Assembly (NCBI RefSeq): GCF_964204645.1
Contig: NC_134036.1
Span: forward strand, 434,001-498,000
Length of the DNA: 64,000 bases
Source of the DNA: Tubulanus polymorphus
Lineage: Eukaryota > Nemertea > Palaeonemertea > Tubulaniformes > Tubulanidae
Reading direction: 5' to 3'
The translations under genes and the position numbers were made by a program. Each line of letters starts with the position of its first letter. Position 1 is the stretch's first letter. The notes beneath the pieces are model-generated. The model saw only the letters and a list, made by a program, of their open reading frames with translations, made no database searches and was not told where the DNA came from. Shown here piece by piece: positions 1-64,000 of the stretch.

Positions 1-359
1 AGCTTATAGAGCACTGAGACTGGAGACTGTCGACACCATTTCTAGAACTGCATGAAGGAACTTGAGTCGACTCAATATCAACTCTGGCCAGTCAGCTTTT
101 CATCTTTTGATCTTAAAATAGGGATTGACCCTGTGATTTATTTGATTGGTAAATTTCGTTTGATTTTTTGATTTGGTGTCCCTTACAAACCCACCACACC
201 TGCCGGGAAAGAAACAGGGGGTTTGATTTTGAAATCGGAAATCGAAGTACAAATATAGTTGTGTGATCGGCGGTCGAGTTCACAGAATTTTTTGTTTAAA
301 TCGAAGTACATAATTTGAAATTTTCGGTTCCGGTTCATTCTAACAATCTTAGCCACTGG
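1..359. other. Non-coding DNA, intron of the KRAB-like gene
   Basis: No exon of the minus-strand KRAB-like gene can be seen here, although this stretch should be part of its second intron. An open minus-strand frame of about 64 codons runs from the minisatellite into this region, but it has no recognisable domain. A fair minus-strand acceptor (pyrimidine run ending in cag near position 200) is followed by a short frame with a stop, so no exon was called. Confidence 0.5.
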
Positions 360-1330
360 ACATAGGGCACAAGCCAACTCAATTAGTTTGTCTCAGTGAC
401 TGGACACAAGGCACAAGCCAGCTCAATTAGTTAGTCTCAGTGGCTGGACACAAGGCACAAGCCAGCTCAATTAGTTTGTCTCAGTGACTGGACACAGGAC
501 ACAAGCCAGCTCAATTAGTTTGTCTCAGTGACTGGACACAAGGCACAAGCCAGCTCAATTAGTTAGTCTCAGTGGCTGGACACAAGGCACAAGCCAGCTC
601 AATTAGTTTGTCTCAGTGACTGGACACAGGACACAAGCCAGCTCAATTAGTTTGTCTCAGTGACTGGAGACAGGGGCACAAGCCACCTCAATGAGTTTGT
701 CTCAGTGACTGGGCACAGGGCACAAGCCACATCAATTAGTTTGTCTCAGTGGCTGGACACAGGTCACAAGCCACCTCAATTAGTTTGTCTCAGTCACTGG
801 ACACAGGGGACAAGCTAGCTCAATTAGTTTGTCTCAGTGGCTGGACACAGGGCACAAGCCAGCTCAATTAGTTTGTCTCAGTGGCTGGACACAAGGCACA
901 AGCCACTTCAATGAGTTTGTCTCAGTGACTGGAGACAGGGGCACAAGCCTCCTCAATTATTTTGTCTCAGTGACTGGACACAGGGCACAAGCCACTTCAA
1001 TTAGTTTGTCTCAGTGACTGGACACAGGTCACAAGCCACCTCAATTAGTTTGTCTCAGTGACTGGACACAGGGGCACAAGCCACCTCAATTACTTTGTCT
1101 CAGTGACTGGGCACAGGGCACAAGCCACCTCAATTAGTTTGTCTCAGTGACTGGACATAAGGCACAAGCCACCTCAATGAGTTTGTCTCAGTGACTGGGC
1201 ACAGGGCACAAGCCACATCAATTAGTTTGTCTCAGTGGCTGGACACAGGTCACAAGCCACCTCAATTAGTTTGTCTCAGTGACTGGGCACAGGGCACAAG
1301 CCAGCTCAATTAGTTTGTCTCAGTAATCAT
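360..1330. repeat. 44-bp minisatellite, copy 1 (about 22 units)
   Basis: Tandem units of about 44 bp contain the phrases CTCAATTAGTTTGTCTCAGT, GGCTGGACACA and GGCACAAGCCA. Variants differ at a few positions (tgactgg/tggctgg, acaagg/acaggg/acagga). Near 400-660 three variants repeat in the same order twice, giving a ~132-bp higher-order unit. The array lies inside the intron that follows the KRAB-like exon. The same family forms a second array at 47700-48735. Confidence 0.97.
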
Positions 1331-1475
1331 GGGTTGAGCTTCACTGAAATAAGAACATTAGTCAGAACGACACAAGGACTATAGAGCCTGATGGATGCTT
1401 CAAGAACTGTGTGAACTGCACATCCCCTGCTATAGTGATAAAACATTGATGAGGAATTGTTTGCATTGTCGTTAC

Positions 1476-2120
1476 CTAAACATTTCAGCATTTCATAATT
1501 CCGACGAACGTTTCCCAAATGAAGTCTTTCGTACGCGCCGATTTTCTTCCATTCGGTTTCCGTGAAAAATTCCTCGATCGTCAAATTTTCCACTTCCTCT
1601 AACTTTGCTTTATCGACCCCTGGGAAACCGTCAATCGTCTCTCCCGAACCACTACCGGCGCTACTGATATCGGCGCGCTAAAAAATAATGAGAAAATATA
1701 CTTGTAAAGGGAGAAAAAGATTTACTTCTCACAAACACCAATGTTCCCAGGGTTGCACATATCCTTATGCAAATGTTATTGTTTTATCCAACTGCCTTTC
1801 TTGGGTTTCTTGCCTCGGCCCCCCCAGGGGTTGTTTTGCTCATTTTTTTGGGATGCAATTCTACTCGTTTCTATCATCTATTTTCAGGTTTTTCAATGTT
1901 TACTTTTCTAAGTACACAACGTACATTAATTTGGAAATATCGAGCAGTTCCAAAACGCTCAGAATCCATGAGAAAAGAGACCAATTTTTCTTGAAAACTT
2001 TTTGAGAAGGATCGACTTTTTTACTCCGTTTTTGACCCAATTAATCACAATAAATCACTCTTAATAACAATGAATATGAAACCTGAAACTAAAAATCAAT
2101 CTTACTTCCTCTGTAGACAT
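1476..2120 (-). CDS. PRDM9/SSX-type KRAB-domain protein, N-terminal exons (partial)
   Basis: Two coding exons are visible: exon 1 at 2106-2120 (five codons, MSTEE, then a GTAAG donor) and exon 2 at 1476-1677 (acceptor tttttag; donor TTAG/GTAACG; ends in phase 1). Together they give 72 residues plus one base. Residues 6-37 are low-complexity and acidic. Residues 38-72 form a KRAB-like box: FF at 42-43, EW at 47-48, G52, E55 and the stretch NVRRNYEMLKCL at 61-72. This resembles the KRAB-related domain of PRDM9 and SSX, where an EW pair is followed by a conserved NVKRNYxxL segment; the exon also ends where the mammalian KRAB-A exon ends. The family knowledge is that PRDM9 carries KRAB, SSXRD, PR/SET and zinc fingers and marks meiotic recombination sites. 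Which domains follow here is unknown, because the gene runs off the left edge. The KRAB call is good; the PRDM9 assignment is an inference. Confidence 0.65.
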
Positions 2121-2330
2121 TTTAATCAGACGATTACAAACGATTTCAATTTCAATTCGAGCGTCTGCCAGCGGTTACGCACTCCACAGTAAAGTGTACT
2201 ACTGCGCACGCGCGATGTGTACTATCACCACCACGAATAAACCTATCCTCGCCTGCCGCGGTCTGTGTTACTCGTTGATAGGTTTGCTCCGCACTCCGGG
2301 CTCAGTTTCGACCGGATCAACCTCTCATTT
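2121..2330 (-). promoter_or_regulatory. Putative promoter/5' UTR of the KRAB-like gene
   Basis: This segment, directly upstream of the start codon at 2120, is richer in G+C and CpG than its surroundings (for example the CGCACGCGCGATG stretch near 2205). No TATA box is evident. A short inverted repeat, AAACCTATC at 2239-2247 and GATAGGTTT at 2277-2285, lies within it. The promoter role is inferred from position and composition. Confidence 0.35.
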
Positions 2331-2366
2331 CATAAATCTTCGAACCTAGGCCGATATTCGGGTAGT

Positions 2367-2583
2367 TTAGAGGATGGCGTCGATGAATTGAAGGTCCAAA
2401 GCAACACCGTGATCCAGTGATTCGTGATCCATTGAAAATTCGGTTGTACCATCGATTGTGCCAGCAGAATAATCAGCCTGTTGGTTGAGGCTGCCGATTT
2501 ACCAGGTTGATGATGATAAAGAGTTCTCGTGCTATCCTTATATCGACTGCGTCGGCTTTCTTTCCGGCTCGCGTAACGGGCAT
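2367..2583 (-). pseudogene. Possible broken coding remnant, unrecognised
   Basis: On the minus strand an ATG in good context (AAG before it) at 2583 opens a 36-codon frame beginning MPVTRAGKKADAVDIRIARE. A second frame, overlapping it and ending at 2367, runs ~40 codons with a plausible acidic C-terminal composition (ends DLQFIDAIL then stop). The two frames cannot be joined by a normal intron, so if this was a gene it carries a frameshift. I do not recognise the product, and chance open frames are a real alternative. Confidence 0.2.
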
Positions 2584-2589
2584 CTTGGT

Positions 2590-3887
2590 TTCTTGCAAAA
2601 ATTCGGTTCAGATGATTAGATTGAAAATGTTTGCCATATCAAAACAGACATGATTTGAAAAGCAGTGATTGCACTCAAACAATGAGTTTTTCAACACCTC
2701 TACAGCCTCATGTGGATTCAGGCTGCGATTTTGTGCCCGTCACAAGCGTATGGGGCTCTCACCGGTTTGAAATGTTTGATACGACATTTTAAAAACCATG
2801 TCTGCAAATAGCGTTGGGTTTGAAACTATTATGGAATTTCAACTCGCCCTCTAAAGACTGCAGATATCGTGTGCATTTTTTCTAATGAAATATTGAATAG
2901 ACAATAACTATACCGTTTATTTAAAATTCACATTAATTTATTTAACAAATATATCGATTATACATTGAAACGAGATGATAGAATTTAAAGACAGGATAAA
3001 AATGATTGACTCAATAATTTGCGGCATTTTGCTGGAACATAACTTTCCATTCAGAAGTAGGTCCCCAATGAGATATGATTTGATTTTTGCCAATTTAAAC
3101 ATTTACATTTATTAGATTAATCGTCGATTAAATATAGACATATATCGATTACAGTATACGAGAGCGGGGAATATTAATATTTTGAACACAAAATCGACCA
3201 CATTTAGTTGAAAAAACAGTATCGTGTAAAAATATACATTAACAATTAATTTTGACCATTTACACTTTACACAACAATTAACAACATTACGCACAATGTG
3301 TTCACGATCACGTGGGGGAATATTCAAGGTCAGGTACCCGTTAGGTTTAACCGTCGCCATCTTTATTTTCATTTTTTCATCACATTGAAAGTATACATGT
3401 TTACATATACGGATAAATCGTAATCACAATTATAATTAAGATGTAATAATTATATATTTACATAAATCATGTACACATTTTGTTTTTACACAGTTTGTGT
3501 TTTTTCAGTTGAAAATGGCAGTAAAAATAACGATTTATGATAAAATTTAACCAAACATTAAATAATTGTATGCGTTTTGCGTTGCGCAAGCCTAATTTAA
3601 AAAAAAAAAGAATGCCTTGTCCTTAAGGGACCCGCACTGTTTGTTTCATTGTTAAAATTTCTACCCAGTTTTTAGGGTTCAATAAAATGTAAAAATATAA
3701 AACGGGAGATTGTGTGCGTTACTGTGACAACCCGTTACTATGACAACCCATCCCTGAATGTGATAAGACCTGCGCATGTGTGGAGAGGTCTGATGATATG
3801 TTGCCACTGTGAGAAATGGCTGCTTTGTCGCACATATAGGTGTCGCTGTCAGATCTTGTAGGCCACTAGATGGCGCTGCTTGTTCAT
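2590..3887. other. AT-rich DNA downstream of the aminopeptidase stop
   Basis: No gene is recognised. Part of this will be the 3' UTR of the minus-strand aminopeptidase, whose stop codon is at 3888-3890. Minus-strand AATAAA-like hexamers occur here, but none can be chosen as the poly(A) signal by eye. Confidence 0.5.
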
Positions 3888-6800
3888 TCATCGTTTATTG
3901 TTTAACTGTAGCCAATCGGAAATAGTTTTGAAGTTATTTTCCATCCATTTAACATTCGATGCCATCAAGGCCAAGGCATTGTTCGCTTCATTGCGGGCTT
4001 TGCCGTCTGGCGGTTGTTTTCGGAATAATTCTTCGACCTGAAATAAAGAATTTATTTCATTGAAAAATTCTAACCTGACTAACGGTTGCTGCTCATCAAA
4101 AGTATACATGAAACACCAATGTAACATTTCTATGTCGATGTATCCAATTTCTGGGTTCAGTTTTTCCAATTGGCTCCACGATGTACTAACCTGATTTTGT
4201 TCATATTTGGTGTTTAATTTTGAGGTACCGTGAGTAACCACGCTCCGCAACACAAAATTATCATTGCGGAATCTACAATTAAAATCATAATCAACAACTT
4301 GAATGAAATAGTAATCTTTTCAAATCTTCGCTCCGAAGATGCTTTGTATTCTTGGAGTGAATTCCAATTGATTCTTTTGATACCTTTCATTTAACTGTTT
4401 CCATTTCGTCAACATAAACATGTAAGCAACATTCTGCCCTAGGGGTGTTGATGACAGGTAACCAAACACCACTCTGATATCCTGTTGTCTTATCTTCTTA
4501 TTATCAAAACACCAATTCGCGTATCTAGACAAATTATCAAAGTTATGACGAATACAAATTTGACAAAATAATGGAATATTTTTGAAGATGCCTTTTACAG
4601 TCCTTGTTCCAAACGAATAGCTGGACTATAGATCTACATCAAGCTTACCTCCACAGTAACCACGGTTCTCTGGTATGCGCCAAAGCCATCATCATCGTTT
4701 CTCTTTCGGACGCTACGTTCGTCGATTGAGACTTATTCCATAGAAAATCCCATTCGTCTGAACTGCCCTGGCTGATACCGGTAGCGTATACTGTCAAAGC
4801 ATAGTCGGGTTCGACTCTGAAATTAAAATCCGACATAAATATCTCAACGACCAGAAGAACATGTTCATCATAGAAATCTGAAATCTGTTCGAAAGGAGCT
4901 ACTTACGGTTTCCCATTTTCCATCCAATCTTTGAAGGCTTTTTGTGCATATTGTACCGCCTCAGGTACTCCCAGACGGCAAGCAGAATCCAATAGAGTTA
5001 TCTTCAAATTTCTACACGAAATTAAAAAAATACTTCGATATAAGTTTCATTAGTCATCACAATGATTTATGAATAAACCTCGCAGAACATAAGAACATGT
5101 TTATGTTACCTTTCAGGGAGGTTCCCCTTAGGACGTCCGGTTCCAACACCCAACCTTCGGAACTGCGGAGCTACCAACCTTCTCATGAATTTCTGAAAAA
5201 AAACATTCATTTATTCATTACTAACAAAACCTCAATCTGAATTATTATTCAAGCATCTATCACCACGGTTCCCTGTACCTTAAATTCGCCATAGATTTCA
5301 CTGCGACAAACCATTCCTTCTATAAACGCTATCGAATTTATAAACGTCTTCCACGGGACGAAATCTTCCTCTTTGTCCAAATATGACGATATGTTCAACG
5401 CGATCTTATAGTCCAATTTACCAGCCCTGGAAAACAATGGTGAAAATAGGCATAGCCGTTTCTGACATTCGGCCCGCAGTTGCTGAAGTTGGTTAAAGAT
5501 AACCAGTGGATGAATACCATAGTAACAATGAACTTTTGATTGTCACTATATCAATTATCCACTGGTTAACTCTAACCAACTTTCCAGCAACTGCAGCCTC
5601 AGCTGGTTTAGAATTGAAGAGTATAATTTTACCTAGCCAGATTGAAGGCATCATTGATGAGACCTGCTCGATTTGCAGATGCAATCACCTAATATGAAAT
5701 ATAGATATTCATTACTTAGCGGATATAAAATGAAACATGTATGTCAGCAGTTTTTAACGCTGAAATTCATACCGTTCTATCACGTTGTAGCTGCTCAATA
5801 AGTTTCTGCCATAGTCCGACATCGTAATTCACTCGGTAGAATCCATTATGATCCCAGTTTCCTACTATCCACGCATTATCAGGCACATAGATTTCACCTA
5901 CAGAAACAAGATACCAGTTCAAGTTTGAATCCAACTCATACGCCAGTCTGGGGCTGCAGTCGCTCAAAGGTTGGTTAAAGATAACCCGTGTATATAGTAA
6001 CTATGAGCTTTTAACTGCCACTATGTCAACCTATCCACTGGTTATACTATGACCAACTTTTCACCAACTGCTGCAGCCTCTGTTGTGTAAAGCTCAGATG
6101 TGTCTTAGGTCAAACCTGAGGTCAAACGTAACCAATGTGTCCTCGGCGTTAGATTGTCTTGTGTTATATATTGAAAAGGAATGAACCATTTGTACCTATG
6201 TAAAAATAATCAATGCATGACTGACAACAACTTTTGGAAAAAGGAAACTATCAGTTGGTTTTATTTGATTGTCTACCAGTCGTTTTGCTTACCCATATGG
6301 ACTGTCAGTTGGATTATAAACCTGGTCAGGGTTCAATAAGAACCTCTCTTGTTCTAGTAGTATTCTGTCATTACCGAGACGTTTAATGGTAATAACCGGG
6401 AATCCCATCTGTCGCGTCCATGTGTCCATGATTTCACCAATATCATATTCCAGATTGGAAACCTATGTAAACAAAGTTGGAAGTGAATGTGACAAACAGG
6501 AAAGATTTTGTCGTCGTTAGTTTAATTAAGAATGTCTCATAAAACGTTGCCTTATTATTTACCTCTTCAAATGCGTGCCAAAGATCTATCATTTCAGCAT
6601 TACGATACATGTATCTATTTACATATTTCTGAAGGCCTCTTTTGAAGTTTTCCCAGCCGAGGAAGCCCCTCAGCATCCTCAAAGTTGCCAGACCCTATAT
6701 CGTTCAAGTATGTAACGGGAGATGTTATGTCTATACTAAAAATTGATAGGTTTATCAAAAAAGTGTTATTGATAGTGGTCACCTTATCGTAGGAGATAGA

Positions 6801-9800
6801 ATCGAAAAACTGCACAATATCATCGGGGTCCTCGATAGGGGCAGAGACCGGATGTGACGTAATCAGCGAGTCTTTCGTCATCACAGCGAATACACTGTCA
6901 ATCAACTGCAGATCGTGCTACAGAAACCAATAGAAACCGTAACAATGATCTTCTTAATGCATGGCATTAGACAAAAGCGGAACATGGATCATTGTCTTAC
7001 CACTTTCCATGACGGGTAGATATAGTCCATAGCGAAATACATTAGTGTACTGGCGAAACCTTCGTTTAACCAAAGGTCCTCCCACCATTTCATCGTAACC
7101 ATGTTCCCGAACCACTATATGAGAAACCAAAATATTGCTGTTTGTTCATTTTTATCTTTTTGTTTCAATTCATAATCAACTTGATTATCTTCCGTTTGTC
7201 TTAAACGTACTTACAGTATGCGCCACCTCGTGGGCAACTACTAAAGTGACGAAGTATTTATTCGACAATGCGGATCGTTCTGGGTCGAATAACAGGGCGG
7301 TCTGGCGGTAGATTATCAAACCCCAATTCTCCATCGCTCCAGCCGCGAAATCCGGAGAGGCGACCTGATCTAACATATAATGCAATCGATAGAACTAATA
7401 ATATATAACAATACTCGTCACGTTTACGACTGTCTGATTGGATATCGTCTAATGATTCAACCTCTCACCTGATTTAGGAACAGTGTCGTTCAATTGGAAA
7501 TAATCCGTAAAAAATTCGTAGCACTTTCTCGAAACGTTCAGAGCGTATCCAGTTTGATTGTAGGCTTCCGGTTGGGCCCAAATACGTATCTGCGAATAAC
7601 GAGACACTATTTTTAAGACCTTCTCTTGAATTCAAGTGCCTAGACCATCGTGTATCAGGTTTCTAACATTACAATGCCTGGGGAACCCCTACAAACTGCT
7701 GTTCTTCTGGCCAGGGACTCGGGGTGTGGCTACTATGAGCTGGTTCAACTATTTTTTTGTTTTTACGGTGGTGACCTTTTCAAACTCATGCATGGTTTGC
7801 CTGGGATACGTAATTTCCTGCTCATGTAACTTACTTTTGGTCCGATTCCACCGGAACCTTCGCGGAAAGTAAAATCCGAAATGACAAATGCAAGTAGATA
7901 TGAAGACATCCTGGGAGTATCGGCAAAATCCGCTTTTATCCAACCATCAGGGAGAGTTGTGTTTCTAATCGAAGGCATATTGGATAATGCCGTGTAACCT
8001 ATCATAGAAAAACAGCATAATCATCAATAATATCATTAGAATAATCATCAGCAGATTTTAGTGTGACTGTGTTAGAGTTTTGTTAGCTAACCCGGTTGGT
8101 GAATCAGTGATATTCCATAAATAGCTTTCATAGCCGGTTCATCGAAACATGGGAATACGCTACGAGCGTCGATGGCCTGCAACTGCGACGCGAGAAGGTA
8201 CCTGAAAAAAATCAGTTGAAAACTAAATTCCAGAATGAGCATTTGTACGGATTATGTGGTCTTTCATTGCTCTCTTGAGTCGTCATGAAAAATTTGTTCA
8301 TGTTGTGTGCTCATTGCTTTTCCGATGTGACAGTCGAATTAGTCTTTCTCGGAAGATCACCACTCCCCTCATTGGCCGAGAAGCCATCACGTCCAGGGTT
8401 GTCTCATCATACAGTCGGTTGTCTGCGTATACGCGCAGTGACAATTAGTCAAATTAATTCTGGTATCATTGTCAGGATTGTGTTGTCCTGAATCAAGGTA
8501 AACGTAACTTTTGTAAAAGGCAGTTTGTCATTCAGAGAGGCAGACAAGGACAGAGAGAAAGGCGGTCCTTGGTGATACGTGAATGTTCGATTTACCAAAC
8601 ACTTGAAACGACTTGTGATAAATAATGATTGATAAAGTAGAAATAGTAAAAGACAAATATCTTTTTGGACAGAGCGGGAGTGGTGCACTGTTGAAAATTT
8701 TGTTTGCTGTTTTGGACAAGAACCCAAGTGACTGCACAATATCCCCGTTCGCCAGTTCGCGCAAATGACTTGAAGACAGTATGAGAAGAGTCTCTGAGAG
8801 AGGCAGTAATTGAGTTTTGTCAATTTGCCGTTTATCAAGGTAATTTGCTGTGTAGAACAGCTCGCTTGTTTCCAGGCGCTGAAGTGCTGCTAATGAGTTT
8901 CGTTGACAACATCTCCCGGCGCCAACAATCGTGAAGGCTTTAGTTTGAAATTCGAACGTAACGACAAAACCAAGTATGCCGCGCACTACCTTATCGAAAC
9001 ATTTAGGGACTGCAATTTTTATTTGCACAAGAAAGTGTCCTACAAATTGAATAATTAATGAAATGATTTGGTTACTTTAGTTGAGAGTATTTACATAAAC
9101 TAGTGACTGTATGGGTTTGAATATAGATTTAATAGGCCTACCTGAAACTTCCATTTACTGGGAACCCGGGCTCTCTCTAAACTCATTAGTGGAAGCCCTT
9201 CAAGTGGTGGTTTAAGAGTATGATGCAAATATTTCATATTCAAATCACTCTCGGCGCATCGAGGCCAAAACATTTTGCTTCCAAAATTAATGATATAAGC
9301 TTACAGATTGAATGAATACTTATGCATTCCAAAAATCTTCAGTTTGAAGATGAACAACATACACAACATTCTTGGCAGGTCCCACTAAAGTGTCGCTTGA
9401 ATTGCTCTATCAAATATTGTTATATCTGTTGCAGTATTCGATGTTTGTCCTGAAAAGTTTAATGACAAATATCTCACACTTTCGTTTCTGTGTCATTTGC
9501 TTGTATTCGATCATAAGTACTGTTACATGCACGGTGTAGTGTGTCGGCAATGTGACAGTTTGACGGAGCACTACCTTTACTCCCACCTTCAAAGCATTTC
9601 AACTCAAATGGCATGATTTTTTTTTCAAAGTGACTTAGCTTCCGTTGTATCTTGGAGTACACCATTTGTTAATGCCGATGCGATCTGTTTTTCTGTGCAT
9701 GGACCCATCATGTTGCAAAAGAGGTAGGCCCAAAGGCACCTCATTTGCAACATGACCACAACAATCCTGGACAACAACTGAATATCCGATATCATTTCAG

Positions 9801-12356
9801 TTCTGTTGTAATTAGAAGGATTTGCAACGTTCAAGCTAAATCACACAATATATTGCCGAAATTCCTTGAATATGAACATTGTTGCCATGTCTGTCTAAAC
9901 ACTACCCTGATTTTGTTGTTTTGGCCCCAAAAGAAAAATATAAACTCCATTTCGTAGGCATGGTTACAATGTTCAAATTCAAGAAATTAAAATGGATCCT
10001 TTCCTAGTCTCTGATTCTACTTAATTGAAGGAGACTCTTTGTAAATCCTTCTAAGTGCAGAACTGGTATAATATTCAGCTATTTTCCGCGATTTTTGGCA
10101 TTCTGTTAAGAACTAAAATGAAACCCAAAAAGTAAGCAAAATAGAATAAAACAAGTCTCGTCCATTTGTAAGGGGCTATAGCTTCAACCGAATGAACTCT
10201 AAGACTCCGTTTCAACGTGGTTTGATTTTGCTACCTTTTCGCTGATAGCGTACTGAGCAATACAGACATTTCCCATACTTCAACCACGCGTAACCCGATA
10301 CTCAGAATAATAGCGTCAAGTGATGCGAGTTACACATCCGGCGTTGACTGAAGTGCCACGGTGATGATTCACAACTACCTCAATATTCTCTACTCATTCC
10401 CCGAGTTTGGCAGAAACTGGGGCGAATGGAACTTGTTCCGCTTGATGAGCACGTAATACAAAACAATATCGACATTGACGAGGATGGGATATAGAATTAA
10501 CAAAGTTAATGTTTTGCCCAGCGAAGAGAACGTGAACTGGCCCCTGGGATGCGAGTGCTCGTAACGGTTGGTTCCGGTAGCGCGCGTAGTGTAATTGAAT
10601 AAACTCTCCGTAGATTCTGCGCACGGGGTAATGATACATTTGTGATAGGCGGTCGACTTTCTATTGATCTTTAAATTACATTTCAAAATTCAAACATATC
10701 AATAACATCCCAGAATTATTAGGTTATCTCTGATCAATGGAAACCGTATCCCTGTATCTGGTATCAGCATTCTAACATAGAGGATCACCTGTACACTGTT
10801 GAATCTGTGGAATTCTGCCCCGAAGATTCTTTGGACAAGTTATGGCTGTGGATCATTGACTTAGGAGAGGTTTTCCCATGTACTGTCTTATATTGTCCAT
10901 CATTGACATTATCTCTTATTTCTTTACTTTCACTTCGTTTTGAAGCGTCCTTCCCAAAAGACAGTGGCAGTGACTTATCTGCCGGTCGTCCAAATACCAG
11001 TTCACAATAAAGGGCAGGACGCATGCATATAATGACACTTATGACATTGTTTCGCGGCTGTTGTCGGCATATTGAACCAGTTTTATATAATGTCTTTATT
11101 GAAAATTGAAAGGTCGTTAATCAAGAATAGATATTGATTGTGTAATTCAACCAATAGCGCTTCTAGAAAAGAAATTCTGATACTCTTCCAACGAAAAGGC
11201 ATCCTTCATGGTAAACTCAGAAAATTCTGGCTAGTACAATGGTACTTGAGGTACTTAGGTACTTAGGTACTTAGGTACAGGTCCGTAGCAGGCCATCTTT
11301 TATTTTAAGGTACCCACGCAAATGTTAGGTTCTGGGAATACTCGTACAGAATGCAAACAGAAGCAATTTCCAAATTTTCTAGAAACATTTGAGGTGAAAA
11401 TTTTGCTTCTTTTTCCTACAATTTTGCCTCAAATCAACTAAGTTTGGAAGCAAATTCTGAACGAAAAACAAACGAAAAAGTTTTACCAATTCTAGTGAAT
11501 CTTCTGAAATCGATGCACAAATTTTCCTAAGACTGGCATAAGAGGAGGAGGTGGCGGTTGGCTTCGTTCTAACCCAACCGAATCCCCCTTACTACGGGCA
11601 ACAATTCCGTCCACAGCGACTTGGACTCACTACACCTTACCTTTTCTGTCCAGTTTTTGTCCGATATGAACTCCTGTAGATCCCCTTTAGATCATCGGTC
11701 ACATTACCGGTAAAGTCGTTCAAAACAATTTCATATTGTTTTCCCTTTTCTAACGCGTCGCGCATACGTATCACGTAGAACTGACGCAGTTTCACCTCGA
11801 GTTGTTCAACGATCGGTAACTGGCGACTGTACCCGACACCGAGGGACTTCACGAACACGCGCGCTGGGTCTATCTTTAATTTCGTCACGTGTACTATAAC
11901 ATATTCCGTATCGGACATACATTCAACCCGTATTGCGACCTTTCCACGAAATTTAAAAGTCGTCAAATCCACTCGTAATTCGATTCTATAGTGGGACGGT
12001 ATGATATTGCCAGGTAAACGAATATTAGCCCAGGGTAGGCTGGGATCTATGGTCGGCTTGACCGGCGCGTATATCGTGATTCTATTTGCCGCGGCCGAAT
12101 CGTCTTTCGTTCCTGAAGGCGGACAGTTATTACGCCCGCCTAGAATACCACCTAATATAATTACAATAAGCACTAAAACGCATATTGTCAATGCAGTGAG
12201 TATAGTTTTCGTACGGGAGAAGTAACAGTAACCGGCGTGTCGCGGGTATCGCGACGTGTTATTATTTCCTATTATTCTCACGTCCCCGTCGATGGATTTG
12301 TGATCGGCGTTGATCGGACATTTCTCGGCCATATTAGAATCGCCCATCTTTTCCAT
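3888..12356 (-). CDS. Membrane-anchored M1 zinc aminopeptidase (aminopeptidase N type)
   Basis: Nineteen coding exons (minus strand, in order): 11641-12356, 8092-8201, 7835-7998, 7469-7589, 7215-7369, 7001-7114, 6783-6917, 6563-6694, 6293-6462, 6116-6195, 5773-5897, 5633-5688, 5279-5426, 5110-5192, 4907-5011, 4649-4816, 4384-4524, 4191-4272, 3888-4037. They sum to 2955 nt (984 residues) with every phase consistent. Residues 1-50 are cytosolic and 51-74 form a hydrophobic type II anchor. The N-terminal beta domain follows. The exopeptidase motif GAMEN is at 381-385, zinc motif HEVAH at 417-421, third zinc ligand E440 (HEXXH-18-E) and catalytic-type tyrosine Y503 (SYDKG). Then come the beta-sandwich and the helical ERAP1_C-like domain to the C terminus. 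Length matches mammalian ANPEP/ENPEP. The residue before the G of GAMEN is Ala, as in ANPEP, where ENPEP has Thr, so neutral N-terminal residues are the inferred substrates. The Gln that usually follows HEXXH is Thr422. The enzyme would trim peptides at the cell surface. The two nearest-neighbour ATGs (codons 1 and 4) are both possible starts. One-to-one orthology to a named vertebrate gene is not claimed. Confidence 0.95.
5471..5597. mobile_element. Foldback MITE-like element, family A copy 1
   Basis: About 127 bp with imperfect terminal inverted repeats: the left arm GCAGTTGCTGAAGTTGGTTA pairs with the right arm TAACCAACTTTCCAGCAACTGC (interrupted), and the inner arms ataaccagtggat/atccactggttaa also pair. 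It sits in the aminopeptidase intron between exons 12 and 13. No coding capacity. A second copy lies two introns upstream at 5951-6080. Confidence 0.8.
5951..6080. mobile_element. Foldback MITE-like element, family A copy 2
   Basis: About 130 bp. The left end GGGGCTGCAGTCGCTCAAAG and the right end CACCAACTGCTGCAGCCTC are imperfect inverted repeats, and the internal GTTGGTTAAAGATAAC is shared with copy 1. It lies in the aminopeptidase intron between exons 10 and 11. The two copies have diverged but keep the same foldback plan. Confidence 0.8.
8202..11640 (-). other. Intron 1 of the aminopeptidase gene (3.4 kb)
   Basis: This is the longest intron of the gene, bounded by the GTAAGG donor after 11641 and the acceptor before 8201. 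It holds several open frames with no recognised product. The minus-strand frame at 8528-9028 (166 codons) has no supporting domain. The minus-strand frame at 10390-10686 has a hydrophobic C-terminal stretch. A short (AGGTACTT)n repeat lies near 11241-11280. No tRNA or other RNA gene was recognised. Confidence 0.6.
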
Positions 12357-12384
12357 CGGAAATCTGCAGTTGTTTTCTTCGGTC
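12357..12384 (-). other. 5' UTR part of aminopeptidase exon 1, with splice acceptor
   Basis: A minus-strand acceptor (cttttttcag) ends at 12385, and 28 nt of leader precede the start codon at 12356. At least one non-coding exon must therefore lie upstream, at higher coordinates. Confidence 0.6.
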
Positions 12385-12798
12385 CTGAAAAAAGTGAAGG
12401 CACGAAATTAAAGGGTCGAATAAGAAATTGTCGTTTTGTATGGATGGTTAAGACACGCGTTGCGTTGCTGCATGCAATCGGTGTCGGTTTATTGTCGACA
12501 ATCATTAGTTTGATCCTTCGCATCCTGTTTTGGACGAAATAGTCCGTGAAATGGATCACGCTCATCCTTCTGATGTTAGATCGTATCGTCGCCATTGTGT
12601 GTGAAAGGTCAAAAAATAAAGACGCATTAACACGCAAAAAAAGAACATCTGCCAATTGACGAATCAGCTTTGCTTTTAGAGACGTAACGTAATCAATACA
12701 AAGAGAAAAGACAACTGTAAAAAAACAAGCGAATGAAACGTTTGCGATTGATTTGTTTTTCTCATGCCGTTTGATTTCACTAGATATGAAGGAGAGCT

Positions 12799-12823
12799 TG
12801 CTGCTGCTGCTGCTGCTGCTGCT
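12799..12823. repeat. (TGC)n trinucleotide repeat, about 8 units
   Basis: A perfect CTG/CAG-class repeat upstream of the aminopeptidase start codon, within its inferred 5' intron. It is one of six such tracts in the window. Confidence 0.95.
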
Positions 12824-13803
12824 CTTATAGAAAGCTTGTTCACATAGTTTCATTAGCGATAGATATAACATGATCGTCTGGTTATTAATCAGCCATAAAA
12901 AGAAAAACATTATGAAATGCGTGTAATGTTGACTTTGTATCACGGGTTGTTTTGTAACTGCTGCAGTGTTTATGTTGCCTTCTGTCGCGTTCTCTTCTAG
13001 AATATGATGCACTAAAACCCTTTAGGGTACGATAAAGTGTGAGGCCACCCCATCACAATTCAATTGTGTCTTAGATGAATTCAATTTGAACCGAAATTCA
13101 GCCAGATTATGTGATAACAGCGTATGCTGCGGCAGAAACTACTTTCTTGGCCAGTGCTTTCTATAGCATATAAAATATACTCGATTTATTTTTAGTGTCC
13201 ACGCGGACTGTTGACAAAACGTCTCCACTACATCCAGTAATTATAGTTCTTATCCAGTCAGTCTTTTATACAATGTATCAATTAGAATGTCATAATGATA
13301 ATATCTTTATGAAAGTCTATGTCATTATTTTCAACTCTCTGATCATAATTAAGTGGAAATCACAAAAACAGATTATTAAAACTCGATACATCACAACTTT
13401 TTATTAGACTATAATTCGCTACAGCTGAACAACTGCCCGGGACAAAATAAGCTTCAAGGAAAAAAGAACTCGAACATTTTTACGGTATCAAGGATAATTC
13501 AGACCTCAGAATTGGACCCTGGTTTCCACGAGCCACGTAACTGACTTCACAACTTTGCATATTTCTACCAGCAGCGAAAAAGTCAGATGCTCATTGGAGC
13601 GTTAAAATGAAGCCACTTGTCTCGATGCAAATACCAACTGCCGACCGACGGCGTGATCGTTATTTGAAGATTGTTGAAAGAACAAAACGCTCATTAGGGA
13701 AAACATTAGAATAAAACAAACCGCGTGGATTGTCGACAGAGCACAAATTACCATATATAAACAGCAATGATATGCGCTGTATTATATTACAGAGACTATT
13801 AGA

Positions 13804-13805
<2 letters not shown>

Positions 13806-13883
<78 letters not shown>
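13806..13883. repeat. (TA)n microsatellite, about 39 units
   Basis: Uninterrupted TA dinucleotide run in intergenic DNA. A shorter (TA)n run follows at about 14004-14028. Such runs are likely to vary in length and to be copied imperfectly in assemblies. Confidence 0.98.
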
Positions 13884-13886
<3 letters not shown>

Positions 13887-14209
13887 AGTAGCTGATAAAT
13901 ATGAAGAGTTTGTAAACTAAAATTCATATTTAGAAACTGTATATTATCGCTGCTTGATTTGTATTTGTTCGCCTGTGTCGAATTGAAAAATGACATAAAA
14001 TATATACATATATATATATATATATATATGTTATATATTCGGCGGATGAAGCTCGCTGCACACTATAAGGGCTCTTCATCACATATGTAGCCTTTTAAAC
14101 TGCACATGTGAGTTTTCAGAGTGAAAATGTTGGCTTCGCTTTACTGCAAATTAACATCTATATATTTCATATATAGAACTATCAATTGTCAATTGAGTTT
14201 GCATTATAC

Positions 14210-14268
14210 TCTGCGATGGGTCTCGCAGTGGGTCTCGCAGTGGGTCTCGCTGGGTCTCGCGGTGTGTG
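14210..14268. repeat. Short tandem repeat of TGGGTCTCGCAG type
   Basis: Four units of about 11-13 bp (gggtctcgc core) in tandem, ending in gcggtgtgtg. Confidence 0.85.
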
Positions 14269-14539
14269 TATGTTTTATGCCATAAAACTATAGACTTTCT
14301 TATATCACCCGTTCATTGTGTTCAGTTTATACGTATATTTTATACAATTTTGATATATTTTCATTCTTTTTTTATACAGAAAAGTTTGTGACATATTAGA
14401 GTTGATGAACATTTAAGATTCTCTAACACCTGATGACAAAAACATGTTAAGACGATACAATAGCTATGGCTGTTGAAATTCTTTAAATATCTTTAATTAT
14501 ATATATTTCTGAATTCTATAGCGAATGAAGATAACTCAC

Positions 14540-14740
14540 CTCATTTCAGTAATAATAGTTATCCGTTAAAAGGCGCAGAGTCTGAGCTGCATTTACTGAT
14601 TTACCTAGAGACGTCGATAGACTTGTGACAGGCACGAGAGTAACTGTGTGACGATTACCGTCCCTAGAGACATACAGCCTGTGACGCTAGCTCAACTCGC
14701 GTGCGCGCTGCGTCGACGAGCTATATCACAGACATTTACA
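14540..14740 (-). promoter_or_regulatory. Candidate non-coding first exon/promoter of the aminopeptidase
   Basis: On the minus strand a strong donor (ATGAG/GTGAGTT, exon end at 14540) follows a locally CpG-rich stretch (CGACGCAGCGCGCACGCGAG near 14700). Joining to the acceptor at 12385 would give a 2.15-kb 5' intron. This is inference only: other upstream exons are possible. Confidence 0.3.
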
Positions 14741-15138
14741 AAATTTTACAATTAGCAAATTTTATTGCGATCTAAGATTTGCTTATCGGATACAATAAAA
14801 TCTCTCCAGCTCTCCAAAGCGATACAAATTAACTTTTTTTCGGAATATTCTGAATAATCCTTTGTTTTAGTGCTCATCGTAAACGTGTGACCATTAGGAA
14901 TATTTGTTGATAAGTAACTGTTAAATATTGAGTGTATATGACCGTGTAAACATCATAAAGAGATAACCATATTATAATAAACTCATATAGATCATAAATA
15001 AATATATCTATCAATATATATATCATCGTATGCGTCGATTAATCACGGAACCCAATTGTCAGAGTATGAACCAATCATGAAGCTTTTAATTTTTCAATAA
15101 ACGTCTTCACATAACTGTGTGAATCTGGGCCTAATTCA

Positions 15139-15300
15139 CGGATAAAGCTGAGGACCCGGTTCCACGTGAGTTAACTCTGAACTCGGGACCCGGTTCCACG
15201 TGAGTTAACTCTGAACTCGGAATCCAGTTCCACAGTTGTGAATATAGAGTTAACTCTGAACTCGGGACCCGGTTCCGGAGTTAACTCTGAGTTAAAATCA
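15139..15300. repeat. Degenerate tandem copies related to foldback family B
   Basis: Three near-identical blocks containing GGACCCGGTTCCACGTGAG and GTTAACTCTGAACTCGG follow one another. The last block ends with GTTAACTCTGAGTTAAA and an attcattttcaa segment, which match the interior of the family B foldback elements at 24260 and 29814. This looks like a tandemly duplicated, decayed copy. Confidence 0.65.
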
Positions 15301-15502
15301 ATTCATTTTCAACGAGATAGATCATTACTGAGAACCGTGGATCAGGATTCTGAGTATTCCTTCGCTTGTGTTGGGTTTGTTTGGTTAACAGCCCCAGCCC
15401 TCAGAGAGATCTATACTTCACTACTTCAGCTGGTAATCATCAGTCTCTAGACCGTACACTATATGCACTACCGACTGCGTCCACGTGGACATCTCCTTAA
15501 CT

Positions 15503-15533
15503 GATTAAATCATGGAGTCTCCATGATTTAATC
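15503..15533. repeat. Perfect 14-bp-arm inverted repeat
   Basis: GATTAAATCATGGA and its exact reverse complement are separated by 3 nt (gtc). It would form a stable hairpin. Function unknown. Confidence 0.95.
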
Positions 15534-15663
15534 GGCGACCGATAAAACGTGAGGATAATTCGTGATTAAGTGAGATAAGTGTTTATCGGTAAATTAATCA
15601 GGAGTCACGTGGGTTTTATAGCTACAAAAGCATGCATTTGAAATTCCCAAACGCTCTGGTCAT

Positions 15664-15860
15664 CAAGATTTCTTGGGCGGACAGGTTGCCGCTAAGCGGC
15701 GGACACCAGTCTATGCCTAAATCCAATGAGATGCGTAGCTAGACTGGTCGCCTGTCTTATTCTGCGCCACCTGCATTCGCAGTCAGAATAGCTGAAGGTA
15801 GAGACCGGCAACCAGTCTAGGTGGCCGTTTAGCGACAACCTGTCCGACCAAGAAATCTTG
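15664..15860. mobile_element. Foldback MITE-like element, family C
   Basis: 197 bp bounded by CAAGATTTCTTGG and CCAAGAAATCTTG. The inverted arms extend about 48 bp with mismatches (GGACAGGTTGCCGCTAAGCG against CGTTTAGCGACAACCTGTCC). A second internal pair (accagtct/agactggt) also folds. No coding capacity. A target-site duplication was not clear by eye. Confidence 0.85.
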
Positions 15861-18800
15861 GGCAATGTTATAGAAGGGTTTGTGTTTGCGCGGGCTTCGG
15901 CGGGAGGCAATCAAACCCAGGCAAGCGAGGTTGAAATATAGTCATCTTCAGGAATACTGAAGGAAACTTTTAAGTTTCTTTTTTGTGCGGAGCTTTTATT
16001 ATTGTTACAACACATCCGCGTTGAAAGCATTTTACCCGATGATGCGGGATGGATGTTTATTTATGTCTATTAGATAAAACCTGGAATTAAAAGAATGATC
16101 TAGCTTATCAAGCGTTTAGGCTTAATGATCCACGCCTGGCACACGAAACATCAATATCTTCTTGATTTCTGTATGAATATCGTTCATGGATTTTACGGAT
16201 TTATTCGAAGTGAACGATGTTGATGTAATTATGAGATGATTGCTGATCGAATCGCCTCAAACGCTTGCACCTGATCACCCTATATTGATATCAGCAGATG
16301 TATCTCATCACTATAGACACATTTAAAACATTATCTATTCTATTCCAGTGTTCTTTAACTCATCAATGTCTATCTATAGAAATATCTGACTGACTTATAT
16401 ATGTTCAATCGATTCGGTTCCACATTTAGATCTATTTCCCCACAGATAGACAAAACCGTTTTAACGAAATGAAACAAATTTATGAATAAAAATTTAAAAA
16501 CTTTCTTAAATTTGGGAATGCTACTTTATACCGGCTTCATATGAACCATCAAGGAATTAAATTCCATTACAAAATTGGTATTCATCGTCGTGTTTATCTA
16601 GGCTACGAGCATTCATCGAGATGAGTCTAGGCTACAATTGGTTTCACGAAGCGCTCTCTATTCAGAGAAGCTACACGCTTGTCTCTGTGTTTGCCTTCAT
16701 CCTCGCCACGTTTTGTCCTGTTTTATAGATTTGTTGTCAGAGAATGCGCGCGCGCCTCGTGTTTATAAATCTAATGACTCGCTAATTGGTCTCTCGTTAT
16801 TGCGTTGGGTAAGGGCTCATAATTAGCACGGCTACGTCGTGGAAATATTTGTACCCTATACAAATCGCTAAGACAATCTAATCTGCGATGATAAGTTGTC
16901 TCCGGGCTCTCTCTCATTGTGTCCTGGCATAGCAGACATTTTCCTTTCCTCCTCTGAAAATTATTCGAACTTACAATCTTCTTTTTCCTATAACCTTACC
17001 GACCGTATGTACGGTTTTGACCCCACGAATGACAAGGAGCTAGATGAGAATGCAAACAAAATATGATTCATATATAAAGAACCGGGTATATGTTATTATG
17101 ATATCTAACTGTCATTGGCAGTTTGTTTCTTGACAAGGTCGTTGGTTTTTGTCTGTTGTGGATTAAAGAAACGGAGATTATTGAGTTCGAGCATATTTGA
17201 GATGAAAGATGAAATGACTGCTGAGCTAAAGGAGTTGGAAGGAAGGAAGCTAGACTTAAAGATTACCCTCAGACTCTTACACGACATATTGACTAGATGG
17301 CCTCGCACATGTATCGAGTTACCATTTAACAAGCCTTAATGAAAGAATTTATTGATTAATGATTGTCATTCAACGGGACTCTTATCGTCTATGTCGACGT
17401 GTACACATTGAAACACACTGACGAAACTCGACACAAATTGGACCTTTTTCATCGTCACTAGTGAGACGGCCTACTACAGCGAGAAATAGAGATCGTATTA
17501 TTGAAAAAAAAAACTCTTGCAAAGCATTCGAAAAGAATCTGAAGAAGTCGCAGCCTGTATTGTCAATAACATCGTTTTTGTCTTCAATCAAATAGAGAAT
17601 AGAGTTCTAGCTAGAATTAATTAAAACCGATTTTAAAAATACCGTGTATCATTTTCAGTGGTGAATCAGCAATCAGAAATTAATTAAACCTCGATGAAAC
17701 GATGATTTCCGAGAAAATGAGTAAATGTAATATCCGTATATTATCACGTACACCATGTGTCCCAGTAACCTACCGCGCACAAAAAAATAATCGTACAAAA
17801 ACCAGCGACATATATTCCATTGAAGCGAGTGCGTCTTGATCTTTGCCACTAACATCAAAATAATTATGGATTACCCTAATTAATGATGTGATTAGAGTTA
17901 ATAGGAGTGCCGGGGGTGCGAGTTTGTTGGCAGTATCTAATTGCGTTTGCGCAGTAAAGTATTAAAAACTGTATAAATCTTTGCCCATCTTTTTAGCTTA
18001 GTTTCAGTTTAGTTTAGTTTATTTACTCCACAAGTTATGATAACATTGCACAGAGCACAAAAAATAATGCATAAATTACAGCATATTACAAAAATATAAT
18101 GATAGTATTAATTGTAATTGTATTGATAATAATAACAATTATGATAATGATAAGAATAATAATAATGATAATGATTATAATGAAATTATAATCACTTAGT
18201 TCCATAACCAATCCAACAACTTAAGACCAGTCTTTAGACTTTTGGACTGTCTACAAACTGCACCCGGTTTTATAAGCTGGGGTTTATAAAATATGGACCC
18301 CAACAGAGCTTGATTCTTGAACTAATTGACACGATTTTGCAGCGGGTTTCCATTCAAAGTTGTGACGTATGGTATTTCACATAATTTACTATAATTCGTG
18401 CTAATTATTGGTAATTAATCATCTTAATTAATGTCTCGATGAAGTGGTGATTTTTAATTAGTCGTTTTCCGATCAAATATGATCTTTGCACATGTCGCCT
18501 ACTGAACGACTTTCCTCAACATCAAAACTGTTTTAGGTTAACTGATTTTATATATATAAGAAATCACAAGATTTTGACTTTGCGTTTCACCAGGTAATTG
18601 TGTAGTTCATCAGCCACTGCGAGACAGTAGACTTCGCTCAAGTCGAATGTTTTGGGACCGTATTGTGTCCGACTTGATGAGTGATATCTGAGTCGGATAT
18701 GTGATTTCACAATATCTAAAACAAAACATCCAAGTTGATCGGATCCTGTTTCATGGATTAGAGTAAGGTATCCACTTATTGTGACCATACGGGACTTATC

Positions 18801-21800
18801 TAACTATAGTTATTTGGTGTCAATTTGTAACCAACCAATATGAACTGTATCATTATCAGAAAATAGAAATACACTTCACTTACCCCGGGTAGTGGCGCGC
18901 TGATCCTAAACGCCGCGTTCCTTTTAAAGCTGCATTCATCAAACATCAAACTAAAACCTGTCGCTTTGGCGGCGGCAGTCTCCTCTTCACTTAATACGCG
19001 TCAAACTGCTCGTAAAAAACACAGACTGCAAATGCCAGTTTTACGTTACAAGTGTGCCACACATCTTTTGAATTCTTTTCCTTCTCTGACAGGAGTTTTA
19101 CTTTTAACACCGAATCGAGTGAAGTCTATTCGAGTAGGTAGACAGTTCTCTGGCTGATGATGCTTAAGTCGAATTGCTAATGAGCTTGATGTCCTAATTA
19201 ACCTTTGCTGCGATTTGGATTAATTTCGCGGCCTGTATTTGACATTGTGTTAAGCAGCTTAAATATTCGCGATCAATATTTACGGGAAATCGTCAGTTCA
19301 TATTGAATTCTGGCATATAAGAATTCTGTCTGAATTGGAAGAATGATTTTTGATGTGTTGTCGACGAATGAAACTCCTTTTTATGGTAATGCGATGTACA
19401 AATCAAACTGGAAAGCTTCTCCCAAAATGACGTTCGCGAATATTTTGTTATTTGTGAGTCCTCGTGGATGCCACATGGATTCTCCCTCTCTCCCTCCCTC
19501 TCTCTCTCTCCGTTTATCTCTACTCAAACAGTTGCTTGCGTTTAATCCGTTTTTGTTGTTTCTTTTAGCTGTATTGGAGTGTAATCCTCACGAGGCGATG
19601 GCGCAGTCTAATTCCACCAACAGTCTTCGTAAGCACGGTATCTCTCTGATTCAATTCAATCATACAATAACTCCCTATGATTTATATATTACTCTCAAAA
19701 CGAGGTGTTTATACGTTTTAATTTTGTTTTTTAAGAACACAATACGCATTTGAAAATGAATTAAGATTCGTTGCTGACACGTCTTGTATGTCTTTAATAC
19801 AGCTGGAACTCACCCATGGGAGAGACCAATTTCAAATTTTTGAATTTGTGAACATATATTTGTTTTTTGAAATTCTCAACCGTCCTCGCTCAACAACCCT
19901 CTCCCCCACCAGTTTTTGACAATTGGACACAGCTTTATCTTGGCAATGAAAAATATACAGCAGTCACATTTCTGTTTGTTTTTTATACGTTACTGGAGGT
20001 AATGCACGTATTTTGATAGTCGAAATACGATATATTTGTCCATGTCCATATGATATGTTTACAGCCTTGACTTCCTTCAAGGTGGGATAAAACATATCAC
20101 ATATCAACGTATATAATGTTGTTCTTGTATATATTATGATGAATTTCTTGCATTGACAAAATCAGGATCGGAGATATAAAATCAAAATTATCATACGATA
20201 TTATGCAAAATATTATCAAAAACCGCCATATCAGTATTAGTTTTTACTCCAATCATTTTGTCATTATACGATGAGTTATATGTAAAACCTTGATCCAATA
20301 TAAACATAATATTTAAGTTGCAAAATGAAGTGACTCGTCGCGAACGCCAGTCGCCACTATTCGGTAGGCTGATACCGTAGCGGTCGGGTTTAATTAGACT
20401 CTGACCGGAAGTGTCGGACCGGATATGAACGGTTGGTGTCCCCGGTATATCGTAAGCCCTGTGATATAAATACTAAATAGACGAGTGATCGCGCCGTGAT
20501 TTAATCAAAAATTAATTGTAAAACCACTTAATCGGAACGTTTGGGGCCATGAGTTGTCGTTATTGAGATTACGGTCGTGGCTTGAAATGGTGAAAAACAC
20601 AAGCGCGACTGAATCGAGGGCCTCGTGGATTGATGAGGTATTCGCTTCTTACCCCTAGAGCTGAGAAAGGAATGAGTTTGTTCTTCGCAGCTTTCGATGC
20701 CGGCGCAATCCTATCGGATCGGGTTCTAACTACAGTGAACCGCGCCGATTCCGAGTCAAACCGATCGGTGCTGCCACCTCTAATAGATTCACAAAATAGA
20801 ATCAAGCCAGCCGATGCTGCCCTCTCGTGGAGAAATCAACCTCTGGTAACCTGCATTGAGTCTATATTCAAATCAATGGCGGCCGCTTCAATGTAATATT
20901 GAGAAGAATATATTGAAAACTATCCTGATTTGAAGTCTTTACAAGCGGCAGATGATGATTATTTTAAGGTAGATATATTTTTCAAGTTACCCACGTTTTC
21001 AGAACGAATTTAACTGTGAATATCGATGAGTTAAAACCCTAGAAATAACGATTTAAAAATAGACTAAAAAAATACCACCACCGACCGGCGACAAGGTCGG
21101 TCGTAACCAGGTAATCAAACGGATTAAATTCTTGCATTCTGGCAGGATTATATGGGGTTGACATGTCCCCTGAAATATCCGTGGAAGCTACAGATAGAAT
21201 GATTCAGTCACAGTGAAACTCTCTCTGGTTGTTAGTTCTTGGAAGTGTGGAAGTAGTTAGGGACAGGGTTTTTCATCCAGCAATGAGACGAGTCATGACT
21301 CAAAGCGGGGAGGACTTCTGCTCTGCACCTGTTGCCATATTTCTTCTTTCTTATCAAATTGCGGTGGGTTGTAGGCCTACAGAGCAACCAATTTAAATAT
21401 TTGATAAAAATGTGCTAAAAGATCTCAAGACATCAAAAGGATCTAGTCTGTATGAATGAATTGAATAGGCCTTTTCCCAGGCTGTATTAGATTTCTAGCC
21501 CCGCCCTGGCGCTTACCACCTCCACCACGCTTTATCATTAGACTTAGTATAGAATCATTAGTAATCCACACAAACTAATCAGTTGTTTTCAACCAATGCT
21601 CCATCTATTGGTATCTATTTGATAACATCTTAAATGATGGTTGCATCTACCAGTTAGAAATGTAGAATTCGTGTAATTCATTTGTGCTTCTATTTATATG
21701 ATATATTACTATGATTACTGTAATTAGACGGGTAAATTACTGTCTGATTCACCTGATTAACCCTGTCCCAACAAGGAACTGTTCTAGCTGGTGTTAAAAG

Positions 21801-22097
21801 GTTCTTTGTTTTTATAGTGAGACAAACAGACTTGGATTGCAGGCGTTATATAATACACCTGAATATAGATTATAATTGAAGCAATTGTGATGATCAAAGA
21901 ACGTTCACACCAAACTGTTTAACTATTTCAAGATCCATCAGTTCTATGTTTTTTACACCTTTCTGGTTGATTGGAAGTTTTTACGTTAAACTTAAGACGC
22001 AATATTTCCGTGCCCAGGTCACTTGTAGTCGTGCTATTAGACTATGCAGGTTCAGTGCAGGTTTGTGTTTGAATTTTCATACAAAAATTTGGCTTAC
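15861..22097. other. Intergenic DNA without recognised genes
   Basis: Both strands were read for coding exons, tRNA and rRNA. The best open frames (minus 18564-18788, 74 codons; plus 19343-19753, 136 codons; plus 20630-20896, 88 codons) have no domain or flanking splice pattern that supports them. The segment also holds simple AT-rich and (ATA)n-like stretches near 18110-18190 and a small CT-rich run near 19483-19510. Confidence 0.5.
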
Positions 22098-22275
22098 GGC
22101 AAAAAATGATACCTTGTTTCTCCTCATATCTGTTGAGCTTAAGGTTGACCAGTCCAGCTGACTGCCCTGTTAAATACTTTGAACAGATCCAGCAGTTACA
22201 GAAAAAAACTGATTTTTTTTGCAGTTTACAAAAGTGACCCGGCCAAGTAAGAGAAACAAGGTATAATTTTTTGCC
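22098..22275. mobile_element. Foldback MITE-like element, family D copy 1
   Basis: 178 bp with terminal inverted repeats of about 25 bp: GGCAAAAAATGATACCTTG at the left and CAAGGTATAATTTTTTGCC at the right, each continuing inward with tttctc/gagaaa. It contains gtgacccggcc near the right arm, a phrase also found in copy 2 at 40225-40446. Confidence 0.85.
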
Positions 22276-24259
22276 TTAACTTTTTAGGTTTTATTCACCG
22301 ATTATTTATCGAATTTCTATTTGCAGAAATTGAGATCGAATCAATTTAATTAGGGTCCAATAAATTCAGACACTCGGGTGTGTGTTAAACCTCGTGCTTC
22401 AAATGACATTTCAAACAGTTTAAGATAAATACGTTCTATAGTGAATTAATGTGGCAATTTTAGTAAATCTAATTAAGCACGTGGTTAGCTCGTTAGTCGT
22501 TAATGGTTAGGTCGTTAGCTAGCATTGGTTTATTGCGCAAATTTGATTTAAACGTGACTTTATCATAAAATAGATTTCACCGAAACAATTATATTTATAT
22601 TTATTTCAATCATTGAGTTATTTACGGTTTTAGATAAGTCACGCCCCCTGACGTGACTTACCTGTCAATCATTGTCTAATATGGTTTTTTATTGGTCGAT
22701 ATTTTGCAGGACTTGTTCGTTTCGTAATCAATAGATAAATATATACATGTTTTTACCGAAGGCGCCACAAATTTAGCATTCGTAGAAAATAACTCAGATA
22801 ATCTCTCAAACGGATCTATCTATAAAAGAATATATTTCATTATGAATCGCGAGAAAGGATTGAGATTATTTTATGATGGTAAGTGCAGCTTAAGGCAGGG
22901 GAGTGTCGTAAGTACCTTATTGAAATCAAGAGCGAGAGATTGATATAAAAGCACTTTATTTTCATCATTTTGATGATGGAAATTTTTACAGCTAATTTTT
23001 TCCTGTGATAAAAACTCATTTTGCCTTCAACGCAAACTTAACATTAACATTCATGTTTAGAATAATAGGATAAAAATCCACTATGCACAGATTTTAATGT
23101 TTTTAATCCAAGATGATGATCTCTAGTGACAGTTTGAAAATGTGTCATTTTAGTTTTTTGATTAGATAAATTTTTTATTTTAGAAATGTTCAAATCTGTG
23201 TAATGGGTTTTTGTCTTAATTAATAATTTGCATATATATGATTTATTAACTAGACCTAGGCTATATGAAAACTTTTATGATAATGTTTATTTTATGTACT
23301 TTTAAACGATCCAGTTGAAAGTCAATATTTGTGTCTAATACTTGAACTTATTGAAGTGTTTTGTGCAAACAGAGAATTTTGTTTATAAAGTTACTGACAA
23401 AAACATATGATTAATGTAATATATAGTGACAGTTGGACCGCGACTGACATAACTCTTCAGTCTCGTATATATTCAACCATGATAATCTATCCGACTGTTA
23501 ATCCGGGAGTTAATCCGACAGTTAATCCGGTTAATCCCCGCCCTTCGTTATTATGATGCCTAATGAAAAACCATTAAGTCAATTTTGTCGTGTAAATATT
23601 TGATTTAAAAAAAAAAAGAAAAATTTTTTTTCAAGGCAAATATTCTTTAAAAAAGGCTTAAGATAGGCATGTCTTAAAATCATAACTTATTTTAGTCAGC
23701 ATAAAAGCATTCCTCGGTTATATAACTTTGTGCTGAACAAAATTTCCATTTCATCGAGACAAAATTAGACTATTTCCATGGATGCTTCTATTAGACGCGA
23801 TATCTAGGAGTTGGAGAGGGGTTCATTAGTGGAGTAAATGTCAATATTAGGAGACTACTGACCCACTATTAGATCAACCATCTCCATCTCATATTTCCTG
23901 CTATAACAATAGATGCTGGATTAGACTTTGTTTAATTCGTCAATATTTGTTTTGTTGACGGGCTGTGAATTCAAATCTCTCAGACATTAACGGTTTTTAC
24001 TATTACAAATTACCAACCCCCCTCCGGGACAGAAAGACATATCTATGAAATATGAGAAAGTCTTTACCGACGAACTATGAAGGTTATATAAAAGTTTAGA
24101 TTCAATTGCGATAAAACAGAAAATTTTGCGCAATCACACGTCTATATGGAAACCAATATCAGCAGAAAAGTTCAAATTATTCTCAAGAAAAAATTAATAA
24201 AATTCCTATTCTTATAATAAGAAATTCTTTAACGTCAAATTCATTTCAATATTTAGTCA
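22276..24259. other. Intergenic AT-rich DNA, nothing recognised
   Basis: No gene, RNA gene or mobile element was recognised. A small cluster of repeated GTTAATCCG phrases lies near 23497-23535. Confidence 0.5.
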
Positions 24260-24375
24260 CCTAGGTCCAGTTCCTCAGTTCTGAGTTAAGATTTGACCCT
24301 GGGTTAAAACATTGAAAATGAACTAACTTTAACTCAGAGTTAACTCTAACTCACAACTGTGGAACTGGATCCAGG
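24260..24375. mobile_element. Foldback MITE-like element, family B copy 1
   Basis: About 115 bp. The left end CTAGGTCCAGTTCCTCAGTT and the right end AACTGTGGAACTGGATCCAG are imperfect inverted repeats; the interior shares gaaaatgaac and TTTAACTCAGAGTTAACTC with the copy in CEP152 intron 4. Confidence 0.85.
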
Positions 24376-26700
24376 TGTTTGGCAAATTTCTTGATGATTG
24401 TGTGCGTGGTTTTTTTTTGATAAAGAAGTATCCGAATTTACGAAGATTTTGGCGGCAAAAATCTTTGATTTTGATTTAACAAATATGTCGTATTAATAAA
24501 GCCATTTAGTCGTTCGGGGTCAAATTTCGCTCCTATTTAAATGCCGGGTTTGGTTAATGAAACAAAATCCTTTCTTCTCTGGATCACTTCTCTGGAGCCC
24601 CGGAGAAGAGGCGGTCTATAGGATGAATTATTGTGGGTCTGACAGTAATTTCTAAAGCCGACCTTTTTCTATTGGAGTTGGAATTCGTTGACAATGAACC
24701 TCTGAGGTGATGCAGAGGGATGAATGTCAATGCATTGTTTGTAAATTCTCAAAGTTGTAGAAGGCTTTTGACTGTATTAGTGTTTATGGATGTTCCACGG
24801 GAAGAACTATGTTCTAGCAGTTGGCTATAGGGAGTTTAATACTCAATGTGGATAGTGGATAGTGGATTATAGCTACAGATTTTTGGAAGGATTATATCTG
24901 ATCTTATGATGGTAAATCATGCTTTGCCGAGTTCAATTTTATCAAATGCATTTATAGGATAGACAGTAGTTAGCATGTTTGTAGTATAGGATGCTTTGAA
25001 ACTTGATTAATCCATGTTTGAAGTAAACTAGTGTTCTGAGGCGCCGGTTGATAAGAAGATATCTCATAGAGTTCATATTAAATGGTATAGATATATAGAT
25101 ATTTATTATGATATTCATAATGATATTGATATTTTACTAATTGAAAAGTGAGATTATCTCTCATTTAAGATAAACGACACCTTGGTTAGTATAAACTGTA
25201 GTATCTTAGTTTCCAATAACAATTCACACTTCTAATTAAAATCTGTTTAATCCAAGTTACTCTATTCACTAAACAATGTGAAGGTATTTTTGATAGTAGC
25301 TCCACACTGATGTTCAGGTCAAGGTGATGACTATAGAAGTGATGACCTAGTTTCAGATCTCAGCTATAAAATGCCTCCCGGTTTTTTTCTTTGTGAATAG
25401 GTCTATTCTATTCCCATTCACGTTAAAAAGCCAATGATCTCAAATATTTATATGAAGCCTCCAGTCATCTCCACAATTCGACGATTGTTTATTTTTTTGC
25501 TCAGTCATGAAGCGTCATCTATCTATTGTTCGCGGGTGGCAGTTACGAGGATGAGTTAATATATGGCCATTAAAGCCAATAATGATTAACACAGGTTTTT
25601 TTTATGGCCCCGCATGAGGAACAGGTGAAACCCTACCAGGCAACTGCACCGGGATTTTTTTTTAAATTCCTTTTACTCAATCTTCATATGATTAAGATCT
25701 TCTAAACGTTCATATGTTTCTAGTTGAAATCTAGCAATACGCTTTCATCACTTGATATCTAAGAATCTGTGACAGATGGTTTTTGGGTTCTTTGTTAATG
25801 CGAAGGATTTTTAGATTTCCTACTAAATTTCTCTTTTCTTAGTTTTCTAATACAATAACGTTGTTCTATTTAATGTATTAAACAAACCAGAAATAATTCA
25901 TTATCACAGCTATCAATTTATACAGTTATTGAATGTTCAGCCACCTGTAGCCTCTTCAACTATTGTCACCCTGAACCCCCCTCAGTGAGAGGGTTCTTTA
26001 TGTCTGTTACATAATTATAGATAAGAGAAATTGACAGTCTCCGGTATAATCTGCTGTCTGACCACCATTGCTTGTTTCTGACCAAATGTTCTCGAAAACT
26101 CTGATTCAAAATTCACCCCCATTTTAGGAAAAAACTGCAGTGGAGCCTTCAGGCAATGAAGCAATATTTCACTGAGATACGTTTATATTCAATGTAAGTA
26201 AATTAGGCTAAGAACAGAAAATGGTAATGTTGATTTACTGACCCAATGTGGGCAATATTTAAAAGATACTAACAGGTTTTCTTGCATAGAATAAAACTCC
26301 TCTTTCCAATCTCCAACCGTCGCTAAAAGATTTTTGTAAAAAGTTAGTTGGTAAATGTTTAAGCCTATATTCAATGGCTGTTGATGATATTCAGTAAAAT
26401 CTTGTGATGTCTTTGAATTTCTGTTGCTTGTTTGAGAATCATATTGTTGATAAAGTGAGACCTTGTGCGCAAACAACGTAATTAATCCATCACAAAGGAA
26501 TGGTATAATGGTTGTAAACAGTACACGGTAATTAACATCAATTATATATCTGTACATTATCATTAGAATGGTAATTACTATTAATTAATATCAGTTAATT
26601 ATTGAGATGAAGAGTGAGTACACATCCTTAGAATAGATATGTGATCAGGAATCAGTATATAATGTTTAAACAGATCAGACATCTCACACAGTCACATGTC
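24376..26700. other. Intergenic AT-rich DNA, nothing recognised
   Basis: No supported gene. The minus-strand open frame at 26189-26563 (124 codons) has no recognisable domain or splice context and is treated as chance. Confidence 0.5.
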
Positions 26701-26713
26701 AAGTGCGTCCTGA

Positions 26714-26852
26714 TATATAAACCATCAGTTCTGACATATTCATTGACAGTTTGATCTGACAGACATCGTCAGGCAGTTTTACAGATTCATATTTATTATC
26801 TATTTCACCGTGTGCTCTGCGTGGATATATATATATATTCAAATATTTAAAG
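26714..26852 (+). promoter_or_regulatory. Candidate TATA promoter and non-coding first exon of CEP152
   Basis: TATATAAA at 26714-26721 is followed about 130 nt later by a good donor (AAAG/GTAAGAAT, exon end 26852). The CEP152 start codon lies 12 nt after an acceptor at 28190, so an upstream non-coding exon must exist; this is the best candidate seen. A CpG-poor TATA promoter would be unusual for a centrosomal gene, so confidence is low. Confidence 0.3.
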
Positions 26853-27283
26853 GTAAGAATTTCTCTGTTTGAAAATGCGGTAAATCTTTCACCGGTGACA
26901 AGTTAATCCTCAGATATTGTTGCGTGAGGTGCTAATTTGTGGCTTGTCTCGTCGTAGGAATTTAGGGAATTTTCACCTCGAGACGCGTGATCGCGTATGT
27001 TATGAGAATCACACGAGAAATTTCGGTTAGAAAACACGTTATTTAAAAGTCGTTTATACCGACTCCGCGAAACTTAGGGGGGTGTATTGTCTGGAAGGAA
27101 AGTCAATACGCTGCGTTAGACTCAGGGCTGTGAACTTTATAAATGTTTTCCCAGAATTTCCATGTTTTGTATAAAACTCAAAACCACTCGTTAAGATTCA
27201 TTCATTACTGTATTGTCTATAGCGATTAGGGTTCAATACGCCCCCTACAGGCTGTTTACTAAACCATATCTAATGCGTCGGTA

Positions 27284-27300
27284 CCCCCCCCCCCCCCCCC
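27284..27300. repeat. Poly-C tract, 17 nt
   Basis: A homopolymer run of C in the inferred first intron of CEP152. The opposite strand is G17 and could form G-quadruplex structures. Its length is likely to vary. Confidence 0.95.
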
Positions 27301-28202
27301 GCTGTTTGACTATATGACCAGTACTTTCGCTCACACATGCGACAGACCTTCCGACAGTAAGGTAACGTTTCTTGATTGTCTGATGAATTCGATTCTAAGT
27401 CAACAGTAGCTTTCTTCTTTTATACTCTAATTCTAACTTTACAAATCTGAAATCGTATGTGGGTCTGATTATTTTAACTAGAATGTTTGAACCTATAGGA
27501 TTAACACAAGGAGTATGGTACCTGTACGCTATTTAGTACTATTAAGCACTATTGAGTTTAAGGTTAACAGTTATTATTCTCGATCTTTTCTCTCGTCGAT
27601 TGTATAGATTTCATCCGTCTATTGTTGCTCCGTTTCTATAGAGATTACAATAAAGTGGTAGTAAATCTTCAGCAGCGGGACCCAGCGTCTTAGAACGGGG
27701 TGTAATAAAATATGAACATTCTCCCGTACAGGTTTCGATGATAGCCGGTGCATTTAAAAGGTTCTCAGTCTCGGGTCATTGTAAGATTGAACAATTAGAA
27801 TTAAATTGTAAAAGAGTTTTAAATTTTGAACCATGGTGTGTGTGATGAAGGTTGTATAACATATACAACACCATATGATGGAATGAATTGTAATGTTTGT
27901 CTGAGAATAAGAACTACTGAATGCGAACTCTTTGTCAATATTATGAATGCGATAAGCACATTGATAAGTCTGGATGTTGACAATGCGTATTGATAAGTGA
28001 TGAATATATATGCGAGATGTTATTTGGTAGTCTTATCACTTGAAGCCACTCATGTCAAGGTTGTCTATACCGGTAATACTAAGCTGCTTATAGACCGAGT
28101 AATATTCAGTGAAATCTTTCTGTTTTATTCCTATTTTAATGCTTGTTGTTTCTAATGGTTGTTTCTCTTGTTTCGTGTTTTTGCCTCTAGGTGTGAGCTG
28201 AA

Positions 28203-31200
28203 ATGCCAGTATTAAAAATGGACCCAGGAACGAGTATAAACTTTGACGGTCAGGCGATTCAGGAGCAGGACGAGGAGGACCTCCGTCGCGAGGAACAGGA
28301 ACAACAAAATGAGGTAACTGTCACCAGGGGGCGCTAGGCATACAGCTGCTAGGTTTTATAGGGTTTATGGTCATCAGGGGCCTCTATGTTTGGTGCGAAT
28401 AATTGTCACCAGGGGGCACTAGCCGAGTAGAAGTAACACTTTATAAACTGATTTCTGTTTTTGTTTCTAGTTGAAGCAATTGTTGGCGAACGCGTTCGAT
28501 GATTTAATAGATGATGATGATGATGACGACGATGATGATACAACATCTGTATCGTCACGGGAACTATCTCGTAACTCCTCCTACAGCGCTGTCAATCAAT
28601 CTCAGTAAGTTTCTAATCGACGTCATGATTTGTCATGAATTTAACAAGAATATATTCAATAATTGTTTGTTTTTGTTTATGCAGGTTTGATGATCACATG
28701 ACTCAATCTCAGAACTCTCAATCTCGATCTCCCCAACATCAGCAGCAACAGCAGCAGCAGCATCTGTCACCGCATTCTCATAACTATCCTAACAATGATC
28801 ACCCTGACGACCAGCAACAATGGAATCAACACGCCGCGTATACATCGCCGTACGGTCAACACGGAGAATATAACTACCAGATTCCACCACCAGAGGGAGC
28901 TTATCATTACCAGACTCATAACGGTTCTCCACACGGCCACATGGGGTCGCCACATGACCAACATTATTACAACCACCCGCAATACAACAATCCTCATTAC
29001 GGGGGTTATTACGCCAATGGTTACCACGGAGATGCGGGACAATACATGGACGATTATCAACATTTTCACCAGTATTCCGACCAACATCCGGATTACGCTA
29101 ATTCTCAGGATTATCCTCATCCGACAGTTGCTAATCCTCAGGATTATCATAATCCGCATCTATCTCCGGGTCAACAAAACGGATTATCGCCGCATTACGA
29201 TCGCTCGCCGCAGTTGTCACCTCGTCTCGCAGGGAATTCTCAGCAGATGTCGCCAACGTCGGTGAATAACGGACTCGACGGGTATAAAGTACGTTATAAG
29301 AAGGTCGTCGCGACGGAACAATCGTCCAATCAGAATACAGATTCAGAGTCACATGATCACGGTAATCGCTCTGAACCGGAAAATAAACAATTTCACGAAC
29401 AGAGTAAGTTGAAAACTTTTGAGAAATGAATCCCAAATTCAAGGGTTGCAGTTAATGAAAAGATATTGATGAATGTTGTTTTAATTTCAGCCGGTTCGCC
29501 AGATTCACGGCAACACGCGCAATTACAGATATTATATCGAGCTCGCGGACGTCAAATAGAAGAATTAACGCAAGAGATGAACGCGTTGAAGGAGGAAAGC
29601 GCTCGGGAACATCGGTTACTGAAACACAAACTCGCGCTCGCCGAGGGAGATAAAGAAGGTCTTACGTCCAGTCTGGAACAGGTTCAGAAAGTCATCTTAC
29701 AAACGCAGGAGGAAAGTTCGCACCTGAGAACTTCGCTGCAATCGTTGAACAATGAAATTGTGTCGCTTACGAAGGATAAAGAAGAGGTTTGTTTAACTCA
29801 AACAATCAAACAACTAGGACCCAGTTCCACAGTTCCAACAACTCTGAGTTAAAGTTCGTTCATTTTCAATGAGTTAACTCAGAGTCAAATCTTAACTCGG
29901 AACTGTGGAACTGGACCCTAGAAGTTTGAAAAACTGTGGTTGGAAATTAATATCCTGCTTTATTAAATGCATATGTTCACTTTTAAAAATGCCCTGATCT
30001 GAACAAGACCTGATATGGCTGCTTTGCAGCTATATTTATTAACATAAATGCTTTTCTCTGATTGTCGATGATGCAGAAGTTGCATAAACCTGATGTAGCT
30101 GCTTTGCTGCTATATTTATTATCATAAATGTTTTCACTGTAGTTGATGCAGAAGTTGCATAAACCTGATATGGCTGCTTTGCTGCTATATTTATTATCAT
30201 AAATGTTTTTCACTGTAGTTGATGCAGAAGTTGCATAAACCTGATATCGCTGCTTTGCTGCTATATTTATTATCGTAAATGTTTTTCTGTGTAGTTGATG
30301 CAGAAGTTGCAGACGGCTGAAACTACGATCGAATCGTTGAATAAACAATTACTGAGCGTCGGCACGAGCGACACGTTGTCGCGAACGAGATCTCAACACA
30401 ATACGATGTTAGCCACGCTGCAACAGAAATACGAAAAAGAACTTTATCACATGAAAGAGAAATTTGACGACGCGAACAAATCAGTCGAAGAAAAGGTTTG
30501 TTTTTCGAAAACCGACGACGAGTTTATTATCTATTCTATAGAAACCTCATCTTAATCTTTGTCTTATTTTCTGAAACGTAGAGAGAAGAAATTAAGAGTC
30601 TTCGTCAACAATTGGAAACGGTGATTAAATCGTCAGAGGGCGCTAGCGTCGAGCGGGCGGAAACGATGAACCGATTGACGAAGAGTCTCGAGGAAAGTCA
30701 AATGAAATGTCAACGACTGCTGGAAGCCGGTAAGTTTTTAAAGAAATAACTTAATGAAAATTTAGTGTAGCCAGTGAACTAATTTGCTGTGAATTATTTT
30801 CTGTATTTTAGGGGCGTGTGACGAACAGAATCAACTGCGGTTACAAATACAACAATTAAAAGCGTCTAAAGTTTTAACCGATGATCTCTGCGAGGATCTG
30901 CAATCGGAACTCACCGGTTTAAAAGAGCAGTTGAACATGTACGAATCGGCTTCCAGTTACCTCGGCAACACGTTCAACAATCCGTCGTCGTGCCAACCGT
31001 GCGGAGACGATTCGTTCATCGCGTTGAATATCAAAGGTACGAATAACAACAACGATAGCGCCACCTATAATCAAAACGCGTTGACGTCGATCGGACTGAA
31101 ATCTGAATTAGAACAATGTTTACGAAACTACAAGAATAAACAGGATCATGTGACGCGCGTGCAGACGGAGCTGAGATCGGTTAAACAGGAACTAGTCGAA

Positions 31201-34200
31201 ACCAGGAAGAAAATCACCGCCTCCGAGACCCTTATCGACGAATTCAAGGTATTGTTACAGTTACTATAGTAACCAGATTGACAATATCTCATCGAACGAA
31301 TTTATCATTTCTCATCGTTTTATTTTATTTTTAGTCTCAAATGAAAGCGTTACAAACTAAACTGACAACGTATGAATCGGGTAGTAACGCCCCCACGCAG
31401 CGAGAACTCGAACTACAACGAGATCTTGACGAGGTTATCGCAGAACGAGAGAAAGTGGAATCGGAGCTAGCTGACGTGCAGCGCCGCCTGGAGGAAGTAG
31501 CGAGCAACGAAGAGAAATTGAACGATATCAACGCGGAACTGGCGACGCAACTTTCACAAGTTTTCAAAGATTTTGATGTCAACAAACAACAAGAGGTTGA
31601 AAGGTAAGAAAAAAGGCTGATTTATGTTAAACTCAATGAAGTTTTGGCAGTAAATTGAAAGTTTTCGGATAATGTTTTGGTTGGTGTTTTTTAGTTATCA
31701 GAGAGTGATTCAGCAACATTACGAAGATGCTCGCGATCGCCTCCAGGAGGAGCTGATGACGAACTTTCAAAACGAGCGTGTTAAACTCATTCAGACGTTT
31801 GAAGGTCAACTTGAGGAAACAAAGTACGTTAACCTTAAGAATTCTTCGAGTATCATCATGAACTTTGAATCAGAAAAATTAGGGAAAACTTTGGCAATTA
31901 GACAAATTTTTATAAAAAATTTAGAAAACTTAGGGAGTTGGGACATGGAATTGACCGTGTGGTTCTTAATGATTGTGCAATTCATGAAAAATGAATTAAT
32001 TATTACATTTTAAACCCATGAAATTCACCATCACTTGCTGCAGATTTATTAGGGGAATTTTCCATGAACTCAGGGAATTTGTAAATGGGGGTAAAGTGTA
32101 TCAGTGTCGGGGTTTTCTCATGTTAATTCATTTTTATTTGTAGAAGAGAATTAGATATGAGAGTAAAAGAGTTGTGCGAAGTGAAAGAGATGTACATGTG
32201 CGTTTGTAAGGAGAAAGACGAAACTGAGGAAAGAGTTAAAACAGAATGTGAGGAAAACTACGAAAAACAACTGAAAGAGGTTCGTAAAAAATTCCGAGAA
32301 AATCCTCGCGTTTCGATTTTTAATTCACTAGAATCGTTTAAAAATAACGGTCGCGTTTGTTACAGATGAAAAATAAACTGCGTTCCGAACACGACGCGAA
32401 CGTCGATAATCTACGCAAATCGTTGGAAGAGAGCCAACAGGTTGCCATGGTTTCGCTGAAATCTCGCTGGCAGAAAGAGCAAGCGGAAGATACCAAGCGT
32501 AAAGTCGAGGCCGAGGTAGGGATTTGGAAATTTGAATATTTTGATTTGACTTCGAAAGCGATTGAGTAATAGTCGATTGGATTTAATACCGATGTATTCA
32601 TCTACCTAAAGGTGGCGTTGGCGAAGTCGTCTTGGTTCGACGAACACAAAGAAGACAAACAGAAAGCAGTTGAATCAGCGATGAAGAAAAAAGACAACGA
32701 ATGGCAGCTTCGAATGAGGACGGAATTCGAAGATAAACTTGATTCTCGTTTAGCAGAAGGTAACAAATTACACATTCAAACATTGACCTGAATGTAGTAA
32801 ATGATTAGATTTATAATTATGATAATAATATTGATAATTATGATAATAATTTGATTAATTTGTGAAGTGCCCCCTTGAGGTATAACCATGCTTGATAAAC
32901 TTGCCCGCCTGTTGTGTTCTCTAATGAAATGTGTATATTCTAAATTTGTTCCGTAGAAAAAGAACGATGGCTGACCGAGCAGCAGACGACTATCGAAGAG
33001 ACGGTTAAACGACAGACGGACGCCGAACGTGCGAAACTGGAGAAACGCTACGAAACGAACGTCGCCAATCTCGAGAAAGAATTCAAACAGAAAACGAACT
33101 CGACCGTCGAACAAGCCGTTCAAAAAGCGAAATCCGATTGGTTGAAATCTCGCGAAGAACAAAACAAAGCGTTCGAGGAACAGCGCGTGAGAACGAAGAA
33201 AGACGTCGAACTTGCCGTCGCCGAGGCCAAACAACAATGGCAGGTAACTAAGCAACAAGAGATCGATAATGCGGTGAAAGAAGCCAAGCGAACGGAAGGT
33301 GAGGATTTACGGAAGAAATACGAACAGAAGATAAATTCGTTGAACGAAGAGATTAGTAATTTAACGAAAACGAAACACGGTTTGGAACACGAGCTGAACG
33401 TTGCTAAACTGGCGTGGGGCGACGAGAAACGTACGCTCGTTACTTTAAAATCGATAGAATTATCCGCGCTGAAAGAGAGCAAGGAACGTCTCGAGAACGA
33501 CGTCGAATCGTTGACCGCTCAGTTGCGCGCGGAAAAAGAAAAAATGGCCGAATTGGCGCAACGTTTCGAACAGGAGAAATCGCTGGCGAATTTCGAAAAG
33601 GAAAACGCGGAGGTTTGCGGTCAGAAAGAGGTGGCGCTGCGTGCGCGTAGCGAACAAACGATTCGTCAGTTACAGACGGAACTTCACTCGATGCAGACGA
33701 AGATCTGCGAAGCGCAGACGGACGTCGAATCGGCGCGGGAACACGTTAAAATGGTCGACGACGAAAAGCGTAAAGTCGTCGCCGAGATCGAGATATTGAA
33801 ACAAGAACGACACGAGATGAACGCGAAGGTCGACGAAGAGAGGCAGAGGTTCAACAACGAGATTGAGAAACTGAGTCTCGAGCGCGATCGGCTGAAATCA
33901 GCGGCAGATGCGGCTACGAAAGGAAGCAAAGATCTCGAAGCGGAGAAAGAGAAATTAGAAACAGAAGTGAATAGAATTAATGAGAAATGGTTGAAAAAGG
34001 TAAATAAATACATTCCTCAGTTGTGAGCTAGAGTTTACTCAGAGTCAAACTCACAGCTAGAGAACTGGGTCCAGTTAGTCAAACTGTAAAACTAGCTATG
34101 AAAACTGTTCTATTTCAAATGTAATGGTTCCTCAGTTAGGAGTTAAAGTTTACTCAGAGTCAAACTCACAACTAGAGAACTGGGTCCAGTAAAACTAGCT

Positions 34201-37200
34201 ATTAAAACTTTTTTTTCAAATTTATTTATTTTCCTGTTGTTTTTCCGATTCAGTTTGAAGAGGTCACCAAAGAGAAGGACGTCGAGAAGAAGCGCGTGAT
34301 TGACGCTACTGTCGATGACCACCAGAGGGTGCTGAAACACCTGGTCGACGAACACAACGAAGCGTTGAAATCTGCGCGCGAGCAATATCAGAAAGAGAGA
34401 GTAAGTGAATCTCTTGAGTAGAAAATATTTCACAAAGTTCTTGCGATACTGGTATTTTATCAGAGTGGCACCCGCTGACCTGAAAAACTCAGGGAATCAG
34501 AAAAATCTAGAAATAATCAGTGAATTTTATTAATTTTACCAAAATCCTGGAAAACTCGTGGAATTCTGATAACGCCATTGACAATCGATATAAAATAAAT
34601 GAATGGTAGGATTTGAAACTTAGAAATTTCTCAGAATCACTAGAATTTTGTGTATTTACATCGAATACTCGCGGAATTGGTAAATGGGTGGAAAGTGGCG
34701 CCACCTTGTTTGTTGAGCAGGGTTTTATAGAATGATGATAATTATATCGGGGATATTTTTAAAATATTGGTTTTACAGGTAAAACTCATCGAACAGCACG
34801 AAGCTGAAATAACGCGAATGAGATCTGACAGTAACGCCCTCATGGAGAGTTTCATTAACAACAAGAACGAACGAATTCTACTGCGTAACCTCGAGGAACA
34901 GTACAACAATGTAAGCAGTTTGTATTTGAAAAATTGAAATTCTGATCAAAGGTTTTGTTCGTGTTATTTAGAGTTTGATCTGAACGCAAAAAGGTTTATT
35001 TTATCAATTGATTTTCATATTGAATTGATAACCTTTCGCTTTTTAATTAAATTCAATGTTGATAACGTTAAACCTTTTTCAGATTTTCAACTTATTTGTT
35101 TAGATATAATATTTTCACGATTAATACGAGGTATTTAATTTCGATTTTGTCCTACGTATTGCAGGAACGAGAGGAATCGATGAAACAATGGGAGGAAAAA
35201 CTGGAACACGAGAAAGAGAAATACGAATATCAGAAACAACAGATACAGAAATCATACGAACAACGAATACAGGACATCATACAGGATCGTGAGAACGTGA
35301 AGGACGCCCTCGCTGAGGCGAAACATGAGGTATGAAATATCAGATATATCAATATCATACTCTCGGAGATATCTGAGATTTCAATATCGATGCTTATTTC
35401 AACGTTTTTAACTTTTTTCAGATCGGTAAATTCAACGATTGGAAACGCGAAAAAGAAGAATTAGAACGAGAACTAGCTAATCGCGATCAGCTGCTTGGCA
35501 ACGCGGATCGCCACCTGGAGGCTGAAGTCGATAAACTACGACGCGATCTCGAACAGAAACACGAGGAACGCTTGAAAACTAAGATCGAATCCGTCTGCGC
35601 GAAATACGAGAAAGAATACGAACGTCGTATGAATATCATCAACAATGATCGCCGTCAACGGCAACAACAATTACAAAAAGCGGAACGCGATTTACGCGAA
35701 TTCGAAGAGAAACACGACGTGTCGGTGAAGATGTACGAGGAACAGGTGAAGGTCGCGCGGAGCGAGGGAGCCGCCCGCGTCGAACAGGTTAAACTACATT
35801 TAGAAACGGAGTATAACGATATGATCGAAAGTTGCGAAAGCGAAAAGAACGATTTCGAGAATAAGTTGAAATTGTGTCAGGATCAGTTGTGTCGTCTGAG
35901 CGCCGAACGAGATCATCTAGTATCGGAACATCAGACGTGCGGAGATCAGCTGAATGAATTAATGCAACAACTATCACAATCTGAGGTAAGAGTAACAACA
36001 GCTATAAGCTGGCAGCTTCAAGCTGTACAGAATGGTAGTAGCTGACAGTTTGGGGATACATCCATAGCCATTTACCTCGAAAACTCAAAATCAGGGAATT
36101 TGACAAATTTTACCTGTCAAAACCTGGAAATCTCTGGGAATTCAGATATTGCTATTGACCGTGTGTTTCTAATCTTTATCATTCCTTGATTCAATGAAAT
36201 GTCATGGAAAAATCAGGGAAAACTTTGTAAATGGACGGAAATTGGCCACCTTGATAGCTAACAAGTTAGGGTGGTAGCTAACAAGCTAAACTGGAGGGTT
36301 GTAGTTATTCAGGAGGGTTAGTTAGCTGCTAAGCTGGTAGCTTTATTTTCAGTAAAATAACCAGAGTTTCTGTTTGATGGTGATTTTTTTAGGAGCGAAT
36401 GATGAATTTGAAACAATCACATGACGTCGACGCGGAGGCGATGAAACGTAAAATGGCGGAGATTCGCGAGAAACACGCGGTCGCGATCGAGGCGATGAGG
36501 GAACAACACGAGACCGAACTCAAACGAGCGAGCCCTGTACCAGCAGCAGCGTCGTCACAGCAACACACCGATGACGACGAGCACGTGGAGAAATGTTTCG
36601 GCGAAGAACTGAAACAGAAATATTTGGCGACGGTTGCAAATATCAGAGGTTCGTTTCATTTAAACTTTATTACAATTTAGTTTATACTCTCCGGGCTGAT
36701 TTCAGGGAATTTGAATGTTTGGTGTCTTGTTGTTCTTGCTGGTGACGAGTGACACAAGGAACCTCTTAATAAGAAACAGCCCTCACTGAGGATAGCTTGA
36801 AATTTAATCGGGGAGTTTGAATTGTTTGGTGTCTTGTTGTTCTTGCTGGTGACGAGTGACACAAGGAACCTCTTAATAAGAAACAGCCCTCACTGAGGAT
36901 AGCTTGAAATTTAATCGGGGAGTTTGAATTGTTTGTGTCTTGTTGTTCTTGCTGGTGATGAGTGACACAAGGAACCTCTTGATAAGAAGCAGCCCTCACT
37001 GAGGATATCTTATAATTTAATCAGAGAATTTTTGGTGTCTTGTTCTTGCTGGTGATGAATGATAATAAACAGCCCTCACTAAGAGGATATCTCGACCCTG
37101 TTACTGGTTACCGTCGTTAGAGAGTTAAATGTTGTTTTCTATTGTTGCAGCTGAAGTTGTGTCTCACGTCGCGTCGACCAATCGTAAATGTAGTCAAATA

Positions 37201-37795
37201 ATCCGCGAGAATCTAGAAAACGAGCGTCACTCGGCAACACGGGACGTTAAACAATCGTTTATTAGAATCTACACCGATATATTAAACGAGTTATGCACCG
37301 ACAGGTAGGTTTTATCATAACCGCCGTTTTGGAATTCAAATTCAAAAATAACTGCCAACATTGTTTAATCGAATTGTTCGATTGTTTTCAGATCGACACG
37401 CGAGAAATATCTGGTCGCCATGGAGAAAGCGATCGAATTAGAACTCGTTAAAACTAATCCGTCTCGGAGTTCGACTCCGGATCCTTCTAATCCGGTTACC
37501 CCGAAGACTCCGGCCGCGTTTAAAATGTCGACTATCGTCGTCGATAGCGTTGCTATGAAACCTGCGAGCTGCTCGGTCGCCTTACCCGACGCGACAGAAA
37601 ATTCAGCGAAGAAAATGATTAAGAATTTGAACCGGCCTTCGTCGCCGTCTGCTGGTAATACGAACTGTCCGCCATCTGCCGGGAATTCATCGTTCGGAGA
37701 AGAGTTAACTCAGTATCCGCTGCCTCCTCATTCCGATAAACCGACCAAACAGAGCGGTCAGTATCCGGTGAGGAACTTCTCACCGACCAAGAAAA

Positions 37796-37844
<49 letters not shown>

Positions 37845-38538
37845 TCCGTCATCGGCTCCACAGTTAAAATTCATCGAACTGCCGATCAGTCCTGATCAGA
37901 GTCAGGTGGATTTCAGCCACGAGTTATCATCGACCGCTGGTCGTCCGTCGAGCGACGCGAGTTTTTCGGGAATTTCCGACATAATCTCGGCTCATATCGC
38001 GGTCGACACGACGACGGCATTCCCGACCGTCGGGGAATCCCCCGTTCCGCAACAACGAATACAGAATCGTTCATTACCGACGGCGACGACCGCGATTCAT
38101 CGAACGCCGTCGTGCGCTAGTTACCCGAATACTCCCCAGGTGGCGTCGGCGCCATCTACGACGTATAAATACACGTCGTTACGTAATAATTCTAATCGCT
38201 ATGGTAACGAATCTAAAACCGCTTCCAGTACGCCGAACAGTTCGCGTTACGATAATTCAAATATTTCCTACATGTTCGAAAACGGATTGAGTCGGATTTA
38301 CAGCGGCATCGGCGGAAATGAGGCCGGACTGGCAAGACTGCCGGCTCAACCTCGTCCGTATAACCCTCCTCCGCAGAGACTCAGTTCACTCGAGAACGAC
38401 TCGACCGAGAACTGGCTTCCACCGGCGCGTAAATCAACGTCGTCGAAAAAACACGCGAAATCCAACGATTCGAACAAACGACAAAACGGAGCGAAAATTA
38501 TTCGAAATAACGGCGACTCGGGAACCAATCGGTCGTGA
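28203..38538 (+). CDS. CEP152: CEP152/Asterless centrosomal scaffold protein
   Basis: Twenty coding exons: 28203-28313, 28471-28604, 28685-29403, 29491-29786, 30295-30495, 30582-30729, 30812-31248, 31335-31603, 31695-31823, 32144-32279, 32366-32515, 32612-32759, 32957-33999, 34254-34400, 34779-34910, 35165-35329, 35422-35985, 36393-36648, 37151-37304, 37392-38538. The sum is 6486 nt (2161 residues), with all phases consistent. Residues 1-70 contain an acidic segment and the LKQLLANAFDDL stretch, matching the N-terminal region that binds the PLK4 polo-box in vertebrate CEP152. Residues ~82-320 (exon 3) are Q/H/Y/N/P-rich. From ~325 to ~1780 the protein is almost continuous coiled coil. Recognisable landmarks are SLEQVQKV-type heptads in exon 4, LNMYESASSYLG in exon 7 (human LYESAAKLG) and QVFKDFDVNKQQEVER in exon 8. 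The C terminus (~1780-2161) is Ser/Pro-rich with 15 consecutive Gln. CEP152 recruits PLK4 and SAS-4/CPAP to start centriole duplication. It is longer than human CEP152 (~1700), mainly from exon 3 and the tail. Exon 5 has two in-frame acceptors 9 nt apart (30295 or 30304). Confidence 0.95.
28321..28422 (+). promoter_or_regulatory. Pair of CTCF-like motifs in CEP152 intron 1
   Basis: TCACCAGGGGGCGCTAG at 28321-28337 and TCACCAGGGGGCACTAG at 28406-28422 lie in the same orientation 85 bp apart, with a weaker third match (tcatcaggggcctc) between them. The phrase is close to the bilaterian CTCF core CCACNAGGGGGCGC. Binding is an inference; the phrase may also simply be part of a small tandem repeat. 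Confidence 0.4.
29814..29921. mobile_element. Foldback MITE-like element, family B copy 2
   Basis: 108 bp in CEP152 intron 4. The ends CTAGGACCCAGTTCCACAG and CTGTGGAACTGGACCCTAG are nearly perfect inverted repeats, and the inner ACTCTGAGTTAA and TTAACTCAGAGT also pair. It is the best-preserved copy of the family, so it gives the clearest view of the termini. Confidence 0.9.
29995..30303 (+). repeat. 76-bp tandem repeat that includes the exon 5 splice acceptor
   Basis: Four units, with the gatgcagaag phrase at 75-76-bp spacing (cag ends at 30076, 30151, 30227 and 30303). Each unit contains gctgctttgcwgctatatttatta, a T-rich tract, an AG and then TTGATGCAGAAGTTGCA, which is the true acceptor plus the first codons of exon 5. 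The duplicated unit therefore spans the intron/exon boundary. The three upstream acceptors are followed by a diverged sequence with an in-frame stop. Confidence 0.9.
31838..32105. repeat. Dispersed repeat family E, copy 1 (CEP152 intron 9)
   Basis: Recognised by tttgaatcagaaaaattagg, aactcagggaatttgtaaatg and gggggtaaagtg in the same order as the copies in introns 14 and 17. Non-coding and diverged. Confidence 0.6.
34006..34195. repeat. Two tandem blocks related to foldback family B (CEP152 intron 13)
   Basis: Two blocks of about 120 bp share TTCCTCAGTT, AGTTTACTCAGAGTCAAACT and AGAACTGGGTCCAGT. The ends (ctcagtt, aactgggtcc) resemble the termini of family B at 24260 and 29814. Confidence 0.75.
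34465..34708. repeat. Dispersed repeat family E, copy 2 (CEP152 intron 14)
   Basis: Starts gtggcacccgctgacctg and ends gtggaaagtggcgccacctt; the ends are weak inverted repeats (GTGGCNCC). The interior contains several aaaactcagggaat-type phrases. Non-coding, MITE-like. Confidence 0.65.
36065..36252. repeat. Dispersed repeat family E, copy 3 (CEP152 intron 17)
   Basis: Contains aaaatcagggaatttgac, attgaccgtgtg and tgtaaatggacggaaattgg followed by ccaccttg, in the same order as copies 1 and 2. Confidence 0.65.
36712..37085. repeat. 107-bp tandem repeat, about 3.5 units (CEP152 intron 18)
   Basis: The phrases GTGTCTTGTTGTTCTTGCTG, GTGACACAAGGAACCTCTT and AACAGCCCTCACTGAGGATA repeat at about 106-107-bp intervals, with the last unit truncated and diverged. 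Intronic, non-coding. Confidence 0.95.
37798..37842 (+). repeat. CEP152: (CAG)15 coding for polyglutamine in CEP152
   Basis: Fifteen uninterrupted CAG codons in the last CEP152 exon encode Gln15, flanked by Lys-Lys-Asn and Arg-Pro-Ser. A pure CAG run is likely to vary in length between alleles. A shorter mixed polyQ (7 Gln) is in exon 3 near 28740-28760. Confidence 0.97.
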
Positions 38539-38768
38539 CCGTAGCGACCAAACAGTCCTCTTTATTATATTGTGTTCTTTCGACCAAGTTTGCATTTTCT
38601 AAAGAGTTTAAACGAACAGAATCTCAAATTGTAAATAATATTATTACAATAATGATAATGATAATTATTGAAATAGTTAAATATTTATTTATTATTGATG
38701 ATTTATTTAAAACTCTTGATTTGTATATATCGAAAATTATAAAATATTATAGTAAAATGTAAATAGGT

Positions 38769-38774
38769 AATAAA
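38769..38774 (+). terminator. CEP152: Probable CEP152 poly(A) signal
   Basis: AATAAA 230 nt after the stop codon, followed by a tagtgttt segment. An alternative cluster of AATAAA/AAATAAAA hexamers lies near 39955-39970 and is followed by a T/G-rich stretch, so a longer 3' UTR is possible. Confidence 0.6.
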
Positions 38775-40224
38775 GAATATAGTGTTTAAAACTCAAGGTT
38801 AAATTTAATTAACGATGTTTTTAAAAATGTTCCGTTTGAAATTCTTCAAAAATGTTGTATATGTTTTTTCTAGTTTAAATACTGCGGTGTTTGTGAGGAT
38901 CATAGTTTGGGGTGTTCAGGACTTACAAGGGGGTAGTTTAAGGACTCTAGACTTTAGGACTCGCAAGGAACTTATCTCAAAGCTATCTCAATTATTTGCA
39001 AAGGGATTAATTTCCTTCCCATATTGAAGATTTCGGAGGAATCTTTCCTACACCCTGCGCTCTACGCTTAAGTGTGTTAATCTTTCCCCCTCAGACCTTG
39101 GCATCAGGAGAGGATACATGTACTGCTGTTGTATTGGCACACAGCGCCACCTATTACCTGCTCCTTGCATTAAAGTTGTTTCGATTTTTCGTTAAGTGTG
39201 GGATTGTGGAATGTTGATTAAATGTGAATATTACAAGTGATTCTTTGGAATCTATTGCACTTTCTGGGCGTATGACCCATCCTCTTAGTCTGAGCGGAGG
39301 GACCCTCGTGGATAGCCCGTGCTCCCTGTGGACGGCCCATGTCCCGGAGAGTGCAATATTTTGGTGAAATTTTTGTGAAAAGAATTTAAACTTCGATTGT
39401 TCTGCAGGTTGTCAAGTTTCGTGCCCCTCTACTACTAGAGGGGACAAAATTCAAACTAATTTTTGTGAAATAGAAATTATTTGCATATCTATCGAAGTAT
39501 TTAGATTAGTTAGATATTAGCATATGATAATTAGTAGTAATTAATTGATAAAAATGAGAATCTCCAATCAGTGAATGTATGCGATGATTGACTGTAGAGT
39601 TTCGGTAAGGAGAGGTCTCTGGGGACGTGCGTTTTTCATATAATTGTATCCATATATTAAAAAATGGCACCTTCAAGCGCAACACAGTGGACTCAGTTCC
39701 TGGTCTATCCCTTATTGGGGTCCAAAATGTTGGAGAAATACAATTCAGACTGATAATCCAGATGACATAAGGGGTGGTCAACCGTAAGGAACTGAATTTG
39801 AAAACAGCTGTGATGTGATATGGATGTATTTTATTGTGCAGGGCTTATTTAGAAATTCAACGCATCTGGAATGCTTAAAATGTTAATAAGGCTTTTAGTG
39901 ATTGAAATTCTTGTGCGTCACGTGTAAATTTGTACAAAAAAAACATCATCTGTAAATAAATGAAAATAAAATATTTGAATCTATCATTTAATCATTGAGG
40001 GTTGTTGCATTTTTGCTGTCTTTCATTGGAATCATGATCAGTCGAGAATTCGGTGGTAAAAGAGAAAAGATACAGGAATTGATTTATTCAAAACAGAATT
40101 GGATCTTTTTATCGCATGTTTCATTGAATGGAACAGGACGTTATCCATAACGTCCTAACTCCGTTAATACTTGCAGCTAATGTAAGGGAATATTTCGTGA
40201 TAATTCTACAAAATAAACAGATGA
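38775..40224. other. Intergenic DNA or extended CEP152 3' UTR
   Basis: No gene recognised. The open frames at plus 38815-39027 and minus 39506-39781 have no supporting domain. Confidence 0.5.
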
Positions 40225-40446
40225 AGGCTAAACAAAAATGATACCTTGTTTCTCCGCAGCGGCCGGGTCATTTTTGTGAAATATGATAAAATTTATAAAC
40301 AGTTCATTTCTATAGCGGCCGGGTCTGTTATGGTTAAATTGATCACGATTTAAAAAAAAGTAATGTATAGGGTAGATAGGCGGCCGGCCGGGTCAACATT
40401 TAAGCTCAGCAGAGCGGAGAAACAAGGTATCAATTTTTTTTAGCCT
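40225..40446. mobile_element. Foldback MITE-like element, family D copy 2
   Basis: 222 bp with about 32-bp terminal inverted repeats: the left AGGCTAAACAAAAATGATAC then CTTGTTTCTCCGC; the right GCGGAGAAACAAGGTATCAA then tttttttagcct. The interior has three copies of gcggccgggtc. It is the same family as 22098-22275. Confidence 0.9.
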
Positions 40447-41480
40447 AACGTATTCGACACTACGACATCTAGAAGGGCTGGTATAATAGTACGGGACTTA
40501 GTTTGTGCATGACTTACGACAAGCGTGAATAGACTCAATTCAACTGTGGCGTTTAGTGAATTCCCTGAGATAAATGCCCTGCACCCACGATCATTCGACT
40601 ATGACCATGTGAAATCTGAACGCAAATCACGGCGTCAATGCATTACGACATACCAGGGTACGGCTTCTGAATGAAACATGTGATTCCATATACCTTCGAC
40701 AGCCAAATCACCAATAATTTACCACCTAATTTGCCAATCAACCTCCTTACTTTTTTCATACTTTTCCCATTAAATGGGAGAAAGCAAAGCAAATACCGGC
40801 ACGGTACCGTAATATTTAACTAGCCCTGACAGATAACCTCTAATTCTTTCTAACATTATTTGATTGTTTATTTCTTTAGATTGTTTCGCTGCTATCTTTC
40901 AGTGGTCCAACGAGTTGTTGTTTGTGAAATCTAAAATTTAAAAAATAATTTGTATTTCGAATTTTTAAACTACACTTAACTTTGACGTGTAGAAAGTTAT
41001 TTAAAAAAAAATAGAACAATATATCTTTACTGTTCGGATCATTATCATTTAATTAAACTGATCTCGTTCTACCGCTGAAAATGGATCCAATATGGTTTAT
41101 GTCTTAGGGAACCGGTACCACAAGACACAAACGACCTAAACTAAGCAAGATAAATAAACGGTAGGCCTTATGTACAAATACGGGTAAGTATATTAATCGA
41201 TTAGTTTATGTATTCGCCACAGTATTTGGGGGCAGCACTAGACGATTGAGATTTTACTGAGCTGTGGCATGCGAGCAGGAATTCATCCCGCGATCCTTTT
41301 ATCTAACCCTCACAAATAGATATTAATCAATTACCCTGGGTCTTCGTCTTATTTGGTGACCCTCGAATTTGAAATAAAAAATACAACATCGATGAAAACG
41401 GGTTTTCAAGTGACGTGGACTAAAAATAAATTCTATTCAATAAAATATATACATTTGGGTTTGCATTTGATCGTAGACAC
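40447..41480. other. Intergenic DNA, nothing recognised
   Basis: AT-rich intergenic sequence without a supported gene, RNA gene or clear repeat. Confidence 0.5.
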
Positions 41481-41900
41481 CGGGCAGAATTTCTCCACAA
41501 TCGTTCAATCGAGTACTAGTCTTTGACACGATCAGATGGCGTTTTCTCGAGCTCTTCAGCTTTTGCTGTGTTTCCTAGCGATCCTGGCGGTTTTATGGCG
41601 CGGTTTATTTCGGAGTGTTGTGGCGCCGGTGAATGGAGTTGTGTGTGCGGTGTGCGCAAGCGGAGTGGATGGAGTTGTGTGCCCGGTGTGTGGAAGTGGA
41701 GTGAATGGAGTGTATATGTGTCGTATGAATGTGGTATTTTTTATATCTTATTTTTTTCTTTATTTTTCATTATTTTTATTTTTAATTTTTTTTTTCATTT
41801 CATTCGTCCCTCACCCCCACCCCCACCCTCTCAATCTCAAGGTTTCAACTGGCAGCGGTGGAGTCGGAGTTCTCTAATGTGGCCTTGTCCGAGCTAGTGG
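41481..41900 (+). mobile_element. Possible LTR-retrotransposon remnant (LTR end plus primer-binding-like site)
   Basis: TGGCAGCGGTGG at 41850-41861 resembles the 3' end complement of some tRNA-Leu species, a primer-binding site used by many LTR elements. It follows a ...TTTCA end by two bases, as expected at the junction of a 5' LTR. No second LTR and no gag/pol frame were found nearby, so this would be a decayed remnant. The plus frame at 41536-41877 (113 codons, hydrophobic N and C parts) is inside this segment and is probably chance. Confidence 0.25.
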
Positions 41901-41998
41901 CGGAGTGTTGATGACGCGGATATTACTACGGGGTACCTGCGATCAGAATAAGATGGAGGCGATAGCAATCTTCGACTGTGGGGGCTGTTGGATCTTTA

Positions 41999-42280
41999 GG
42001 TCCCCAGTCTGGTCCATTCTAGTCTGAATCTGCTGGTTCATTGCCTAAGGCTACCCATTGGCATCTTGCCGATTGGGCTCCCCGTTCACCCAGTTTTTCT
42101 CTGTCATCTGGGTGTCGGTTGTCTTATGTGGTGTGCTCAATTCTCAATTGGGTCCCCAGTTTGGTCCATTCTAGTCTGAATCGGCTGGTTTCTTCGCCTG
42201 AGGCTACCCATTGGCATCTTGCCACTTGGGTTCCCCGTTCACCCAGTTTTTCTCTCTCATCTGGGTGCCGGTTGTCTTTT
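41999..42280. repeat. 152-bp direct duplication
   Basis: Two units start at 41999 and 42151 and share GTCCATTCTAGTCTGAATC, GGCTACCCATTGGCATCTTG and CCCGTTCACCCAGTTTTTCT. The second is about 90% similar to the first by eye. No product recognised. Confidence 0.9.
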
Positions 42281-43404
42281 GGTGTTGATGCTTCAAGATC
42301 GGATAACCCCCAAAGCCGAAGATGTTTGTCGCTTCCCATCTTACTCTGATTGCGGGTCCTCCGTAGTAACACCCGTGTCGTCAGCACCCCGCCGCTAGCT
42401 GGGTCGAGGCCATGTTAGAGAACTCTGACTCTGCCGCTGCTAGTTGGAACCCTGAGAACTAAGACTTTGCTGTTATCAGCCAGAAGTTCTGTGCTGACTT
42501 CTTTCTCTTTCTCATGCTATATCAAATATGATGTATGCCGTATAAATATGTATTACCAACGTCTATATGGTTGTACTTCAAATTCCGTGAATTGCCGTGA
42601 AACTCTGGAATTAAATTTTTCATCCAAGGTTCTTTCCTCTTCCATCAAAATCTTTCCCAGTTTTTCTTGTCGCAGCAGATGATAAACGTCTATAATGTAT
42701 TCGTAAACTCTGTAATCTCGAACATCTTTTATGTACTTCAAATACATCGTATACTCTGTATCTTCGATTTCTAATTCCCCTTATCCTGGCCTTTCATCTT
42801 TTCCGTCATGTCATCATCTCGTTAATTAATGATTATGTACCATTTAATTTCAGCTTAATTTTATTTAGCCCACTTGGGGCAATAGTGGTAAATCAAGGGT
42901 TAATTTTTACTAATTCCAAAATACAGGGGTTTGATTCTCATAAAAAAGCCTGTTGGTGTTAATTTCTTACTAGCTCTAAGGCAAAAAACTCTCTCATTCC
43001 GTTCTCAAAAAACCTGGCTTATCGTGTGGGGAAGAAGTACATGGTTTGGCTGTATATGTACCTAACCCAGACACGAACGGAGCTGGCATAAATTTGTGGC
43101 ACAATAATAGTTAATACTACTAATGATAGGGATGGTTATGAGATAAAGCTTTCTCAAACCGCAGTGGTCAGGCTCTGTCTGACAAACATCTGGACTTAAT
43201 ATATAATATGCTCTCTTCCCTTTGTCATTTCACAAGCCAGAAGTCAAACTCTGACGGTGAGAAGTCTGGTGATGGCATCATCCAGAATCCGAATCTGGGA
43301 CTGAGTCCGATGGCACCCTTGGACGTTCCAACAACTTCCGAAGACTGTCTGGAAGACACGAAAATTTGGATCAGCTACAACTCATAAACTAAGTAAGATG
43401 AATG

Positions 43405-44330
43405 GATCCGCTATGGTAAGTTATAATATAAACCGATGCTTCTTTTTAGGTCTGATCACCAAGCGGCAGCAAGTGAAGCGTGACCCAACCAAGTCACGAC
43501 TCTTGTAGTCCGGTGGTCAATCCCATGAAACTACCCTCATCCAGCCCCGCTCCGAGTCCACAGAAAAGTTTTGCGTGGTAATGACCCACACCAAACACAA
43601 GAGTTTCAAAGCTAACATCATCCCAGCTCAAACCCTAGGATCTTCCCCCTTACCAATTCTCCTCTCCTCCCTCCTAATACCAGTAATCTTAATCATGTTA
43701 CTTCCGTCGTCTCTTACTCTTATTCCAGGTCTATCAACACTTCTGATATTCGGCCATCCACATCATTCAATTGAATACCACGTGCGAACACCAGCGATTA
43801 ACCAGACAGCTCAACGCACTCACTCCAGATCAACCATGTTCAACCAATACCACAGATCAGCAACCACTCCCAGTAAGTATAAGTAAGAACTAAGGGTCCA
43901 TTATCTATTGGTAAGTTAACTGACGCTTCAATTTCTAGATCTGATCATCAACAAGTTAAGCTGGCAACAAATGAAGTTTGGTTCGACTCGCTAATGGCTT
44001 TTGGAGCTTGGTCGTGAAAATACGATCATCTGGTCACGCACATATGAGGTTACCACCATCACTGCCTCTAAGCGTCAGGCATCATCGTTGCTGCTCAACT
44101 ACTTGGAGCCACCCTCCCTGTGCCCCTCTCCTCCCTTTAATACCGGTTTATCATCTTCTTCATGATACTGTGTCTAATTCTTCTTATTACAGGTTTACAC
44201 GGAGAAATCCATTAATCCAATGCCGAGGTACAACGAGACGCTACACGCAAAGATGTCACATGCGTCTGAGAGAATCTGACCAACAAACAATCAACAGATT
44301 CAACAGGTTATTTAATCTATTTTGAACTTT
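43405..44330 (+). repeat. Diverged ~480-bp tandem duplication with intron-like segments
   Basis: Two segments keep the same landmarks in order: TGGTAAGTTA (43414 and 43909), a tag/rTCTGATCA junction (~43448 and ~43941), CTCCTCTCCTCCCT with aatacc (~43655 and ~44127), and an attacaggt/attccaggt acceptor-like site (~43727 and ~44192). The block may be a decayed gene fragment or a spliced non-coding transcript. Frames are short (plus 43575-43886, 103 codons; plus 43978-44325, 115 codons) and unrecognised. Confidence 0.4.
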
Positions 44331-44789
44331 TATGGGATTAAAGGCTTTGTCCTAGTTTTCAATTTTGAAGGAGATTTTAAAAGGGAAATGAATACGAAAA
44401 TTCTGTACCTTTCGATCAATTCTCAGTTTTCTGAATTTCTGAAATTCCTGAATTTGGAAGGGGAAATATTCCAATTTCATTGTGTATTTTGAAGTGAGAG
44501 CCTTATTCTGATAAGACATCCTAACTGAGGTCTTATTCCTCTAGCTAATAGCTAACCTCTCCTTCAAACTATTACTACTACAGACTACCGGTCTAATTTG
44601 GCACGGTCTAAAAGAGCGAACCAGGTCCTTTCCAAATTTTGGACTGGTCTAAATCTATGTGTGTGGATAGAAACTGGTACCAGGTCCGGTCTAAATTGTG
44701 ATTCTGAATCTGCTTTAAGTAATGATGTCTTTTTTTACTAGTTTCAGCTATACTTCATCGAGGAGACAGTAGCGATTTATAAGCCAACC

Positions 44790-44966
44790 ATGAATTACTT
44801 CAAGGGATGGATTTCTACATGGATTCAGGAGACAATAGTGGATTCTATAAACAATGATTCAGGAGCGGCAGAGACAATAGTGGATTCTATAAACAATGAT
44901 TCAGGAGCGGCAGAGACAATAGTGGATTCTATAAACACTGATTCAGGAGCTGCGGTAACTTTATAG
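44790..44966 (+). CDS. Small ORF with a 14-residue tandem repeat, unrecognised
   Basis: A 58-codon frame contains three tandem 42-bp units encoding ETIVDSINNDSGAA (third unit has a Thr substitution). It follows an acceptor-like ttttttactag site. The unit length is a multiple of three, so the frame is kept. There is no recognised domain and no signal peptide. It could be the last exon of a transcript that includes the 43.4-44.3 kb duplication, or a non-coding minisatellite that happens to be open. Confidence 0.25.
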   Translation: MNYFKGWISTWIQETIVDSINNDSGAAETIVDSINNDSGAAETIVDSINTDSGAAVTL

Positions 44967-45137
44967 CGCTATTTTCTAAAGGGGCCCCAATTTTTTTTTT
45001 CAAATATAACTCAATGCGTGTATAATCAAATGAATTTTTGATATAATGTTTAGAAATTAAATTAATAATGTATTTAGTAAGTGAGTCTAATAATTCATTC
45101 ATTCTTAGATCAATCTCCTCCAAGTATGCCAACACGA

Positions 45138-45283
45138 GATCTTTTCTGTTGTTATTTTAAAGCATTCTATCAACTCGGTTAACAATAAACAAAACAAACA
45201 AATAACCATAAACCAAAACTGAATTAAACACACTCAAAAAATAACCGATACGATAGAATGCTTTAAAGAACTGATGAAAGATC
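45138..45283. mobile_element. Foldback MITE-like element, family F copy 1
   Basis: 146 bp with inverted ends: GATCTTTTCTGTTGTTATTT then TAAAGCATTCTATC at the left; GATAGAATGCTTTA then aagaactgatgaaagatc at the right. The interior has the AAACAAAACAAACAAATAAC phrase. Confidence 0.85.
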
Positions 45284-45393
45284 AAGCGTCCATTGGAATT
45301 ACCCGCCCGCCTATAAAATTTCTATGAATAGTGTTGAGGAGGATCCGTCTGAACCTGACGGTTTGTAACCTTCTCCAAGCAGCCAACAATTTG

Positions 45394-45542
45394 AGATCTT
45401 TTCTGTTGTTATTTTGAAGCAGTCTATATCAGCTCAGTTAGCTATAAACAAAACAAACAAATAACCATAAACCTAAACTAAATCAAACACACTTAAACGC
45501 TAACTGATAGGATAGAATGCTTTGAATAACTGATGAAAGATC
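45394..45542. mobile_element. Foldback MITE-like element, family F copy 2
   Basis: 149 bp, the same plan as copy 1 and 256 bp downstream in the same orientation. Similarity extends to the left beyond the element (tctccaag), so the pair probably arose by local tandem duplication rather than two insertions. Confidence 0.85.
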
Positions 45543-47118
45543 AAGCTTTCTTTGAAATAGTGCCCACCCATTCACTTACTGTAAGTGAATAATATCGTTT
45601 TATGAATGAAAAAGACTTAAGACTTACTAAGGGACCATTCATTAAGGTTGAACATTTTTTTAAGGTTCTAATTAAATGAACGGTCTCCTACTATGTGACT
45701 GACACCTTGACGCGGTGTAGTAGCTTGTGTGCCTCCGTGACCCTGAGAGCTATGCTGGTGGGGGGTATAATATCTCCCAGCAGGTTCAACCATGCCAGAC
45801 AGGTCTAGGGGTAGAGGCCAGACGAAGATCAGTCGTTTTTGAATATCTTTTGAGTGTTTATGCAGAAACTTGCTATTTGGCACTGCCATAGTTAGAATGT
45901 TTGTTAAGTAAGTTATGTTGTAAACTACCCATCTTAAGCTACAGCTGGTGATGGCCATTTAGGTTTAATTGTTGTCTGAGAATAAAAAAGCATTCGTGTT
46001 CAATATGCATGTTAATCTTTAATTTTTTTAGTTAAGTTTCATATCAATAATTTCAATGGTGCTTTTCAATGGTTCCTTGAAATACAAAGTACAGCATCAA
46101 TGTACAAAGGGTCAGTTTCTTGATAACTGAGGATATACGCGAATGAGTTACAGTGTATCCTCGAGCTCATGATGTCATTTTATAAACAAATAATGTACAT
46201 TAAAGTATTAGATATGATAGAATGCTTGATACTTCATGAGATACACGTATAACCCAGAGTTGCCTGATGAACTGTTTGTCATCAAGCGAAGTTCACTTAA
46301 ATCTTAGATTTTTATAGCGCAATTTTCCGGCGTTTTATGGATCTAAGACTCGGCATTTGTAGCTGCAGTAAAAATGTTCTTGTTTGGATTTCCAGTTTTA
46401 CCGGGCCATATTTTGAATAAGTGTAAATAATCTTTATAACTGTATAAGGCTTAATCAAGAAGACAAATAAAGAATGTTTTGTTTCGTTGTTTGTTTTTTC
46501 TGAAATCTCTAATGATAAGTTATCAGTTGGTTCATAATACTGAAATAGGACAGTGTTTGAATTGTCCAAAGCAGATTTGAAGCTAGGGCGGGGCCACTAA
46601 ACTTAAGACAAATCAAAGAACTTTGATCTATTTTATGAGTTCAACTGTTAAACTGGTGTCAAAAACACATTGTCTTTATTCATCATTCAATTTGATGACT
46701 GGATCCCCATATATATCCCAGGAGAAATGCTCCATATAATAAGATCACTAGCCTACCCTACTTGTAATGGATGATAGACCCTGTACTGTGTCTAACCTGG
46801 ACACAAGGACTGCTGATCATGTTCTTTAGACCCCGCATTATTTCATATGTAGGCCTACTAAATGTTTTTTGTTTTGATGGTTCCATACTAGTTGGATACA
46901 TACAATTCTAATACGTTATTTTTCATGTGACCTGATGAACACACAATCGCCTGTGGCTGTGGTGGTCAGTCACTGAACACTATTTGATTGTGAGTCTTGC
47001 AAGAAAATAAACGTTACTTCTACGTTCTAAGTAAATAATTGTGGATATTCCTTTTTGAATAATGTTGAACAAAGAATCATTAAAGAAATAAAGTATTTGA
47101 ATTTGTTCCCGCATCACG
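45543..47118. other. Intergenic DNA, nothing recognised
   Basis: No supported gene on either strand. The minus frame at 46980-47255 overlaps the promoter palindrome described next and is treated as chance. Confidence 0.5.
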
Positions 47119-47225
47119 CACGTGGTTATGTTATTATTTACGTATGACGTCATCGGTAAACTCGTCTTGGAACTAATGACGACCCTCGAAGTTGTGACGT
47201 CACTAAACAATAACATAAGCACGTG
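47119..47225 (+). promoter_or_regulatory. Palindromic E-box/CRE promoter element
   Basis: CACGTGGTTATGTTATT at 47119-47135 and AATAACATAAGCACGTG at 47209-47225 are inverted repeats with one mismatch. Between them lie two perfect CRE octamers TGACGTCA at 47145-47152 and 47195-47202, placed almost symmetrically. E-boxes (CACGTG) form the two ends. A CpG-rich segment with a splice donor follows. The structure is visible directly; factor binding (bZIP CREB/ATF, bHLH) is inference. Confidence 0.6.
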
Positions 47226-47341
47226 GCCCCGCCTCGCCGCGGGTGTAGTTCGCACTAATATGGATAGATGGCGACTCCATCGATTTCCGCCATATTGGCT
47301 CGTTGAAAGGGTGTGCCAGAAGGAATACTGGTCTAATTAAG
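47226..47341 (+). promoter_or_regulatory. Probable non-coding first exon of talin
   Basis: A GC-richer stretch (CCCCGCCTCGCCGCGGG) leads to CGCCATATTGG at 47288-47298, which fits the YY1 consensus GCCATNTT typical just downstream of animal start sites. A donor (TTAAG/GTAGGT) ends the exon at 47341. The talin start codon is preceded by an acceptor at 54795, so an upstream exon is required, and this is the strongest plus-strand candidate. The join would make a 7.45-kb first intron. Confidence 0.4.
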
Positions 47342-47699
47342 GTAGGTTTAAAACCGTTTTACGATTCGTAACGAAGCGAAATTAATACAAAATCGTATAA
47401 ATGATAGATTAACGCGTTTATGAATGTAATTGGTTCGACGATAGACCGAATATTAGCCGAGTTAGATCACTTGAAAAGTCAGGGTCCCGAACCAGGAAGT
47501 AAAAATAGTTGAAAGTAGCGATGCTGCTACTGGGATGAAGATGATGCGCCTGTCGGATCCCGTAGTGTAGTAGATGCAGCTTGTAGAGCCTCTCAGTAAT
47601 ATCGCTGTTGCGTGATCTTGTAAAATATGTGTCCTGTAATGGCTGTCATGTTAGGAAAGGTCTTGTTGGTGGTGCTCTCGAGTCTGAGCTCTCCCAAGT

Positions 47700-48735
47700 G
47701 ACTGACTGGACCAGCTGACAAGCCAGCTCAATTAGTTTGTCTCAGTGACTGGACACAGGGCACAAGCCAGCTCAATTAGTTTGTCTCAGTGGCTGGGCAC
47801 AGGGCACAAGCCACCTCAATTAGTTTGTCTCAGTGGCTGGGCACAGGGCACAAGCCAGCTCAATTAGTTTGTCTCAGTGACTGGGCACAGGGCACAAGCC
47901 AGCTCAATTAGTTTGTCTCAGTGACTGGGCACAGGGCACAAGCCAGCTCAATTAGTTTGTCTCAGTGGCTGGGCACAGGGCACAAGCCACCTCAATTAGT
48001 TTGTCTCAGTGGCTGGGCACTGGGCGCAAGCCACCTCAATCAATTTGTCTCAGTGGCTAGGCACAGGGCACAAGCCACAAGCCACCTCAATTAGTTTGTC
48101 TCAGTGACTGGACACAGGGCACAAGCCAGCTCAATTAGTTTGTCTCATTGACTGGGCACAGGGCACAAGCCAGCTCAATTTGTTTGTCTCATTGACTGGA
48201 CACAGGGCACAAGCCAGCTCAATTAGTTTGTCTCAGTGACTGGACACAGGGCACAAGCCACCTCAATTAGTTTGTCTCAGTGACTGGAGACAGGGGCACA
48301 AGCCAGCTCAATTAGTTTGTCTCATTGACTGGACACAGGGCACAAGCCAGCTCAATTAGTTTGTCTCAGTGGCTGGGCACAGGGCACAAGCCACCTCAAT
48401 TAGTTTGTCTCAGTGGCTGGGCACTGGGCGCAAGCCACCTCAATCAATTTGTCTCAGTGGCTAGGCACAGGGCACAAGCCACAAGCCACCTCAATTAGTT
48501 TGTCTCAGTGACTGGACACAGGGCACAAGCCACCTCAATTATTTTGCCTCAGTGACTGGACGCAGGGCACAAGCCAGCTCAATTAGTTTGTCTCATTGAC
48601 TGGGCACAGGGCACAAGCCACCTCAATTAGTTTGTCTCAGTGACTGGGCACAGGACACAAGCCACCTCAATCAGTTTGTCTCAGTTACTGGACACAGGGC
48701 ACAATCCAGCTAAATTAGGTTGTCTCAGTGGCTCG
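47700..48735. repeat. 44-bp minisatellite, copy 2 (about 23 units)
   Basis: The same unit as at 360-1330 (CTCAATTAGTTTGTCTCAGT, GGGCACAGGGCACAAGCCA). A block of variants with the unusual ctaggcac and doubled acaagccacaagccac occurs at about 48010-48090 and again at about 48420-48500, marking a duplicated higher-order segment of roughly 412 bp. It lies in the putative first intron of talin. Confidence 0.97.
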
Positions 48736-51369
48736 ACACAGAGTACACCAGTTAGTTAATGGCTGATAAGTTCATCACAGTGACTGGATTTAGCTGAAGT
48801 TTCTAAATTAATTAAATCATTTTTAATAGTTCCCCCTTTTCTATGATGCTAGAGTTAATGGCAGGCTGAGTCAGACTCTCTCAGTCAGACTCAGTAGTGT
48901 TGCACACAGCAGCATCATTAGAGAAGGAATCTGTACACATCCGGTGTATGTGTGTGATGGATCAGAACTATACCCGGTACTATTCCTGCGGGTTTATAAA
49001 CATTTATCTTCACTAAATATAGACCTTTAACCCGATAAACAGTAGCTGCAACCACTGAACTGTTAAATCTGTACCCTCTGACACAGATTGTCCTTTATCC
49101 TGGACTTGTGGGCTAGTCTAGGTCTGAGTCATCAGATTTCATATTTATGTTACTAGATTGAATGATTTTTTATTTGAATGTCTAACATGTGTATAACGAC
49201 TCATCGAGCTCAGGGTAGCCTAGGCTTATATGAGAGAGTATTGTATTTTCCTCAAGTGAATGTTAATTATCGCTTGCCAGTTATTTAATTATTAATACCC
49301 TTAGTCGTAACATATGGTCTTATTACACACTATATTGATGTCCCCTCCCCCTCTATATACACTGAGCTATTTACCTCAAATCTCTGATTAGATTTCTATT
49401 TCATTAACTAAAACATCAATGGGCAACCTCATCAAATTCTAGCCCTGTCTTTCGTTACATAGCTTATCCCTATATTTGTTCAAAGCAATGGTCGGACAGC
49501 TTGGGATTATCCAGTGAACTTGTCAGCTCATAGGCTACTAACATTACTTGGGGCTGTATTTGTATTTTATGATCTGGGGTAGAGTTCGTTGTAAGTTAAT
49601 TTCTGTCATGATTAATCGGGGAATCAACTTTCCGGCGATCAGCCCGAGAGGTCAGCGGCATCTCAATCCGTATATCAGATATCGGATATATCAGGGATTC
49701 TTCTCAATGATTCATAATTCCCAGATCCGTCCAGATTCACACAGTCTCGTATAGGTCTGTTCACCAGATTCCGACCCCATCTGTTCATGGTTGGATAGTA
49801 GAATGTTTAATGTATCCCCTATTTGAACCTTGCACATCATCATAAAATAAACAGTTTAAAATAGATCTGTATTTAATCGCATTCACAAATATACAATTAA
49901 ATTTCAATTTCATTATGTAATGAATGAATGAGTCGTTCATCCATCTGTTAAAACTCTCTGAAATGAGTCAATACTCTTCATTGTGGCTTCAATGTAGTCG
50001 ATTTCGGATTTGTTTAAGTAAGGCCTATTCTTTCTATTCTTTCAATAATTTGCAGTGATGAGGTAAAACTATGCAATGAGTCGCAAATGAAGAGTTGAAT
50101 ATAAGTCCTTCAGTCATGAAGTCGAAAATTAAATTCATTTATAAAAATCTTAATTTTCTTCATTTTCATCCTCAATAACCATTATTGAGGAGCGATAACG
50201 AAGCTCTATTCAAATAATTCGTTAGGCCTAATCGTTTGCTTTTCCTGTCGTCCCAAAATTCATAGTCAACATATGTTATTCAGGCCAAATGAAATGAAAT
50301 TCCAAGACATGAATTCAGATATCAGGAATTAATTTGAAATTTCTCAAAAACAAATTCATAAATAAACTCAGCCAGTTTCATGAATAAAACAGTGATTTTG
50401 AGAATTTCAGTGTTCATTATTAAACGATAGGATTGTATTATTCAGGGAGGCTGGGTTTATTCAGGGAGGCTGGGGTTTATGGACGTCCCCGGGAGGCTGC
50501 AGTATATATGGCTCACAGGGACTGTGCATGCGTGCGATATGTGTATATATTCTATTCCTCAGTGCCGGAAATTAAATTAAATCAATTATAAATCGAGTTT
50601 CTATAAGCTCTGTCAATGATGTCCGTATGTGGGTTTATGGTGAATTGAAACTATTGTAATTAGTCACTCATGATTCCTCATCATTAATAATTAACTCTCT
50701 ACGCTCTGATCAAACTGGAAACTGTTGCTATGTTTGTTGCGTCATTGTTTTTCGGTAGTGAATAAAATTCTTGATATTTCCGTCAAAATCTGTATAGAAT
50801 TTTAACTTTGCCCCAGAGACTGAGTCTGAATTTGGTTTCGTCGAACCCCGGGTAGAATTTGCTGGCCCGCTGCATTCATCGTGGCAGTTGAAGTAGCAAG
50901 GTTTTCAATCTCCCAAAACAATACAGAAGCTTAGCTTAATTTTGGTGCTATCTTCTATTTCTGGTACGGGCAGCAGATATTTTATCGGGCGGGGGGCTAA
51001 AAGTAATTTTCGTATGTAAAAATGATAGGGGTGGCTGCCCTTCTAAAACCTGTTGTGGAGAAGGATAAGAACCAGTCTACTGAACTTAGAATATTTACCG
51101 AGTAATACATAGTGTGTGAGTGTATGTGTATGCTGTTGTATAGGGTTGAATGTTTTTAACAAGTTGTGGATTTGTTGCTCGCTCAAGTTTTCTGCGCTTT
51201 TTTTTCCTGAAGTCAGCGGATAATTCTAAAAATAACCTCGACACAAGCTGAGATTTTACCTTCAACTTCTCTCTCATTCTTTACCTCTAAAAGTATTTAT
51301 TTACTTTCTGTTGTAAATAATAGCACATTAGAAACCTGTTGAAACTGGAATCTATTCTGTGAGAACCAA
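48736..51369. other. Putative talin intron 1, nothing recognised
   Basis: AT-rich sequence without supported exons, RNA genes or clear mobile elements. Confidence 0.5.
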
Positions 51370-51655
51370 ATACAGCGAAACCTCGTTACAACGAACTTCA
51401 GGAGACCAGAAAATCTGTTTGTTATAACCGATAGTTCTATATACAGCGGAACCTCGATACAACGAACTTCAGGAGACCAGAAAATCTGTTCATTATAACC
51501 GATAGTTCTATATACAGCGAAACCTCGTTACAACAAACTTCAGGAGACCAGAAAATCTGTTCGTTATAACCGATAGTTCTATATACAACGGAACCTCGAT
51601 ACAACAAACTTCAGGACACCTGGAAATCGGTTCGTTATAACTGGTAGTTCATTAT
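51370..51655. repeat. 71-bp tandem repeat with transposon-terminus-like sequence, 4 units
   Basis: Units contain CAGCGGAACCTCGATACAAC, gaacttcaggagaccagaaa and GTTCGTTATAACCGATAGTT. The ACCTCG-(t/a)-ACAACGAA and TTCGTTATAAC phrases pair imperfectly and resemble termini of pogo/Tigger-like DNA transposons and their MITEs. The last unit is the most diverged. Confidence 0.85.
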
Positions 51656-54600
51656 ATCCAATATGGAAATCATTTGAATTTTCCTATTCCATTAAAATCT
51701 AGGCTTGTAATAACTGATAAATTATTTTATCCCAGTTAGTTTTTACAAGGTTCCAGTATTTTAAAAGATTGACCCAGTATCAGAAGGTTTGACCCTGGTG
51801 TACCAAGACCCTGTGCTCTATTCTATGCAGGCGTAACTAATTTTGACTATAAAATGGAAAGCAGTTTTGGTCGTAATATTTGGAACAGTTTGACTTTAAT
51901 CTGTTTAACCTATAACTCTATCGTCGTGTGTGACACGGGACCTGATTTTTAAACGGGTTATCGCATAAATCTTGCCTTTAATCAGTTATTTTTAACTGGA
52001 TCGACCTTGAGGGGAGCTGAGCAGCACTTAAACTTTACTTTAATACTAATCTAATGTACTAGACGTGGTAGCAAGAGGAGTTTACATATACACGGGGTAA
52101 GAAGGGGTAAGAGGGGGTAAGGATAAGAGTTGATGTTCATTAAAGTTGTTAGAAACATCTGGAGTTGAAGAAAAAATATCTCCGAAGCGCGATCGAAGTT
52201 TAATCAAATCAAAGTCTATGTTAATCAGTGATAGAATCTGAGTGAGGAGGTGTATTTATAAACCTGGGTGTGAAGATAGTTGAGGGGTCTGTGTTTAAGG
52301 GTTTCAGTGTAAGGAGTAGTTGAAGGTATTGGGGTCTGGTCTGTTCTCAAGGCTTTCGACGTTAGGAATATATTGGTGAGGTTTAGAAACATTTAGCTGA
52401 GCTTGAACACTTCACTTCGTCGCTGTTCCTTGACCTCAACTTTCACTGGTGCACTGAGCCCTGGATATAAGCCATGTGACCTGTTTTGAGACGGTGTCAT
52501 CAGAACTTGATGTCTCTTTCAATATGCATAGGTTTCCTATATGAAGTACGTGTTCTCAACTCTTCTCCAATCTTCCAAATTCCTCTTCATAATTTCTCAT
52601 CATCTCCAGCCTCTTCCACTGATGCTGCTGAAACTGTCTTCATGGTTCAATCAGAAATTATTGCATTTCCTAAAATCCTTCGTTCTCACTTGCAATAACT
52701 TCAGGGCAGGAGAATACACAGTACCAGATAAACTCCGCTCAAGTCGGATCATTTTGATGGGATAAAATTTGTCCCGTCTTGAGAGCGTATAATATCTGAA
52801 TTGGTAATTGCCGCTGATGAGTAGAGAACAGCTCTGATCTCACTGGGTGTAGAAACATTGTAGATAAGCAATACTGTTTATCACATCTTCACAAAATACT
52901 TATCATCGTTGCTACTGATATCCTAAACAAACACCGAATTCCTTCCGGATTACGCACCTACTACGCTGCCACCTGGTGATAAAACATCGAACCCTACATC
53001 AGACGAGAGATAGATAGCGCTACTAAAAGGATTATTCGCTATGACGATATAATCCGTATTATCTGCGGGTAACTAATCCTGCGTATGTTTATAATGCAGT
53101 TTAAGTGTTTTATATCTAATCAGTGTTTGTCTATTGTAGCTGATTATTCATCGTCGATGGATATGAATTTATCCCTCGAGACTTAGCTCGAATCACGAGC
53201 ACTTCAATGTCGCCAGTCGCAATGAAAAATATACGAATCCTCCAGGGGCTGGGGCTGGTATATCTACATCGCGTGGCCCTGGTGTACAGCATTGTATATA
53301 GAGCATAGAGTGTGCCCTGCATCGGTTAGGATATATACAACTCATTATGAATTATTTAAAAGATATTTAAACAGTTTTTAACAGACTTTTTACGTCAGAT
53401 TAAAACAGTTTAGACTAGACTTCTTTATATAAACTTTCAGCATGTTAGGAGGAGGGGGCAGACGCCTTGTGATTGTTTTGATACATGCGCCTAAATATTC
53501 TCAAAACCAGTTGAGCTGTTTTGAGGAAGAGTAATATCTGGGTTAGGACTTAAACTGCTGCTAACATTTAGTCAAATTGAGCATGAGTTCGAGAGAATGG
53601 TTGGCAATATCTATTGCGAAATATTGCTCTTATGAAAGGGAAATTTTAGTGATTTACGCTGGGTTTTTGCCGGGTATTTCGATACAGTATATATATATAT
53701 AATATCTGTGTTTCATGATTGAATGAATTGTCGATGAATTGAGGAAGTATTTTTTTTCGCTTTTATTCTCATTCAGAAACGACAGATCGATATTTCATGA
53801 CTTTCTCTTTGTGCGCGCGAAATAATAAATAACTATCCTTATATAATATGTAATATAGTATTGAACGGTGAATAGAATTTATACAATTCTCCACTTCCCG
53901 ATTCCAGTCTATACGTCATAGCAAATAATTCAGACAGACAAATCTTCCGTCATAGGTTTTACTTAATGTTGATATTGAACGGAATTTCTTACAATAGAAT
54001 TTCTTCCAGTATAGAAAAAATGGGCAAAAAAAAGATTTAAATTCCCGGTTCCTATTTCAAGATACGTAAATTCCATAGATTCGTAGTTGGTTGAGGACTT
54101 ACACTTATTAAATTGAATTGCGAATACAAAATTTGGACTCAAAAATAATAGAGATGATTTCAATAATGTGTGAGGATATATCGGGTGATGATATTCACTG
54201 TAGTTCTGAACGATCTTTGACGATGAAAATCCGTTAAAGAGAAGAGAACTTTATCAAATGCGCAGAAATCAACGGTATATTTATTATCTTTAATATTCCT
54301 ATAATGACGATGACCTGATTTGTGAGGATTATGAATTTACGCGAAATGGGGGCAATTATGTGAAATTACAGCCTGCCTGCCTCGCGGTCGGTCGGTCGGT
54401 CGGCAGCTCAAGGTTTGACAACTATAGCTATGTTTCTGTTGGTTTCAGTAATTTGTCAAGTAAATACTCGTATGTAATCATCCTGCACGTGGCTAATGAT
54501 CGTCGCTATTTTATACTGTGTTACTTCAACCTGGGAAAATATATTCAGTTATTACCATGTATTTAATGATATCCATATTTCTGTGCACTTATCGCGTTTC

Positions 54601-54795
54601 TGTCCCGGGTTCAAATCGCTGACCTTCATATTTCAAACTTCTTCATCGGATTTTGTTAGATTCGCAAAACATTTTATAAAATCATTATGAACATATCCAA
54701 CCCCCCCTGAGAATCATAACAATCAGTAACCATGGAGATAACTTGTTTTAAGGGTTAAGATTTTAAATAAAATGATTATTTATTGTTAATTTCAG
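51656..54795. other. Putative talin intron 1 (3' part), nothing recognised
   Basis: No supported gene. Short features include a ggtaagaaggggtaagaggg run near 52098-52120 and a (GGTC)n run near 54386-54402. The acceptor for the first talin coding exon (tttcag) ends this segment. Confidence 0.5.
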
Positions 54796-54820
54796 GTGAG
54801 ATCGACGACGGCCTGTAACT

Positions 54821-63910
<9,090 letters not shown>

Positions 63911-63990
63911 GTAAGAGATGTATCAATTTGAGATATCAATTTGAGATATCAATTTGAGTTATCAATGATTTGAGATATCAATGATTCATG
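63911..63990. repeat. Short 16-bp tandem repeat at the window end
   Basis: GAGATATCAATTT repeats at about 16-bp spacing directly after the last talin exon seen. Confidence 0.85.
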
Positions 63991-64000
63991 TAATTGATGA

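Follow-up and report, generated by a model that had tools for sequence, protein, structure and literature searches.

A predicted PRDM9 orthologue with an ancestral-type KRAB box and a short, quiet finger array in a probable invertebrate genome

In mammals, PRDM9 chooses the sites of recombination, and hotspot placing by PRDM9 is also found in salmonids. The gene has been described as ancestral to all animals and as full-length in many metazoans, and its exon layout is given as two exons for KRAB, one for SSXRD, three for SET and one for the fingers (PMC11703093). Outside vertebrates, PRDM9 has been reported in a sea anemone (Nematostella), Lottia, Capitella and further animals; in sea urchin and a gastropod, its transcripts are reported from the germ line (PMC2779102). 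Ancestral KRAB (aKRAB) domains occur across Bilateria, including mussels (Mytilus) and insects; they are one residue short of modern KRAB-A and have a pair of basic residues where it has MLE (PMC8835667, where the motif, with PxxFM and a later W in KRAB-B, is defined). The complete PRDM9 described below extends the known list of PRDM9 outside vertebrates and is of a published kind, and the novelty that a preliminary description of this locus saw in KRAB and PRDM9 outside vertebrates does not hold, as both invertebrate PRDM9 and aKRAB are in the literature (PMC8835667, PMC2779102).

The window, meaning the whole 64,000-nucleotide stretch of DNA analysed, is C12:434001-498000 in a 267.8-Mb assembly of 77 contigs. 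This genome size, set against those of vertebrates, suggests a non-vertebrate animal. A search of the assembly for mitochondrial COX1 had no match, while 8 of 14 control genomes did match. A PR-domain search of the whole genome had 17 matches, of which two lie immediately past the left edge of the window, in the adjoining segment L009 (C12:424001-434000), and on the same strand as the KRAB exons. Open frames and splice sites were joined into exons by eye, with PRDM9 as the guide, and the resulting gene model has 10 exons and runs from C12:436120 to 431370 on the minus strand. Its nine introns are all GT-AG with consistent phases, and the predicted open reading frame of 1845 nt encodes 614 residues with a single stop, at the end. 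Its parts are as follows.

Window 2106-2120, minus strand: coding exon 1 (MSTEE), start codon 2120-2118, donor GTAAGA, phase 0 end
Window 1476-1677, minus strand: coding exon 2, ancestral-type KRAB-A, 202 nt, acceptor TTTTAG, donor GTAACG, phase 1 end
Window 1-1475, minus strand: part of intron 2, which extends to C12:433856, 145 bases past the window edge
C12:433694-433855, minus strand: exon 3, KRAB-B (KPDFM, and DKEW with a downstream W)
C12:433575-433618, minus strand: exon 4
C12:433390-433501, minus strand: exon 5, SSXRD-like stretch (weak)
C12:433237-433313, minus strand: exon 6, zinc knuckle
C12:432956-433156, 432449-432614 and 432107-432310, minus strand: exons 7-9, PR/SET
C12:431370-432031, minus strand: exon 10, C2H2 fingers and stop codon

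This ten-exon layout supports assignment to PRDM9, since it fits the one described in PMC11703093. Intron 2 also contains a minisatellite (window 355-1324) with a 44-bp unit in 22 copies at 91% match.

The two-exon minus-strand start with a KRAB-like box (2120-2106 and 1677-1476), proposed in the preliminary description, is confirmed by its splice sites and by the shuffle test given here, and exon 2 does end in phase 1. Exon 1 reads ATG TCT ACA GAG GAA, its ATG being the only one in the open frame of that exon, and the 72 residues of exons 1 and 2 contain the KRAB-like stretch TIEEFFTETEWKKIGAYERLHLGNVRRNYEMLKCL. Local alignment of these residues with the human PRDM9 KRAB is ungapped, with 13 of 31 positions identical and a score of 74 that none of 5000 shuffles reached (mean 23.2, sd 4.3, maximum 50); the score was 60 against SSX2 (shuffles as good, 0/5000) and 42 against ZNF10, a modern KRAB (5/5000), all three reference sequences being approximate. 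With exon 3 added, the scores were 124 for PRDM9, the highest, 92 for SSX2 and 73 for ZNF10, each with 0/5000 shuffles, and KRAB A+B together are identical to the reference human PRDM9 in 25 of 69 columns, which no shuffle in 5000 equalled. The KRAB-A of exon 2 has RR where modern KRAB has MLE and is one residue shorter, matching aKRAB.

The Pfam KRAB model (PF01352) gave a different answer: exon 2 has no match at a maximum E of 10, in a search in which most matches above about 0.1 were dropped, so that the lack of a significant KRAB-profile score, named in the preliminary description as grounds for refutation, holds for Pfam. As controls, the reference human PRDM9 KRAB scored 1.9e-8 and SSX2 3.2e-4, the latter clearing the cut-off by 0.3 bits. 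The Pfam KRAB model is weak for ancestral-type KRAB. It could be supposed that the N terminus is unrelated to KRAB and resembles it by chance, given that Pfam KRAB is silent and that exon 2 has a weak match to DUF1413, but the failure of all 5000 shuffles, the location of the exon where PRDM9 has KRAB and the presence of KRAB-B next to it make this extremely improbable. The DUF1413 match itself is sub-threshold (E 0.0075, 16.9 bits, cut-off 25) and is taken as chance. Exon 2 has neither the MLE motif nor the Pfam KRAB score of the TRIM28-recruiting modern KRAB zinc-finger class. A search of exon 2 alone against the PDB returned only a DNA ligase (E 1.7), and AlphaFold on exon 2 alone, with no alignment, was uninformative (pLDDT 55.3, pTM 0.29). 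Among viral contigs, 44 stretches fitted a pattern and none was confirmed; phages gave a single match, at E 8.

The nearest PR/SET exon lies 2.3 kb off and is joined to exon 2 by the splice model alone, and so exon 2 might instead be part of a separate KRAB gene, SSX-like or of the KRAB zinc-finger type, that sits by accident beside a PRDM gene. This is very improbable: the strand is shared, splice phases match throughout, the frame of exon 2 continued past its donor meets a stop within about 150 nt, and exon 3 carries the KRAB-B motif on in register with the reference human PRDM9. Across the genome, KRAB A+B gave four matches, namely the two exons of this gene and two weak candidates on C3 (E 0.019) and C7 (E 1.82). 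Realigned to the KRAB exons, the C3 candidate matched over just 25 residues (E 0.33) and was rejected. The C7 candidate aligned with gaps over 63 residues at 31% identity, partly over an acidic run, and was likewise rejected, though more tentatively; its E of 3.6e-6 refers to a single locus of 3.2 kb and was obtained with neither masking nor composition correction. PF01352 had no match across the genome, and as no control matched either, this says little.

The remainder of the predicted protein matches a PR domain model in Pfam (PRDM2_PR, 1.8e-45) and zf-C2H2 in six stretches. All fingers are in exon 10, with an isolated C2H2 finger at residue 400 followed by six in tandem. When the knuckle, PR/SET and isolated finger were compared with the PDB by phmmer, PRDM9 chains came first (171.2, 171.0 and 167.1 bits), followed by PRDM11 (117.7), PRDM14 (90.2) and the other 10 of the 15 chains, a ranking among PRDMs that covers solved structures. 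The catalytic tyrosines, whose role in PRDM9 is addressed in PMC5519329, are all kept: human Y276, Y341 and Y357 correspond to Y250, Y318 and Y334, and by a spacing check the Y276 equivalent sits in FGPYEG.

Of the domains sought downstream following the preliminary description, PR/SET and C2H2 fingers were thus found, but the SSXRD-like stretch is weak. The predicted protein has no match to Pfam SSXRD, a model that the human control barely clears (3.8e-5, 23.7 bits, cut-off 23), and in pairwise comparison the stretch scores 48 against the reference human PRDM9, with 3/5000 shuffles as good, and is equalled by 135/5000 against SSX2. The downstream exons clearly do not encode an unrelated protein; they encode the PRDM9 domain set, and the earlier view that exons 1 and 2 are the N terminus of a PRDM9 orthologue is supported by KRAB-B, the zinc knuckle, PR/SET and the single-exon C2H2 array. 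Judged from its sequence, orthology to PRDM9 is very probable, and we hold with the same high confidence that the gene is intact and is the only PRDM9 found in the genome.

The mouse PRDM9 PR/SET matches the genome at 10 places, and exons of this gene account for two of them (58.1 + 45.1 bits). Three other single exons slightly exceed either of these (64.2, 63.7 and 59.0 bits); they belong to other PRDM genes, since their best PDB matches are PRDM14, PRDM14 and PRDM1, respectively. When bits are summed across exons, the PRDM9 gene is the top match to mouse PRDM9 PR/SET. With those three included, the six other PR exons compared with the PDB are these.

C2, about 4.998 Mb: PRDM14-like PR exon
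C5, about 9.214 Mb: PRDM14-like PR exon
C1:10010405: PRDM1-like PR exon
C6:8327753: PRDM10-like PR exon
C1:6952587: PR exon nearest PRDM4/PRDM10 (PRDM4 40.8, PRDM10 40.4, PRDM9 31.1 bits)
About C1:6450260: ambiguous PR exon (PRDM4 46.9, PRDM10 46.5, PRDM11 45.5, mouse PRDM9 45.2 bits)

No second PRDM9 was found in this check, which covered six of the eight other PR matches (all except C1:29750122 and C4:19781965); those six best fit other PRDMs, one of them marginally. The occurrence of two separate PRDM14-like PR exons, on C2 and C5, suggests a duplicated PRDM14.

Several other features were observed around the gene.

Window, about 3888-12407, minus strand (that of PRDM9): M1 aminopeptidase gene upstream of PRDM9, with Peptidase_M1_N (2.8e-15) in 11637-12407
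Window 3888-4319: open frame, by eye the end of the M1 aminopeptidase gene, with no Pfam match
L009 1-6131, plus strand, outside the window: open frames for Guanylate-kinase and ZU5, in tail-to-tail arrangement with PRDM9
Window 28629-38538, plus strand: several long open reading frames, low-complexity and coiled-coil-like, with Q runs
Window 62156-63505: 60-bp tandem repeat, 22.5 copies, 94%, with a long open frame in one reading

The Guanylate-kinase and ZU5 frames presumably belong to a gene resembling ZO-1/TJP. The four pieces scanned from the frames at 28629-38538 have no Pfam match. The 60-bp repeat has four Pfam matches, all below their cut-offs, and is probably a satellite.

The reading that we prefer, at a probability of about 0.6, is that this PRDM9 has a role in meiotic recombination. 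In such a model, the fingers would bind a DNA motif, PR/SET would methylate K4 and K36 of adjacent H3 in meiotic cells, and KRAB/SSXRD would tether the bound site to the break machinery, while a ZCWPW-like reader, the product of another locus in the genome, would recognise the K4/K36 double mark. A candidate for the reader exists. Profile searches of the genome gave six zf-CW and 11 PWWP matches, one pair of which lies 0.5 kb apart on the same strand of C10; joined, the pair scores 3e-13 for zf-CW and 3.1e-13 for PWWP. Its zf-CW best matches ZCWPW2 in the PDB (47.8 bits, with ZCWPW1 at 36.0), and its PWWP matches NSD2 (37.3 bits) and MSH6 (35.7 bits); the 44 matches include no PWWP chain from a ZCWPW protein. 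By this similarity, the C10 gene is ZCWPW-like and a probable partner of PRDM9; in vertebrates, ZCWPW1 and ZCWPW2 are described as gained and lost along with PRDM9 (PMC8892340).

The finger array is less suggestive of the mammalian situation. An exact repeat of 79 nt, in 84-nt register, is common to fingers 2 and 3 and points to recent duplication or conversion of fingers. In the five full 84-nt units (10 pairs, the sixth finger being omitted as its last spacing differs), pairs are identical at 41-57 of 84 nt, with 68 of 84 for fingers 2 and 3. The share of amino-acid diversity at positions -1, 3 and 6 is 0.18, against 0.14 if diversity were even, over 21 core positions in six fingers with the sixth cut at 21. 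The trait of fast-evolving arrays, near-identical repeats with diversity focused at -1, 3 and 6, which is linked to recombination function, is not seen here apart from that one repeat, and the array shows no sign of a mammal-type contact-site race, as read from six fingers in one assembly, in which long arrays can collapse. Since fast-evolving fingers are common but not universal in PRDM9 (PMC2779102), the quiet array lowers the claim on function, not that on orthology.

It may be, then, that the gene, although orthologous to PRDM9 by descent, serves as an ordinary chromatin regulator of the germ line or embryo, its targets being fixed, rather than as a placer of recombination, a real possibility though not the reading that we favour. 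Many fishes have a KRAB-less PRDM9 that such a gene would resemble, except that KRAB is kept here. The array consists of just six tandem fingers plus one, with most pairs diverged in DNA and diversity not focused at -1, 3 and 6; the co-occurrence of fast-evolving fingers with complete PRDM9 is almost perfect in vertebrates (PMC8892340), and Mulinia prdm9 is reported to be high in the blastula (PMC10451705). On the other side, KRAB and the three catalytic tyrosines are kept, in contrast to the tyrosine changes in the KRAB-less beta copies of fishes (PMC5519329, PMC11703093), a ZCWPW-like gene is present in the genome, the exact repeat indicates recent change among the fingers, and the oyster male gonad is described as high in both Prdm9 and Zcwpw2 (PMC12111275).

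KRAB, the catalytic residues and the ZCWPW-like partner favour the meiotic role; the quiet array counts against a hotspot race like that of mammals. The relevance to PRDM9-directed recombination raised in the preliminary description is plausible, with caution because of the finger array. A bolder reading, which we think unlikely, would take the gene as a PRDM9 that is complete, KRAB and every catalytic tyrosine included, that has a ZCWPW-like partner in the genome and whose short array is not focused on contact-site change. If true, this would break the vertebrate rule that links racing fingers to a complete PRDM9. It would also point to an ancestral PRDM9 complex that marked stable meiotic chromatin sites before the Red Queen race.

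Compared with known systems, the gene shares with mammalian PRDM9 (Meisetz) KRAB-A/B, the place of SSXRD, occupied here by the SSXRD-like stretch, the zinc knuckle, PR/SET with three catalytic tyrosines, an isolated finger after PR/SET and an array in one last exon. Unlike mammalian PRDM9, it has six tandem fingers that are mostly diverged in DNA, a weak SSXRD-like stretch and a KRAB below Pfam detection. PRDM11 has a zinc knuckle and PR/SET of similar type, at a score below that of PRDM9, and is not known to have KRAB or a finger array. Teleost PRDM9-beta is similar in its PR/SET and conserved finger array, but it is described as lacking KRAB and SSXRD and as having changed catalytic tyrosines (PMC11703093), whereas the gene here keeps KRAB and the tyrosines. 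The PRDM9 genes of Lottia, Capitella, Nematostella, sea urchin, Crassostrea and Mulinia, and the aKRAB of Mytilus, are like this gene in occurring outside vertebrates. Lottia and Capitella are reported to have 23 and 11 aligned fingers, respectively, with concerted evolution (PMC2779102); by comparison with that description, the present gene has six fingers and little concerted evolution. Recent theory holds that PRDM9-guided hotspots were gained in the vertebrate ancestor or earlier (PMC13320716). A probable invertebrate that has both a complete PRDM9 and a ZCWPW-like reader provides a test case for whether the hotspot function dates back to the origin of the gene, and the combination of a probable partner gene with a quiet DNA-reading region makes this gene useful for asking what the first role of PRDM9 was.
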